Of a stretch of 64,000 bases of DNA, positions 1 to 64,000 are shown one piece after another. Made by a program: the position numbers and the translations under genes. The first letter of the stretch is position 1. Each line of letters begins with the position of its first letter. The notes under the pieces are model-generated. The model saw only the letters and a program-made list of their open reading frames with translations, searched no databases and was not told the DNA's origin. Origin of the DNA: Ignavibacteriaceae bacterium (lineage in GTDB: Bacteria; Bacteroidota; Ignavibacteria; Ignavibacteriales; Ignavibacteriaceae); assembly GCA_020848375.1 (NCBI GenBank), contig JADLAF010000110.1, positions 17,649 through 81,648 on the forward strand, in the 5' to 3' direction.

Positions 1-468
1 AGTTTCGGGCCGGGTTCCCTCATCTGTCATCTTTTCGAATGCCCGGTAAAACTCCGGTCGGCAGTCGGGGTACCCGCTGGCATCCTCATAAACCGCCCCG
101 ATGAAAATGGCATCAGCGCCAATTACCTCAGCCCAGCTTACACAAGCGCTCAGGATGTTAGCGTTACGGAAAGGGACATACGTGGCCGGAACTGATTTGT
201 TTCTCAGATCAGCTTTCTCAATCTTTTGGCTTGCATCAGTCAGAGAGGAGCCGCCAATCATCCGGAAATGGGTAAAATCAACTGAAAGCCGCAGTGAAAC
301 ATTGTAGAAATCAGCCAAGTCATTAAAGGCCTTCCGCTCTCGCGATTCGGTTCTCTGACCATAGTTGAAGTGCATAAAGGCGGGCTCATATTCCAGAGCT
401 GCAAAAGCCGCTGTTACACAGCTATCCATCCCTCCGCTTACAGCAATTACTGCTTTTTTTCTGCTCAT
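1..468 (-). CDS. queC: 7-cyano-7-deazaguanine synthase QueC (3' part cut off by window edge)
   Basis: Reverse-strand translation from ATG at 468: MSRKKAVIAVSGGMDSCVTAAFAALEYEPAFMHFNYGQRTESRERKAF... SGGMDS PP-loop and FNYGQR are typical of QueC. Absent from the ORF track because it runs off the edge. Confidence 0.88.
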   Translation of the reverse strand, partial: MSRKKAVIAVSGGMDSCVTAAFAALEYEPAFMHFNYGQRTESRERKAFNDLADFYNVSLRLSVDFTHFRMIGGSSLTDASQKIEKADLRNKSVPATYVPFRNANILSACVSWAEVIGADAIFIGAVYEDASGYPDCRPEFYRAFEKMTDEGTRPET

Positions 469-622
469 TTTCCTGTAATTAAAACCTTAAATGTACTGAA
501 TTTTAGGGAAAGTTTTCTTCCGGTTTGGGCGGGATCAGGGGCATTTAGTGATAAAAAAAGGTCTTTATGGCTGAACCATAAAGACCTTATAACCACAAGA
601 AAGGAGTGAGTGATTCTCTGTT

Positions 623-1324
623 TTAGTTAAAACGGAAGAAGTACCACTTCAGGGTGCCGGGGTCAGTGAATGACATCTGAAGAGTTGCGGCCCCTGAGCT
701 GCGTGCTGAAACCTTATTATAGATTTTATTCCAGCCGGAAGCGAAGTTCAGGTTATTAACCTGCCTTGTGACCATTATTTCGGTTGGTTCGTTAAAATCC
801 TGCGGACAGGTCTGAGAACCGTTAACAGTGGTTGCTTTATTCATATACACTATTTCAAGAATATAGTCATTAAGTTGGGGGACATAGATTCTAGCTGAAT
901 CATTTCGGAAGTCACGGCTGGTGCACTGGGCGTAACCGAACATTGAAGATCCATCCATGATCATAGCACCGCCTGTGCCGTAAACCATAACTCCGCTCGT
1001 GCTTGAAGTAAAGCTGCCTGTGCAGTGAGGGTCAATGCTGGTCAGTGAGTCAAGCAAAAATTCCATTGGGGCCATCAGATTAATCGTGAAGCTGCCGTCT
1101 GCTGCAATTGTACCAGTGCCGACCGCATCGAAGCTGGTTGGACCGTTATACTGCCCCATCATAATGGTTTTACCAGTACCGAAGGTCCATCCCTCAAGTT
1201 TGCCTGAAACACTGTTTACAGCAGTGCCGCCACCGCCTGCACCAGGTGTAGTGTCGTCTTCAGAACAGCCGGAAATAAATAGAATTGCGAAAAATAGTGA
1301 GAATAAGATTAACAACTTTTTCAT
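623..1324 (-). CDS. hypothetical lipoprotein
   Basis: MKKLLILFSLFFAILFISGCSEDD lipobox; internal ATG at 1324 preferred over 1360. Confidence 0.6.
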   Translation of the reverse strand: MKKLLILFSLFFAILFISGCSEDDTTPGAGGGGTAVNSVSGKLEGWTFGTGKTIMMGQYNGPTSFDAVGTGTIAADGSFTINLMAPMEFLLDSLTSIDPHCTGSFTSSTSGVMVYGTGGAMIMDGSSMFGYAQCTSRDFRNDSARIYVPQLNDYILEIVYMNKATTVNGSQTCPQDFNEPTEIMVTRQVNNLNFASGWNKIYNKVSARSSGAATLQMSFTDPGTLKWYFFRFN

Positions 1325-1498
1325 GTTGAACTCCAAGAATGTGTTTTGTGAGATATCCATAAATTTTCAGATATACAGACGAAAATTACATAAATATTGT
1401 ATAGGTTATCCTCTCCCGATAACAGGATGTGATATTCATTACAAGTATGATTTTTAGGCATAAAACTGTTATAACAGGTAATTCAGACCAGGAGGGGT

Positions 1499-3202
1499 TT
1501 GTATATGAGATATTCCACAGAAAAGGAATTATTTGTATTTTTCTGTTTTTTATTCAAATACGGAGCAGGTGTGGTTTACAGACTTTTTCTCTTTTTCGCG
1601 TTTTGCATTTTTCTGCATGGGCAGGAGTTTGACAAAAATGATATACTTCACGCACAGAAAATCATCGGGATAGAATTTACGGATGCTGAACGGGACTCTA
1701 TGCTGAATGACCTGAAAGACCAGATCAAGAACTATTCGGTGATCCGTCAGATGAATCTGAAGAATTCAGTGATGCCATCACTCCTTTTTAACCCGATTCC
1801 GGCAGGGTTTAAGATAAACACCCGGCCCGATGCGGTTTCCTTTTCTGATTATTCCGCTGCCAAACTGCCTGAGGACAAAAACCAGCTCGCCTGGATGACC
1901 ATAGGTGAACTTGCCCATCTGATAAAATCAAAACAAATTACCTCAGTTGAACTGACAAAATTTTTTATTGAACGGCTCAAAAAATATGACCCGGTGCTGC
2001 ATTGCGTTATCACCCTTACTGAAGAACGCGCAATGAAAGAAGCTGCCAGAGCAGATGATGAAATTTCAAGCGGTATATATAAGGGATTGCTTCATGGAAT
2101 TCCCTACGGTGTTAAGGATCTGCTCAGTACAGAAGATTACAAAACAACCTGGGGTGCTGAGCCATACACCGGGCAGATGTTTGGAGAGGATGCAACAGTA
2201 ATCAATCGGCTTGAAGAGGCCGGCGCAATATTAACAGCAAAGATGACCATGGGTGCACTTGCGTGGGGTGATGTATGGTTCGGAGGCAGGACACGAAATC
2301 CATGGGATACCGCAAGCGGCTCAAGCGGGTCATCGGCTGGCTCTGCTTCATCGGTTGCAGCCGGGCTGCTTCCTTTTGCAATAGGTACTGAAACATACGG
2401 CTCAATTGTTTCCCCCTCTACCATTTGCGGTACAACGGGACTGAGACCTACTTACGGCAGAGTTAGCCGTTACGGTGCCATGGCGCTCTCCTGGTCAATG
2501 GATAAGATTGGCCCGATCACAAGAGGAGTTGAAGACCTGGCAATAGTGTTTAATGCTATATACGGACAAGATGATTTAGATCCTACGGTATATGATTATC
2601 CATTTTCGTACTCTCCTGATGCTGATGTAAAATCAATAAGAGTGGGTTATCTGAAAAGTGACCTTGAAAAAAATTATCCGTTTAAGAAATATGATTCGCT
2701 GGTATTGATGCAGCTCAGAGATGCGGGGATAGAGCTCATTCCAATCGAGCTGCCTGAGTTCCCCATTGGTGATATATCACTTATGCTTTCAGCCGAAGCC
2801 GCTGCAGCGTTTGATGAACTGACCCTTTCTGACCGGGATGATATGCTTACACGTCAGATAAAAAATGCCTGGCCAAATGTTTTCCGTTCGGCGCGGTTCA
2901 TCCCCGCTGTGGAATATATAAACGCAAGCCGTGCACGGACGATTCTGATACAAAAAATGCACGAGGCAGTTAAAGATATTGATGTATATATTGCACCCTC
3001 GTGGCAGGGGAGAAATCTCCTGCTTACCAACATGACCGGACATCCTTCAATAGTAGTGCCAACCGGATTCAGTGATAGTGGCACACCGGTGAGCATTACC
3101 TTTTGTGCAGGGTTGTTTCAGGAAGGGCAGCTCCTTCAGTTCGCAAAATTCTGGCAGGATATGAATGACCATCATAAGAAACATCCTGAGATGTTTAAGT
3201 GA
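1499..3202 (+). CDS. amidase (amidase signature / GatA-like family), probably exported
   Basis: GVKDLL Lys and GSSGSSAGSASSVAAG Ser-cis-Ser-Lys signature; hydrophobic N-terminus VVYRLFLFFAFCIFLHGQ. A GTG at 1571 preceded by GGAG may be the true start. Confidence 0.85.
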   Translation: MYMRYSTEKELFVFFCFLFKYGAGVVYRLFLFFAFCIFLHGQEFDKNDILHAQKIIGIEFTDAERDSMLNDLKDQIKNYSVIRQMNLKNSVMPSLLFNPIPAGFKINTRPDAVSFSDYSAAKLPEDKNQLAWMTIGELAHLIKSKQITSVELTKFFIERLKKYDPVLHCVITLTEERAMKEAARADDEISSGIYKGLLHGIPYGVKDLLSTEDYKTTWGAEPYTGQMFGEDATVINRLEEAGAILTAKMTMGALAWGDVWFGGRTRNPWDTASGSSGSSAGSASSVAAGLLPFAIGTETYGSIVSPSTICGTTGLRPTYGRVSRYGAMALSWSMDKIGPITRGVEDLAIVFNAIYGQDDLDPTVYDYPFSYSPDADVKSIRVGYLKSDLEKNYPFKKYDSLVLMQLRDAGIELIPIELPEFPIGDISLMLSAEAAAAFDELTLSDRDDMLTRQIKNAWPNVFRSARFIPAVEYINASRARTILIQKMHEAVKDIDVYIAPSWQGRNLLLTNMTGHPSIVVPTGFSDSGTPVSITFCAGLFQEGQLLQFAKFWQDMNDHHKKHPEMFK

Positions 3203-3268
3203 GGTGAGTGGCGGCAGCTTTACATTTTGCATCCACTCTGGTCAGTAACAATGGTGTGTGTTACAACT

Positions 3269-3346
3269 GTAGCGACACGCCGCGGCGTGTCGCTACGAAG
3301 CAGGAAAATCCTTAATGGCGACACGCCGAGGTGTGTCCCAACGAAG
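3269..3346. repeat. Short palindromic repeat: perfect 28-bp palindrome plus a degenerate second copy
   Basis: gtagcgacacgccg|cggcgtgtcgctac (3269-3296) is a perfect palindrome; ggcgacacgccgaggtgtgtcccaacgaag (3317-3346) is a degenerate second copy. Confidence 0.85.
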
Positions 3347-3509
3347 TTTGTAATCTGGTTCAGGAGTGGGGTAAATACCTTTCGAGCGGTCAATTTCGGT
3401 TGCTGCACCCTGATTTTTTGTTCGTTTTTGGACTAATTTCATCTTTTTCGACTAATTTCCCCCCATTTCCTCATTTCCACCCCTCCAAAAGGAACTATTT
3501 AATTCAATC

Positions 3510-3540
3510 TTGACTTTTTTGTATAGATTACCTAAGTTTG
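3510..3540 (+). promoter_or_regulatory. Bacteroidetes-type promoter upstream of sufB
   Basis: TTG (3510-3512) - 20 nt - TAAGTTTG (3533-3540), matching the TTG/TAnnTTTG promoter layout. Confidence 0.55.
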
Positions 3541-3573
3541 TATTATAAAAATGGAAAAGTCAGAGAAAAACGA

Positions 3574-5022
3574 ATGAGTTCTACCGAAGTTAACGAGATT
3601 GAAGAATTAGCGAATCAAGAGTATAAATACGGATTCGTTACTGATGTCGAGACCGACGAAGCACCAAAAGGGCTGAATGAGGACATTATCCGCCTCATTT
3701 CTTCCAAAAAGCAGGAGCCGGAGTGGATGCTTGAGTGGCGCCTGAAGGCCTTCCGTCAGTGGCTCACCATGAAAGAACCGAAATGGCCAAATGTGGAGTA
3801 TCCGCCGGTTGATTTTCAGGATATTATCTATTACTCAGCCCCGAAGACCATTAAAAAATTGAATAGTCTTGATGAAGTTGACCCGGAGATTCTGGCAACC
3901 TTTAACAAATTAGGCATTCCCATCGAGGAGCAGAAAGCCCTTGCCGGGGTAGCAGTGGACGCAGTGTTTGACAGTGTTTCGGTTGCAACAACCTACAAAG
4001 AAAAGCTGAAAGAAATGGGAATCATCTTTGGTTCTATTTCTGAAGCGATCAGGGAACATCCAGATCTTTTAAAAAAGTATATCGGCTCTGTTGTTCCCCC
4101 AACAGATAATTATTATGCAGCGCTCAACAGTGCTGTTTTCACGGATGGTTCATTTGCATACATCCCTAAGGGTGTGCGCTGTCCTATGGAACTGAGCACA
4201 TACTTCCGGATTAACGCGAGCAATACTGGTCAGTTTGAAAGAACCCTGATCGTTGCAGAAGAGGGAAGTTATGTAAGCTACCTGGAGGGATGCACCGCCC
4301 CGCAGAGAGATGAGAATCAGCTTCACGCTGCCGTGGTTGAGCTGGTGGCTCTTGATAATGCAGAAATTAAATACTCAACCATCCAGAACTGGTACGCCGG
4401 TGATAAGGAGGGTAAAGGGGGTATATACAACTTTGTAACCAAACGAGGTCTCTGCAAAGGTGTTAACTCAAAAATCTCCTGGACCCAGGTTGAAACTGGT
4501 TCGGCTATCACCTGGAAGTATCCAAGCTGCGTGCTGCAGGGGGATAACTCAACCGGCGAATTTTACTCTGTTGCAGTTACCAATAACCTCCAGCAGGCAG
4601 ATACTGGTACAAAGATGATCCATCTTGGTAACAATACCAAAAGTACTATTGTGTCAAAAGGTATATCAGCCGGAAGAAGCAATAATACCTATCGCGGACT
4701 TGTCCGAGTCGGCAAAAAAGCAAAAAGCGCAAGAAACTACTCTCAGTGCGATTCATTGCTTATTGGCGACCGGTGCGGAGCGCATACCTTCCCCTATCTT
4801 GAAATTAATAATCCGACCGCAACTGTTGAGCATGAAGCAACCACTTCAAAAATTGGCGAAGATCAGATTTTTTATCTGAATCAGAGAGGTCTTTCAAATG
4901 AAGATGCTGTGAACATGATTGTGAACGGTTATTGTAAGGAAGTGTTCAGAGAACTGCCGATGGAATTTGCCGTTGAAGCACAAAAGCTCCTCAGTGTAAG
5001 TCTCGAAGGCAGTGTAGGTTAA
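3574..5022 (+). CDS. sufB: Fe-S cluster assembly protein SufB
   Basis: Full-length SufB sequence ([33 protein letters not shown]); followed by sufC and sufD. Start chosen at internal ATG 3574. Confidence 0.95.
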
Positions 5023-5051
5023 CAGATATTTTGAAAAATAAGGAAAACACA

Positions 5052-5816
5052 ATGATTGAAATTAGAAACCTCAGAGTAAACATAGAGGGTAAAGAGATAT
5101 TAAAAGGCATTAACCTGAAAATTAATAAAGGTGAAGTGCATGCTATCATGGGGCCAAACGGTTCCGGTAAAAGCACCCTGGCTTCAGTTCTGGCCGGCAG
5201 GAAAGAATATGAAGTTACCGAGGGGGAAGTGATCTTCAATGGAAAAAATCTGCTTGAGCTTTCTCCTGAGGACAGAGCAAGAGAGGGTGTGTTTCTTGCA
5301 TTCCAGTATCCGGTTGAGATTCCCGGTGTTTCAAATACCAATTTGCTGAAGAATGCACTGAACGAAATTAAAAAATACCGCGGGGAAGTTCCTCTTGATG
5401 CAGTTGAGTTCCTTGCTCACATCAAGAAAAAAATGGCGCTTGTTGAACTGAAGCAGGATCTACTCAGCCGTTCAGTGAACGAAGGATTCTCCGGCGGTGA
5501 GAAAAAGAGAAATGAAATTTTCCAGATGGCGGTGCTTGAGCCGAAGCTGGGTATTCTTGATGAAACTGACTCGGGGCTAGATATAGACGCACTCCGCATT
5601 GTGGCGACCGGAGTTAACACGTTGAAGTCAACCGAGAATTCATTCATCGTTGTAACCCATTATCAGCGCCTGCTTAATTATATCGTACCTGATTTTGTTC
5701 ACGTGCTATATCAGGGACGCATTATTAAATCAGGGAATAAAGACCTGGCACTTGAACTGGAAGACAAAGGATATGACTGGGTGAAAGATCATATCAATGA
5801 ATTCGTGATGGCTTAA
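5052..5816 (+). CDS. sufC: Fe-S cluster assembly ATPase SufC
   Basis: Walker A GPNGSGKST, FSGGEKKRNEI signature, ILDETDSGLDIDAL. Confidence 0.96.
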   Translation: MIEIRNLRVNIEGKEILKGINLKINKGEVHAIMGPNGSGKSTLASVLAGRKEYEVTEGEVIFNGKNLLELSPEDRAREGVFLAFQYPVEIPGVSNTNLLKNALNEIKKYRGEVPLDAVEFLAHIKKKMALVELKQDLLSRSVNEGFSGGEKKRNEIFQMAVLEPKLGILDETDSGLDIDALRIVATGVNTLKSTENSFIVVTHYQRLLNYIVPDFVHVLYQGRIIKSGNKDLALELEDKGYDWVKDHINEFVMA

Positions 5817-5833
5817 GAGGATAACTGATATAT

Positions 5834-7141
5834 ATGGAAAAGACAGATTTTAAGGAGCTGCTTAAAACCAGCTTTCTGACCGCCGAGGTCGGGATGAACG
5901 GCGAGCGCATGTCAGAATTTCATCAGATTCGCAAGGCGGCGCTTGAAGATTTTCTTTCTCTGCGAGTTCCGACCGTTAAGGATGAAGAGTGGAAGTACAC
6001 TAACATTACCCCCATCACAGGAAAAAAATTCACCACTGACCTGCCAGCCGCTTCAGCGGGTATTGCGGAACTGCAGAAGTTTTTCTTTAATATTGATAAA
6101 TATCTGAATATCGTTTTTGTCAACGGGCGTCTCAACCATGAACTCTCAGGCGACCTTGCATCGCTTGAAGGTGTTACCATCTCTACTATTAAAGAGGCAT
6201 TTGTAGCGAAGAACCCTGCAGCAGAGAGATATTATAACAAAACTGCTGAACTGAAGGGGAACATCTTTGCTGCTTTGAATACTTCTTTTGTAGCTGAGGG
6301 GCTCTTTATACATATTGGAAAAAATGTTGCTGCGGAAAAACCTTTAAGGATTATTTACGTTCAGAAGAATGCGGAAAATCTGATGGTCAGCCCGCGCAAT
6401 CTGATCGTTGCTGAAAAGGGTGCAACCCTTGATCTCATTGAGTCTTACTCAGGTCTTGATCAGACATCTTCTCTCACCAATGCAGTTACTGAGATATATG
6501 CATCTGAAAATGCGCAGGTAAATCATATAATTGTTCAGGAAGAGAATCACAATTCTTATTACATCAATAATATTGAAATTACCCAGGAGGGGAATTCAAA
6601 TTACAAATCGTTAAATATCGCGCTCGGTTCAGCCATCGGCCGGACGAATATGAGCACCCGCTTTACCGGACAGAACTCTGAGGCAACACTGAACGGTCTT
6701 TTTATAGCCGGCGGAACTCAGCTTATTGACAATCATACCATGATTGACCATGCTGTGCCACATTGTCAGAGTCATGAGTTATATAAAGGAGTGCTCGGCG
6801 GAAAGTCCCGCGGAGTTTTTAACGGCAAGGTAATGGTTCGTCAGGATGCTCAGAAGACAAACGCAATTCAGGAGAACAAAACCATTCTGCTTAGTGAAGA
6901 AGCACTAATTGATACCAAACCGCAGCTCGAGATTTTTGCAGATGATGTAAAGTGCACTCATGGCGCAACAGTTGGTCAGCTTAGTGAGGAGTCGCTTTTT
7001 TATCTGAAAGCCCGCGGTATCGGAGATCAGCTTGCGCGTTCAATTCTTATTAACGCATTCGCGGATGATCTGGTGAACCGGATCAAATTAGAAGATATGC
7101 GGAATTATCTTGAAGCTAAAATTTCAGCAAGGTTATCGTAA
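5834..7141 (+). CDS. sufD: Fe-S cluster assembly protein SufD
   Basis: DVKCTHGATVGQLSEESLFYLKARGI C-terminal SufD motif; operon position. Confidence 0.94.
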   Translation: MEKTDFKELLKTSFLTAEVGMNGERMSEFHQIRKAALEDFLSLRVPTVKDEEWKYTNITPITGKKFTTDLPAASAGIAELQKFFFNIDKYLNIVFVNGRLNHELSGDLASLEGVTISTIKEAFVAKNPAAERYYNKTAELKGNIFAALNTSFVAEGLFIHIGKNVAAEKPLRIIYVQKNAENLMVSPRNLIVAEKGATLDLIESYSGLDQTSSLTNAVTEIYASENAQVNHIIVQEENHNSYYINNIEITQEGNSNYKSLNIALGSAIGRTNMSTRFTGQNSEATLNGLFIAGGTQLIDNHTMIDHAVPHCQSHELYKGVLGGKSRGVFNGKVMVRQDAQKTNAIQENKTILLSEEALIDTKPQLEIFADDVKCTHGATVGQLSEESLFYLKARGIGDQLARSILINAFADDLVNRIKLEDMRNYLEAKISARLS

Positions 7142-7143
7142 CT

Positions 7144-8415
7144 ATGTCTTCTGCTAAAGCGGCTGGTTCAGCCCCAGGTAAAGAAGTTTCCACATCTGCC
7201 TTTAATGTGCACGAAATCAGAAAAGACTTCCCGATTCTTCATACCGAAGTTCACGGTAAGCCCCTTGTCTATCTTGACAACGCAGCTTCTACTCAGAAGC
7301 CGCAGTGTGTAATAGATAAAGTGGCTGAATATTATTCAGCCACGAACGCAAACATTCATCGCGGTGTGCATCTCCTGAGCCAGAAGGCGACCCTTGAGTA
7401 TGAGGGAGTGCGTGAAAAGCTGGCTGCTTATCTCAATGCATCCTCCTCAAAAGAGATTATCTTTACCAGAGGTACCACAGAAGCGATAAATCTGGTGGCT
7501 TATTCCTACGGCAGGAAATATATACATGAGGGGGATGAGATCATCATCTCGTATCTCGAACATCATTCAAACATTGTCCCATGGCAGATGTTGTGTGAAG
7601 AGAAAAAAGCGGTGTTGAAAGTTATCAGGATGGATGACAATGGGGACCTTGATATGGATCACTTTCATTCTCTTCTTTCAGAGAAGACTAAGTTTATTTC
7701 TGTTGTGCATGTTTCAAATGCACTGGGTACGGTTAACCCCGTTGAGGAAATTATAAGAGCAGCAAAAGAACGGGGGATACCGGTTCTTGTTGACGGTGCT
7801 CAGTCCGTGCAGCATCAGCATATTGACGTCCGCGCTCTCGGATGCGATTTCTTTGTCTTTTCAGCGCATAAGCTTTATGCCCCGACCGGGGTTGGTGTTC
7901 TTTACGGCAGAAAGGAATTGCTTGAGAAGATGCCGCCATATCAGGGAGGCGGAGATATGATTGCTTCTGTTTCCTTTGAAAAGACGACCTATAATGAACT
8001 TCCTTATAAGTTTGAAGCCGGAACCCCGAATATCGAGGGCGTGATCGGGCTGGGTCCGGCTTTAGACTATATACAGAAGCTCGGTTTTGATGCGATTCAG
8101 AACTACGAAAATGATTTGCTTGTATATACCGGAAAGATTTTACGGGGTACGCCCGGGGTAAAACTGCTTGGTGAACCAAAAGTGCGCAGCAGTGTTTATT
8201 CATTCCAGCTTGAAGGCATTCATCCTCATGATACCGGCACCATCCTTGATCTTGAGGGAGTTGCAATACGCACCGGGCACCACTGTGCACAGCCAGTAAT
8301 GAAACGGCTCGGTGTTCCGGCAACTGCACGCGTTTCGATTAGTTTTTATAACACAAAAGAAGAGATAGATTACTTTGCACTTTCTCTTCAAAAGGTATTT
8401 GAGGTATTTAAGTAA
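7144..8415 (+). CDS. sufS: cysteine desulfurase SufS
   Basis: YLDNAASTQKP, SAHKLYAPTGVGVLYG PLP-Lys motif, RTGHHCAQP active-site Cys. Confidence 0.96.
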   Translation: MSSAKAAGSAPGKEVSTSAFNVHEIRKDFPILHTEVHGKPLVYLDNAASTQKPQCVIDKVAEYYSATNANIHRGVHLLSQKATLEYEGVREKLAAYLNASSSKEIIFTRGTTEAINLVAYSYGRKYIHEGDEIIISYLEHHSNIVPWQMLCEEKKAVLKVIRMDDNGDLDMDHFHSLLSEKTKFISVVHVSNALGTVNPVEEIIRAAKERGIPVLVDGAQSVQHQHIDVRALGCDFFVFSAHKLYAPTGVGVLYGRKELLEKMPPYQGGGDMIASVSFEKTTYNELPYKFEAGTPNIEGVIGLGPALDYIQKLGFDAIQNYENDLLVYTGKILRGTPGVKLLGEPKVRSSVYSFQLEGIHPHDTGTILDLEGVAIRTGHHCAQPVMKRLGVPATARVSISFYNTKEEIDYFALSLQKVFEVFK

Positions 8416-8870
8416 TGAACCCCGAACTCAGGGAACTCTATCAGCAGGTAATACTGGACCATTATAAAGATCCGCGTAATTATAAAGTAATGGAGCCCCA
8501 CACGCATCATGCAGAAGGGCATAACCCACTCTGCGGTGACCAGGTTGAAATATTCCTAAAGGTTGAAGACAACGTAATTAAGGATATATCATTTCAGGGC
8601 AATGGCTGTGCAATTTCTAAATCATCGGCCTCTCTGATGACAGCATTTGTGAAAGGCAGAACTGTTGAAGATGTTCAAAAAGATTTTGACCATTTTCACG
8701 CCCTTGTTATGGGAGGTGAAATAAGTGATGAAGACCGCGAACAGCTTGGCAAACTTGCTGTGCTTGAGGGGGTTAAGGAATTTCCCATGAGAGTTAAATG
8801 TGCTTCACTTGCATGGCACACTCTTATTGCAGCAATAAAAAACGAACATGAAAAAGTCATAACTGAATAA
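8415..8870 (+). CDS. sufU: SufU/NifU-type Fe-S scaffold or sulfur transferase
   Basis: HNPLCGDQVEIFL, GNGCAISKSSASLM, RVKCASLAWHTL Cys motifs. Confidence 0.93.
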   Translation: MNPELRELYQQVILDHYKDPRNYKVMEPHTHHAEGHNPLCGDQVEIFLKVEDNVIKDISFQGNGCAISKSSASLMTAFVKGRTVEDVQKDFDHFHALVMGGEISDEDREQLGKLAVLEGVKEFPMRVKCASLAWHTLIAAIKNEHEKVITE

Positions 8871-8872
8871 CA

Positions 8873-9190
8873 ATGAGTGACGAAACAGAAATCCTGAAAG
8901 ACAAAGTAATAGCAGTTCTTAAAAGCTGTTACGATCCTGAAATTCCGGTTGATATATGGGAGCTTGGTCTTATTTATCAGCTCCGTTTTGATGAGGATAA
9001 AAAATTAACGGTCATTATGACCCTTACCTCACCGATGTGCCCGGTAGCTGAGTCACTTCCTAAAGAAGTTGAAAGCAAACTGAGAACCATTGAGGAGATA
9101 ACCGATGTTAAAATTGAAATAACCTGGAGCCCGCCCTGGTCAAAAGATATGATGAGTGAGGTTGCTATGGTTGAACTCGGATTTCTCTGA
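8873..9190 (+). CDS. SufT-like DUF59/MIP18-family protein
   Basis: CYDPEIPVDIWELGLIY...TSPMCPVAESLP DUF59 signature. Confidence 0.9.
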   Translation: MSDETEILKDKVIAVLKSCYDPEIPVDIWELGLIYQLRFDEDKKLTVIMTLTSPMCPVAESLPKEVESKLRTIEEITDVKIEITWSPPWSKDMMSEVAMVELGFL

Positions 9191-9287
9191 GAGAGAATAT
9201 GATATCTTTCCGCAATAGTACCAGCGAGTGAGATAAACCTAAATAGTGTATATATACAATAATGATCCTAAAAAGAAGGAATAATCT

Positions 9288-9818
9288 ATGCTAAACGTTA
9301 TGAAAAGACCTCCAATGTACGATGAAGAATCAGTTCAGCCCATGCGCGATGAACTGACCGCGGTCGGGATCCAGGAGCTTCGCACTCCGGAAGAGGTCGA
9401 AAAAGCCATTAAAGTGAATGATGATAAAACTGTTCTGGTCTTCATCAATTCGGTTTGCGGATGCGCTGCCGGCGGAGCAAGGCCGGGAGTCTCCCTGGCT
9501 CTTCAGAATGGAGTTATCCCAGACCGCCTCACTACCGTTTTCGCCGGACAGGATCGAGACGCAGTTGATCTGGTGAGAAGCTATATTGCAGCCCCTCCCT
9601 CATCACCCAGCATGGCAATTTTCAAGAATGGTGTGCCGGTTTACTTCATGCCGAGATATGAAATTGAAGGTTATACTTTTCAGCAGATTGCTGAAAAGCT
9701 GACAGCCGCATTTGCAGAACACTGCACCGGTAAGGGCCCTTCGGTAAGTCCGGAACATTACGCAGCCGTTCATCACGCAAAGATGTGCGGTTCAAAAATT
9801 CCGATGTTCAAAGGATAA
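9288..9818 (+). CDS. BrxA/BrxB family bacilliredoxin (YphP/YqiW)
   Basis: VFINSVCGCAAGGARPGV CGC motif and family-wide similarity. Confidence 0.9.
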   Translation: MLNVMKRPPMYDEESVQPMRDELTAVGIQELRTPEEVEKAIKVNDDKTVLVFINSVCGCAAGGARPGVSLALQNGVIPDRLTTVFAGQDRDAVDLVRSYIAAPPSSPSMAIFKNGVPVYFMPRYEIEGYTFQQIAEKLTAAFAEHCTGKGPSVSPEHYAAVHHAKMCGSKIPMFKG

Positions 9819-9900
9819 GTAGTAATTAGGAATGAGTAATTAGTAATTCAATGTACAATTAACAGTGTACGTTGACTGAAAATGGTTAATTCTGCCAAAA

Positions 9901-9958
9901 TCTGCGTGATCAGCGGGAAACAGTTTCTCACGCAGATTTCGCAGATGACCGCAGATGC
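9901..9958. repeat. Dispersed 'tctgcg...cgcagattncgcagat' repeat, copy 1
   Basis: tctgcgtgatcagcgggaaacagtttctcacgcagatttcgcagatgaccgcagat; related copies at 58711-58895. Confidence 0.6.
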
Positions 9959-9983
9959 AATTTTTACGAAACATAATTAAACA

Positions 9984-10472
9984 ATGAAATTCAGCTCCCA
10001 GGAAGAATACGGATTGCGATGCCTTCTGCGCATTGCGAAAAACAAGTCTGAAGACGGCATGACGATACCGGAGATCAGCACCGCTGAGCGCCTCTCACAG
10101 GCGCATACGGGCAAACTGCTCAGAATCCTCCGGCTTGGCGGCTTCATCGAGAGCTCCCGCGGCTCCTCGGGCGGTTACCGCCTCACACGTCCACCAGAAG
10201 AAATCAATGTAGGGGATGTTCTTTCGGTACTTGGAGGTAGGTTTTTTGAATCATCCTTCTGTGCGGATTACACTGGTAATGAGTCAATTTGTACTCATAC
10301 CATTGACTGCTCAATCCGTTCTCTCTGGAGAGCGGTTCAAACCGCGGTTGATTCTATCCTTTCAAAGACTACTCTGGCTGATATGCTTGGTAAAGAGGAG
10401 GAAACAGCCAGCTTTGTCTATGCTCTGCTTGAGGACGAGCAGCCCGCTGACAAACAGGAAAATCCGGTTTAG
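9984..10472 (+). CDS. Rrf2 family transcriptional regulator
   Basis: MKFSSQEEYGLRCLLRIA...GGYRLTRPPEEINVGDVL; downstream of the suf cluster. Confidence 0.92.
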   Translation: MKFSSQEEYGLRCLLRIAKNKSEDGMTIPEISTAERLSQAHTGKLLRILRLGGFIESSRGSSGGYRLTRPPEEINVGDVLSVLGGRFFESSFCADYTGNESICTHTIDCSIRSLWRAVQTAVDSILSKTTLADMLGKEEETASFVYALLEDEQPADKQENPV

Positions 10473-10795
10473 GCACTTACCCGGTGCAGCCGGTCTGATA
10501 TATGAACCGGGGAGGGGGACTTTCCAGTTGTGACCAATGTCATACTAATATACAGGAAGAGATTACGGCGTGGGTGGTTTTCAGGGAAGAATAACTATAA
10601 AACACCTGATTTTATTGCTCCTGAATGATGTATATCCCCGCGATTTCCGCCCCTTTCTTATATACCCTTTCCCTCCAGATATATAGGGGCACCCCCTTCA
10701 AAAGATTTTTCTTGCTTTTTGTATTAACTTTTTTATTATTTTAACTCCGTGGATACCAAAAATCTATTATTTAACAACAATTTAGGAGATCCGGT

Positions 10796-10954
10796 ATGAA
10801 GACACTCATTGATATAGACGATAAGCTGATGGCAAAAGCGCTTAAAGCTTCCGGCTTAGACACCAAAAAAGCAGTTGTGCATGCAGGTCTTGCACTGGTT
10901 GCAGGTGCTAAAGCCACAAAAGCTAAGCCGGCAAAAAAAGCAAAGAAGAAATAA
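10796..10954 (+). CDS. 52-aa VapB-like (DUF2191/RHH) protein with Lys/Ala-rich tail
   Basis: Manual translation: MKTLIDIDDKLMAKALKASGLDTKKAVVHAGLALVAGAKATKAKPAKKAKKK*, with aggag upstream. Too short for the ORF track. Confidence 0.75.
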   Translation: MKTLIDIDDKLMAKALKASGLDTKKAVVHAGLALVAGAKATKAKPAKKAKKK

Positions 10955-10961
10955 TTCTTCT

Positions 10962-11282
10962 TTAAAAAAGCAGGATTCCCGTTAGGACTGAAATAAAAAT
11001 AAGTCCGGCGGTGACGATCTTGGCTCTTAACGGCATCTTGCCGCCGTCAACAAAGTTTTGAATATGGTGACCAAACATTCTGTTGGTCAGTATATAGTTC
11101 AGAAATCTCTCTGAGCTTCTGGCAAAAAAATATGCAGCCATAATCAAAAATATTGTCCCGGGCATCAAAGGCACAATAAAACCAATGATGCCCGTTATTG
11201 TACAAACAACTCCGAGTATAAAATAAGTTATTCTGAGCCAGCGTTGCTCAACAACTTTCCTCTTCTTAATCGCCTGCCGCAT
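10962..11282 (-). CDS. DUF454 (YbaN-like) inner membrane protein
   Basis: GIIGFIVPLMPGTIFLIMAAYFFARSSERF is typical of DUF454. Confidence 0.85.
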   Translation of the reverse strand: MRQAIKKRKVVEQRWLRITYFILGVVCTITGIIGFIVPLMPGTIFLIMAAYFFARSSERFLNYILTNRMFGHHIQNFVDGGKMPLRAKIVTAGLIFISVLTGILLF

Positions 11283-11291
11283 CTCTTCCCG

Positions 11292-13472
11292 TTATAAGTT
11301 TTCCTCAATAAATTCAGTCATCATCTTAAACAGATGCTGACGGGTTTTTCCACCGTAAATACCATGGTCTTTTTCGGGGTAGTACATTGTTTCGAATGGT
11401 TTGTCTTCGGCTATCAGTTTTTCAGCCAGCTTTACCGCGTTCTGGAAATGAACATTGTCATCACCGGTACCATGAACCAGCAGCAGCTTTCCTTTGAGCT
11501 TTGATGTATGGGAAAGCACAGCGCTGTTCTCATACCCTTCAGGGTTAAGCTGCGGAGTCTGCATATAACGCTCGGTATAAATGGTATCATAGAACTTCCA
11601 GTGGGTGACTGGTGCTACTGAAATAGCTGCCTTAAAGTAGTCAGCTCCCTTCATCAGGGTGAGGGCTGAGTTGTATCCGCCATAGCTCCATCCCCAGATG
11701 CCGATGCGCGATGCATCAACCCAGGGCTGAGCGCCGAGATATTTTGCTGCTTCAACCTGATCCTGTACTTCGAAATTGCCGAGGTCTTTATACACTTGCT
11801 TCTTGAACACTCTTCCGCGCCCGCCGGTTCCCCGGTTGTCAACCGCAAAAATGATGTACCCCTTCTGTGCAAGCATCTGATGCCAAAGGAAGTTTGCACC
11901 GCCCCAGCGGTCATTAACCACCTGTGAGCCAGGTCCTCCATAGGTAAAAATAAGGACGGGATACTTCTTTGCGGCATCAAAATTAGCCGGTTTAATGATA
12001 TATGCATTCAGATCCTGCCCGTCTGAAGTGTTGAAGGTCAGAAACTCCAGTTTAGCCAGGTTATAATCCTTAAAAACTAACATGTCAGACTCAGCCAGCG
12101 TCATTATCTTTTTACCGTCACCGGAATAAAGATAGGTATTGGTCAGAGTGTTCGCGTTTGAATAACGGTCAACAAAATACGCACATGTTGGGGAGAGGGA
12201 AATATCATGCGTACCAGCTTCATTGGTCAGACGCTTCTTTTCAGAACCGTCAACCCGCACCGTATTGAGATCTGAGTATATTGCCCCGAGTTCCTTTGAA
12301 GTGAAGTAAACCAGAGCGTTCTTTTCATCATAACCGAGGATATCGGATGCCTCCCACTTGCCAGAGGTAAGTTGGGATAACTGTTTCCCCTCATCAGAGA
12401 AGTGATATATATGATTATAGCCGTCTTTTTCTGAGGTCCAGAGAAATCCTTTTCTGCTGCCTTTGGTAAAGATCAGATTGTCATGAACGTCAACCCAGGC
12501 CTCATCAGTTTCAGAATGGATGAGACTGGTTTTTCCGCTGACAGGATTTGCTGCCAGGATGTCCAACCGGTTCTGCAGCCGGTTAAGACGCTGAAGCCAA
12601 AGGTCACCTGTGGATGGGTTAAATTTAATTCGGGCGACGTATATATCCTTTTCCTCACCAAGATCGACAAACACGTTTTTTGAGTTCTTAAGATCATAAA
12701 TGCCAATCTTTACTTCTGAGTTGCGGTCACCTGCTTTTGGGTAACGCATATCAATTGAGTTGAGATACAGGGAGTCCCACTTCTGAATCTTTATCTCAGG
12801 CACGTCAGTCTGATCAAGACGCCAGTAGCCAAGATAGCGTGAGTCATGCGACCATGCGTATGCCTGGATGATGCTGAACTCCTCTTCATAAACCCAGTCG
12901 AAGACACCGTTCAGTACAAGATCTGAGCCGTCATAGGTAAGCTGCTGTTCGGTGGCTGAGGGGAGGTCATAGACAAAAAGATTGTGCCCGCGCGAGAAAG
13001 CAATTTTTTTTCCGTCAGGTGAGAACTGCATATTAATCTGCTGCTCTTTGGAGGCGACCTCGGCGGTTATGGATTTCTTTGCAACATCGTATATATAAAA
13101 GGTACCGCCGCTTTTAAGGGAACGGGCGGGAAGCACTCCGGTTATCATCAGATGCGTTCCGACAGGCGACCACTCGTAGTTGGAGAGGGTAATCTGCTCG
13201 CCGCCGGTGGATTTGAGTTCCGAGCCCTTAATCAGAAGCGTGGTATCTTTTTTGGCGATATCAAAGTAATGAACATTCATAGACTTTGTTTCAGCATCGT
13301 ATTTCGAGAATGAGAAACCGGTGCCCTGCGGGTGCCACTTCAGTCCGGAGACTGATTTAGCGGAAAAACTCCGGCTGGTATATATCTCGTCAACCGTCAG
13401 ATTCTTCTGCGGTATGACCGATGCTGTGAGGGACAGAAAAAGAACAAACAAAATCTGTTTCTGGAATTTCAT
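11292..13472 (-). CDS. S9 family peptidase (dipeptidyl peptidase IV-like)
   Basis: DPP-IV propeller plus GWSYGGYNSALTLM Ser nucleophile and HGTGDDNVHFQN; N-terminal signal peptide. Confidence 0.93.
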   Translation of the reverse strand: MKFQKQILFVLFLSLTASVIPQKNLTVDEIYTSRSFSAKSVSGLKWHPQGTGFSFSKYDAETKSMNVHYFDIAKKDTTLLIKGSELKSTGGEQITLSNYEWSPVGTHLMITGVLPARSLKSGGTFYIYDVAKKSITAEVASKEQQINMQFSPDGKKIAFSRGHNLFVYDLPSATEQQLTYDGSDLVLNGVFDWVYEEEFSIIQAYAWSHDSRYLGYWRLDQTDVPEIKIQKWDSLYLNSIDMRYPKAGDRNSEVKIGIYDLKNSKNVFVDLGEEKDIYVARIKFNPSTGDLWLQRLNRLQNRLDILAANPVSGKTSLIHSETDEAWVDVHDNLIFTKGSRKGFLWTSEKDGYNHIYHFSDEGKQLSQLTSGKWEASDILGYDEKNALVYFTSKELGAIYSDLNTVRVDGSEKKRLTNEAGTHDISLSPTCAYFVDRYSNANTLTNTYLYSGDGKKIMTLAESDMLVFKDYNLAKLEFLTFNTSDGQDLNAYIIKPANFDAAKKYPVLIFTYGGPGSQVVNDRWGGANFLWHQMLAQKGYIIFAVDNRGTGGRGRVFKKQVYKDLGNFEVQDQVEAAKYLGAQPWVDASRIGIWGWSYGGYNSALTLMKGADYFKAAISVAPVTHWKFYDTIYTERYMQTPQLNPEGYENSAVLSHTSKLKGKLLLVHGTGDDNVHFQNAVKLAEKLIAEDKPFETMYYPEKDHGIYGGKTRQHLFKMMTEFIEENL

Positions 13473-13522
13473 TACTTCTCCTTTAACATTTGGTAAAAAC
13501 TCTGATATATATGTAACTTTAC

Positions 13523-14311
13523 TTATCTGCCGTCAATCATTCGGCCAAGCCCGCCAAGAATTGAGCCCTCATCTTTGCGTGCGCCGCCAGCCATGGGTGC
13601 CTGAGCCAGAATCCGGTCAGCCAGCCGTGCGAAGGGTAGCGACTGCAGATAAATAGTACCGGTTCCGCGGATGGTTGCAAGAAAAAGACCTTCACCGCCG
13701 AAGAACATGGATTTCAGCCCGCCTGCCCGCTCGATATCATAATCCAGCCCGTCGGTAAAAGCCACGATGCAGCCGGTATCAATCCGGAGTACATCATTAA
13801 CTAATTCTTTTTTTACAATGGTTCCGCCCGCATGAATGAACGCCATTCCATCCCCCTCAAGTTTCTGAAGGATGAAACCCTCGCCGCCAAAAAGTCCGGC
13901 ACCGAATCTCTGAGTAAAGGCGATACCGGTTTTGGTGCCTTTAGCCGCGCAGAGGAACGAGTCCTTCTGGCAGAGGAGCCGCCCGCCAAATTTGGTAAGG
14001 TCAATCGGGATGATCTTGCCCGGATAGGGGGCTGCAAATGCCACTCGCTTTTTACCGGAGCCATGGTTGGTAAAGTGGGTCAGAAAGAGTGACTCGCCGG
14101 TCAGTACCCTTTTGCCCGCATTAAGGAGTTTGCCCATAAAGCCCTCGTTCGTATCAGAGCCGTCACCCATTTTTGCTTCGAACTCAATGCCGTTTTCCAT
14201 CCAGTTCATAACGCCTGCTTCGGCTATAACCGTTTCCCCCGGATCAAGTTCCACCTCGATGACCTGCATATCATCGCCAAATATTTCGTAGTCTATTTCG
14301 TGAGATCTCAT
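13523..14311 (-). CDS. TIGR00266/AIM24 family protein
   Basis: [22 protein letters not shown]...[22 protein letters not shown]. Confidence 0.88.
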
Positions 14312-14436
14312 AGTGATAATTCTGCTGATTTTTGGTTGAAAAGAACTGCAAATTTAGCATAAAAGGGGTATTAAAACACGGGAATTAGGATGGGAGGGGG
14401 GGTAGATAAATCCTTTGAAAAAGTAATGGAGTTAAA

Positions 14437-15543
14437 TTATTTAACAATAAAAATGATATCACTTAAAGCAGAGTACCGTGCAAGTCTGTCTTTGTAGCGA
14501 AAAGTAATTTTTAATCGTTCAGAATTTATACCAGTGAATTTTCTTAAATATTTAAAAATCGCGGGTTTTAATAACCGAAGATTTCTTTTCAATTTCCATG
14601 AACTATTAAAATCTTGAGTATCAACAAGGATGAGAAATAAACGATTTTCTGATCCGAATCGCATCTCACCCTGGTTTTCGTAAAGCCACTTGCTCAATAA
14701 TTTGGGCTCTTGTTGAGCTTCCGCCAAAACCTGGAGATTCTCAATATGCAATGTTTCCAGAACTGATTTACAGAACTTATCGTTTTTATCCTTCATTTTT
14801 TCAGTAATCTCGTAATAGATGTCGGAATTATTACTGCTTTTGTTAAAAGAAATCCCGGCCTCTTTTGCCTTCTTTTTTAGGAAGGTTAATTCGACTGGTA
14901 AACCCTTCTCTTTTCTTTTTGTGCGAATAAATTCTGCGGGCAGATAGGTTACTTTCAAATCAAACGGGATACCATCAATAAAAAAATCTACACCCTTTAT
15001 TTGCCCAACGGTTGGCAATACTTTTGGATGAGACTTGAAAATTGATTCAATGAGAATACTGCTCCAGTGATTGTACCAACTATTCAATACATATCCTTGT
15101 ACAGCACTATTGATCTCTGTTTTGAATTTTGAGACGAGAGTATCGTAAGATTGATAAGTTTTTACGTATCGGCTTACCAGATATTTGTCAAGAGAATTTT
15201 GATAATCCCCGCCCCATTCAAAAATTTTTAACTTATATAATTCTGAAACCAACTTTTCTGTATTAAGAGTATTAAGCTGAGATTTACTTTTTCTTTTGAT
15301 AAATGTATCAAGTTTTATGTTCGAAAGAATAATATTATTGCGCAGTAATTTAAATAGCTCCCAGAATTGTTTTGTTAATGAAGTCTCTTTAAGTTTGATG
15401 TTGTTTGCAGAGGCAAATTCGGCTATCAGTTCTTTTCGAGCGATTGATTTCGTTTTTAGCCACAGCATACCCGACTGGTCACGATATAACGAATCTAATT
15501 GACCGCTATCGTGAAGTTTTTTCCAATGATTAAACTCTTTCAA
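14437..15543 (-). CDS. putative type II restriction endonuclease
   Basis: PD-(D/E)XK-like GVDFFIDGIPFDLKVTYLP; overlaps the end of an adenine methylase gene by 14 bp. Confidence 0.7.
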   Translation of the reverse strand: MKEFNHWKKLHDSGQLDSLYRDQSGMLWLKTKSIARKELIAEFASANNIKLKETSLTKQFWELFKLLRNNIILSNIKLDTFIKRKSKSQLNTLNTEKLVSELYKLKIFEWGGDYQNSLDKYLVSRYVKTYQSYDTLVSKFKTEINSAVQGYVLNSWYNHWSSILIESIFKSHPKVLPTVGQIKGVDFFIDGIPFDLKVTYLPAEFIRTKRKEKGLPVELTFLKKKAKEAGISFNKSSNNSDIYYEITEKMKDKNDKFCKSVLETLHIENLQVLAEAQQEPKLLSKWLYENQGEMRFGSENRLFLILVDTQDFNSSWKLKRNLRLLKPAIFKYLRKFTGINSERLKITFRYKDRLARYSALSDIIFIVK

Positions 15544-16636
15544 AACTTGTCTCGTGAATATGATGCTCTATAAAGTGTTTCTTTTTCGGTTTGCAAACAA
15601 AAAGGACCTCATGACTGCCGGCCACACTTCCTTTGCCGCCTCTTCCGTTGCTGTAGGCCTTTTTTTCAATGCTAATGTCTCGGAATTTCGAAATCAAAAA
15701 TGAAAGTTCATCAATGGAAGGATAACTTCTATCATTATAACTTATAAGCCAGTAAGGAATATCATTAGATTGCTCAAATAAATTCTTAAATGAATCTTTC
15801 ACGTCACGCTTCTTGTCGAAGCCACTGTATCGCTGCGGTTCATATCTTTTGATACCATTAATAAATTGTTTTTCTTTCCAGTATTCAGTAAATGTTTCAA
15901 GTAAATGATAAAAACTTTGGTAGTCAGCATGGCTGTCACAGTACGGAGGGTCAAAATAGACCAAATCGATTTTAGTTAGTTTGGGCAGCAAATCCAATAT
16001 GTTTTCATTATAACTTCTGTTTTCTCTTGTATTATCAAAAATTGCTGCATTGTAACTTGGAATTAAATCCTCAAAAATATCTTTTATTGGTCGGATCAAA
16101 CTTCTGTTTCTTTTAATTCTCTCGGGATCACTCGCATATTTTAGCGCCTGAGTATGACCAAAATGCCCCATTGTCACTTTTCGGGTCATGCTACGGTTGA
16201 TGAGAGCATAAGCCAGAGCCCTTTTGTATTTTGTGGGAAGAAATGAAATGTTTGCGCGGAGGTTATCTAAAAACTCAGCTTCATCTTCTTCAAAAAATAC
16301 ACCAGAGTAGGTTGACGAGATAAGTTGAAATTCAGATTTGTTGATTGCTGGTTGAAGTAATAAAGAAAAATCATCCTTTGTGAGTTGATCTCTCTCATTT
16401 TCAATTAATGCTAATCCGATTTGATGATTAAAGTTGAGAAAATCATTTGTAATAGTTTCAAATCCTAATTGCTTAAAAAGAAATGCAACAGATTGTGATC
16501 CTGCAAATGCATCAAGCGCACTATTAACGTTCTTTGGGATAAACTTTTTGATCCAGGACAGATGTGTGTGTTTGGCTCCCAAATACTGTGGTTCTGGGAA
16601 CTTGTAATCGAAATTTAGATATTCCTTAAAAAGCAT
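15530..16636 (-). CDS. D12-class N6-adenine DNA methyltransferase
   Basis: DAFAGSQSVAFLFKQLGFETITND (motif I) and VYFDPPYCD (motif IV). Confidence 0.88.
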   Translation of the reverse strand: MLFKEYLNFDYKFPEPQYLGAKHTHLSWIKKFIPKNVNSALDAFAGSQSVAFLFKQLGFETITNDFLNFNHQIGLALIENERDQLTKDDFSLLLQPAINKSEFQLISSTYSGVFFEEDEAEFLDNLRANISFLPTKYKRALAYALINRSMTRKVTMGHFGHTQALKYASDPERIKRNRSLIRPIKDIFEDLIPSYNAAIFDNTRENRSYNENILDLLPKLTKIDLVYFDPPYCDSHADYQSFYHLLETFTEYWKEKQFINGIKRYEPQRYSGFDKKRDVKDSFKNLFEQSNDIPYWLISYNDRSYPSIDELSFLISKFRDISIEKKAYSNGRGGKGSVAGSHEVLFVCKPKKKHFIEHHIHETSFERV

Positions 16637-17082
16637 AATTTAATATTTTGCGACAAAATAAAATCAACTATTATATTTGATCTGCCTGAAAAACTGCGAA
16701 CTTCTTCAGTAAGAAATTTTACCTTTTGTGGCTATCATTCTATAATGAATCCGTCCTGAAAAATTTGCCGTGCAAACCGTAGGATGCAGGACTATCAAAA
16801 TTACGAATCATTTAATATATCCGTCCTATTTTTAAAATCTGAGTGCCGAAACGGACCACAGGGTTGAAGGTCAAAAAGTACGACTTTCTTTGAATGAGTT
16901 AATTGAAAGGCAATCGAGTAACCCATTCAAAAATCGATTATCGAAACATTTCGTGCAATATACAGCCATTTCTCCATAAAAGTCAACTTTTCTGTACAAA
17001 CACCGGATATCCCCACCCCCTTTCCAATCCCTTTTCTATTCTTTACATTGCATTTATGATTTTCTGCAATTAACCGGCTATT

Positions 17083-18612
17083 ATGCAAATATCTTCTGAA
17101 AATATCCTGCTGATGGGCTCTCTGCTTCTGCTTCTGACGATTTTGGCGAGCAAGACCTCATTCAAACTGGGCATCCCGGCGCTTATTGTCTTCCTTGGCA
17201 TAGGTATGCTGGCAGGGTCTGACGGTCCCGGCGGTATTTATTTTGATGACCCTAAGCTGGCTCAGTTCATTGGAATATTCTCACTCTGTTTTATTCTCTT
17301 TGCTGGCGGTTTTGAAACTAAATGGGAAAGTGTAAAACCAATCTTCTGGCGGGGAATTTCTCTGGCTACTATCGGGGTGTTTGTTACTGCATTGTCAACG
17401 GGGCTTTTTCTTCACTTTGTCATCGGGCTTGAATTCATTTATGCCCTACTGATCGGTTCAATTATTTCATCCACTGATGCCGCTGCGGTTTTTTCTATTC
17501 TCCGTACAAAGGATATCGGGCTTGATCATCAGACTCGTTCAACGCTTGAGTTCGAAAGCGGTAGTAATGACCCGATGGCTTATATTCTCATGCTCGCCTG
17601 CATCAATATTATTACCTCAGGTGAGATGCAGATTGGCGAACAGATATTCTTTCTGGTAAAACAGATGGTCATTGGCGGAGTGTTTGGCTATGCACTCGGC
17701 AGGGGGGGAGTTTATCTAATCAATAAAATTAATCTCAGTTACGAGGGGCTTTACTCAGTGCTGGTAACCGCGCTCCTGCTCTTCGTTTTTTCGATAACTG
17801 ATCTTCTCGGCGGCAACGGTTTTCTTGCAGTATATCTCTTTGGTGTTATTCTTGCAAACAGCAGTCTGATACACAAAAAAAGTCTGGTGAAGTTTTTTGA
17901 CGGTATCGCCTGGATGATGCAGAGTATAATGTTTCTCACGCTCGGTCTGCTGGTTTACCCGATGCAGATTCTTCCGGTGCTTTGGGCGGGGATTATGATT
18001 TCACTTTTTCTCATGTTTGTTGCCCGGCCCGCCGGAGTAATGATTAGTCTGCTTTTTACGAAGATCAACTTCAGGGAAAAAATATTTTTCTCCTGGGTCG
18101 GCCTCCGCGGTGCTGTGCCTATTGTTTTTGCCACGTACCCTTATATATATGGTATTAAAGATGCTGACCTGATTTTTAATGTGGTGTTTTTTATCTCCCT
18201 TAGCTCGGTTCTTATTCAAGGTACAACTCTTCCCTTTTTTGCACGTAAAATGAAACTTGTTGTTCACGAGAGTGAACGAAAAAAAACCCCGCTTGAGTTA
18301 GAACTGAGCGAAAGCATTAAAACCGAGCTGATGGAATTCTTTGTCCCTCACGGCAGTGCAATAGCCGGAATGCGGATTGTTGACCTCCACTTTCCGCGGA
18401 ATGCACATATCGCCATGATCAACCGTGATGAAAAATTCATCACTCCGTCCGGAAATACTGTCCTCCATGAGGGGGATATTCTGATCATCATGGCTGAGGA
18501 GAAGGATGTGCTCCGTTCGGTGAGTGATATCCTTAGCAAGCGAATTGATAAACCGGAGGAGAAACCTGATGCCGGGGAAACCACTCCGGTGGAAAGCAGC
18601 CCTGACTCCTGA
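17083..18612 (+). CDS. potassium/proton antiporter, NhaP2/CvrA type with TrkA-C domain
   Basis: CPA1 family transmembrane core, SSTDAAAVFSILR, C-terminal TrkA_C (ITPSGNTVLHEGDILIIMAEEKDV). Confidence 0.9.
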   Translation: MQISSENILLMGSLLLLLTILASKTSFKLGIPALIVFLGIGMLAGSDGPGGIYFDDPKLAQFIGIFSLCFILFAGGFETKWESVKPIFWRGISLATIGVFVTALSTGLFLHFVIGLEFIYALLIGSIISSTDAAAVFSILRTKDIGLDHQTRSTLEFESGSNDPMAYILMLACINIITSGEMQIGEQIFFLVKQMVIGGVFGYALGRGGVYLINKINLSYEGLYSVLVTALLLFVFSITDLLGGNGFLAVYLFGVILANSSLIHKKSLVKFFDGIAWMMQSIMFLTLGLLVYPMQILPVLWAGIMISLFLMFVARPAGVMISLLFTKINFREKIFFSWVGLRGAVPIVFATYPYIYGIKDADLIFNVVFFISLSSVLIQGTTLPFFARKMKLVVHESERKKTPLELELSESIKTELMEFFVPHGSAIAGMRIVDLHFPRNAHIAMINRDEKFITPSGNTVLHEGDILIIMAEEKDVLRSVSDILSKRIDKPEEKPDAGETTPVESSPDS

Positions 18613-18670
18613 CCGCCCAACCCCTGCCGGAAAAAAAATACTTTTATTTTGATAAGGAGTAGCGGATTCT

Positions 18671-18702
18671 TTGGAATTAAAACGGGATTTTGATTAAGTT
18701 TG
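18671..18702 (+). promoter_or_regulatory. Bacteroidetes-type promoter upstream of sdhC
   Basis: TTG (18671) then TAAGTTTG (18695-18702), about 20 nt spacing. Confidence 0.5.
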
Positions 18703-18740
18703 CCCTATTCCATTAATTAAAAATCATAAGGATATATTTA

Positions 18741-19427
18741 ATGGGTTGGTTATCAAAAACCTTTACCTCGTCAGTCGGCAAAAAGCTTATCATGGCTCTC
18801 ACCGGCTTATTCCTGATTTCATTCCTGATAGTTCATCTGTCGGGAAATTTCCTCCTGCTCAGAAATGACAATGGCGCTGCTTTCTTCCAATACTCAGAAT
18901 TCATGAAAACAAACCCTGTAATCCTGGTTATGGAGGTGGTGCTGTTTCTCGGTTTCATCATTCATGCATTCAGCGGATTCCGGCTGGCGCTTGAAAACAA
19001 GAAAGCGCGCCCAGTCGGCTATGCGGTTAACAGACCGTCCGAAAACAGTTCCGTCTTCTCCCGGTCTATGGTCTGGACGGGGAGCATTGTTTTTATCTTT
19101 CTGGTTATCCATCTGAAAAGCTTTTTTGTTGACCATAAAGTTGCCTCGTGGATGGGGGTAACTCATGAGGAGACGCTTTTTCAGGCAGTGGTGAGCGCGT
19201 TCCAGAATCCGGTATATACCTGGTTCTATGTTGCCGCCATGGTGCTTCTCGGCTTCCATTTGAACCACGGATTTCAGAGTGCTTTCCAGACCCTCGGGCT
19301 GAATCATAAGAAATATACTCCGCTGATTAAGAAACTCGGACTGATTTTTTCAATAGTGGTACCGCTGCTCTTTGCTTACGTGCCGCTTTACTTTTTATTG
19401 ATATATAAGACCACAGGAGGAAACTAA
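18741..19427 (+). CDS. sdhC: succinate dehydrogenase/fumarate reductase cytochrome b subunit (b558 type)
   Basis: [30 protein letters not shown]; followed by sdhA and sdhB. Confidence 0.94.
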
Positions 19428-19428
19428 T

Positions 19429-21342
19429 ATGGAATTACAGTCAAAAATTCCTGCGGGCAAACTTGCTGATAAATGGACCGATTATAAGGCACACATTAAA
19501 CTTATCAACCCGGCCAACAGAAGAAAATATGAAGTAATAGTTGTAGGCACCGGGCTTGCCGGCGGCTCTGCTGCTGCATCTCTTGCTGAAATGGGCTACA
19601 AAGTTAAAGCATTCTGCTTTCAGGACAGTCCCCGCCGCGCTCACAGCATTGCTGCCCAGGGGGGTATAAACGCAGCCAAAAATTATCAGAATGACGGTGA
19701 CAGTATCTACCGTCTCTTCTATGATACAATTAAAGGAGGCGACTACCGCGCACGTGAGGGTAATGTTTATCGCCTGGCTGAACTGAGCGTAAATATTATT
19801 GACCAGTGCGTGGCTCAGGGTGTGCCTTTTGCACGTGAATATAGCGGATATCTTGACAACCGTTCATTCGGCGGCGCACAGGTTTCCCGCACCTTTTATT
19901 CACGCGGTCAGACCGGTCAGCAGCTTCTACTTGGGGCTTACAGTTCCATGGCAAAACAAATGGGTTTGGGCAACATTCAAATGTACAGCCGTTATGAAAT
20001 GCTTGACCTGGTAATCATTAATGGTAAAGCACGCGGCATTATTGCAAGAAATATGGTGACAGGCACTATCGAACGCTTCCTGGCTGATGCGGTTCTCCTT
20101 TCAACCGGCGGTTATGGCAACGTCTATTATCTTTCTACTAATGCTAAAGGTTCAAATGTAACAGCGGCATGGCGCGCACATAAACGCGGTGCGCTTTTCG
20201 GAAACCCATGTTATGTGCAGATTCATCCGACCTGCATCCCGGTATCGGGAGATCATCAGTCTAAACTGACGCTCATGAGTGAATCACTGCGTAATGACGG
20301 AAGAGTCTGGGTTCCGAAGAATCCGGGTGATACCCGCGCCCCGCAGAGCATACCTGAAGATGAGCGCGATTACTTCCTTGAGAGGAAATATCCCTCATTC
20401 GGAAATCTTGTTCCCCGCGATGTTGCTTCACGCAATGCTAAAGCTGTCTGCGATGAAGGCAAAGGAGTGGGCTCGAGCAAACTTGCAGTATATCTGGACT
20501 TTGCTGATTCTATCAAACGCCTTGGCAAGGACAAAATCGCTGAGAAATACGGAAACCTCTTTGATATGTATAAGCAGATTACGGCTGAAAACCCATACGA
20601 AATGCCGATGCGTATATATCCGGCAGTCCACTATACCATGGGCGGTCTCTGGGTTGATTATAACCTGATGAGCAACATCAACGGACTCTTTGTCCTTGGT
20701 GAGGCAAACTTCTCAGACCACGGCGCTAACCGCCTTGGTGCAAGCGCGCTGATGCAGGGACTTGCTGACGGTTACTTTGTTATCCCTTATACTCTTGGTG
20801 CATATCTTGCCGAAGGGGGATTTGATAAAGTAACAATCGATCATGATGAGTTCAAACGTGTTGAAAGTGAAGTACGAGGACGTGTTGATAAACTCCTTTC
20901 AATAAAAGGGGAACACTCCGTTGACCATTACCACAAGAAACTTGGCAAGGTAATGTGGGATTACGTGGGTATGAGCCGTAATGCAGACGGACTGAAGTTC
21001 GCTATTGAGGAAATCAAAAAAATCCGCGATCAGTTCTGGCAGGATGTCCGGGTAAGCGGAGACCCTGCAGGGCTTAACCAGTCGCTCGAAAAAGCAGGCC
21101 GTGTGGCTGACTTCCTCGAACTTGGTGAACTGATGGCAGAGGATGCACTGCACAGGAATGAGTCCTGCGGCGGTCATTTCCGCGAGGAGTATCAGACCGA
21201 AGAAGGGGAAGCACTCCGCGATGATGATAACTATGCTTACGTTGGCGCGTGGGAATATAAAGGCGAAAATAACGGTTACCAGATGCACAAGGAGCCACTT
21301 GTTTTTGAAGAAGTATCACCAAGCAAACGCAGTTATAAATAA
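19429..21342 (+). CDS. sdhA: succinate dehydrogenase/fumarate reductase flavoprotein subunit
   Basis: [38 protein letters not shown]-binding motif. Confidence 0.96.
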
Positions 21343-21366
21343 GAGACTTGTAAGACGAGGAACATA

Positions 21367-22107
21367 ATGAAAATAACCTTAAAAGTATGGCGCCAGAAGA
21401 ATGCGCAAAGTGAAGGCAAGTTTGAAACCTATCCGGCACATGATATATCACCCGATATGTCATTTCTTGAGATGCTTGATGTGGTGAACGAACGCCTGAT
21501 CGAAAAGAATGAAGAACCTTTTGCTTTTGATCATGATTGCCGTGAAGGTATCTGCGGAAGCTGTAGTTTATATATCAACGGCCGTGCCCACGGTCCGAAG
21601 AAGGGTGTTACTGCATGTCAGCTTCACATGAGGTCGTTTGATGACGGCGAAACAATTCACGTAGAACCCTGGAGAGCAAAACCCTTTCCTGTGATAAAAG
21701 ATCTGATTGTTGATCGGACTGCGTTTGACCGCATCATGGAGTCAGGCGGGTTTGTTTCTGTAAAGACGGGCTCAGCTCCTGACGGAAATGCTATTCTGAT
21801 TCCCCATGATGATGCAGAAATGGCAATTGATGCTGCTTCCTGCATTGGCTGTGGTGCCTGGGTTGCCGCATGTAAAAATGCCTCGGCAATGCTGTTTGTT
21901 TCGGCAAAGGTTTCTCAGTTCACGCTACTCCCTCAGGGGCATCCTGAGCGTGAGACCCGCGTGCTCGATATGGTGGCTCAGATGGATAAGGAGGGATTTG
22001 GTTCCTGTACCAACACTGGTGCCTGTGAGGCAGAATGCCCCAAGGAAATATCAATCTCAAATATCGCCCGGCTTAACCGTGAGTTTATAAGAGCTAACGT
22101 GCGCTGA
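21367..22107 (+). CDS. sdhB: succinate dehydrogenase/fumarate reductase iron-sulfur subunit
   Basis: [39 protein letters not shown] cluster ligands. Confidence 0.96.
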
Positions 22108-22132
22108 TAATTTCTCCAACATTAAAATCAAT

Positions 22133-22166
22133 AGCCCTCTGGTTTCATGAGCCGGAGGGCTTTTTT
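22133..22166 (+). terminator. Rho-independent terminator after sdhB
   Basis: agccctct...ggagggct followed by TTTTTT. Confidence 0.75.
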
Positions 22167-22179
22167 ATAGGTGGCTCCT

Positions 22180-22332
22180 CCTCGACTTCGCTCGGAGACC
22201 ACTTCCTCGACTTCGCTCGGAGACCAGTTCCTCGACTTCGCTCGGAGACCACTTCCTCGACTTCGCTCGGAGACCACTTCCTCGACTTCGCTGGGAGAAC
22301 GGTTCTTCGGTGTCCGAGCGGAGCTGAGGACA
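22180..22332. repeat. 25-bp tandem repeat (5 units) with terminal inverted copy
   Basis: Units cctcgacttcgctcggagaccactt at 22180, 22205, 22230, 22255 and 22280 (last degenerate); tccgagcggagctgagga at about 22314-22332 is the inverted core. Confidence 0.9.
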
Positions 22333-22419
22333 CTACTCCTTTTCTCTCATTTTAATAGGTTTTTTTCGCTAAATTTGCCCTTTGAATGTAGTTTTTTATA
22401 ATCCTGGTGCAGTTTCGCG

Positions 22420-24030
22420 ATGTTTGAAAAAGAAATAAAATACATTGCCGATTTCAATATCAATAAGATACGGAAGTTGGGAGCGTTCTTCACCTTGGAC
22501 GGGCTGGCCTCGGCCAGGGTGCATCCGGCAATTTTTCAGTACATCTCTGCCGAGCTTGATTATCTCTTTTATCGTGACCGCAAGAGCATTACCAAACAGT
22601 CTCATTTTGACTATACTCTGCCAGAGGTGGCGCCTCACTTTAATGCTATTGGTGATATTATTAAGCAGCGCAAACTGCTTCCGTTTGAGAACATTAAAGA
22701 ATTAGTTGTTCAGGCGGTTCAGTTTAATGTCTATCTTTTGCTCAGACCTAAGGGAACACTTTCAAAATTCATTTTTGGTGATGATGAAGAAAAAAGTGCA
22801 GAAGAAGTGCAGATACTGCTCCGCTATCTCTATTATTATGATTTTTACCGGAAGGTAACCTCAGAATTTCTGGAAAAGAAAAATATTCTGAAATTCCGTT
22901 ATGATGAATTTGAGTCGGTTGTTAACAATCTGACCAAACTTCTTGTTGAAAGCCAGACTCAGGCGATGATTGATACAGCTCTTACTTCAATGGCTGACTT
23001 TTTTAACGCCGGGGATGTAAATAAATCACTCATACCAGTCGCGGCAGTTGAAATGTATCTTAAAGAAAAAAATCTGGGCATGTATATATCCAAGATTAGA
23101 ACCATACTTTCTACCGACATGAAGCGCCGCTTTGAAGTTGATGACTTCAAGAATGCAATGTACAGCAATATTGCAATTTCACTTGACAGGGAACTGAGAG
23201 AGAAATTGAATCAGGAGCTTGCTCAGGAGTATGAAGCAGAATTTTTTTCAGCTATTGACCGCGGTAAATTTTCATTTACATCCGTTTCAGGATTGCAGGC
23301 GCCTGAACAGGAAGAAATAGATTATTCGAAACCATCGGGCGGAAAAAGAGAAGAGGATACAATCTCGTTAAGAGATTTACTCGATGAACAGGAAAGTTCA
23401 GAAACAATATTCCCGGGTCAACCGCCGGAAGTTGAGCATACGCTTACACCTGAACCGGTGACTGATAGTAGCTTAAAAACTCCGGAAAGTGTTAATCCGG
23501 CCGCAAAAGATATATATATGCCGGCCGAAGAACCAGCCGTGGTAACTGATGATGCACCTGAACCGGAAAAAGTTATTCCTCCGGACTTTCCATCACCGGG
23601 CTTTACACTGAATCTGCCTCCCTTTGAGCCGGAAACCAGTGAGACAGAAGCCGAGGTGATTTCCGAGGCAGCCGCGCCTGTTGAATCTGTTCCGGCAGAA
23701 ACCAAGGAACTGGTTTTACCGGCGGCGGAGAATCAAACTAAAGTACCAGATGCTGAGGAGATTAGCGAACCGGATGAAGAGGAACGTACAAGAGATTTGT
23801 TCTCTTATTTCTCCGCGAGAGAAACCATGAGAATTGTGGAAGAAATTTTTAACAACGACAGTCTCGACTTTGTGAGCACGATGGAAAGTGTCGCGGAGTG
23901 TGAGAACTTTGAACAGGCCCAGACTTTATTGAAATCAGTTTTTTATACCTATAAAATAAACACACTAACCAGCAAAGAGGCAAATCTTCTTTCAGTGAAA
24001 ATCGAAGAATACTTCAGAGGGGGAGATTAA
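22420..24030 (+). CDS. conserved hypothetical protein with acidic/Pro-rich linker
   Basis: Long ORF sharing codon style with obg, which starts 4 nt downstream; no recognised family. Confidence 0.75.
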   Translation: MFEKEIKYIADFNINKIRKLGAFFTLDGLASARVHPAIFQYISAELDYLFYRDRKSITKQSHFDYTLPEVAPHFNAIGDIIKQRKLLPFENIKELVVQAVQFNVYLLLRPKGTLSKFIFGDDEEKSAEEVQILLRYLYYYDFYRKVTSEFLEKKNILKFRYDEFESVVNNLTKLLVESQTQAMIDTALTSMADFFNAGDVNKSLIPVAAVEMYLKEKNLGMYISKIRTILSTDMKRRFEVDDFKNAMYSNIAISLDRELREKLNQELAQEYEAEFFSAIDRGKFSFTSVSGLQAPEQEEIDYSKPSGGKREEDTISLRDLLDEQESSETIFPGQPPEVEHTLTPEPVTDSSLKTPESVNPAAKDIYMPAEEPAVVTDDAPEPEKVIPPDFPSPGFTLNLPPFEPETSETEAEVISEAAAPVESVPAETKELVLPAAENQTKVPDAEEISEPDEEERTRDLFSYFSARETMRIVEEIFNNDSLDFVSTMESVAECENFEQAQTLLKSVFYTYKINTLTSKEANLLSVKIEEYFRGGD

Positions 24031-24033
24031 ATT

Positions 24034-25041
24034 TTGTTTGTTGATTATGCCGAAGTATTTGTGAAATCAGGTGACGGAGGAGACGGTGCGGTTGCCTTCC
24101 GCAGGGAAAAATACGTCCCGAAAGGTGGTCCTGCAGGCGGAAATGGCGGTGACGGCGGCAGCGTATATATCATTGCGGATGCTAACTTAAGCACACTGCT
24201 TGATTTCCGCTATCAGAAAAAATATATAGCACGCAAAGGTGATAACGGCGCAAATTCACTCAGGGACGGGAAGTACGGTCAGGATATTTATGTAAAAGTC
24301 CCGGTTGGAACGATTGTTAAGGATAAAGATACCGGAGAGACGTTGTGTGATTTTACCGGTGCTGGTCAAAAGTTTATGGCCGCAAAAGGCGGCAGAGGCG
24401 GTAAAGGGAATAGCAATTTTGCAACCGCGGTTCACCAGACGCCCCGCTACGCTGAAAACGGAAAACCCGGTGAAGAAAAAACACTTATCTTTGAACTGAA
24501 GCTGATTGCAGATATCGGGTTGGTCGGATTTCCAAATGCCGGTAAGTCAACCCTGATTTCTGTTATCTCAGAAGCAAAACCAAAAATTGCAGATTATCCG
24601 TTTACCACCCTGGAGCCGAATCTTGGTATTGTAAGGTATAAAGATTTTAACAGCTTTACCGTTGCAGATATACCGGGAATAATTGAAGGGGCGCATGAAG
24701 GTAAAGGTCTCGGTCTGCAATTCCTCAGACATATTGAGCGCACCAGAATTCTGCTTTTTCTTATTGACGCAATCTCAGAGACACACGAGCAGGATTACGA
24801 AACGCTGCTTAATGAGCTGGAACTTTACAGTCCGGCGCTTGCATCCAAGAAAAAAATTATTGTGATTAGCAAAGGGGATATCGTTGAAGAAAGTGAATGG
24901 TCTAAACTTCAGCAGAAGAAGTTCAGAGACTACGACGGTAAAGTATATGTTATCTCATCGGCAGCAGGGTTCGGCATTCAGGAAGTGCTTGACAAATGCT
25001 GGCAGGAGATAGCTTTGGAAAAAGAAAAATTAATTGACTGA
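24034..25041 (+). CDS. obg: GTPase Obg/CgtA (TTG start)
   Basis: Glycine-rich Obg fold GGPAGGNGGDGGSVYI; GFPNAGKST P-loop; DIPGIIEGAHEGKGLG. Confidence 0.95.
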   Translation: MFVDYAEVFVKSGDGGDGAVAFRREKYVPKGGPAGGNGGDGGSVYIIADANLSTLLDFRYQKKYIARKGDNGANSLRDGKYGQDIYVKVPVGTIVKDKDTGETLCDFTGAGQKFMAAKGGRGGKGNSNFATAVHQTPRYAENGKPGEEKTLIFELKLIADIGLVGFPNAGKSTLISVISEAKPKIADYPFTTLEPNLGIVRYKDFNSFTVADIPGIIEGAHEGKGLGLQFLRHIERTRILLFLIDAISETHEQDYETLLNELELYSPALASKKKIIVISKGDIVEESEWSKLQQKKFRDYDGKVYVISSAAGFGIQEVLDKCWQEIALEKEKLID

Positions 25042-25066
25042 TAAAACGAGTTAGAGGAGCAAAAAA

Positions 25067-25906
25067 ATGAATCCAAAAAAAATTCTCCTGAGTTTTACAT
25101 TTATTCTTGTTACGGCATTTGGTATCTCATCATGCGATGACGGAATAAACATCTTTTCCGATGCGGATGATGTTCAGCTCGGACTTGAGGTTAGCACGGA
25201 GATTAACAACAACTCCGCCGAATATCCGATATATAACTCAGATAAGTCGCTGAAAAATTATATTGTCAATAATATCTTTAACGAAATTCTCGCATCGCCA
25301 AAAGTTGCTAAGAAGAATATCTATAAATATCAGCTCGAAATTGTGGATAATGATTCAATTCTTAATGCCTTCGCTCTTCCGGGCGGTCCGGTTTATGTTT
25401 ATACCGGTCTGCTAAAGTATCTTGACTCAGAAGCCGCACTTGCCGGCGTTCTGGGGCACGAAATCGCCCACGCTGAACGCCGTCACGCTACGCAGAGGAT
25501 GACCCAGTATTATGGAATCTCGGTTCTTTTCTCTCTTATTTTGGGTGAAAATCCTTCGCAGCTTGCTGAAATTGCTGCCAATCTTTTTGTCGGGCTTGCC
25601 TTTTTGGGGAACAGCCGTGCTAATGAGGATGAAAGTGATGAATATTCAATCACCTACCTGCGCGATACCAGATTCTACCCGGGAGGAGTAAAGTTCTTCT
25701 TTGAGAAACTTCAGGCGGACGGGCTGGTTACCGGTGGTTCAGGGCTTGAGACCTTCTTTTCAACGCATCCTGACCCGATTAGCCGGATAACCACTGCAAA
25801 TCAGCGGATTCAGACCCTAGGATTGCCCCAGTACCGCTTTTCTGATAACGGAACGGGCATCTTCAGAGACGAGTATCAGGCAAATATCAGGAGCAAACTA
25901 CCCTGA
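25067..25906 (+). CDS. M48 family metalloprotease (lipoprotein)
   Basis: VLGHEIAHAERRH HExxH motif; ISSCDDG lipobox. Confidence 0.92.
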   Translation: MNPKKILLSFTFILVTAFGISSCDDGINIFSDADDVQLGLEVSTEINNNSAEYPIYNSDKSLKNYIVNNIFNEILASPKVAKKNIYKYQLEIVDNDSILNAFALPGGPVYVYTGLLKYLDSEAALAGVLGHEIAHAERRHATQRMTQYYGISVLFSLILGENPSQLAEIAANLFVGLAFLGNSRANEDESDEYSITYLRDTRFYPGGVKFFFEKLQADGLVTGGSGLETFFSTHPDPISRITTANQRIQTLGLPQYRFSDNGTGIFRDEYQANIRSKLP

Positions 25907-25977
25907 TTTTTTCTTAAGGAATTTTTAAGTTTTTATAAAAATCCTTACATTAGAAGTCTGTCTGAAAATAATTTTCT

Positions 25978-26051
25978 GGCGGGGTAGCTCAGTAGGTTAG
26001 AGCAACGGAATCATAATCCGTGTGTCGGGGGTTCGAATCCCTCCCCCGCTA
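25978..26051 (+). tRNA. tRNA with CAT anticodon (elongator Met or Ile2)
   Basis: Cloverleaf by eye: ggcgggg/ccccgct acceptor, acgga-atCATaa-tccgt anticodon arm, ggggg-ttcgaat-ccctc T arm. Confidence 0.9.
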
Positions 26052-26071
26052 CAATTTAAGGAGTAGTTTTT

Positions 26072-26404
26072 ATGTTCACACTATTAATGGTGCTTTCAAT
26101 ACTTACCGCAGTACTGCTTATCGGAATCGTTCTGGTTCAGTCAAGCAAGGGCGGCGGACTTTCCGGAACCTTAGGCGGTGCCGGACAGGTTGGTCAGGTT
26201 TTTGGCAGCCGCCGAACTGCGGACTTCCTAAGCAAAACCACCTGGTGGCTGGCCGGTGTTCTGGTTATTCTGGCTATCGTAATCAATCTATTCTTTCTGC
26301 CCAGTGCTGAACTGGACAACAGAGAGAGTATCATCCAGGGTTCAGGCAGTGTTCCTCAGAGTACAACAGTACCTCAGTCAACAACACCTCCTTCCGGAAA
26401 CTAA
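26072..26404 (+). CDS. secG: preprotein translocase subunit SecG
   Basis: LLIGIVLVQSSKGGGLSGTLGGAGQ...FLSKTTWWLAGVLV. Confidence 0.93.
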   Translation: MFTLLMVLSILTAVLLIGIVLVQSSKGGGLSGTLGGAGQVGQVFGSRRTADFLSKTTWWLAGVLVILAIVINLFFLPSAELDNRESIIQGSGSVPQSTTVPQSTTPPSGN

Positions 26405-26424
26405 AGCGCATATTTATGGAAAAA

Positions 26425-26450
26425 AGCAGGTCACATGACCTGCTTTTTTT
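26425..26450 (+). terminator. Rho-independent terminator after secG
   Basis: agcaggtca-c-atgacctgct followed by TTTTTTT. Confidence 0.8.
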
Positions 26451-26505
26451 GTTTTAAAGGGATTCGCTATAAACCGTAATTATTTGATTTTGCGAAAGAA
26501 GTCGG

Positions 26506-26679
26506 TTAATCCGTCAGGTGTAAAAACTTTACTGTGGGATGATACTTCCTGAGCACTTTTGCAGCTTTTCTTGTTTTTTCCTGAAGAGATTCAAGTTCCG
26601 ATGGAGCTAAAAGTTTCGCATCGGAAGTAATATTTGGCATCTCTCTGGCAGATGACCTTGCAGTTTTTGTTGATTTCAT
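26506..26679 (-). CDS. possible 57-aa protein
   Basis: Manual translation: MKSTKTARSSAREMPNITSDAKLLAPSELESLQEKTRKAAKVLRKYHPTVKFLHLTD*; below the ORF-track cutoff, no family. Confidence 0.3.
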   Translation of the reverse strand: MKSTKTARSSAREMPNITSDAKLLAPSELESLQEKTRKAAKVLRKYHPTVKFLHLTD

Positions 26680-26922
26680 GATTCAAGATAATTGTTTTAA
26701 TCAGATAATCTCAAGTTTTAATACTTGACAGAATATCCGAACTAAAAATTTTTAGGATTATTTGTCACATACATTCAGACAATTACCTGTCATTTTTTAT
26801 GAGACCTGATTTTTTTGAAGAAAATCCGGAAAATTGCTGATTTATTTACTCTTATATTGCAGGTGTCGCGAGGGAAAATTCTTCGCGGTGAAACTTCAAT
26901 AAATCAGCAGGAGAGTTACACC

Positions 26923-28269
26923 ATGTTCCGTTTATTAGTTTCTTTGATTTTCGCAGCGTTGTCCTCATTTGACCACACGTACGCCCAACCGGAATCGTTT
27001 CCGAATAAGATTACCATAGTTTTCCCATATTTTGAGCCAGTAAATCCATCGATTGTGACAACTGGTAATTGGAATTTTACACCTATGACAAAATTGTCAG
27101 CCAACACCTATTCATTTGAAGCAGGACAATTAAATACGGGTGTACCATTTATGTTTTATGCACGATACACATTGCCACCATTTAATTCGGGACAGCCATA
27201 TTACATATCAACAAGGGAAGCGGGGTTAAGAAGAATTCTTTATGCAAAAGTGTATGTTAATGATGTGTTGTTAAATAATTCTTATGTTCAATCGGATGGA
27301 AATGTTCACTACAAGATTTCGTCAAACGGTTCAATTATGCCGGTGGATGACGTAGGGCAGTCAATTGTTAATGACCGAATTCCGCCCGAAGTTCACTGGC
27401 CGTTTTACAAGATACATTACCCAAATAATCCATCTCACTCGAATTCTAATATCAATCAAGTGATCGCCTGGGCAGCGGTGATTACAGATAACAATTATGA
27501 TATGCCGGTAAAAGTCGAGATTGATTATCTGAGATTATATGCGCGAACAACTTTGGGTGATATATTACTTACCGCTGATGAATATACCACTGGCTTTAAT
27601 CAGAGTTCTGATGGGGGGCTCTATTGGCGATATCCATTTTTCCCTCCAGGGTTTGATCAGCATAAACCTATGCCTGCCATTGTTGAAAACGGAGCACTGG
27701 TTTTTTATCCGCATCAGCATCGTGATACCGTTTGGCATTTTTGGAATTCGCAGTGGCCGCGCCCTGCAACAAGCCCCCAGCATACTTCCTTCTTCGCTGA
27801 AATTTCTTACCGCATAACGGGCAAAGCAGCCATTCAGATCGGTATAGATTTTTACGGCGGCAGCGGAGACAGCACGTACCGGATTTTGGAGTCAGGGGTG
27901 AGTGATTGGGGGCTTGAAACATACAACAATGAATGGAAAACACTAACATTTGATACCAAACCGGCAGTTACATCTTTAGAGGAAGAAAGTGGAAATATAA
28001 TTGATAAAAAATTTGAGATGCTTCAAAACTACCCAAACCCATTTAATCCAAACACTACAGTGGAAGTGAATTTACCTGAGAGCGGAAAATTTTCGTTAAT
28101 GATATATACTGTAGATGGTGAACAGGTGTCACAGATTTTTGATGGCTATTATGAGGAAGGCAGACATAAGTTTAGTGTTGACGGTAAAAGTTTGGGTTCC
28201 GGAGTTTATTTTATTACAGGTATATTCAGGGATGAAAGAAGAACACAAAAGTTACTACTTTTAAAATAA
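26923..28269 (+). CDS. secreted protein with T9SS type A C-terminal sorting domain
   Basis: Signal peptide MFRLLVSLIFAALSSFDHTYAQ; C-terminal NYPNPFNPNTTVEV...LGSGVYFITGIFRDERRTQKLLLLK. Confidence 0.85.
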   Translation: MFRLLVSLIFAALSSFDHTYAQPESFPNKITIVFPYFEPVNPSIVTTGNWNFTPMTKLSANTYSFEAGQLNTGVPFMFYARYTLPPFNSGQPYYISTREAGLRRILYAKVYVNDVLLNNSYVQSDGNVHYKISSNGSIMPVDDVGQSIVNDRIPPEVHWPFYKIHYPNNPSHSNSNINQVIAWAAVITDNNYDMPVKVEIDYLRLYARTTLGDILLTADEYTTGFNQSSDGGLYWRYPFFPPGFDQHKPMPAIVENGALVFYPHQHRDTVWHFWNSQWPRPATSPQHTSFFAEISYRITGKAAIQIGIDFYGGSGDSTYRILESGVSDWGLETYNNEWKTLTFDTKPAVTSLEEESGNIIDKKFEMLQNYPNPFNPNTTVEVNLPESGKFSLMIYTVDGEQVSQIFDGYYEEGRHKFSVDGKSLGSGVYFITGIFRDERRTQKLLLLK

Positions 28270-28356
28270 ACCAAGTGATTTATTAAACCAGTTGATTTAT
28301 GAAAACTTTCGTGAGTGGTGTGTTATTGAATTGAGCCTGGCTCATACTGGCAAACA

Positions 28357-28559
28357 GGAATAATATCACCACTTCGCGGTTTATTTGAAATTATCGTGAT
28401 CATCTATAAATGGTGTTCCTATACCTTATTCCCGCCATTTGCACGCGGATTATACGGATGCTTCGCAGCGCGGATTTTTACGGATCGGAATAATTTTACC
28501 GCTTTATGGTTTGAACAGAACTAATCGTGTTAATCGTGATTATCTATAAATGGTGTTCC
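28357..28559. repeat. Pair of diverged direct repeats in intergenic DNA
   Basis: 28357-28419 and 28487-28559; both end ATCGTGAT(C/T)ATCTATAAATGGTGTTCC. Confidence 0.75.
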
Positions 28560-28614
28560 GGTTATATGTTCATTCTGTTTGCATGCTGGTTCAAAAATTT
28601 TCAACTCTCATTTC

Positions 28615-29886
28615 TCAATTAAATTCCTCTTCATACTCAATAAACTCAGAAGCAAGCAGCCCTACAATTCTGTCTTCAATTGCTTTGTAGTAGTTGCCCC
28701 CTTTCGACTGATAAAAGATAATTATGGAAACAATCAGGTCATCACCGGAAATTGTCCTCAGATAACCTGATACTGATGAGGTGCCTCGCAGAGTGCCGGT
28801 CTTTCCTCTAAAGTTGTGCATGGCTGAGCCGTTCTTCATTCGCCCTGTCAGAGTGCCGTCAACTCCGGCAATAGAGAGACTGTTATAGATTGTATCAAAA
28901 TAGTCAGGGTGGAAATATGCCCATTCTAGCAAGCTGATTATTCCGGCGGCTGAAGTAAGGTTGAAGCGGGAAAGACCGGATCCGTCAACAATTTCGGTTC
29001 CTTCATTGTATATATCATTATGATCAAGGAATTTTTTCACTGCTTTTGATGCGTGAAATCCGCTACCTTCAGTTCCGCTTTCAGCAGCCCCGACTACCTT
29101 AAACAGACATTCGGCAAGAAAGTTATCACTTCGTTTGTTTACGATTGATATAACCTCCTGCAGGGAAGCACTTCTGTATGAAAGCTCGTAGGAACCCTCC
29201 GGGGTGCTGCCTTTTGCGGGTCTGCCGCCTATATATATACCTGTTTCCTTAAGCGCCTTATACATAATCTCTGCCGCGTTAAGGGCCGGATCGGCAACGT
29301 TTATGTAAGTGATTCTTTTTCTTTTCCTGCGGACTTTTACTACCTGCTTTTTGTTGCGGTCAACAATCAGTGCAGAAACCGGCGCCAGTGGAGCGAGATT
29401 AGTTTCATCCTCAATCCAGTCTTCGCGTGAGTAGGCCTTGTCAAAATAGCTGTCGTCCCCGATGATATCTCCGTTTATGCTCATAATACCCATACTTCGG
29501 AGCTCTTCTGCCATCTTCAACAGGTCTCCTGATGTCAGCAGCGGATTACCAAACCCTTTAAGGTAGAGATTACCGTCAATAACACCATCTTCAAGGGTAC
29601 GATCGGGCGTAAAAAGGGAAGTCTTGAGCTGAAAATCTTTACCGAGTTTGTTAACTGCCGTGAGGGTGGTATAGAGCTTGGTATTTGATGCGGGAATAAG
29701 CACCTGTGCCGGATTTTTCTGGTAAATGGTGTCTCCCGTCAGAGGATTTATAGCAAGGACTGAGACCCTTGTTCCTCTCGGAAGCTTGGCAAGTATCTCA
29801 TCAATTTTTTCCGCTGAGAGCGCAATGGGGTTCCCCCCTGCTATGAGAATTGCCGAAAATAGAAGAAAAAGAATAAAAAAATTCAT
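28615..29886 (-). CDS. dacB: D-alanyl-D-alanine carboxypeptidase/endopeptidase (PBP4/DacB, S13)
   Basis: PASNTKLYTT SxxK, KRSDNFLAE SxN, FRGKTGTLRGTSSVSGY KTG motifs. Confidence 0.92.
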   Translation of the reverse strand: MNFFILFLLFSAILIAGGNPIALSAEKIDEILAKLPRGTRVSVLAINPLTGDTIYQKNPAQVLIPASNTKLYTTLTAVNKLGKDFQLKTSLFTPDRTLEDGVIDGNLYLKGFGNPLLTSGDLLKMAEELRSMGIMSINGDIIGDDSYFDKAYSREDWIEDETNLAPLAPVSALIVDRNKKQVVKVRRKRKRITYINVADPALNAAEIMYKALKETGIYIGGRPAKGSTPEGSYELSYRSASLQEVISIVNKRSDNFLAECLFKVVGAAESGTEGSGFHASKAVKKFLDHNDIYNEGTEIVDGSGLSRFNLTSAAGIISLLEWAYFHPDYFDTIYNSLSIAGVDGTLTGRMKNGSAMHNFRGKTGTLRGTSSVSGYLRTISGDDLIVSIIIFYQSKGGNYYKAIEDRIVGLLASEFIEYEEEFN

Positions 29887-30015
29887 ACTTTTAAAGTCTT
29901 GTTAATTCATTTTTGCGGTGACCGCCATGAACACCCTTCAAGTGAATAATGAGCAAAACGAATCTAAATATAAGTAATTCAATCATTTATGAATAGGAAA
30001 TAATCGGGTAAAAAT

Positions 30016-30864
30016 ATGGCTGATGAAAAAAAGAAATTAAAGGCCTATGAAAGTCTGGATTTTCTGCACTCGCCTGATGCACGGCTGATCAGAATAATGT
30101 CAGAATATGTTGAACCGGAAGCACGCTTCGGAAAACTGAACGTGTGGGATACTATCGTATTTTTTGGGTCTGCACGGCTTTTGCCGCGGAAAGAAGCGCA
30201 GAAAAATTACAATAAAATCAAAACCGCAGACCCCAAATCAACCCCGAATTTTGCTGAGCAGCTTCGTAAAAGCCAGGTGCTGCTGGATATGTCTAAATAC
30301 TATGAGGACGCGGTTGAGCTTTCAAAAAGAATAACCCGGTGGTCTATAGATCTGGGTCTGGATGAAAAGCGATTTATTGTCTGCACTGGCGGAGGCCCTG
30401 GTCTGATGGAAGCCGCAAACAAAGGGGCAAAAGCAGCAGGGGGTTATTCGGTCGGGCTGAATATCAGTTTGCCTTTCGAGCAGTCCGGCAATAAATATGT
30501 GACCCCTCAGCTTTCGTTTGATTTCCATTACTTTTTTATGAGAAAGTTTTGGTTTGCTTACCTTGCAAAAGCGCTGGTAGCATTCCCCGGCGGATTCGGT
30601 ACTATGGATGAGCTTTTTGAAATACTTACCCTGGTGCAAACTATGAAAATTAAGAAAAAGCTCTGTATTGTAGTCTATGACGAAAAGTATTGGAAATCAT
30701 TAGTCAACTGGGACTCGCTTGTTGAACACGGTATGATAAACAAGGAAGACCTTGATCTCTTTAAGTTCTGCAATACGGTAGATGAGGCCTATGAAGTGAT
30801 AACAAAACATCTTGAGAAATATTACTTAAAGAAACGCAGAACTGAGTCGCCTATCAGTCTGTAA
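30016..30864 (+). CDS. LOG family protein
   Basis: CTGGGPGLMEAANKGA and AFPGGFGTMDELFE (PGGxGTxxE). Confidence 0.93.
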   Translation: MADEKKKLKAYESLDFLHSPDARLIRIMSEYVEPEARFGKLNVWDTIVFFGSARLLPRKEAQKNYNKIKTADPKSTPNFAEQLRKSQVLLDMSKYYEDAVELSKRITRWSIDLGLDEKRFIVCTGGGPGLMEAANKGAKAAGGYSVGLNISLPFEQSGNKYVTPQLSFDFHYFFMRKFWFAYLAKALVAFPGGFGTMDELFEILTLVQTMKIKKKLCIVVYDEKYWKSLVNWDSLVEHGMINKEDLDLFKFCNTVDEAYEVITKHLEKYYLKKRRTESPISL

Positions 30865-30898
30865 GGGGGATTTTAATTGAGGGGGAATTAGATTATTG

Positions 30899-30937
30899 TA
30901 AAAAAACGGGAACCTGAACAGCAGGTGTCAGGTTCCC
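30899..30937 (-). terminator. Terminator downstream of rpsU
   Basis: gggaacctga...tcaggttccc with T-tract on the minus strand. Confidence 0.75.
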
Positions 30938-30950
30938 ACAATTCTGAAAA

Positions 30951-31145
30951 TTAGTCGGAAAGTTGATCCATTCTGTACGCTCTGCGTGCAGCTTTTATCT
31001 TTTCCATTCTCTTTTTAACAGAAGGTTTTACAAAAAAAGTTCTCTTCTTGAACTCCTTAAGTACACCGGAACGTTCATATTTTTTCTTAAAGCGCTTTAA
31101 TGCTTTATCAATATTCTCGTTTTCCTGTAAGGTAATACCTACCAC
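30951..31145 (-). CDS. rpsU: 30S ribosomal protein S21
   Basis: 64 aa, ENENIDKALKRFKKKYERSGVLKEFKKRTFFVKPSVKKR. Confidence 0.96.
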   Translation of the reverse strand: MVGITLQENENIDKALKRFKKKYERSGVLKEFKKRTFFVKPSVKKRMEKIKAARRAYRMDQLSD

Positions 31146-31161
31146 TTATTTCACCTGCCTT

Positions 31162-31542
31162 TTACTGTGGATTTATTGTTTCGATTAATTTTTTTTCGCC
31201 TGAATTTTGAAACTTCACTACGATAGAACTTCTGCCGCCTGAGGTAGTTTCTTTCGAAACCACAACCCCGAAATCATTCAGTTTCTCATGGAAGAGGGAG
31301 TCTCCCACATTGAAAGATCTGGCTGGAGAATATGTAATACCAGTTGCGGTATCGAGTTCCGGGACTTTGCTTTTTACTGCTTCCTCATATTGAGCAAGAT
31401 CAACAATCATCTTCTGCCGGCATTTTTTACATTTTGCCCATACCTTGTTCTCATCCCCGCTAACAGTTTCCGCAGTCCGTTCCATTTTGGTAACTGACTG
31501 GCAGAATTTACAATAGTATTCGATGTTTTTAGTTTTTGCCAT
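31162..31542 (-). CDS. zinc-ribbon protein with C-terminal small beta domain
   Basis: YYCKFCQSV...WAKCKKCRQKM (two CxxC) followed by YSPARSFNVGDSLFHEKLNDFGVVVS. Confidence 0.65.
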   Translation of the reverse strand: MAKTKNIEYYCKFCQSVTKMERTAETVSGDENKVWAKCKKCRQKMIVDLAQYEEAVKSKVPELDTATGITYSPARSFNVGDSLFHEKLNDFGVVVSKETTSGGRSSIVVKFQNSGEKKLIETINPQ

Positions 31543-31739
31543 TACAATGCCGTAAAAAAAATAGATTTTAAAGTTACTAAAACATTACCTGAAAACCAAC
31601 TTGAAGTTTGAATTCAGTACCGGACAGAGTGGAATAAGAGACCCGGAGGAGCGTCTTCTGAGCGGAAAACCGTAAAATAAGACCGGAAGTGGATAAAACG
31701 GAAAAGCTATTATCCTTCTGAAGGAAAACGGCCGTTTAT

Positions 31740-32213
31740 TTAGGATTTGGCCTCTCCGGGAGTTACAACCAAAACGGGCACTTTTGAGTAGCGGATTACT
31801 TTTTCAGCTACTGAGCCAATGAGGGTGTGAAGCAGACCAGTACGTCCGTGAGTAGCTATCACAATCATGTCAACTTTGTTGCCGGCGGCATAGTCCACAA
31901 TTTCCTGATAATCAATTCCGCGGACAACTGAGGCGACCACTTTAAGACCTGATTCGGTTTCAAGTTTTTTTACAACTTTTTCAAGATTTTCCTGGGCTTC
32001 TGAAAGGATGCCTTTCAGGATTTTATCTTCAGAGAGATCGAGCGAACGAATAGCCAGAATAGGCGGAGTTTTTTCGACCACATGAAGCAGGTGCAGGGTT
32101 GCGTCATTCAGCTTTGCCACAGTGATGGCATAATCAGCCGCTGAGAGTGAAAAATCACTGAAATCAGTTGAGAGAAGGACGTTTGAAATTGTAACCATAT
32201 CAGTTGACTCCAT
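31740..32213 (-). CDS. universal stress protein (UspA family)
   Basis: VLLSTDFSDFS..., GRTGLLHTLIGSVAEKVIRYSKVPVLVV ATP-binding motif. Confidence 0.95.
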   Translation of the reverse strand: MESTDMVTISNVLLSTDFSDFSLSAADYAITVAKLNDATLHLLHVVEKTPPILAIRSLDLSEDKILKGILSEAQENLEKVVKKLETESGLKVVASVVRGIDYQEIVDYAAGNKVDMIVIATHGRTGLLHTLIGSVAEKVIRYSKVPVLVVTPGEAKS

Positions 32214-33027
32214 TGGTGTAATATGATGAAAGCTCTTCTTTCAGTGTGACCAGATCCTGGTCGGATACAATAGTCGAAATGTTTCTGCCATTGCGGAAAA
32301 CCGCGAGTGAATAGTTGTCGCGCTCGGCGAAATATACTTTCTCTGTTTCAAGTTTTTCCCACAGTTCAGCAGAAAATGCAAGTGTTTTTTTCAGAATGAA
32401 ATGTGCTTCGTCTGCCTGAAAAACATAGATCAGTTTTCCTTCAGGGTCAGCATAAACATGATGGGCCAGTTTTTCACCATTATCCTCCGAAACAACCCCG
32501 CCCAGAAGTGAGCAGCCATGAACAACAGGAATGGCGGTAGCGTATTGCACCCCGCGCTCATTAAAAAACGCCTGAATTTTTGAAGCATCAGCAGTAACGA
32601 TTTGAGGAGTAAGTTTACCAGCTTTTATGCTTGTGAAATTGGTGACTGCCTGAACAATCATATTATCAGCCCCGCTTTGATCTGCGATCAGATTCTGGTT
32701 TATAGTGAGACTGTTAAGGATGAACACACCAATCAGAATAACAGCCGCTGCCGCAATTCCAACTGAAAAGCGGGGGTATAACACGGTTGTGTTTTTCTTT
32801 CCGCCTGTCCGTTTAATCTCATTCAGGATTTTGCTTTTTAGTTCTTCAGGGCAGGGATGAAAAGCACATCGTGTACGAACTGTTTTTTTAACTGCGCGCT
32901 GGACTTCATATTCAACTGCTAACTCAGCATCTGAGGAAATCTTCTTTCGCAGTCTTTCGGCTTCTTTTGTATCAGAAATTTCGCCGTCAGCGAGAGCGGT
33001 TATAGCAAAACGAATATCTATACTCAA
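32200..33027 (-). CDS. putative anti-sigma factor (membrane anchored)
   Basis: Single transmembrane segment; starts in an ATGA overlap with the ECF sigma stop codon. Confidence 0.75.
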   Translation of the reverse strand: MSIDIRFAITALADGEISDTKEAERLRKKISSDAELAVEYEVQRAVKKTVRTRCAFHPCPEELKSKILNEIKRTGGKKNTTVLYPRFSVGIAAAAVILIGVFILNSLTINQNLIADQSGADNMIVQAVTNFTSIKAGKLTPQIVTADASKIQAFFNERGVQYATAIPVVHGCSLLGGVVSEDNGEKLAHHVYADPEGKLIYVFQADEAHFILKKTLAFSAELWEKLETEKVYFAERDNYSLAVFRNGRNISTIVSDQDLVTLKEELSSYYTNGVN

Positions 33028-33614
33028 GCTATCCTCTCATCGCTTTTAAGATAGCCCCTCTCCTGAGCATACCCCTGAAGCTCTGTATAGAGCATTTTGC
33101 GTGCACGGTGAAGCCGTGAGCGGACAGTACCAATAGGACAGTCAACAAATTCTGCAACTTCCTCGTAGGTAAAGCCCTCAATATCAGTGAGGATAATCAC
33201 CGTTCTGAAATCCTCCGGTAGTTTAGCAATTGCCTGTGACACCTCATCATCAAGGAGACTTTCAAATGTATCGGAAGTAAGGTGTGCATCGTCAGGATTG
33301 GATGGTTTAACATTCTCATAATATTTTTCAACTTCTTCGTAGTCAAGCTGTACCGGAGTTTTCTTTTTCTTTTGGTAGGCGTTGATGTACGAGTTTTTCA
33401 TAATGCGGAACAGCCATGCCTTGCAGTTGGTTCCTTTTTCGAATTTATCGAAGAAACGGAACGCCCTGAGGTATGTTTCCTGCAGGAGGTCGTTTGCGTC
33501 ATCCTCGTCGCCGGTCAGGCGCAGAGCGAAATTGTGTAGTGCATCCATGTGGGGCACTGCCTCCCGCTCGAAGTCAGCGTAGAGAGGATCCTGACTGTTA
33601 TATGTATTGCTCAT
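33024..33614 (-). CDS. ECF-type RNA polymerase sigma factor
   Basis: DDANDLLQETYLRAFRFFDKFEKGTNCKAWLFRIMKNSYIN and sigma-4 region FTYEEVAEFVDCPIGTVRSRLHRARKML. Confidence 0.95.
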   Translation of the reverse strand: MSNTYNSQDPLYADFEREAVPHMDALHNFALRLTGDEDDANDLLQETYLRAFRFFDKFEKGTNCKAWLFRIMKNSYINAYQKKKKTPVQLDYEEVEKYYENVKPSNPDDAHLTSDTFESLLDDEVSQAIAKLPEDFRTVIILTDIEGFTYEEVAEFVDCPIGTVRSRLHRARKMLYTELQGYAQERGYLKSDERIA

Positions 33615-33622
33615 GAAAATCT

Positions 33623-35080
33623 TTATTTGATGATAGTACCATTTCTGACAAAGCCGGCTCCCGTTAAGGGATAAAGAAGGTATCCGTTGATAACCAGGTA
33701 TATCGGTTTTGAGTCTTTACTGACCACAAAACTCGCATTCCGGTTTAGCAAAAGCCGGTCGGGATGCTCCCGTTCTGAGTTCAGGAGAAGATTAACTTCA
33801 AATTTACTAAAATTTCCGCCAATCTTTCCGGCTTTTGTTCTAACTGTATGAAAGCCCTTTCTGTGCAAATCGGCAACAACTTCAGGCGTGAGTTCGGAGA
33901 GGGAATACTGACGCTCAGGGACCGAGCCGGTCATAATTTCATAACCCGTCAGGTCATACTCCTCTGAGCCATAAAAAACAGACAGATCGCCAATTTCTTC
34001 AACCTCTGAGTATCCGGCCAGTTTACCGTCCGGCTGAACAGATTCATTTCTGTTTATAGCCACATCCACCGTAAAGCGCTGACCGTCAGCCAGATAGGTG
34101 CAGTTCCTGAAAATTACGTCAAAAAGCCGAGTGTCGTTAAAAGGGAGTGAATCATAAAGTTCTGTGGAATAAAGCTCAACACCTCCCCTGCTGATACGAT
34201 AGAAAGCATCCAGCATGATAAGAAAATTTAGCTTCCGGATGAATTGTTTTTCGGGGTCGCCCGGCCAGCCGCCTGATTCAATAAGAATTGTAGCTCCGCC
34301 GAGTTTCTGAAAGTTGTCTCCAAATGCACGCGGCTCAAAGGTATCATCATATTTAGCCGTATGACCGGGGATGATTTTATTCAGAACTTCAGTCATCCCG
34401 GAAATCACTTTCATTGCCTGAAGGCGGTTCGGAGTGATGGTTTTTTCCTGATCGGGGGCAGGGGCCAGAAATGAGATGGCCGCTACTTTATGAGAGTTGC
34501 CCGCAGAGTACCGTGGCTGCTGATCATGAAGATTGAAAGCGTAATGGGGCTTTAGCCGGAGATAGGTCTCCATCAGGATTCTGGCTTCCGGAGTGGTGAG
34601 CCGGAGGGCATCCCGGTTAAGATCAATGGCAATGCTGTTACGCCGCGTGAATGCCTCCGCACCGTCCGGGTTCACCAGCGGGAGTATATACAGCGATACA
34701 GCATCGTGCATCAGATGCTTTTCCTGCTTAAATGAGTGGGTATCAGCAAGAAAGTGAAATATATCCAGCAGCGCCAGTGAAGCGGTTGACTCATCCCCGT
34801 GCATCTGTGACCAGAGGAAAATGCGGGTTTCCCCTTTGCCCCAGCGATAGAGATTAAGCTCTCTGCCGGAGACGGAACTGCCAAGTTTCTCTTTTGAGAG
34901 TAGTCCGGACTGAACAAACTGTTCCATTAGTTTTATATAATCTTCCGGGGGGAAGCGTCTGGTCAGGATTGACCGTTCAAGATAATTGCCGTAAGCATGA
35001 TAGAGATCATTGGCGAAATTCTGCGCATGAGCTTTCATTGCGAATACCGTTATAAAAAATATAAAGAGGATTTTTTTCAT
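33623..35080 (-). CDS. M14 family zinc carboxypeptidase-like protein
   Basis: SQMHGDEST (HxxE) and NLHDQQPRY; N-terminal signal peptide. Confidence 0.87.
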   Translation of the reverse strand: MKKILFIFFITVFAMKAHAQNFANDLYHAYGNYLERSILTRRFPPEDYIKLMEQFVQSGLLSKEKLGSSVSGRELNLYRWGKGETRIFLWSQMHGDESTASLALLDIFHFLADTHSFKQEKHLMHDAVSLYILPLVNPDGAEAFTRRNSIAIDLNRDALRLTTPEARILMETYLRLKPHYAFNLHDQQPRYSAGNSHKVAAISFLAPAPDQEKTITPNRLQAMKVISGMTEVLNKIIPGHTAKYDDTFEPRAFGDNFQKLGGATILIESGGWPGDPEKQFIRKLNFLIMLDAFYRISRGGVELYSTELYDSLPFNDTRLFDVIFRNCTYLADGQRFTVDVAINRNESVQPDGKLAGYSEVEEIGDLSVFYGSEEYDLTGYEIMTGSVPERQYSLSELTPEVVADLHRKGFHTVRTKAGKIGGNFSKFEVNLLLNSEREHPDRLLLNRNASFVVSKDSKPIYLVINGYLLYPLTGAGFVRNGTIIK

Positions 35081-35170
35081 GACTGCCGTAAAGGGTTTTC
35101 ATTTAGCAGAAGTAAAATAATGATTAATTTAACGGAAACGAAATCACAAGATAGAAAGTGCATTTTTAAT

Positions 35171-35707
35171 ATGTCAAAACTCAGTTTATTTGATGCGATG
35201 CCCGGCTTTCGGCTTCAGGGAACTGACGGAAGGGTCTATAATTCAGAAGATTTTGCTGAAAAGAGGATTCTTATCATCATCTTTAGCTGCAATCACTGCC
35301 CGTACGTTCAGGCATACGAAGAACGGATAAAAGATATTCAGACATGGTATGGCAGCAAGGGAGTTCAGGTTGTAGCGATTAACTCTAATGATGCAGAACA
35401 GTATCCGGAGGACTCTTTTGATGAGATGAAGAAGCGGGCTGAGGAAAGAAAGTTCAACTTTATTTATCTGTGGGATGAGCAGCAGGAGGCAGCAAAATCC
35501 TTTGGTGCTTCGGCCACCCCGGAGCTTTTTGTATTTGATCAAAAACGCTGTTTGGTTTATACAGGAAAAATTGATGACAACTGGCGTGAGCCGGAACGGG
35601 TGCAGACAAAGTATCTTGAAGATGCACTTAATGAACTGCTTGAAGGGAAAGTAGTGTCGGTGCCGGAAACCTATGCCGTGGGGTGCAGTATAAAATGGAA
35701 AAATTAA
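35171..35707 (+). CDS. thioredoxin-family (AhpC/TSA-like) protein
   Basis: LIIIFSCNHCPYVQAYEERI CxxC thioredoxin-like motif. The upstream extension to 34997 overlaps the M14 gene and is unlikely. Confidence 0.88.
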   Translation: MSKLSLFDAMPGFRLQGTDGRVYNSEDFAEKRILIIIFSCNHCPYVQAYEERIKDIQTWYGSKGVQVVAINSNDAEQYPEDSFDEMKKRAEERKFNFIYLWDEQQEAAKSFGASATPELFVFDQKRCLVYTGKIDDNWREPERVQTKYLEDALNELLEGKVVSVPETYAVGCSIKWKN

Positions 35708-35710
35708 TTT

Positions 35711-35766
35711 ATAATGGGTAGTTGATAATGGATAGTTGATAATGGATAGTTGATAATGGATAGTTG
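35711..35766. repeat. 14-bp tandem repeat, 4 units
   Basis: ataatgg(g/a)tagttg x4. Confidence 0.9.
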
Positions 35767-35854
35767 ATGAGGGTTAATTGATAATTTTAAAGAAAAGAAT
35801 TTTTTTCCCATCAATAAGGTGGCGCAATCACAGGAATGATGTATATATAAAATC

Positions 35855-36122
35855 GTAGAGACAATGCATGCATCGTCTCAACAAAAGGACGCGTTTTGTA
35901 GAGAAGTCGCAAATGCCAACCGGATGATTTATTTTACACGGATGTTTTACATTTGCGGCGTCTCAGGGAAGAATGAGGAAGGGGTCGTATCGGGCGAAAA
36001 TTTGTAAATCCCTCCGCAAATGAAAATTATGTGCGCCGAAAATCATAAACGCCGATGAGACACCGCAATCGCGTCATACCGTGATTCTATATATATTGTT
36101 CAAGCGATTGCGACAACTCTGC
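35855..36122. repeat. Cluster of palindromic elements with gagac/gtctc-like ends
   Basis: gtagagacaatgcatgcatcgtctcaac; gagaagtcgcaaatg...catttgcggcgtctc; gagacaccgcaatcgc...gcgattgcgacaactct. Confidence 0.65.
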
Positions 36123-36307
36123 AGAAAAAGGTCATGGATGTGTATATATTAAGACTCCCTGGCTATGTTCCGGCTCCCTTCTCCTTTTCAAGGAGAAGGG
36201 CTGGGGATGAGGTTTGATATATATACGAGGAAGATAGACAGATCAACCGGGCTGACAGAAAGAATATATCCCGTGTTCGGATGTGTGGTCGGTGTCGGGT
36301 GTTTTAC

Positions 36308-36536
36308 TAATAGGTCGCCGTTCTGCGGTTCAGGAGGATTCGGTTGTGACCTATTTTGGCGATTTTCGAAAATTTTTTGGTGCCCGCCTATTAGCAGGTC
36401 ACCTGCGCTGCGGGTTCGGATATGGGTTTGCTCGTTGGTGTTTTATTAACAGGTCACCCGTGCTGCGGGTTCGGATATGTTGGGCATTCATCAGGATTCT
36501 GTTACCAGATCACCCTCGCTGCGGGTTGGGATTACG
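36308..36536. repeat. Four degenerate direct repeats (aggtcaccnnngctgcgggttcggatat)
   Basis: Copies at about 36308-36335, 36390-36428, 36444-36480 and 36501-36536. Confidence 0.8.
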
Positions 36537-36592
36537 AATTGCTTCTGGTGTCTGGCTATTTAACTTTTAACCTTTTAACCTATAACTTTTAA

Positions 36593-37255
36593 CTAATATT
36601 GCGACCCGATATTGATGGTCAGATAAAATCCGCCGACATCCTTTTTGAACTTGCCGTACAGACTTTCCACCCCTTCATCAAAGAATCGGATAACATAATA
36701 CCGAAGATTGATTCCGATAAGATTATCCTTATCCAGCCCGAAGTTCGCGCCAAAACCAATATATCCACCGGCAGTATATTTGGACTGTGCGTATCCTAAA
36801 GAATTAAAAAACTCACGGGAGTATGGAGTGGTTACGATCATCGAGGGACCGAAACCAAGATTGATGTAGGGTCTGAGATTATCGCTGAGAACCCGGTCAA
36901 AAATCCGGTAATGAGCACCTACATTCAGAGGAAGGAGCAGCAGCCGGTTCTTTTTTCCATAAACAATGGGCTGACCGTAGTAGTCAATGTATTCAATTTC
37001 CTTGTCATCCTTGGTCTCGGAAATTGAAAAATCGGCAAAAAAGGTAAAATCGCTGTTAAGCTGTTTCCGGTAAAAGGTACCCAGCCCGAATCCGCCCTCG
37101 CCAAAAAGGAGGTCAACCCCCCAGGAGTTTTCAGGGAATACCACGGGTTCCTTTTCCGGAGCCATCTCCCCAATTCCCTGAGGTAAAACGGCAGGGGTGG
37201 TTAAGAGCAGTCCGGCGAGCGCTAAAAAGAATATTTTTCTGAGTTTCAGCATCAT
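36593..37255 (-). CDS. outer-membrane beta-barrel family protein
   Basis: Signal peptide MMLKLRKIFFLALAGLLL; alternating beta pattern; C-terminal FYLTINIGSQY. Confidence 0.75.
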   Translation of the reverse strand: MMLKLRKIFFLALAGLLLTTPAVLPQGIGEMAPEKEPVVFPENSWGVDLLFGEGGFGLGTFYRKQLNSDFTFFADFSISETKDDKEIEYIDYYGQPIVYGKKNRLLLLPLNVGAHYRIFDRVLSDNLRPYINLGFGPSMIVTTPYSREFFNSLGYAQSKYTAGGYIGFGANFGLDKDNLIGINLRYYVIRFFDEGVESLYGKFKKDVGGFYLTINIGSQY

Positions 37256-37333
37256 GTTTTCTTTGGGAAACAATTATTATAATTTAGTGACAAGATTAAA
37301 TAATTTCCTGCTTAAACTCAACAGCAAAATTTT

Positions 37334-37837
37334 ATGCCGTCAAATCTGGAGATAAAAATACGCGTTCAGGGGTTCTCTGAGCTCCTTAAAAAAATGGAGG
37401 GCTGTGACTGCCGTTTCACCGCTCTGATCAGCCAAAAGGATGTTTATTACCGTAATGACCGGGGACTTCTTAAGCTCAGAATTCAGGAGATGGGGAATGA
37501 ACTGATTTTCTATAACCGGGATGAGGTCTCAAGCCAGCGAAAGTCAGATTATCATATCCTTCACGTAAATGAAGATGCGGAGGACTATTTTGCCCGTATT
37601 TTTACGATTGATGTGACTGTGGAAAAAACCAGACAGCTTTATATGTACAAAAACACCCGTATTCATCTTGATACAGTGACCGGCTTGGGTGAATTCCTGG
37701 AACTTGAGGCGGTGGTTACAACATCGGAAGAGGAGGCCAGGAAGGAATTTGATTTCCTTTTCAGCCGGCTTGAGCTGGGGAAATATATATCAATACGGAA
37801 GTCTTACAGCAATTTACTTAAGGAAAAACAACCATGA
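37334..37837 (+). CDS. CYTH domain protein
   Basis: NLEIKIRV (ExExK-like start), TALISQKDVYYRNDRGLLKLRIQ, LELEAVV. Confidence 0.88.
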   Translation: MPSNLEIKIRVQGFSELLKKMEGCDCRFTALISQKDVYYRNDRGLLKLRIQEMGNELIFYNRDEVSSQRKSDYHILHVNEDAEDYFARIFTIDVTVEKTRQLYMYKNTRIHLDTVTGLGEFLELEAVVTTSEEEARKEFDFLFSRLELGKYISIRKSYSNLLKEKQP

Positions 37838-40800
37838 TACTTTACAGGGGAGAACCGAGAACCACAGAAACTGCAGTTCTTGAACAACAGTATCTTAACC
37901 GGGATGATCTGCAAAAGCTTATCATTCTGGTGCCGACTAACCGAAGAGTCCGAGTCAGAGAACGGCAGATTATGGAATCGCTCAGGGGCAAAATTACCGG
38001 ACCGCTTCAGATAGAAACTTATGCAACGTTAACGCAAAAACTTTATAGCAGAATAACCGGCCGGGCTGAATATATATCCCAGGTGCAGGGGCTATATCTT
38101 CTGAGAAAAGTTTTAAAAGAAACAGAAATGTTTTTTGGAGGTAAAATAAGAAAGGAAATTCCCGCGACTCTGCTCGAAAATCTGCACCAAGCGGTTACGG
38201 AGTATAAGCGCTACAATATATCTTTCGAGGATTTGACAGGTAATCTGGATGAGTCAGAACAATCCGACTCGATGAAACGGAAGGGGATGGATTTTGCCAA
38301 TGCATACCGGGAATATTATAATCTTCTTCAGGAACGCCGGCTTACTGATGACTCACTTGCGTCAGTCAGACTGGGTGCGCTGGAAGATGAAAAATTCAGA
38401 ACGGTTTTTCGTGATATATATTCGAAAGCAGAAACTCTGCTGATAAGCGGCTTTACTGATTTTGCGAATCCTGAAATAGATTTATTTAGTAAGATTGCAG
38501 CTTTAAAGGGGATGAATGTAACGGTAACCCTTGACTACTATGCCCCCAATAAAGGACTTTTCAGCGGGATAGCGCAAACGGCTGACCAGCTTAAGACTGC
38601 CGGGTTCATTGAGGCAGAAGAATCAGAGCCGGCAGAAGCAGGAAACCGGTTCAGGGCAGAGCTGCGCAGGCGTTTTTTTACGGAATTTGATAATCAGTAC
38701 ACAAAGACAAGTGAATTCGCAAAAAACATAATCAGACTTTCTCCCAAAACTCCTCTGCATGAAGCAACGGATGCAGCCAGAATAATCGCGGAATGGCTTG
38801 ACTCTGGTAAATATAAACCGGGAGAGATTTGTGTTGTGGTTAATGATATATCAGCTTACTCCTCTGTTTTGCGCACCACTTTCACCGGATATGGCATACC
38901 GCTAAATCTTACGGACCGTTACCGTCTGAGCTCGGTTCCTCTTTTGAACTACTTTTCGGAACTCTTTACCATAGAAGGGGGAGACTATTATCATAAAGAT
39001 ATTGCAAAAGTTTTGTCAGGCGGAGTGCTCTCCACCTGGCTGTCCTTATCTGAGTTTCACGAAATTGCTGCTGAGCTTCGGGTAACCAGAGGATACCAGA
39101 GCTGGACGGCTCAAATCAGCAAAAAGATTTCCTTGTGGGAGAGGGATACCAGTGCAAGAAACCATGAACGGTATATAAAGTATGCAGAGGAACTAAAAAG
39201 AATTCTGGAAAAAATGCGGGAGTGGCATAAAGAGTTCAGAGTTAATCTGACCGCGTCTGAGTTTAAAGGACGTTTTACCGGTTTTGTCTTAAAAACAGGA
39301 TTTAAGCGAAAAATTCTTACTTCGGGTCTTCGTCAGGAGCATATAATTACCGGCTTTGAATATTTTCTCACCGAACTTCACGGAGCTTTGGATATATATA
39401 TAGCTGAAGAGCCGGATACCCTGTTTGCCCCGCAGCATTTTCGCGATATGGTTCAGACGATTATCCGCACAACCCGGTTTAATCTGCGTGAGGAGCCGGA
39501 TGCACAGGTGCTGGTAACCACTCCGGAAGAGATACGGGGGCTTGAATTCAAGGCACTTATTGCGCTTGGTCTTTACGACGGCAACTTTCCTCTTCCTTAC
39601 CGTAAAAAATTATTTTTCGGCAGGGAAATTCCGGGCGATGAGCGCATTCACAGCAGCGGACAGGCATTTTTGTTCTATCAGATGCTGCTGACATGGAGGG
39701 AGACCTTAGTACTTTCAGCGCCTCAGCTCGGAAGCAGAGGGGAGTTTTCGCCGTCTATTATGCTGCGGGAGTTTGAATCGGATTTTGAAGTAACCAACAA
39801 AACGATGGAGGAAGAACCGGAGAAATATTACTCCCCGCTTGAAGCGGCGGAAAAAAATGTTCGAAGTATATATAAAGCCGGAACTGGAGAACTGATAATC
39901 CTTGAGGAGCCGGAACTGACCCGGCAGATACAAATGCAAAAACTCAGGACCTCAGATGATGGGCAGGCGGATGAATACGCGGGAATACTGTCAGGGGAAC
40001 TGCTCAGAGAAGGGAAATTAAAACCCCGCATATCAGTCAGTTCGCTTGAAAGCTATCAGAAATGTCCGCAGATGTATTATTATCAGTATATACTTAATCT
40101 GAAGGAGCAGGAGGAGCCGGAGGACGGCATCAAGGCGGTTGAACTTGGCAATCTGCTCCATGAAGTTTTCCGGCAGTTTTATGAAGGCAAAACCGGAGAA
40201 GCAGTAACACCAGATACAGATTATCCTGTCATCAGAAGAATTGCGGAAGATGTATTCTGTACTATCAATTTTGACACACCGGTTACCATGTATGACCGGC
40301 TGAAAATAATTGGCAAAGACGATAGTGATACCAATACTCTCCTGCACGCGTTTCTGAAAAATGAAGCCGAGGAAAGTATTTTTCGTCCGGTGCTCTTTGA
40401 GAGAACATTTTCGGAGGAATATACATTGCCGGGTGAGGAGGAGATTCAGTTTGTCCTGAGAGGAATAATTGACCGGATTGAAATTAACAGGGAGCTGAGA
40501 CTCTGCGCGGTGGTTGATTATAAGACCGGCAGCATAACCCCGGGCGCGGCTGATATGCAGAAGGGAAAATCGCTGCAGCTTCCTCTCTATATGTCAGTGG
40601 CAGGTAAAGTGCTGAGAGAAGCGGGGATAGAGGGGGACTATGAACCCGCTGAAATGTATATATATAAGATTAATAAAAACAAAGGAGAAGCTGAAAAGAA
40701 GAGAATACGCGGCACCAAAGTAAGCAGGAAAAAATTTGAAAAGCCGGCCGATATAATTGCCATGAAAGAGTTTCAGGCAGATATGATAGCAGGTAACCGC

Positions 40801-40950
40801 GAGAAGATTTTAGAATATGCAGGCAGTATCTACAGGGGCAGGTTTACATTATTAAAGGAATATAACCCCGCAAAACCGCCATGCAGTTATTGCGCGTTTC
40901 ATGATATCTGCCGGGTGAGGGAAAGACCGGAGGAAGTTGGGGAGGAGTAA
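37834..40950 (+). CDS. AddB-like / PD-(D/E)XK nuclease family protein
   Basis: RISVSSLESYQKCPQMYYYQYIL...LGNLLHEVFRQFYEG...CAVVDYKTGS...CSYCAFHDICR: RecB-family nuclease with Fe-S-type cysteines. Confidence 0.88.
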   Translation: MILYRGEPRTTETAVLEQQYLNRDDLQKLIILVPTNRRVRVRERQIMESLRGKITGPLQIETYATLTQKLYSRITGRAEYISQVQGLYLLRKVLKETEMFFGGKIRKEIPATLLENLHQAVTEYKRYNISFEDLTGNLDESEQSDSMKRKGMDFANAYREYYNLLQERRLTDDSLASVRLGALEDEKFRTVFRDIYSKAETLLISGFTDFANPEIDLFSKIAALKGMNVTVTLDYYAPNKGLFSGIAQTADQLKTAGFIEAEESEPAEAGNRFRAELRRRFFTEFDNQYTKTSEFAKNIIRLSPKTPLHEATDAARIIAEWLDSGKYKPGEICVVVNDISAYSSVLRTTFTGYGIPLNLTDRYRLSSVPLLNYFSELFTIEGGDYYHKDIAKVLSGGVLSTWLSLSEFHEIAAELRVTRGYQSWTAQISKKISLWERDTSARNHERYIKYAEELKRILEKMREWHKEFRVNLTASEFKGRFTGFVLKTGFKRKILTSGLRQEHIITGFEYFLTELHGALDIYIAEEPDTLFAPQHFRDMVQTIIRTTRFNLREEPDAQVLVTTPEEIRGLEFKALIALGLYDGNFPLPYRKKLFFGREIPGDERIHSSGQAFLFYQMLLTWRETLVLSAPQLGSRGEFSPSIMLREFESDFEVTNKTMEEEPEKYYSPLEAAEKNVRSIYKAGTGELIILEEPELTRQIQMQKLRTSDDGQADEYAGILSGELLREGKLKPRISVSSLESYQKCPQMYYYQYILNLKEQEEPEDGIKAVELGNLLHEVFRQFYEGKTGEAVTPDTDYPVIRRIAEDVFCTINFDTPVTMYDRLKIIGKDDSDTNTLLHAFLKNEAEESIFRPVLFERTFSEEYTLPGEEEIQFVLRGIIDRIEINRELRLCAVVDYKTGSITPGAADMQKGKSLQLPLYMSVAGKVLREAGIEGDYEPAEMYIYKINKNKGEAEKKRIRGTKVSRKKFEKPADIIAMKEFQADMIAGNREKILEYAGSIYRGRFTLLKEYNPAKPPCSYCAFHDICRVRERPEEVGEE

Positions 40951-40954
40951 AGGG

Positions 40955-41349
40955 TTAAGGAAATTTGAGGAGTTTTAATTCAGTTATAAATTTAAAATCT
41001 CTTTGATTTTTTGTAAGTAAAGGGATGCTTATACTTATGGCTGTTGACGTAATTAGAGCCTCAGGTATCAGCAGTCCATGCGAAAGCCGATACTCCTCCA
41101 GCAAAGTAGCGGCATTATCTGATATCACAGAATTTAAGGGGATTAATTCGAAAATATTTAAGAACTCGTTTAATTCTCTGAGCTCTTTCTTACTTCTGCA
41201 TCCCAGATCAGTTCCATTTTGGTGATTACACTTACTGCAGGTTTGTAGATTTTTTGTTCGGCTGACAATCGTGAAATAGCAATCGGATTTCCCTGAGCTA
41301 TATCAATTAGTATATCAGTATCAATTAAAAGGCGGTTAATTGTTGACAA
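40955..41349 (-). pseudogene. VapC-like PIN-domain toxin, reading frame disrupted
   Basis: Frame A from TTG 41349: MSTINRLLIDTDILIDIAQGNPIAISRLSAEQKIYKPAVSVITK. A different frame then reads GCRSKKELRELNEFLNIFELIPLNSVISDNAATLLEEYRLSHGLLIPEALITSTAISISIPLLTKNQRDFKFITELKLLKFP*. The break is at about 41203-41220. Confidence 0.82.
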
Positions 41350-41578
41350 CCGACCATTCCTTTTTTCTCGAATTTTTTACCCAAACAGAACTATCAGACA
41401 TTTCTTCTCTGCCAGCCCATATTCCTACAAATTTGAAACTTTTAAAATCCCGGGTTTTAGAACTTTTGCGCTTTTTATTGCGATTTTGATCAGCTAAAAA
41501 GTTTACAAAAGATTCAACCTGCCTCTGAGCTTCTAAAAGTAAGGCCTGATATTTTTCGGTTAATTTTTCAGATTCCAT
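41336..41578 (-). CDS. antitoxin-like protein upstream of the vapC remnant
   Basis: 80-aa ORF beginning MESEKLTEKYQALLLEAQRQVESFVNFLADQ; overlaps the vapC start by about 14 nt in typical TA arrangement. Confidence 0.7.
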   Translation of the reverse strand: MESEKLTEKYQALLLEAQRQVESFVNFLADQNRNKKRKSSKTRDFKSFKFVGIWAGREEMSDSSVWVKNSRKKEWSVVNN

Positions 41579-41941
41579 GGCGATTAAATTTATTACTCCA
41601 AATTTAGTAAAAGTCTATTAAACCAGATAAGTGTAAGTTTCCCCTTCTGAGGCAACTATACTTGCTGCCCTTTAAGTCTATGCTGCAGAAAACCCCTATA
41701 CTCAACCAATGGTACGCGTATTTTAAATGGATGCTAAAGCATCGCTGATTTCCGCGGATCGGATTTGTTTTATTAGATATCCTAATTGTATAGGCAGTCC
41801 TTCCTGTCCCTATTGTCCTTGCTGTCCTTTAAGTCCTTGACTACACAGCCCACCAACCAGGGTTTCCGGTGATAGGACCTAAGGAAAAGGATTCTCGTAC
41901 ATTGTTAATTGTACATTGCATCACGTCCCTTTTGAAAGACC

Positions 41942-41972
41942 TTGCTTTAGGGAAATTAATTGTTTAAGTTTG
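41942..41972 (+). promoter_or_regulatory. Bacteroidetes-type promoter upstream of greA
   Basis: TTG (41942-41944) - 20 nt - TAAGTTTG (41965-41972). Confidence 0.5.
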
Positions 41973-42039
41973 TAATGCCACTGCCAAAAGCGGTGGTATT
42001 TTTTTTAAATACACCTATTCATACTTATTGAGAGTAGCT

Positions 42040-42516
42040 ATGTCTGATAATAATGTGGTTTACCTGACTCAGGAACGCCTTATTGAGCTTGAAAATGAAC
42101 TTAAACTGATGAAAACCAACGGCAGAGCCCAGATGGCACAGAAAATTTCTGAGGCCCGCTCCCATGGAGATTTATCAGAGAATGCAGAGTATGATGCCGC
42201 CAAAGAAGCCCAGGGTCTGTTTGAGATGCGCCTGAGTAAACTGGAGGGCCTTCTCAGCAGAGCTCGTGTTATTGACTTCAGCCAGTTTCCCAAAGGACAG
42301 GTTCACATCCTCTCAACGGTAAAAATCCGTAATCTTAAAACGAATAAGGATATGGAATATACTCTTGTCTCTCCGGAAGAGGCAGATATGAATAGTGGTA
42401 AAATTTCCGTGACCAGTCCGATCGGTCAGGGGCTGATGGGTAAAAAGACCGGGGATAAACTTTCGATTAAAGTTCCGGCCGGTACCATCGAGGTGGAAAT
42501 TTTATCATTAAATTAA
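42040..42516 (+). CDS. greA: transcription elongation factor GreA
   Basis: YLTQERLIELENEL...ARSHGDLSENAEYDAAKEAQ. Confidence 0.96.
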   Translation: MSDNNVVYLTQERLIELENELKLMKTNGRAQMAQKISEARSHGDLSENAEYDAAKEAQGLFEMRLSKLEGLLSRARVIDFSQFPKGQVHILSTVKIRNLKTNKDMEYTLVSPEEADMNSGKISVTSPIGQGLMGKKTGDKLSIKVPAGTIEVEILSLN

Positions 42517-42526
42517 GGCAGATTTT

Positions 42527-43630
42527 TTGAACGATGAACACTTCCTGCGGCTGGCTTTAGAATTAGCCGGAAAGGGGGCGGGTCAGGTCAGCCCGAACCC
42601 GATGGTAGGATGTGTGCTCGTGAAAGAAGGAAAAGTTATTGGCAAGGGGTACCACCAGAAATATGGCGGACCCCATGCCGAAGTTATGGCGGTTAACAAT
42701 GCCTCTGAATCTGTTGACGGGGCTGATATGTATATCACGCTTGAACCCTGTGACCATTTCGGAAAAACCCCTCCCTGTACTGATCTTATAATTAAAAGTA
42801 AAATCCGGCGGGTTGTCATCGGCACGCGCGACCCCAATCCGCTGGTATCAGGCAGGGGGGTGACCAGACTTCGTGAATCCGGCATTGAAGTTAAAGAATC
42901 AGTCCTGGTGAATCAGTCAAGAGAGATTAATAAATTCTTTTTTAAACATATCAGGACCGGTTACCCGTATATAATGATTAAAACTGCTGCCTCATTAAAC
43001 GGGATGATAAACAGGAAGCCGGGTAAAAAAGCGCAGCTTACAGGAGGCGGATCAGTAAAATTGGTGCACCAGTTTCGCGGTGAGTATGATTGTATTCTCA
43101 CCGGATCAGGAACGATGAAATCCGACAAACCGGAGTTCACCGTGCGTAAAGCAGAAGGAAGAAATCCGGCAGTGGCAATTCTTGATTCCACATTAAAAAC
43201 CGCACCGCAGAGTAACGTATTTATCCCCGGCAGAAAAGTATATATATTCACTTCCGTAATGGATAATGAGAAGTCGAAACCGCTGATTGAAAAGGGTGCT
43301 GAAATTATTACGGTTGATACTGTGTCAGACGGACTGCTTGATATATATAAAGTTATGAGCCATCTCGGCCGATCAGGAATTATCTCTGTTATGGTCGAAG
43401 CAGGTCCAAGAGTAGTTTCCTCCGTGCTTCAGTCGGGGCTTACTGATGAGTTTCTTTTATTTCTTGCGCCGGAATTGATAACAAGCGGCGAAAACTTTAT
43501 CCATCCTTCATTCATGGGAATTCCACCTGGTGCTGAAATTATTAACACCGGATTTCATAAAAGCGGCAGCGATTTTTATTTAACCTATAGAACAGATAAG
43601 AGTTTGAGTCATGTTTACCGGACTGATTGA
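42527..43630 (+). CDS. ribD: bifunctional deaminase/reductase RibD (TTG start)
   Basis: SPNPMVGCVLV, GGPHAEVMAV, PCDHFGKTPPCTDLI. Confidence 0.95.
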   Translation: MNDEHFLRLALELAGKGAGQVSPNPMVGCVLVKEGKVIGKGYHQKYGGPHAEVMAVNNASESVDGADMYITLEPCDHFGKTPPCTDLIIKSKIRRVVIGTRDPNPLVSGRGVTRLRESGIEVKESVLVNQSREINKFFFKHIRTGYPYIMIKTAASLNGMINRKPGKKAQLTGGGSVKLVHQFRGEYDCILTGSGTMKSDKPEFTVRKAEGRNPAVAILDSTLKTAPQSNVFIPGRKVYIFTSVMDNEKSKPLIEKGAEIITVDTVSDGLLDIYKVMSHLGRSGIISVMVEAGPRVVSSVLQSGLTDEFLLFLAPELITSGENFIHPSFMGIPPGAEIINTGFHKSGSDFYLTYRTDKSLSHVYRTD

Positions 43631-44246
43631 AGAAACAGGAGTTATAAGCCGTATTCAAAACGCAGGTCTGGGGCGGAAAATTACCATCAATTCGTCAGTT
43701 GTAACGGCTGATATGAAAACCGGTGATAGCATTAATGTTTCAGGGGCTTGCCAGACGGTTGTCAGTTTTTCAGAAAAAGAATTTACCGTTGAAGCTGTTG
43801 AGGAAACTCTGAAGAAAACCACGTTTGGATTATTTAAGCAGGGGGACAGAGTTAATCTTGAACGCTCTCTGCTCCCCACCACACGGCTTGGGGGTCACTT
43901 TGTTAGCGGTCATGTTGATACCCGCGGTGAGATTGCATCAATACAAAAATTAAGCAATAGCTGGTTAATAACCGTGCGATATCCTGTGGAATTTGCAAAA
44001 TATATCGTCCCGGTTGGTTCAATAGCTATTGACGGTATTAGTCTGACCGTTGCTGAAAAGGGGGAGGAGTGGTTTCGTGTTGCTATTATACCTCACACCT
44101 GGCAGGCGACTACCATTGGTGAAAGAAAATCCGGCGAGGCGGTTAATCTTGAGTTTGACCTGCTTGGTAAGTATATACTAAATGCAGTTGAAGGTAAGGA
44201 GAAACCGAAACTTACCGAAGAGTGGCTTAGGGAGCAGGGCTGGTAA
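43611..44246 (+). CDS. ribE: riboflavin synthase alpha chain
   Basis: MFTGLIEETGVI, GGHFVSGHVD, SIAIDGISLTVA. Confidence 0.96.
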   Translation: MFTGLIEETGVISRIQNAGLGRKITINSSVVTADMKTGDSINVSGACQTVVSFSEKEFTVEAVEETLKKTTFGLFKQGDRVNLERSLLPTTRLGGHFVSGHVDTRGEIASIQKLSNSWLITVRYPVEFAKYIVPVGSIAIDGISLTVAEKGEEWFRVAIIPHTWQATTIGERKSGEAVNLEFDLLGKYILNAVEGKEKPKLTEEWLREQGW

Positions 44247-45611
44247 ATGCACCCCCTGCTTAAAAGAACCGCAGGTGTTGTTAAAAGTAATTCACTCCTT
44301 ATGAAAGGAGACAAGGTTCTTGTTGCACTGAGCGGTGGGGCTGATTCAGTTTTTCTTTTTCGTTTTTTACTAGAGCTCCGCGGTATATATCAGCTTGAGC
44401 TTAGCGCTGTGCATCTTAATCATCTGCTGCGCGGGGTTGATTCTGATGCAGATGAAGAATTTTGCAGGACGCTCTGCACCGAATATGAAATCCCGTTTTA
44501 CAGCCGGAAAGCAAGTGTTCATGAATATGCACTTCAGAATCATCTTTCCACGGAAGAAGCCGGACGCAAACTCAGATATAATTATTTTGATGAGCTGATG
44601 AATGAACTGGGCTATACAAAAACCGCAACAGGACATCATCAGTATGATTCAGCGGAAACAGTCATGTTTCATCTGCTCCGAGGAAGCGGGCTCCGCGGCG
44701 TGTCGGGCATCCCGGCTCATAGAGGAAGATATATACGCCCGTTGCTTTCTCTTACACCCTTTGAGATAAGAGACTGGCTTCAAGCTGAGGGATATATATG
44801 GCGGGAGGATGCGAGCAATGACTCAACAGATTTTACGCGAAATGTCATCCGGAATGAGCTTTTTCCTTTTATACACCAAAAACTCCGGATTTCACCTGAG
44901 CAGCCGCTCAGCCGGCTGGCTCAATACTCTGCGGAGATAATCACTTTCCTGGACCGGTTAACCGATGAAGTTGTAAATAACCATCTGCAGAATTCAGACG
45001 GTGAAGCGGTTTACCCTGCTCATAAGCTCAGAATGCTGGAGCCGGTTCTGAGAAAGCATGCATTAAGCAGAATTTTCGTTCATTCAGGAACAGAACCATC
45101 TTCATCGCTTGTTACAGATTGTAACCGGCTTATTGAATCCGGAGAGTCCGGAGTGTATCAGATCGGTAACGGATTTTCCCTCTTTTATTCTTCTGAAGAA
45201 ATGGTTTTGTTCAGGGAGACGGAAAATTCCGGTCAGGAGATGAGGATTTCTCCTGGTCAAAGCGTCTTATTTGCCGGAAAGGAAATTTCCTTTGAACCGG
45301 CTATAAAGGAAGAGATTAATTTTTCCGATTCTCCCTTGACTGAATACATCCAAAGCAGCCACAAAATTGACTATCTTGTGGTAAGACCCTGGCGTGAGGG
45401 GGATAAGTTTAAGCCCCTGGGAATGGAAGGAAGCATTTTGGTGAGTGACTTTTTGAACAACCACAAAGTACCATCTTACAAAAAGCGGGCTGAAGTGGTC
45501 TTGACTGAGGGAGAGGAGATTCTGGCTGTGGCCGGGAGGAGAATTAGTGAAAAATATAAGATAACCGGATCAGGAAAATTTTATTACAGGATAAAGTGCC
45601 ATGAAGGATAA
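44247..45611 (+). CDS. tilS: tRNA(Ile)-lysidine synthetase
   Basis: VALSGGADSVFLF PP-loop, ATGHHQYDSAETVMFHLLRGSGLRG; followed by hpt and ftsH. Confidence 0.94.
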   Translation: MHPLLKRTAGVVKSNSLLMKGDKVLVALSGGADSVFLFRFLLELRGIYQLELSAVHLNHLLRGVDSDADEEFCRTLCTEYEIPFYSRKASVHEYALQNHLSTEEAGRKLRYNYFDELMNELGYTKTATGHHQYDSAETVMFHLLRGSGLRGVSGIPAHRGRYIRPLLSLTPFEIRDWLQAEGYIWREDASNDSTDFTRNVIRNELFPFIHQKLRISPEQPLSRLAQYSAEIITFLDRLTDEVVNNHLQNSDGEAVYPAHKLRMLEPVLRKHALSRIFVHSGTEPSSSLVTDCNRLIESGESGVYQIGNGFSLFYSSEEMVLFRETENSGQEMRISPGQSVLFAGKEISFEPAIKEEINFSDSPLTEYIQSSHKIDYLVVRPWREGDKFKPLGMEGSILVSDFLNNHKVPSYKKRAEVVLTEGEEILAVAGRRISEKYKITGSGKFYYRIKCHEG

Positions 45612-46161
45612 AATAGTTATTAACGGTGATGTGTTCGTCCCGATGCTAACCGAAGAACAGATAGCAGTCCGAACAAAGGAAATAGCTGCCCAGCTAAGCC
45701 GTGATTTTGAGGGTAAAACCCCGATATTTGTTGGGGTACTGAACGGCTCATTCATGTTTTTTTCTGACGTGGTAAGGCACTTTGAGGGGGATTGTGAAGT
45801 TGATTTTTTAAAGCTTTCAAGCTATGGTGAGGCAAAAATATCCTCAGGGTCTGTTACCCTTCTTAAGGATTTGAATTGCAGCATAGACGGAAGGCACCTG
45901 ATTATTGTTGAAGACATTGTTGACTCAGGGCTTTCCGTAAAGTACATTTTAGACCTTATAAAAGAGCATAATCCGGCCAGCGTGAGCGTTGTGTCGCTCC
46001 TGGTGAAGCCGAAAAGTATGCAATATGACCTTAAAATTGATTATATTGGCTTTTCTATTCCCAGCGAATTTGTTATTGGCTTTGGTTTGGATTACGCGCA
46101 GAAGTACCGGAACCTGAGAGCAGTGTATGTATTGAGCGAGGATGAGAAGAATGGAAAATGA
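45601..46161 (+). CDS. hpt: hypoxanthine phosphoribosyltransferase
   Basis: [22 protein letters not shown] motif; [16 protein letters not shown]. Confidence 0.95.
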
Positions 46162-48265
46162 CAAGAATAAACAGTTTATGACAGAAAAAAGAGATAACAC
46201 GCCGAAAGACGATCCCGGACAGCAAAAAAAAAGCGGAAATAAATCCGGCGGCGACGGCAATAAAAATTTTTCGAATCGTCCGGATGATGAATTCGACTGG
46301 ACGAAAATTATACGCACCGTTTTTACATGGGGGCTGGTGATTGTTGCCGCGGTAATTGTTATACAGATGATGCGCGGGACCGGGGTAAATTATGCTGAGG
46401 TCAGCTACAATGACTATAAGAGATTTCTGCAGGAACAGAAGATTGAAAAAGCAATTATTACCAAGTCTGACCTGAACGATTATACTTTTAAGGGAGAACT
46501 GAAACAGGAGGAGATGATTAATGAAATAAAGGTCAGAAACATCTCTGTATATCTCCCCGAACCGATGATAGTTGCTGAAGAAGAAAAGTGGAAGGCACTT
46601 GGGATTAACTATTCTTTTGACAAGCAGTCGAATGAGTGGATGAGTCTGCTAATCACCTTTGTTCCCTGGCTGCTGCTTATTGCCCTCTATTTTGCATTTA
46701 TGAAAAGAATGCAGGGAGGTGGAGGCGCCGGCGGACCGAAGGGTATCTTTTCTTTCGGAAAAAGCAAAGCCAAGTTGATAAACCAGTCGAATAACAAGAT
46801 TACGTTTGGTGATGTTGCCGGAAACGAAGAAGCAAAAGTTGAACTTCAGGAGATTATCGAGTTCCTTAAAGAGCCGGCTAAATTCCAGAAACTCGGTGCG
46901 AAGATTCCGCGAGGAGTGCTGCTTGTCGGTTCACCGGGCACGGGTAAAACGCTTATTGCAAGGGCAGTAGCTGGTGAAGCGGGTGTTCCGTTTTTCTCAA
47001 TCTCCGGTGCAGACTTTGTTGAAATGTTTGTGGGTGTGGGTGCAAGCCGTGTGCGCGACCTGTTTGAACAGGGTAAAAAGAGCGCGCCTTGTATCATCTT
47101 TATTGACGAAATTGATGCTGTCGGACGTCAGCGGGGAGCAGGCCTCGGCGGAGGTCACGATGAGCGTGAGCAGACCCTTAATCAGCTTCTGGTTGAGATG
47201 GATGGCTTTGAGCAGAATAACGGAGTGATCATTATTGCTGCAACCAACAGGCCTGACGTACTTGATCCTGCACTTCTCAGACCGGGCAGATTTGACCGGC
47301 AGGTTGTTGTTGAGCGTCCGGATGTAAAGGGAAGGGAAGGAATTCTTAAAGTACACACAAGAAAGATCCCACTCGATAAAAATGTAAGATTGGATATACT
47401 GGCAAAAGGAACTCCGGGACTTGCCGGTGCTGAACTTGCTAATCTGGTTAATGAGGCGGCTCTTCTTGCTGCCCGTAAGGACAAAAACAAAGTTGAGATG
47501 TCTGACTTCGAAGAAGCCAAGGACAAGGTCATGATGGGTATGGAACGGAAGAGCATGATAATTTCAGAAGAGGAAAAGAAAACAACAAGTTACCATGAAA
47601 TTGGTCACGTACTTGTTGCAATGAAGCTGCCTGAATCTGACCCGGTTCACAAAGTTACCATTATACCAAGAGGCAGAGCACTTGGAGTAACCCATTACCT
47701 GCCGGTTGATGAGAAACATTCATATTCAAAAGAATATCTTGAGATGCGCATTGCAGTGCTACTCGGCGGACGTGCTGCAGAGAAGATTATTTTCAATCAT
47801 TACACCACCGGTGCCGGAAATGATATTGAGCGCACAACCAAACTGGCCAGAAAGATGGTCTGTGAGTGGGGAATGAGCGAAAAACTTGGTCCGCTTAATT
47901 ACGGTACAAAAGAAGAAGAAATTTTCCTCGGTCGTGAAATTGCCAAGAGCCGGGAATATTCTGACCAGACTGCAATAGATATAGACAACGAAGTCAGAGC
48001 AATTGTCAGCCGCTGTATGGATCTCGCGGAAAAAATTCTGCGTGACAACATTGATATGCTGCATTTACTTTCCCTTGAACTACTTGAGAGGGAAATTCTG
48101 GATGCAGATGAGATTGACCGGCTGATGAAGGGAGAAAAACTCCCCGCGGTCGTAAAACCGGGCACCACAAACGGAGAAGAACTCCCGGAGCATGTAAAAA
48201 CACTGCTCGAGCAGAGGAAAAAATCTCCTGAAGACACTCCGCCCGATGACAAGCCCGAAAACTGA
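46151..48265 (+). CDS. ftsH: ATP-dependent zinc metalloprotease FtsH
   Basis: [24 protein letters not shown] (HEIGH). Confidence 0.96.
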
Positions 48266-48920
48266 GATACTTGAGATAAACTACAGAGATGAACTGATCC
48301 GCAAGGGCATTCATCTCTGCAGTCTTTCCATTCCTGTTATATATTATTTTATTACACGCGAAACGGCGGTATATATCCTTGCCGCCGTTACCGCAGTCGC
48401 GTTGATACTTGACCTCACCCGTTACCTTTCTCCGGGAATAAAATCTCTTTTCCTTACCATATTCGGTTTTATGCTCAGGAAACATGAACTTGACGAACGG
48501 AAGAAAAATCTGAACGGTGCAACTTACGTTTTTATTTCTGCACTTTTGTGCGTTATAATTTTCCCCAAAGTGTTGTTCTTAACCGCATTCCCCATTCTTA
48601 TTATTTCTGATTCAGCCGCGGCTCTTATCGGCAGGAAGTACGGAATCCGTCCTTTTCTTAAGAAGAGTCTTGGCGGCACAACAGCTTTTTTTATAAGTGC
48701 ACTTATCGTCATTCTGTTCACTCCAAAACTGGGTGCCGGAGTGGGTGAATACCTTATTGCCGCCGCCGCTGCTGCCGCCGCCGCAATTATTGAGAATATC
48801 TCACACGGATGGGCGGATGATAATCTTTCAATACCTATGACGGTGGGTTTTGTCATGTGGGGCTTGTTCCTTCTTTTTATGCCTGAAATCCAGCTTATTT
48901 TGCCAAACGTTCCGAGGTAA
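48246..48920 (+). CDS. SEC59/DGK1/VTE5-like polyprenol/diacylglycerol kinase family membrane protein
   Basis: [43 protein letters not shown]. Confidence 0.8.
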
Positions 48921-48925
48921 AAGCC

Positions 48926-50014
48926 ATGAAATATATATACAGTCTTATTCTGTCTGCCTTCTTTCTGATGATGACCGGCTGCGATACCGCGCAGCAGCCG
49001 GCTCGTGGTTTTGAAGATGAGATTTTTGTGTTTGCTGATTCGCTTGAGTTTGAGGAGCTGAGGGAATCACTTAGTCAGGTTTTTGAAAAGGAAATTGAAA
49101 CTCCACAGCCGGAAAAACTTTTTGCCGTACGCCGGGCTGATATTTCGCAATTGAATCACCTGAAGACGTTTAAGAACGTGGTTTTTATTGCACCACTCAA
49201 CAGCGGAAGCCAGGTATCAAAATATATATCTACTTTGCTCGATTCGGCTGCCCGTCAAAAAATGGAACAGGGGGAAGGTGCATTTATCACACGCAAAGAC
49301 TATTGGGCCAAGGGGCAACTGATGATGATCGTTACCGCAAAAGATATGGCAACACTCGAATATGAATTGCTGCGGAATTCTGATAAGCTGCTTTACGGCT
49401 TTCAGAAGGCAAGTGATGAGCGTCTTAAAGCCGGGCTTATGGGCTCAAAGTTTGAAGATAAAAAGGCCGGCGCCGCACTTCTTGAAAAATTTGACTGGAC
49501 GATCTATGTTCAGAAAGATTACAAGATTGCGATCACCGATACGGAAAACAAATTCGCCTGGGTCAGAAGAACACCAAATACTGAGCTTGAGATATGGATA
49601 TTCATTCACTGGATTGATAATGCTGATCCAGCCCTTCTCAATAAGGACAGCGTCTATGCTATCCGTAACCGGATAACTGAAAAATATATCCGTACCAGTG
49701 ATGATAAGGACTATGTAACTGTGGCTGATTCTGCTTACACGGTAACTGAAACAAATTTTAACGGGCGATATGCTCTGCTAACACAAGGCCTGTGGCACAT
49801 GACCGATAAGTTTATGGGCGGACCATTTCTGAGCTACACATTTTACGATGAGAGCTCCCGCAGAATCTATATGCTTGACGGTTCAGTTTATGCGCCAAAA
49901 TATTACAAGAGGAATCTGATTCAGCAGGCGGATGTGGTCTTGCAGTCATTCAGATTAAAGTCTGAGATGACAGAAAAAGAAATCAAGGTAATGCTCTCGG
50001 CGCCAGAGAAATAA
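48926..50014 (+). CDS. DUF4837 family lipoprotein
   Basis: Lipobox MMTGCDT; family-like KDYWAKGQLMMIVTA, EIWIFIHW. Confidence 0.78.
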   Translation: MKYIYSLILSAFFLMMTGCDTAQQPARGFEDEIFVFADSLEFEELRESLSQVFEKEIETPQPEKLFAVRRADISQLNHLKTFKNVVFIAPLNSGSQVSKYISTLLDSAARQKMEQGEGAFITRKDYWAKGQLMMIVTAKDMATLEYELLRNSDKLLYGFQKASDERLKAGLMGSKFEDKKAGAALLEKFDWTIYVQKDYKIAITDTENKFAWVRRTPNTELEIWIFIHWIDNADPALLNKDSVYAIRNRITEKYIRTSDDKDYVTVADSAYTVTETNFNGRYALLTQGLWHMTDKFMGGPFLSYTFYDESSRRIYMLDGSVYAPKYYKRNLIQQADVVLQSFRLKSEMTEKEIKVMLSAPEK

Positions 50015-50107
50015 TTTTTTTAAACGCAAAGTAAAACAGAGTTTACGCGGAGTCTCGCAAAGGCAGGTTCGCGCAATTCATAATTCATACTTTAAAATTC
50101 ATAATTC

Positions 50108-52099
50108 CTACGGGCTTTTTTCCATTGTTTCTGTAAGCCCCGCAGGAGGGTTGTATTCAGGGTAATTTGTGCGCAGATACTTATAATACGCCTTTGCCTT
50201 TTCCATCTTATTAAACTGCAGTTCATAAAAGATTCTGCGGGTGAGCATGGCTGCTGCATTCTGATAGATGAAATTGGTATAATATGTTTTATAAGCAGGA
50301 AACCGGATCGGTTCTTCAGGCAGATCAGAAGCGGGGATATATTTATTTCCTTTAGTAATTCTGTAAAAGAAGAGATCCGGAATAAGGACAACACCTTCGG
50401 GCAAAAGCAATTCGCCGCGCTTTAACTCTCCTTCAACCAGCTCAGAGCCAATATATACAGGCCTCTGCCCGAGATTGGTTTCAATTAGCCGGAGCATCAG
50501 GTTCCGGTAGGCAGTTTCAAGGGGCTGCGGGTCAAACGGCAGATCCTTTTCAAATGGAGCAAGGAGCCGCAGAAATATATCTCGCTCTGATTTAATCTTC
50601 CGCACAATATCAGGCATGAATGACTCTAACTGACGATAGTACCAGGAGCGGCGCAGGAGCTCCTTGTCTATCACTTTTACATCAGTACGCATCCTTTCAA
50701 CATACTGAAGGTAATAGGATGCAGAGATAAAGAAGTCCCACTGATAGGTAAAAATGATGGCGTGTTTATCAGCCGTTATAAGAGAATGGGTTGCGTAGTC
50801 CTTAACCGCAAGATTATCTTTCTGATTAACTTTGTCAAAGTTTATATAAATCTGTGCAGCCAGATAAATAACTGCCAGTGAAGCCGGAAGCAGAAGCTGT
50901 AACCGTTTGTCCCCCAGCCACCTGTACGCGAGGTAAAGCCCGAACAACGCAAAGTAAGACAAGCTAATGTAAGCGAGCAGAAAATAAGAATCTATATCAA
51001 CAATGTCATAATTTATTGCATAAAGGACGGTGCCGACAAATGAAATTATGAGGAAGGTGAACATCTTCCTGGCTTTGATGAATGAATACACCAGCCCGAT
51101 GAGAACAAATACAAGATTCAGAGTAAACTCAAGCGGAAGCTGACTGATGAAATATGAAAATTGTTTCTGAGCCGCTTCGGTTGAAGAGAATATCCATACC
51201 TGATACTGCCTGCCCGATATATGCCTCATGATGTTCTCAAAACTCACCGGATTGCCCCAGTTGAGAGACGGACCCTGCAGGGCACGGATGGGCAGATATG
51301 AATAAATAAGAATCAGGGTTGTAAAGAAGATAAAGAGCATTTTCAGAATTCTGATGAATGACTCTTTATTCGGTTTATGCGTTATAAAATAAAAGTATGC
51401 TACACCCGGCAGAATCAGAAGGGTTGTCATGTGGTTGCCGAAACCCAGCGCCAGCATAAAAGCAAATGCAAACCAGTGCATGTCGTTTGGATAATCACTG
51501 AGCGCATTGAGGCGGGCGCGGACAAGAAAGTGAATGATGAGCAGCATAAGGAGGATGTGCAGTGAATAAACCTCAACTGAAGTGCTCTGAAACCATACTG
51601 TTTTATTAAGCGCAAGTACCAGACCGGCTGAAATAGTGGTGAATATATACAGCGAGGGTTTGTGCTTCAGAGGTGCTTTTTTAACCTCGGTCGAAGCGGG
51701 TTCTTCCTTTTCTTTTTTGCTCTTTTTTGATTTCTTCAGACGTGATGCTTCTTTCCCCGTATTCTCAGAGGTGAAAGAAGAAAGGTGTTTAAGAATAAGC
51801 TCGGAAGTATATATAAAGACGATAACACCCCCCGCTACCCAGAGGGCAGCCAGGATATTCATCTTTGCGACCGGGGCAACCGGAATAGGTAGGTGCGAAA
51901 AAATAAAGCCGAGAACCGTAAAAAGCGGATAGCCGGTAGGGTGTGCTATACCAAGTGTAAGCTGAACCGCAGCCAGCTCACCAGAGTCAATCTGTATTAC
52001 CGAAGTAGCGATCGTGATACCGTAGAGAATCAGCACCGCAAGTCCTGCCAGAAACGGGTGATAATACTTAATAAAGTACTGTAGTCGTGGATTATTCAT
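50108..52099 (-). CDS. DUF2723 family membrane protein
   Basis: QIDSGELAAVQLTLGIAHPTGYPLFTVLG motif; multiple transmembrane segments. Confidence 0.9.
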   Translation of the reverse strand: MNNPRLQYFIKYYHPFLAGLAVLILYGITIATSVIQIDSGELAAVQLTLGIAHPTGYPLFTVLGFIFSHLPIPVAPVAKMNILAALWVAGGVIVFIYTSELILKHLSSFTSENTGKEASRLKKSKKSKKEKEEPASTEVKKAPLKHKPSLYIFTTISAGLVLALNKTVWFQSTSVEVYSLHILLMLLIIHFLVRARLNALSDYPNDMHWFAFAFMLALGFGNHMTTLLILPGVAYFYFITHKPNKESFIRILKMLFIFFTTLILIYSYLPIRALQGPSLNWGNPVSFENIMRHISGRQYQVWIFSSTEAAQKQFSYFISQLPLEFTLNLVFVLIGLVYSFIKARKMFTFLIISFVGTVLYAINYDIVDIDSYFLLAYISLSYFALFGLYLAYRWLGDKRLQLLLPASLAVIYLAAQIYINFDKVNQKDNLAVKDYATHSLITADKHAIIFTYQWDFFISASYYLQYVERMRTDVKVIDKELLRRSWYYRQLESFMPDIVRKIKSERDIFLRLLAPFEKDLPFDPQPLETAYRNLMLRLIETNLGQRPVYIGSELVEGELKRGELLLPEGVVLIPDLFFYRITKGNKYIPASDLPEEPIRFPAYKTYYTNFIYQNAAAMLTRRIFYELQFNKMEKAKAYYKYLRTNYPEYNPPAGLTETMEKSP

Positions 52100-54887
52100 T
52101 ACTTGTATTCAGGTATCTGCTTAATAAAAGAGAATTTTCGTTCAAAGTTTTGTTCATCAATTTAATGAGTGTCTCAGGCGAGTCATAGCCCATGAACCGC
52201 GCTACAACAGTCAGTGATTTACCGTCTTCTTTAAACTTCGCCTTTGAAGAAGGTTCAAGAATCTGCAGATAAATCTCAGCCGACTTCAGCAAAGAATAAT
52301 TGCTACGGATGGTTTCACCTGAATCAGCAGCAATAATTTGGTTTTCTTCAAAAAACGAGATCAGGCGGCTAAACTCCACACCAGGAATTTCTGCAAAATA
52401 AGCAGAATTGCTTAAAATCAAAAATTGAACAATGAATTCAAGATCAACATACCCTCCTTTACCCCTCTTAAACTCAACTGCATTAGTTAAAACTGAGGAC
52501 TCAGAGATCAGCTTTTTCCTCATATTCATCATTTCTGACCTGATCAGCTCGGCGGGAAGTCCGGTGATCCGGTCTGCGGTTATTTGGGCTAGACCTGAGA
52601 ACAGCGATTGATTTCCGAAAAGATAAGACATTTTGGTCATGGCCTGAAGCTCCCAGACGCGCGCGCGTTTTTGAAGATAGTCCCTATAACTGCTCAGCCC
52701 GAAAATGAGAACGGAGGTTCTGCCCTCAGGCCGGAGCCGTGAGTCAATCTCTAAGGGGAATAAGGCGATTTTGAGCTGGTGGAGGAGAGCGAAATATCGT
52801 TCCTGCAGCTCCGGCGGATTAAAGTCATCCGCTTTTATAAACATCAGATCAGCATCGCTGGAAAAGGACATGGTGCAGGTGCTGATGCTTCCGGCTGTGA
52901 TGATGCAGACGGAATTTCGTTCGTTTTCATCCGGAACCAGCTCTTCGATTTGGGCTGTAAGCTTCTTTTTTATAGCAAAAGAAAGCTCTTTTGAAAAATC
53001 ATCTGTCGTAATCATTCTAAGAAGGAGCCGCTGGCTGAGGATGAAATAGATTTCCCTGATATTGGATGCATGAAGGAGCGCATCTGGTTCAAATACCCGA
53101 CCGGTAAGAAACTTCTCCTGAAGATAAATATCCTCAGGCAGCGAATTCATTGAGCGTATATCATACATACAGAGTGCGGAGAATGCTTCAAGAAACTTTT
53201 CATTTTTGAACTGTTCGTACCAGACAGAAGGAAAAGCTGCCTGTCTGAGTACTTTTGCCATGTTCGCAAGCATTTTGTCAGGGTCATCAGCTTTTTTTAA
53301 CAGAGTAAGTATCATCGGCTCAACGGATGCGAAGGCCTGAAGTGATATTGTGTCAAAACTCCTCTCGCCTGTCAGACTCTTGCCTTCTTTGAGATAAGCA
53401 TAAAGTTTTTTTGCTGCCACGGGGTCAGTAAAGGGGATAACGTCAATTCCTTCTGCGAGCTGAACCGATTCATCTTCGCCGGTTACGGAGTGGTAAAACT
53501 TTTTTACAGTTTCCTTTTTTTGCTGTATATCAGTAAGAAATTCCTTCGGAGATTCAAACCTGAAGAATGCACTGAGTTTTTCGAGCTGCTCCCCTCCTGC
53601 CGGTATCGTATGAGTCTGCTGATCGTTTACGAGTTGCAAATAATGCTCGATACGGCGGTAGTAAGTGTAAATGTTGCGGAGGTCAGAATACTCCTGATCT
53701 GAAAGAAGACCTTTGCCGTGCAGATAATAAAGAGCGGTCAGAGTGTTTCCAGTCCGTAAATCAGGATTTTTACCTCCCGCAAGAAGCTGCAGTGCCTGTA
53801 CGCCAAACTCAATATCCCTTATCCCCCCGGATGAAAGTTTTATATTCAGTTCATTCTGATTTGCTTTAAGGATGTTCCCGCGTATTTTCCGTATCTGCTC
53901 AAGTGGTGATATAAATGAAGAGGCCGGATAAATAAACGGAGTAATATATGAAATAAAAGCAGCGTAGAGCTTTTTGCTGCCTGATATATATCCAGATTTG
54001 ATGAGCATCTGACGCTCCCAGTGCTCTCCGCGGGACTCATAATAATGCAGCGTGTCATTAAGTGTACGGCAGAGTGGGGCTGATTTTCCGTCAGGCCGGA
54101 GGCGGAAATCAACACGATAGAGGAAACCGTTTTCATCCGGGGCGGACATTGCTGAACTGAACAGGCGGATCACAGAGGAGAGCAGTTCATAGTACTCTGT
54201 TTTTCTTCCCGCTTTTTTATTTTTATTATAAAAGACCATCAGATCAATGTCTGAACTGTAATTAAGTTCACCACCTCCCATCTTACCGAGGGCAATCATG
54301 GTATATTCGGGTGTAATTTCTTTGCCGCAAATGCGGACGGACTCATGACTGTGACACAGGGTGAAAACCGTGTCTGCAATGACTTTTGCAAGCGAGGAAA
54401 CCTCATCAAGCAATTCAGGAAATTCCGCCAGAGCGAGAAGGTCTCTGAGGGCAATCTTGAGCATCTCCCGCCGCTTCACCCCCTTGAGGTAGGCAATCTT
54501 CTTTTCGAGTGTGGAATAGTTCTTCAGACTGAAACCCAGTGATTTACGTAGTTCCTTTTCATCAAGTGGAGTTTCGAGCAGCCCCTCCGTAAGAAATCCG
54601 TAAAGAGGACCCGGGTCACGGACAACGATATCAGTGAGGTAATTACTGTGACCGGCAATCTGCAAGAGGGTATGAGGGAACCAAGGGAAGCGTAAACAGT
54701 CCCGTAAAATAGTCCGCGGGTCATAAAACGCCTGAAGAAGTCTCAGGAGGTTATTTTCCGTCTCACGGATCAGGAGTACATTATCTTTTGAGGCGATAAA
54801 TACATCAGGGATACGATCTTTATCCTCATCGGAGAAGAAACCAGGGGTTACTGACTCCAGAAAGCTATAAAAACTCTGGCTAAACAC
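52092..54887 (-). CDS. glnE: glutamine synthetase adenylyltransferase/adenylyl-removing enzyme
   Basis: ALGKMGGGELNYSSDIDLMVFY; second domain SSDADLMFIK; about 931 aa. Confidence 0.92.
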   Translation of the reverse strand: MFSQSFYSFLESVTPGFFSDEDKDRIPDVFIASKDNVLLIRETENNLLRLLQAFYDPRTILRDCLRFPWFPHTLLQIAGHSNYLTDIVVRDPGPLYGFLTEGLLETPLDEKELRKSLGFSLKNYSTLEKKIAYLKGVKRREMLKIALRDLLALAEFPELLDEVSSLAKVIADTVFTLCHSHESVRICGKEITPEYTMIALGKMGGGELNYSSDIDLMVFYNKNKKAGRKTEYYELLSSVIRLFSSAMSAPDENGFLYRVDFRLRPDGKSAPLCRTLNDTLHYYESRGEHWERQMLIKSGYISGSKKLYAAFISYITPFIYPASSFISPLEQIRKIRGNILKANQNELNIKLSSGGIRDIEFGVQALQLLAGGKNPDLRTGNTLTALYYLHGKGLLSDQEYSDLRNIYTYYRRIEHYLQLVNDQQTHTIPAGGEQLEKLSAFFRFESPKEFLTDIQQKKETVKKFYHSVTGEDESVQLAEGIDVIPFTDPVAAKKLYAYLKEGKSLTGERSFDTISLQAFASVEPMILTLLKKADDPDKMLANMAKVLRQAAFPSVWYEQFKNEKFLEAFSALCMYDIRSMNSLPEDIYLQEKFLTGRVFEPDALLHASNIREIYFILSQRLLLRMITTDDFSKELSFAIKKKLTAQIEELVPDENERNSVCIITAGSISTCTMSFSSDADLMFIKADDFNPPELQERYFALLHQLKIALFPLEIDSRLRPEGRTSVLIFGLSSYRDYLQKRARVWELQAMTKMSYLFGNQSLFSGLAQITADRITGLPAELIRSEMMNMRKKLISESSVLTNAVEFKRGKGGYVDLEFIVQFLILSNSAYFAEIPGVEFSRLISFFEENQIIAADSGETIRSNYSLLKSAEIYLQILEPSSKAKFKEDGKSLTVVARFMGYDSPETLIKLMNKTLNENSLLLSRYLNTSNE

Positions 54888-55041
54888 GCAGATTACACTG
54901 TTTTACTGAGAAATTGCTTATTTGTGATGCAGTGCAGACTTTGTGAGATCACTGCTATTGGGACTAACATATTATTCGGGATCTCCTTATATTACAATAT
55001 ATGCTTGTTGCGGTTCATCAAAAAAAATTAAAAGAGGCACC

Positions 55042-55491
55042 ATGAAACTACCATTACTGTTTCTTCTTCCAATGATCTTTATTGCGTCCGGTTGTTCAGG
55101 GGGGGACAACTCCACCCCGAAGCAGAATACGGAAACAACCCGGGACGACACAAAAAATCTGAAACCGCGTCAGGAAATTAAGAATAACCTGAGCATGATT
55201 GAAGGGGAAGTTCTCGGAAATTACCGTGAGGATGAGACTGATTTTGTTCTTAAAATGAGAACTTCTGTTGTGGCTAAAGTTGATGAAAACGAAAATATGG
55301 CCGTCCTGGGTGAAGAGATTTTTATGACCCCCAATTTTATAATTGATGAGAAGGGAGCTATTGCAGATGATCCGGTGAACACGCGGCTGAAACAACTCAG
55401 CAGGATAGACAAAGGGGCAACCATTCGTGTGCACGCTTTTTACGTCCTTAAAAAAGGATGGTATATAAAAGACTATTTAATTAAGAACTGA
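55042..55491 (+). CDS. hypothetical lipoprotein
   Basis: MKLPLLFLLPMIFIASGCSGG lipobox. Confidence 0.7.
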   Translation: MKLPLLFLLPMIFIASGCSGGDNSTPKQNTETTRDDTKNLKPRQEIKNNLSMIEGEVLGNYREDETDFVLKMRTSVVAKVDENENMAVLGEEIFMTPNFIIDEKGAIADDPVNTRLKQLSRIDKGATIRVHAFYVLKKGWYIKDYLIKN

Positions 55492-55498
55492 GGCAGTT

Positions 55499-58400
55499 AT
55501 GAAAAAAAGTGTTTTTCTCTTTGCATTTATGATTTTACTCCCCGCCGGATTGTTACTGAGATATGCGGGATATCAGGATGGGAAAATATCGCTGAAGGAT
55601 TACGTCAACTGGAAAATTGAGCAGAAAAAAGCGGGTGTAAAAAAAGCCAAGGCAGGTTATCCTGATAAGGCGATGGAGTGGTATATAGAACAGCGTGCGT
55701 ATCCGGGAACAACTATACCGGAAAACTGGCGCGAGGAAGCTCTTGAGCATATTAAAATAAATAATACATCTGCCTCCTTTGAAGATATTCAGGCAGAATT
55801 CACCTGGACTCAGCTTGGACCTGGCAACATTGGCGGCAGAGTCAGAAGCATTGTGGTCAATCCGAACAACTCATCAATAATTTACGCTGCATCTGTTTCG
55901 GGTGGTATCTGGAAAACTACCAATGGCGGCTCATCCTGGTTCCCCTGCAAGGACGATATGGAGAACCTGGCGGTCTGTTCAATGGTCATGGACCCTGCTA
56001 ACCCGAATATCATATACGCGGGCACGGGAGAAGGATTTTTTAATCTTGATGCTATTCGCGGCGCGGGGATTTTTAAAACCACAGACGGCGGGTCAAGCTG
56101 GACTCAGCTTAGCGCAACGATGAATTCGAGCTATTACTATGTAAACGACCTCAGCTTTGATGCAACTACAAATACTTTGTGGGCGGCAACCAGAAAAGGT
56201 CTTTACAAATCCACAGACGGAGGTAATTCTTTCACTTCGGTTGTTACCGGATCAAACAATTCGGATGTACATTGCACTGATATTGAAATTGCAGCTACCT
56301 CACCAACTACTATTTACGCTGCATTTGGGCTTTTTAATCAGTCGAATATACAACGCTCAACCAACGCAGGAAGCTCGTTCTCACAGGTATATACTCAGTC
56401 CGGAATGGGAAGGGCTGAGATTGCCGTTTCTAAGTCAAATCCTTCCGTTGCCTATGCTTCATTTCTTGAACTAAGCACAAGCGAATGCGGGCTTATGATC
56501 AAAACTACAAATGCCGGTTCTTCCTGGTCAAATGTCACTATACCAGGACCTGCATATTCAGGTGCAACAACTTACACAAGCGGACAGGCATGGTATAATA
56601 ATATTCTGGCAGTTGATCCGGATAACGCTGCAACTCTGTATGCAGCCGGGCTTGATTTATGGAAATCAACTTCAAGCGGCTCAAGTTGGACTCAGAAAAC
56701 CAACTGGTATGAAGAGGGGGGGGCACCGCCTTATATTCATGCTGATCATCATGCGATTGTATTTGACCCGAATAATTCGAATGTGGTATTTGTTGGAACA
56801 GACGGCGGTGTTTATAAATCAACCAATAAAGGAGAGACCTGGAATGGGCTTAATAACGGTCTGTTTATAACTCAGATATATTATGGTGCTGTTGACCCAT
56901 CAGCCGCTAAATACTACGCCGGTACACAGGATAACGGCACTCTCAAGTCAACCGGCGCTACCACGTGGGCAGAAATCTTCGGGGGTGACGGAGGTGCAAC
57001 TGAGGTTGATTACGCTAACCCCAATAATATATATATCGAATATGTTAACTGGGCTTTCTTTAAGTCCACAAATGGCGGGTCCACGTTCTTTAAGGCAATG
57101 ACCGGAGTACCGACTGGTTCAGGAACATACTCCGGCACAACAGACCGTACACTTTTTATTACACCTTTTTCCATGGATCCGAATAATGCAGCTACGCTCG
57201 TTGCCGGAACCTACCGGGTATGGAGAACTACCAACAGCGCAGGTAATTGGTCTGCTATCAGCTCTGACTTAACCGGCGATGGAAGTGGTTCAAACGGTGC
57301 GGAAATTTCAACTGTGGTAGTTGCAAAAGGAAATTCAGATGTCATTTACGCAGGAACATCCAACGGACGAGTGCAAGTTACAACAAATACAGGCAGCACA
57401 TGGTCTCTGCGCAATAGTGGTTTGCCTAATCTTTATGTGACAAGAATTGCAACGCTCACTTCTGATCCGGCAATTGCGTATGTTACTTTCTCAGGATTCA
57501 CATCAGGTCAGAAAGTTTATAAAACCACGAATTATGGCACAAGCTGGTCTAACGTGTCAGGAAATTTACCTAACATTCCGGTGAATTGTGTACTGGTCAA
57601 TCCGGCTGATGCTGCTGATCTGGTTGTCGGCACAGACTTTGGTATCTTCCGTTCAGCTAACGGAGGAACTTCGTGGACTAAACAAAATAATGGCATGGCT
57701 AATGTTGCCGTTTTTGACCTTGATTATAGGGCATCGGACAACAAAATCTTTGCATCAACTCACGGACGTGGTATGTTTTCTGCTTCATTTTCAACCTCCG
57801 GCGGCGGAGGCGGCGGTGGACAAGTTATAAATTTGCTCTATGATGATGGTACTCCTTCTTCCGGTTATTTTTGGGGCTCTGCTGGTCAGGCAAGCGCTAA
57901 CCGTATTACAGCGACTGTGGCAAATTCAAAAGTAACAAAAATCAGCATGTATATACTGGGAGTCAGCAGTGCAACAACTGCCCGCTATAAGCCACTTTTG
58001 ATGAGTGGCAGTACCGGAGGTCCGGTTTCGTCACTGACCTCACTGCCTTTCAGAACCGCGGTTGGTTATCCTGGCTGGGATGATATTGATGTATCTGCAT
58101 TAAACATAATTGTGAATGATGAGTTCTATGTGGGTATGGAGTATGACGGAACAAACAAACCTCTCTTTGGTTATGATCAGATTAACAACGGCAGAGCATG
58201 GGATAAAGGCGCATCTGTTTGGGAGTCCTGGAATGAAACTTATTTCATGAGGGCAACCATTGAAACGCCAGCAACTGATGTTCAAATAGAAACCGCCGTT
58301 CCAAGCGATTTCTCTTTAGAGCAGAATTACCCAAATCCATTTAATCCGTCTACCATGATACGCTTTGCTCTGCCAAAAGAGGAAATGGTTACCCTAAAGG

Positions 58401-58582
58401 TGTATGATATAAACGGACGTGAAGTGGTAACACTTGCAGAGAACACACTTGCTCCGGGAACCTATTCAATTATGTGGAACGGAAAGAATAACGCAGGCGT
58501 GCAGACGGCAAGCGGTACGTATATATACCGTTTTACTGCAGGCAGTTTTACAAAGACGATGAAAATGATTTTGCAAAAGTAG
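55499..58582 (+). CDS. secreted sortilin/BNR-repeat-like beta-propeller with T9SS type A sorting domain
   Basis: Repeated KTTNGGSSW / STDGGNSF motifs; C-terminal NYPNPFNPSTMIRFALP...TYIYRFTAGSFTKTMKMILQK. Confidence 0.88.
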   Translation: MKKSVFLFAFMILLPAGLLLRYAGYQDGKISLKDYVNWKIEQKKAGVKKAKAGYPDKAMEWYIEQRAYPGTTIPENWREEALEHIKINNTSASFEDIQAEFTWTQLGPGNIGGRVRSIVVNPNNSSIIYAASVSGGIWKTTNGGSSWFPCKDDMENLAVCSMVMDPANPNIIYAGTGEGFFNLDAIRGAGIFKTTDGGSSWTQLSATMNSSYYYVNDLSFDATTNTLWAATRKGLYKSTDGGNSFTSVVTGSNNSDVHCTDIEIAATSPTTIYAAFGLFNQSNIQRSTNAGSSFSQVYTQSGMGRAEIAVSKSNPSVAYASFLELSTSECGLMIKTTNAGSSWSNVTIPGPAYSGATTYTSGQAWYNNILAVDPDNAATLYAAGLDLWKSTSSGSSWTQKTNWYEEGGAPPYIHADHHAIVFDPNNSNVVFVGTDGGVYKSTNKGETWNGLNNGLFITQIYYGAVDPSAAKYYAGTQDNGTLKSTGATTWAEIFGGDGGATEVDYANPNNIYIEYVNWAFFKSTNGGSTFFKAMTGVPTGSGTYSGTTDRTLFITPFSMDPNNAATLVAGTYRVWRTTNSAGNWSAISSDLTGDGSGSNGAEISTVVVAKGNSDVIYAGTSNGRVQVTTNTGSTWSLRNSGLPNLYVTRIATLTSDPAIAYVTFSGFTSGQKVYKTTNYGTSWSNVSGNLPNIPVNCVLVNPADAADLVVGTDFGIFRSANGGTSWTKQNNGMANVAVFDLDYRASDNKIFASTHGRGMFSASFSTSGGGGGGGQVINLLYDDGTPSSGYFWGSAGQASANRITATVANSKVTKISMYILGVSSATTARYKPLLMSGSTGGPVSSLTSLPFRTAVGYPGWDDIDVSALNIIVNDEFYVGMEYDGTNKPLFGYDQINNGRAWDKGASVWESWNETYFMRATIETPATDVQIETAVPSDFSLEQNYPNPFNPSTMIRFALPKEEMVTLKVYDINGREVVTLAENTLAPGTYSIMWNGKNNAGVQTASGTYIYRFTAGSFTKTMKMILQK

Positions 58583-58670
58583 TTTGAGTTGTAAAAGCTA
58601 AAGTCCTTTTTGTCCTTGACAGCTTACCTCGCACAAAGACGCTAAGGCCCCAAGGAAATCCTTAGTAAAC

Positions 58671-58702
58671 AAAAAAGGCGGCCAAATTAGGTCGCCTTTT
58701 TT
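58671..58702 (+). terminator. Rho-independent terminator
   Basis: aaaaaaggcggccaaattaggtcgcctttttt. Confidence 0.7.
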
Positions 58703-58710
58703 ATTGAAAT

Positions 58711-58895
58711 TCTGCGATGCTCTGCGGTATCTGCGGGAGAAAAAAGTTTCCCGCAGATCACGCAGATTTGCGCGGAATTCGACCAGCTCAATAGTCCGCA
58801 TGGTTTTCACTACTGGCAAATTTATCTGCGATCGGCTGCGGCGGACTGCGGGAGAAAAAAGTTTCCCGCAGATTACGCAGATTTTCGCGGAACTC
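58711..58895. repeat. Two copies of a dispersed 'tctgcg...cgcagat' hairpin repeat
   Basis: Copies 58711-58780 and 58825-58895, each with (t)ctgcgggagaaaaaagtttcccgcag(a) stem-loop. Confidence 0.85.
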
Positions 58896-58901
58896 AGTGC
58901 A

Positions 58902-60191
58902 CTATTTATCCAATCCGTATTTCTTCATGTAGCGTTCGTAAAGCTCAGTCTGCTCATTTCGGAGATCAAGGGTTCTGCCCTGAATGAAGGCATGGGTCAA
59001 CTTGTTGCCGGTGATCTCGAGAGCATTACCTTCTGAAATAAACAGAGTTGCATCTTTTCCTTTAGTTAGGGAACCAACACGGTTATCAATTCCAAAGATC
59101 TTTGCCGTGTTAAGTGTTAAACCCTGAACCACTTCTTCAAATGTAAGTCCGTAACCCGCTGCGGTACCTGAGATAAATGGTAAGTTCCTTACCTCTGAGC
59201 CATCACCACCAGACTCAAACCCAAAGAGTATTCCGTTTTGCTTAAGTATATACGGTAATTTAAACGGCATATCTATATCCTCAGATGAGGAATAGGGGAG
59301 TGAGTGAATCTTTCTGATCAGAACTGGAATGTTGTTCTCTTTCAGAAACGAAGTTACACTGTATGACTGCGCACCGCCCACAATACCGATACGCTTTACT
59401 CCTGCCTGTTTAGCCATTTCTACTGAGGTGATGATATCCTTCCCATTATTGACATGAATAAGCAGAAGCTGTTCACCAGAGAAGAGACCCGTCATCGCCT
59501 CAAAGCGGATATTCTTTACAGCCGGGTTTTTCGTTTTTGCATAAGCTGCTGCATCAAGAAAAAAAGTACGCATCTGACTCAGATACGCACCATATCCTTC
59601 AGCGGTCTGCAGTTTCATCTCCTGTGCTCTGAAATCAGTTTCACTCATCCATCTGAGCTGAATTGCTGCATCCGGCTGGAGCACCGCATCCTCCCAGTTC
59701 CAGCCGTCAAGCTGCATGAGTGATGATGAGCCGGAAATCCATCCGCCGGTCGGGGTGGACTCAGCTATCAGCACACCATTGTTTCTAACGGTTGGTATGA
59801 TTTTGGAATCTGTGTTATAGGCAATCAGAGAACGGACATTCGGGTTAAAACTGCCGGCTTCGGTGAAATCACGCGTAGCCCTGACTGATTCAATTTCAAT
59901 CAGGCCAAGCAGTGTGTTCGAGGCGATAAATCCGGGATAAATATGTTTACCTGATGCATCTATTACCTTTGTATATGCTGATATATCAGCATTTCCGTTC
60001 AGTGAGTCAACAAGAGAAATTACTCCGCCAGTAAATCCGATCAAAGCATTTTCAATAATTCTGCCGTCACCCAGGTGTGCGGTACCACCTTTAATAAGGA
60101 TTGGTTCAGACTGAGGTGCAGCCGGGACAGGTTTCTGTGCATGTAAGGTTACTGTCAGGAGTAAAGCAACCATTATAAATATCTTTTTCAT
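58902..60191 (-). CDS. amidohydrolase-superfamily protein (degenerate metal site)
   Basis: Composite fold text ILIKGGTAHLGDGRIIENA..., NTAKIFGIDNRVGSLTKGKDATLFI; signal peptide. Confidence 0.85.
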   Translation of the reverse strand: MKKIFIMVALLLTVTLHAQKPVPAAPQSEPILIKGGTAHLGDGRIIENALIGFTGGVISLVDSLNGNADISAYTKVIDASGKHIYPGFIASNTLLGLIEIESVRATRDFTEAGSFNPNVRSLIAYNTDSKIIPTVRNNGVLIAESTPTGGWISGSSSLMQLDGWNWEDAVLQPDAAIQLRWMSETDFRAQEMKLQTAEGYGAYLSQMRTFFLDAAAYAKTKNPAVKNIRFEAMTGLFSGEQLLLIHVNNGKDIITSVEMAKQAGVKRIGIVGGAQSYSVTSFLKENNIPVLIRKIHSLPYSSSEDIDMPFKLPYILKQNGILFGFESGGDGSEVRNLPFISGTAAGYGLTFEEVVQGLTLNTAKIFGIDNRVGSLTKGKDATLFISEGNALEITGNKLTHAFIQGRTLDLRNEQTELYERYMKKYGLDK

Positions 60192-63178
60192 CAGAAACCT
60201 CCTTCCGTGGTATAGTCATCAAGGAGCGTGTCACATTCGTATTGCATCTCCTTCTTTATTTCAGGTTTAACTGCTGGTTCACCGCTTTTTTGAGCTGTTT
60301 GCATTTTTTGTATGATTCTGTTCCTTTCGGCTTTAATTTCTTCTGCGGCTTTATCATTCAAATCACGGTCAAAATATATAATACCATCAATAATGGTTTT
60401 TTCTGCACGGCTTGCGATAGAAAGGGGATGGCCACTCCATAAAACAAGATCAGCGTCCTTGCCCGTTTTGATACTACCGATCTTATGATCGAGTTTGAGC
60501 ATCTTAGCAGGATTTAGAGTTACAAACTTCAGCGCATCTTCTTCAGATATATTTCCGTACTTCACTGCCTTGGCTGCTTCCTGATTAAGGCGGCGAGCCA
60601 TTTCAGCATCATCAGAGTTGAACCCTACATTCAAACCTGCATTGTGCATTATAGCACCGTTGTGGGGAATGGCTTCATATACTTCAAACTTGTAAGCCCA
60701 CCAGTCAGAGAATGATGATGCATTTGAACCATGCTGCTTCATCTTGTCAGCAACTTTATATCCTTCCAAAATATGGGTGAAAGTGTTTACCTTAAAGCCC
60801 ATTGAGTCAGCCACATGCAGAAGCATATTTATTTCAGACTGCACGTACGAGTGACAGGTGATGTTCCTTTTACCTTCGAGGATCTCATTAATAGCTTCAA
60901 GATCAAGATCAACCCTGAATAAGTTTCCTCCGGCTTTCTTTCTTTGTGCGTATTCCTTAGCGCGGGTGAAAAGATCAAAGTAATACTGCTCAACGCCCAT
61001 GCGGGTCTGGGGATACCGTTCATTTGCAAAGTCACCCCAGTTAGATTGCTTAACATTTTCTCCGAGAGCAAATTTAATGGATGCGGGAGCGTCCTTAAAC
61101 TTCAGTCCTTCGGCAGTATTTCCCCAGCGCATCTTAATAATGGACGACTGCCCTCCGGCCTGATTGGCAGAGCCGTGAAGCTGCTGGACTGTTGTCACAC
61201 CGCCGGAAAGCTGGCGGTATATATTAATATCATCCGGATTAACTGCATCTTCAATACGCACCTCAGCGCTGGAGGCCTGAGTTCCTTCATTAACTCCGGC
61301 GGTTATAGCGATATGGGTGTGTTCGTCAATAATACCGGGGGTTACATGTCCGCCATTTGCATCAATGACGGTGATGCCCGCAGGTGCTGACAGATTCTTT
61401 CCTGTCTTTGAAATGCGGCCATTTTCAACGAGTATATCCGCCTGTTCAAGAATTCCATCTTTCTCATTTGTCCATACTGTTGCATTTTTTATCAGTAATG
61501 AACCTGAAGATGCGGGAAGTTCTTTTTTACCGTAAGCTTCAAACGGGTAGATGAGGGAGCCTGCCTCCGGTTTTGGTTTAGCCGGTGAGGGAGTGAAAAC
61601 AAAATCTGCAGTACGCACAGCTTTCCAGGTGAAGGTGCTTCCGCTTGCATCCGTTCCCGTTCCTTTGAGTGAATTTGCATCCGTGAATGTTCCCGAGAGC
61701 GTATATACCGTATCACCTTTTGCATTGTTTAAGCGGAAGGTGACAAGCTGTGAGTTTAATGATGCTTTAGCAATGAGGGTGGTACCGCTCAGTTTAACTT
61801 CAGGTTTGGCGGCCTTTCCTTTAATTTCTGCGTTTATTGCATTATTGAGGTAGCTTATACGGAAAGTGCCGCGAAGATCATATTCTGGAATTTCTGCATG
61901 GCGGTAACGCTTGCCTGCTACCCAGGTTTCGAGCATCGAGGAATTTTCATCAAATAGCTCACCATCAGTTACTATCAGGTTTGCTATATATCCGGATTTC
62001 ACTGCGCCAAGCTGATTTTCCGCCTGAATCAGTTTAGCAGGAGTCTCAGTAAGAGCACGGAGCGCGTGAGCAGGGGTCAACCCATACTGCACTGCCTTGA
62101 GCAGATTTCTTCTGAATTCCTTTTTGTCCTTAAGACCATCAAGCGTTAAAGCAAAAGGTATATTTTGTTCAGCAAATCGTACCGGATTAAACGGTGCCAG
62201 TTCCCAGTGCTTTAGCAATGAAAAGGGAATCAGCTCAGCATCATACTGATTAGACACTTCAAACGAAGCGGGGAAGTTCAACGGCAGTATATATAAAAAA
62301 CCGGTTTTCTTAATTTCATCAATACGCTGATATTCATTACCGCCCCCTTTTACCACAAACTGCATTTTAAATTCATCTGCAATCTTTTTTATGCGCAGGG
62401 TATTCTGCCATCCCTCAGCTTCAAAGAAACGGGGGAGTGATTTTGTTTTGTTATATATAGCGAGCGACTGGTAATATTCTTCTGTACCAGATTTCTGATA
62501 CCAGTCCGCATCGTAAAAAAACTGCCGCATCAGAGCAATTGCGCCGATCAGTGAATTAGGGTAGGATTGAAGAGAAGTGCCTTTATTAAAAGAGTAGCCG
62601 GACACTGCCTCCGGGTGTAAGATATTCTCAACTTCATGTCCCGAGCCAAGCAGAACAACCGGGAAGGTGCCTCGTACAATACCGTCCTTATAAACAGGCA
62701 ATGCAGCCCCAAAACCCAGACTTCTGAGTTCCTCAGCTTCCTTTTCTTTTACGGTAAATGAACCGACTCCTGAGAAAGCAGACCGGATTGCCTCGTTCCA
62801 GTAGCTTTGTTTGTCAGAGGTTCGCTCGTATTTGGGCCGGTTGGAAGTTTGGGTCTGCCTCTGCGGGGCGGGGAGTCCGTAGCCCGAATAAACATCAAGG
62901 AAAGCCGGATAAATGAACCTGCCCGAGCAGTCAATCACCACTGCATCTGCCGGAACAGTTACCGAAGCACCAACGGCGGTAATTTTGCCGTTCCTGACCA
63001 GAACCGTTAAATTGGCAGGGGAGGCATCCCAGGATGAGATGACCTGACCGTTAATCAGGGCATAAGTGACATCCCTTACATCGGCTGGCCCGTTAACCGG
63101 GTAGATGGATTGGGGTGCTGATACTGATTGAAAAGTGAGAAAAAAAGCAAAAACAAAAATCCAAAGACGGTGCAGCAT
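60191..63178 (-). CDS. double-module amidohydrolase family protein
   Basis: N-terminal module ends with AENQLGAVKSGYIANLIVTDGE; C-terminal module has GIIDEHTHI and LNPAKMLKLDHKIGSIKTGKDADLVLW. Confidence 0.9.
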   Translation of the reverse strand: MLHRLWIFVFAFFLTFQSVSAPQSIYPVNGPADVRDVTYALINGQVISSWDASPANLTVLVRNGKITAVGASVTVPADAVVIDCSGRFIYPAFLDVYSGYGLPAPQRQTQTSNRPKYERTSDKQSYWNEAIRSAFSGVGSFTVKEKEAEELRSLGFGAALPVYKDGIVRGTFPVVLLGSGHEVENILHPEAVSGYSFNKGTSLQSYPNSLIGAIALMRQFFYDADWYQKSGTEEYYQSLAIYNKTKSLPRFFEAEGWQNTLRIKKIADEFKMQFVVKGGGNEYQRIDEIKKTGFLYILPLNFPASFEVSNQYDAELIPFSLLKHWELAPFNPVRFAEQNIPFALTLDGLKDKKEFRRNLLKAVQYGLTPAHALRALTETPAKLIQAENQLGAVKSGYIANLIVTDGELFDENSSMLETWVAGKRYRHAEIPEYDLRGTFRISYLNNAINAEIKGKAAKPEVKLSGTTLIAKASLNSQLVTFRLNNAKGDTVYTLSGTFTDANSLKGTGTDASGSTFTWKAVRTADFVFTPSPAKPKPEAGSLIYPFEAYGKKELPASSGSLLIKNATVWTNEKDGILEQADILVENGRISKTGKNLSAPAGITVIDANGGHVTPGIIDEHTHIAITAGVNEGTQASSAEVRIEDAVNPDDINIYRQLSGGVTTVQQLHGSANQAGGQSSIIKMRWGNTAEGLKFKDAPASIKFALGENVKQSNWGDFANERYPQTRMGVEQYYFDLFTRAKEYAQRKKAGGNLFRVDLDLEAINEILEGKRNITCHSYVQSEINMLLHVADSMGFKVNTFTHILEGYKVADKMKQHGSNASSFSDWWAYKFEVYEAIPHNGAIMHNAGLNVGFNSDDAEMARRLNQEAAKAVKYGNISEEDALKFVTLNPAKMLKLDHKIGSIKTGKDADLVLWSGHPLSIASRAEKTIIDGIIYFDRDLNDKAAEEIKAERNRIIQKMQTAQKSGEPAVKPEIKKEMQYECDTLLDDYTTEGGF

Positions 63179-63290
63179 GAATCCGGCCTGTGAAAGTGTA
63201 AAAATTTAGTGACAGATAAGAAAAGATAAAGAAAATCTGGTATAATTCAGCAAAAAATGCTATCTTAGTATTCTGATTTTGAAATTATAT

Positions 63291-63363
63291 CGCGGGGTGG
63301 AGCAATTGGTAGCTCGTCGGGCTCATAACCCGAAGGCTGTAGGTTCAAGTCCTGCCCCCGCTA
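63291..63363 (+). tRNA. initiator tRNA-fMet (CAT)
   Basis: Anticodon arm tcGGG-ctCATaa-CCCga (three consecutive G-C pairs) and unpaired 1:72 position are initiator hallmarks. Confidence 0.92.
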
Positions 63364-63367
63364 CTGA

Positions 63368-63402
63368 GAAAAAAAAGGTCATCGAAAGATGGCCTTTTTT
63401 GT
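63368..63402 (+). terminator. Terminator with GAAA loop after tRNA-fMet
   Basis: aaaggtcatc-gaaa-gatggccttttttg. Confidence 0.8.
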
Positions 63403-63407
63403 TTTAA

Positions 63408-63462
63408 GGGCTATGGAGAGTCGGGCTCATATTCCGAAAGCATTCGGAATGTAGGTTCAAGT
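63408..63462 (+). pseudogene. Degenerate tRNA-fMet remnant with hairpin insert
   Basis: gtcgggctcat[attccgaaagcattcggaat]gtaggttcaagt matches pieces of the tRNA at 63291. Confidence 0.8.
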
Positions 63463-63487
63463 GGAGGGAAAAGAAAGAGTTTTATAT

Positions 63488-63569
63488 CGCGGGGTGGAGT
63501 CCCGAGCATCGGGAGTAGCTCGTCGGGCTCATAACCCGAAGGCTGTAGGTTCAAGTCCTGCCCCCGCTA
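63488..63569 (+). pseudogene. tRNA-fMet duplicate with hairpin in place of D-loop (possibly nonfunctional)
   Basis: Identical to 63291 copy except caattgg is replaced by tcccgagcatcgggag. Confidence 0.8.
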
Positions 63570-63573
63570 CCAG

Positions 63574-63605
63574 AAAAAGAGGTCATCGAAAGGTGACCTC
63601 TTTTG
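63574..63605 (+). terminator. Duplicate terminator with GAAA loop
   Basis: gaggtcatc-gaaa-ggtgacctcttttg. Confidence 0.78.
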
Positions 63606-63620
63606 TTTTAAAAAGAAAGT

Positions 63621-63720
63621 TCTGTTCATACTTGTAACTCGATGGCTGTAGGTTCAATTCGCGGATAATTGTGCCCTCAGGGAAAGAGGTGATCGAAAAA
63701 TGGCCACTTTGTGTTTTAAG
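63621..63720 (+). pseudogene. Further decayed tRNA-fMet plus terminator remnant
   Basis: aactcgatggctgtaggttcaattc and aaagaggtgatcgaaaaatggccactttgtgttttaag align to the unit above. Confidence 0.65.
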
Positions 63721-63863
63721 GTTCGAGGCGAATGAAATTATAATGAAGAAATTTGGCGGATTCCGTTTCTCCGCCGGGCATATCCTTATTCCCGCCTTTT
63801 CAATATATTTGTCATCGGTAATTTTCTCAAAGAATGCATCCAGGAAATCAACAAGGTAAAAAA

Positions 63864-64000
63864 ATGAGCGATACAACACCCATCCTTGCCACTTATAAAG
63901 ACGGGGCTCTGCACCTTCTTCGGGATTTCTCAGCAGAAGAACTCAGAGGAAAAGAGATTCGGGTTATCGTTGTGGAACATGCCCCTTCAGATGAGAGCAA
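63864..64000 (+). CDS. small antitoxin-like protein, truncated by window edge
   Basis: ATG at 63864: MSDTTPILATYKDGALHLLRDFSAEELRGKEIRVIVVEHAPSDES...; resembles DUF104-type antitoxins of PIN toxins. Confidence 0.5.
   Translation, partial: MSDTTPILATYKDGALHLLRDFSAEELRGKEIRVIVVEHAPSDES

Follow-up and report, generated by a model that had tools for sequence, protein, structure and literature searches.

A palindrome-interrupted tRNA-fMet copy and a class of similar RNA-gene copies associated with small GIY-YIG genes

The stretch of 64,000 nucleotides of an Ignavibacteriaceae genome that was analysed here (the window) contains, close to its intact initiator tRNA gene, a full-length copy of that gene in which the D-loop has been replaced by a palindrome. 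This copy, which we have named copy C, is a member of a class of palindrome-interrupted RNA-gene copies for which we found no description in the open-access literature searched, and the existence of such a class across the FCB superphylum is well supported. At the level of DNA comparison, our data establish that the copies have undergone a palindrome-for-palindrome exchange, and they likewise establish an association with GIY-YIG genes, the duplication of parts of RNA genes, and the recurrence of the same borders.

Results

The tRNA-fMet array of the window

The features of the locus are collected in Table 1. The same terminator is repeated behind each of copies A, C, and D, and copy C starts 124 nt past the intact tRNA-fMet gene. 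Two blocks of copy C match the intact gene at 100% identity, a 5' block of 18 nt (63285-63302 in the intact gene, 63482-63499 in copy C) and a 3' block of 56 nt (63309-63364 and 63515-63570, respectively), and the borders of the exchange lie where the intact gene reads GGGTGGAG, then CAATTG, then GTAGCTCG. The type of palindrome found in copy B is also present, at the same site, in locus L181 and in G001, a complete genome of the same genus. G001 additionally has TATATTTG at the place that matches the -7 element of the window, and its intact tRNA-fMet gene, like copy C, encodes the CCA. A dispersed repeat inside the window was considered and rejected, as the palindrome of copy C is unique in the 64 kb (0.14 occurrences expected for the gapped pattern).

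Table 1 Features of the tRNA-fMet locus in the window.
Feature	Position	Strand	Basis and remarks
Promoter-like -7 element TATCTTAG, upstream of the intact tRNA-fMet	63261..63268	+	Sequence; one mismatch to TAnnTTTG
Copy A, intact initiator tRNA-fMet (CAT), CCA not encoded	63291..63363	+	ARAGORN; Rfam 63.7 bits
Terminator-like hairpin and T-run 3' of copy A	63370..63407	+	Repeat family D1, inverted repeat I2
Copy B, truncated tRNA-fMet fragment, anticodon arm to T-arm	63420..63460	+	Repeats D4, D5; blastn fragments
Palindrome TTCCGAAAGCATTCGGAA of copy B in place of ACCCGAAGGC, after anticodon-loop CATA	63432..63449	+	Sequence comparison
Leader repeat TTATAT before copy C, identical to the copy A leader	63482..63487	+	Repeat D6
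Copy C, full-length tRNA-fMet copy, D-loop replaced	63488..63569	+	ARAGORN, Rfam, repeat comparison
Palindrome TCCCGAGCATCGGGA of copy C in place of D-loop CAATTG	63500..63514	+	Sequence comparison
Encoded CCA of copy C	63570..63572	+	Sequence
Terminator-like hairpin 3' of copy C	63574..63611	+	D1, I3
Copy D, decayed 3' fragment of tRNA-fMet	63635..63664	+	D3, D4
Decayed terminator repeat 3' of copy D	63681..63718	+	D1 (71%)

An earlier note on this DNA had described a tRNA-fMet copy with a perfect hairpin in its D-loop, and this description is confirmed, with TCCCGAGCATCGGGA taking the place of CAATTG and the rest of the copy repeating the intact gene. The statement that the two genes differ only in the D-arm is right about the D-loop exchange and goes too far in its "only", since the 3' end of the copy reads CCA where the intact gene has CTG. 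The terminator assigned to the copy is also real, though it was duplicated from the one that follows the intact gene, while the proposed promoter atatcgcgggg turns out to be the repeated leader followed by the start of the tRNA.

Past the array, in 63720-64000 of the window, the next reading frame begins at 63864, near the end, and a similar frame follows the fMet array of G001; the contig itself ends 430 nt past copy C. Elsewhere in the window, a strong hairpin at 58662-58707, which has T-runs on both strands and a weak match to CsrC on both strands, is most likely a bidirectional terminator.

Copy C as a probable inactivated tRNA copy

The sole ARAGORN call at the locus is at 63291-63364, and copy C is not called as a tRNA. 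Covariance scoring, which the earlier note had proposed as a check, gives the intact gene 63.7 bits against the Rfam tRNA model and copy C a partial match of 35 bits (model positions 10-63), so that the copy is not recognised as a complete tRNA with a normal D-arm. When the 80-nt body of copy C is folded, a structure with an extended D-arm (-33.3 kcal/mol) scores better than the cmscan cloverleaf (-27.8 kcal/mol), and no other cloverleaf has a D-arm of normal appearance; from these predicted energies, the G18/G19 contacts are therefore probably lost, as had been anticipated. Across the interrupted copies, Rfam returns nothing besides tRNA and weak matches below the gathering threshold. Judged by its sequence, copy C is an inactivated tRNA copy and not a working tRNA.

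Palindromes in the fMet D-loop of other genomes

In a DNA search of 20 relatives, several members of the family proved to have additional fMet fragments close to the intact gene, with palindromes located in the D-loop, the anticodon loop, or the T-arm. G001 contains three D-loop palindrome copies upstream of fMet and, downstream of it, a B-then-C arrangement that resembles the window. In public genomes, a pattern with TCCCGA arms matched 20 stretches from Neomarinimicrobiota, Chlorobiota, Fibrobacter, Ignavibacteria, and Bacteroidota, and an intact tRNA-fMet adjoins most of these stretches. One of them belongs to the isolate Tangfeifania diversioriginum DSM 27063, in which the hairpin copy occupies L179:7347-7377. 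In 14 of the 18 named loci, a TAnnTTTG promoter-like site precedes the first hairpin copy at a distance of at most 130 nt.

When 396 genomes of the phylum were searched with the flanks alone (GGGGTGGAG, 10-26 free bases, GTAGCTCG), 10 sites were recovered in 8 genomes. Nine of these sites are palindromes, and the tenth is an unrelated sequence that matches by chance. The stems at these sites differ (TCCCGA, TCCGTC, TCCGTCC, and others, one of them with a G.T pair), while the D-loop borders are identical across genus, family, class, and phyla. Across the phylum, 52 of 248 genomes contain the palindrome TCCCGACNNGTCGGGA, compared to 2 for the reversed pattern. In two genomes of the same class (G390 and G275), a GIY-YIG reading frame lies directly 5' of an fMet D-loop palindrome copy and runs into it; the copy in G390 is full length, with CCA and a terminator, and thus has the architecture of copy C.

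An inverted repeat is exchanged for a palindrome

Strong GC palindromes of 11-22 bp sit at the exact place of a missing inverted repeat, at sites that include the D-loop, the junction of the D and anticodon arms, the anticodon loop, and the T-arm. An automated comparison of copies with their intact tRNAs yielded 57 unique clean palindromic inserts, which fall into 17 isotype-by-site groups, the copies within an array not being independent of each other. The removed segments are themselves inverted repeats, for example CAATTG, GCATCTGC, CGAGTTCG, CAAATCTTG, ACCGAAGGGT, and CCAGAGTGG. At least one outer complementary pair is present in 16 of the 17 groups, compared to 5.5 expected (p<2e-5) when segments are drawn at random from the same tRNAs, matched in length and in the base limits at their ends (the first base of an insert is T and the last is A). 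At least two outer pairs are seen in 11/17 groups (0.83 expected) and at least three in 7/17 (0.13 expected). In only 3 of the 17 groups can the two bases that directly flank the removed segment pair with each other, and the removed piece is therefore usually a whole small inverted repeat. Double-hairpin inserts of 22 nt and 18 nt (L132, L146, L133, L115) entail no loss of tRNA bases, as illustrated by CTCCGTAGGAG-TCCCTTCGGGA in a tRNA-Ser anticodon loop; those of 22 nt are found in copies of tRNA-Ser and tRNA-Val.

Other RNA genes and the layout of the arrays

The search of other genomes for palindromes in RNA genes, also suggested by the earlier note, was productive, as interrupted copies were found of tRNAs for Thr, Ser, Val, Lys, Asn, Asp, Pro, and elongator Met, and of 5S rRNA. 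Using blastn, nearby fragments were detected for approximately 6 of the 39 tRNAs in the genome of the window and for approximately 11 of the 44 in G001. The arrays have two layouts: upstream arrays repeat the leader and 5' part of the gene, between the promoter and the intact gene, and downstream arrays repeat the 3' part and terminator, after the intact gene and its terminator. The elongator Met array of G001 has six units of approximately 73 nt, and in these, palindromes such as TCCCGATACATCGGGA take the place of the anticodon arm CTGACTCATAATCAG. In the same genome, CAGGTGTG of 5S rRNA is replaced by palindromes of the TCCCGACAGGTCGGGA type in three tandem 3' copies directly after the rRNA operon (L221, G001:C1:3410600-3413000). 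Among the 50 listed TCCCGAN{2,6}TCGGGA places of G001, 38 are no more than 1 kb away from a tRNA, compared to 0.8 expected, and are distributed over 11 tRNA loci; the rest include three in 5S rRNA copies, two in tRNA-Pro copies, and one in a tRNA-Ser copy.

Two genomes from another family of the phylum, G049 and G137 (L197, L198, L202-L206), have most of their palindromes in other dispersed or tandem repeats, and tRNA genes are therefore not the sole target; given these genomes, hairpin-forming repeats of any kind may be targeted. Some of these palindromes stand beside repeats of the GGATCCTTC...CAGGATGAC type.

Small GIY-YIG genes within the arrays

Small stand-alone SLX1-like GIY-YIG genes are often located between an intact tRNA and a 3' palindrome copy. 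One example is a set of five near-identical 315-bp units that follows tRNA-Asp in G002. For the best 30 loci matching PF01541 (Pfam), drawn from 21 genomes, an intact tRNA lies within 1.5 kb in 15 and a tRNA fragment is present in 18. The number of small GIY-YIG genes correlates with the number of palindromes (Spearman 0.71, p=0.0003, 21 genomes), although some of the GIY-YIG units enter both counts and are thus partly counted twice, and the correlation is therefore supporting and not decisive. The three genomes without a small GIY-YIG gene have 1-2 palindromes each, which is the control level. G001 has only 4 small GIY-YIG genes, yet its palindromes are spread over 11 tRNA loci.

The associated reading frames contain the PF01541 domain with the invariant catalytic-type Tyr, Tyr, Arg, and Glu. 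Their best relatives in the PDB are UPF0213 proteins, with SLX1 matching weakly, and the UPF0213 structures 1zg2 and 1ywl have been placed in the Slx1 family (PMC1564403). Within a tRNA-Ser array in the genome of the window (G000:C113; L132, L102), two small GIY-YIG genes are flanked by tRNA-Ser copies that palindromes interrupt; the two genes differ with a dN of 0.068 and a dS of 0.55 (dN/dS ~0.12), and the protein is therefore under purifying selection. In some units the GIY-YIG gene has its stop codon, TAG, inside the palindrome CCCGACTAGTCGGG, so that the palindrome ends the frame (L086 2095-2352; L116, the elongator Met unit of G001). No GIY-YIG gene was found close to the fMet copies, either in the window or in G001, nor in the 5' arrays examined, and action in trans must therefore be assumed at these places.

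Discussion

The explanation we favor, to which we would give roughly an even chance, is that copy C is a palindrome-interrupted RNA-gene copy produced by a process that duplicates parts of genes and swaps their hairpins, probably by means of a GIY-YIG nuclease. In such a process, a structure-specific nuclease of the SLX1-like GIY-YIG type would cut at the base of the small hairpins that tRNA genes may extrude, either at replication forks or in cruciforms, and repair would both duplicate part of the gene and trade the hairpin for a palindrome. The exchange would keep the copy inactive and would break up the homology that otherwise allows a copy to recombine away; the unit, with or without a nuclease gene, would therefore persist beside the intact tRNA. 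A more far-reaching version, in which SLX1-like GIY-YIG nucleases are selfish elements that parasitise tRNA and 5S genes, swapping hairpins and building arrays of inactivated copies around an intact gene, seems to us somewhat less probable than even.

Several alternatives need to be weighed against hairpin exchange by a nuclease. Neutral tRNA duplicates could have been struck by a mobile palindromic repeat resembling REP, RPE, or mitochondrial hairpin elements, with only redundant copies tolerating the insertion and GIY-YIG proteins playing no part. Related palindromes do recur within one genome, the palindromes of G049 and G137 also occupy other dispersed repeats, and the excess of palindrome-bearing tRNA loci over small GIY-YIG genes in G001 fits as well. 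By itself, however, this idea explains neither the exact removal of a resident inverted repeat, nor the strong bias toward RNA-gene copies in G001, nor the correlation with GIY-YIG number, and we regard it as a possible but rather unlikely account. Of the three ideas in the earlier note, a palindromic-element insertion comes nearest to what we observe; the event is, however, a replacement and not a plain insertion, and copy C is one instance of a genome-wide and superphylum-wide class. The hairpin units could also be RNA elements under selection, situated in tRNA leaders or trailers and serving processing, stability, or regulation, with the palindromes as conserved RNA hairpins. Such a role is suggested by borders that are identical across phyla, by stems that vary in sequence with pairing kept, and by the upstream position of the copies at most named loci, between the TAnnTTTG-like site and the intact fMet (the 14 of 18 above). 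Repeated insertion equally predicts varying stems, however, and the D-loop pattern is patchy (8 of 396 genomes), the copies track the host's own tRNA sequence, and many of them are truncated or decayed. Copy C moreover sits beyond the intact gene's terminator, and we consider such an RNA role improbable. The specialised tRNA-like RNA with its own promoter that the earlier note raised is not supported: a promoter of the TAnnTTTG type is absent between the intact gene and copy C (63364 to 63488), the presence of copies is patchy from genome to genome, and many copies are truncated and decayed.

Far less probable still is that the copies are attachment-site duplicates left by integrase-mediated insertion of integrative elements or prophages. 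Transfer RNA genes are the usual integration targets and partial copies of them are common (PMC9897764); the present units, however, are tandem and only 70-315 bp in size, duplicate 5' parts in addition to 3' parts, and have palindromes inside the copies, and no integrase was noticed among the sequences that were read. We place last a one-off event, either a template-switch mutation, from which a perfect short hairpin would be expected, or an assembly error, which the end of the contig shortly after copy C might suggest. Both are refuted by the recurrences: the same structure is present in the complete genome of the same genus and in many others, and the same palindrome sequences appear in different tRNAs. 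Near-identical palindromes (TCCCGACNNGTCGGGA) recur in unrelated tRNAs that could not template them locally, which disposes of the template switch raised in the earlier note, and an artefact of assembly is unlikely given that G001, a single contig, has the same order of copy B and then hairpin copy after fMet.

If the nucleases are indeed selfish elements of this kind, hairpin swapping would be a mode of DNA rearrangement for which we found no description; searches of the open-access literature returned none, whether for GIY-YIG proteins in connection with tRNA genes, for palindromic elements, for tRNA pseudogenes, or for double hairpins, which is weak evidence of absence. Eukaryotic Slx1 maintains rDNA copy number (PMC1564403), and by analogy it becomes testable whether SLX1-like nucleases shape RNA-gene arrays. 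The work provides a sequence-level rule and a candidate enzyme for widespread remodelling of tRNA genes in Bacteroidota and relatives, and the rule of exchange is simple, quantitative, and directly testable. It could also account for the odd partial tRNAs in genome annotations and point to a function for stand-alone GIY-YIG proteins that are now orphans.

The class shares features with four known systems. The Rickettsia palindromic elements (RPE) resemble the present class in being short palindromes that are scattered over a bacterial genome and occur within genes. The RPE are, however, larger in-frame insertions in protein genes, whereas the palindromes described here are 11-22 bp in length and replace an inverted repeat in partial tRNA or 5S copies; in G001, 38 of the 50 listed places are near tRNA genes and others lie in copies of tRNA-Pro, tRNA-Ser, and 5S rRNA.

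The repetitive hairpin-forming and double-hairpin elements and GC clusters of mitochondria are short single and double hairpins, present several times per genome in intergenic and rRNA positions (PMC2800124), and the 22-nt double hairpins of the Ser and Val copies look alike. Judged by counts against reversed-pattern controls, the present palindromes are likewise short dispersed hairpin repeats; they differ in that they belong to bacterial genomes of the FCB group and not to mitochondria, are concentrated in tandem RNA-gene copies, replace palindrome with palindrome, and are linked to GIY-YIG genes. The stand-alone prokaryotic GIY-YIG proteins of the Slx1 family (UPF0213, 1zg2, 1ywl; PMC1564403) are the nearest structures to the reading frames matching PF01541, which differ in being multicopy and embedded in tRNA-derived units, an arrangement we did not find in the literature searched. 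Finally, the tRNA fragments of integrative elements (PMC9897764) also place a partial tRNA beside an intact one, whereas the units of the present class are tiny and tandem, contain internal palindromes, and copy 5' as well as 3' parts of the gene.
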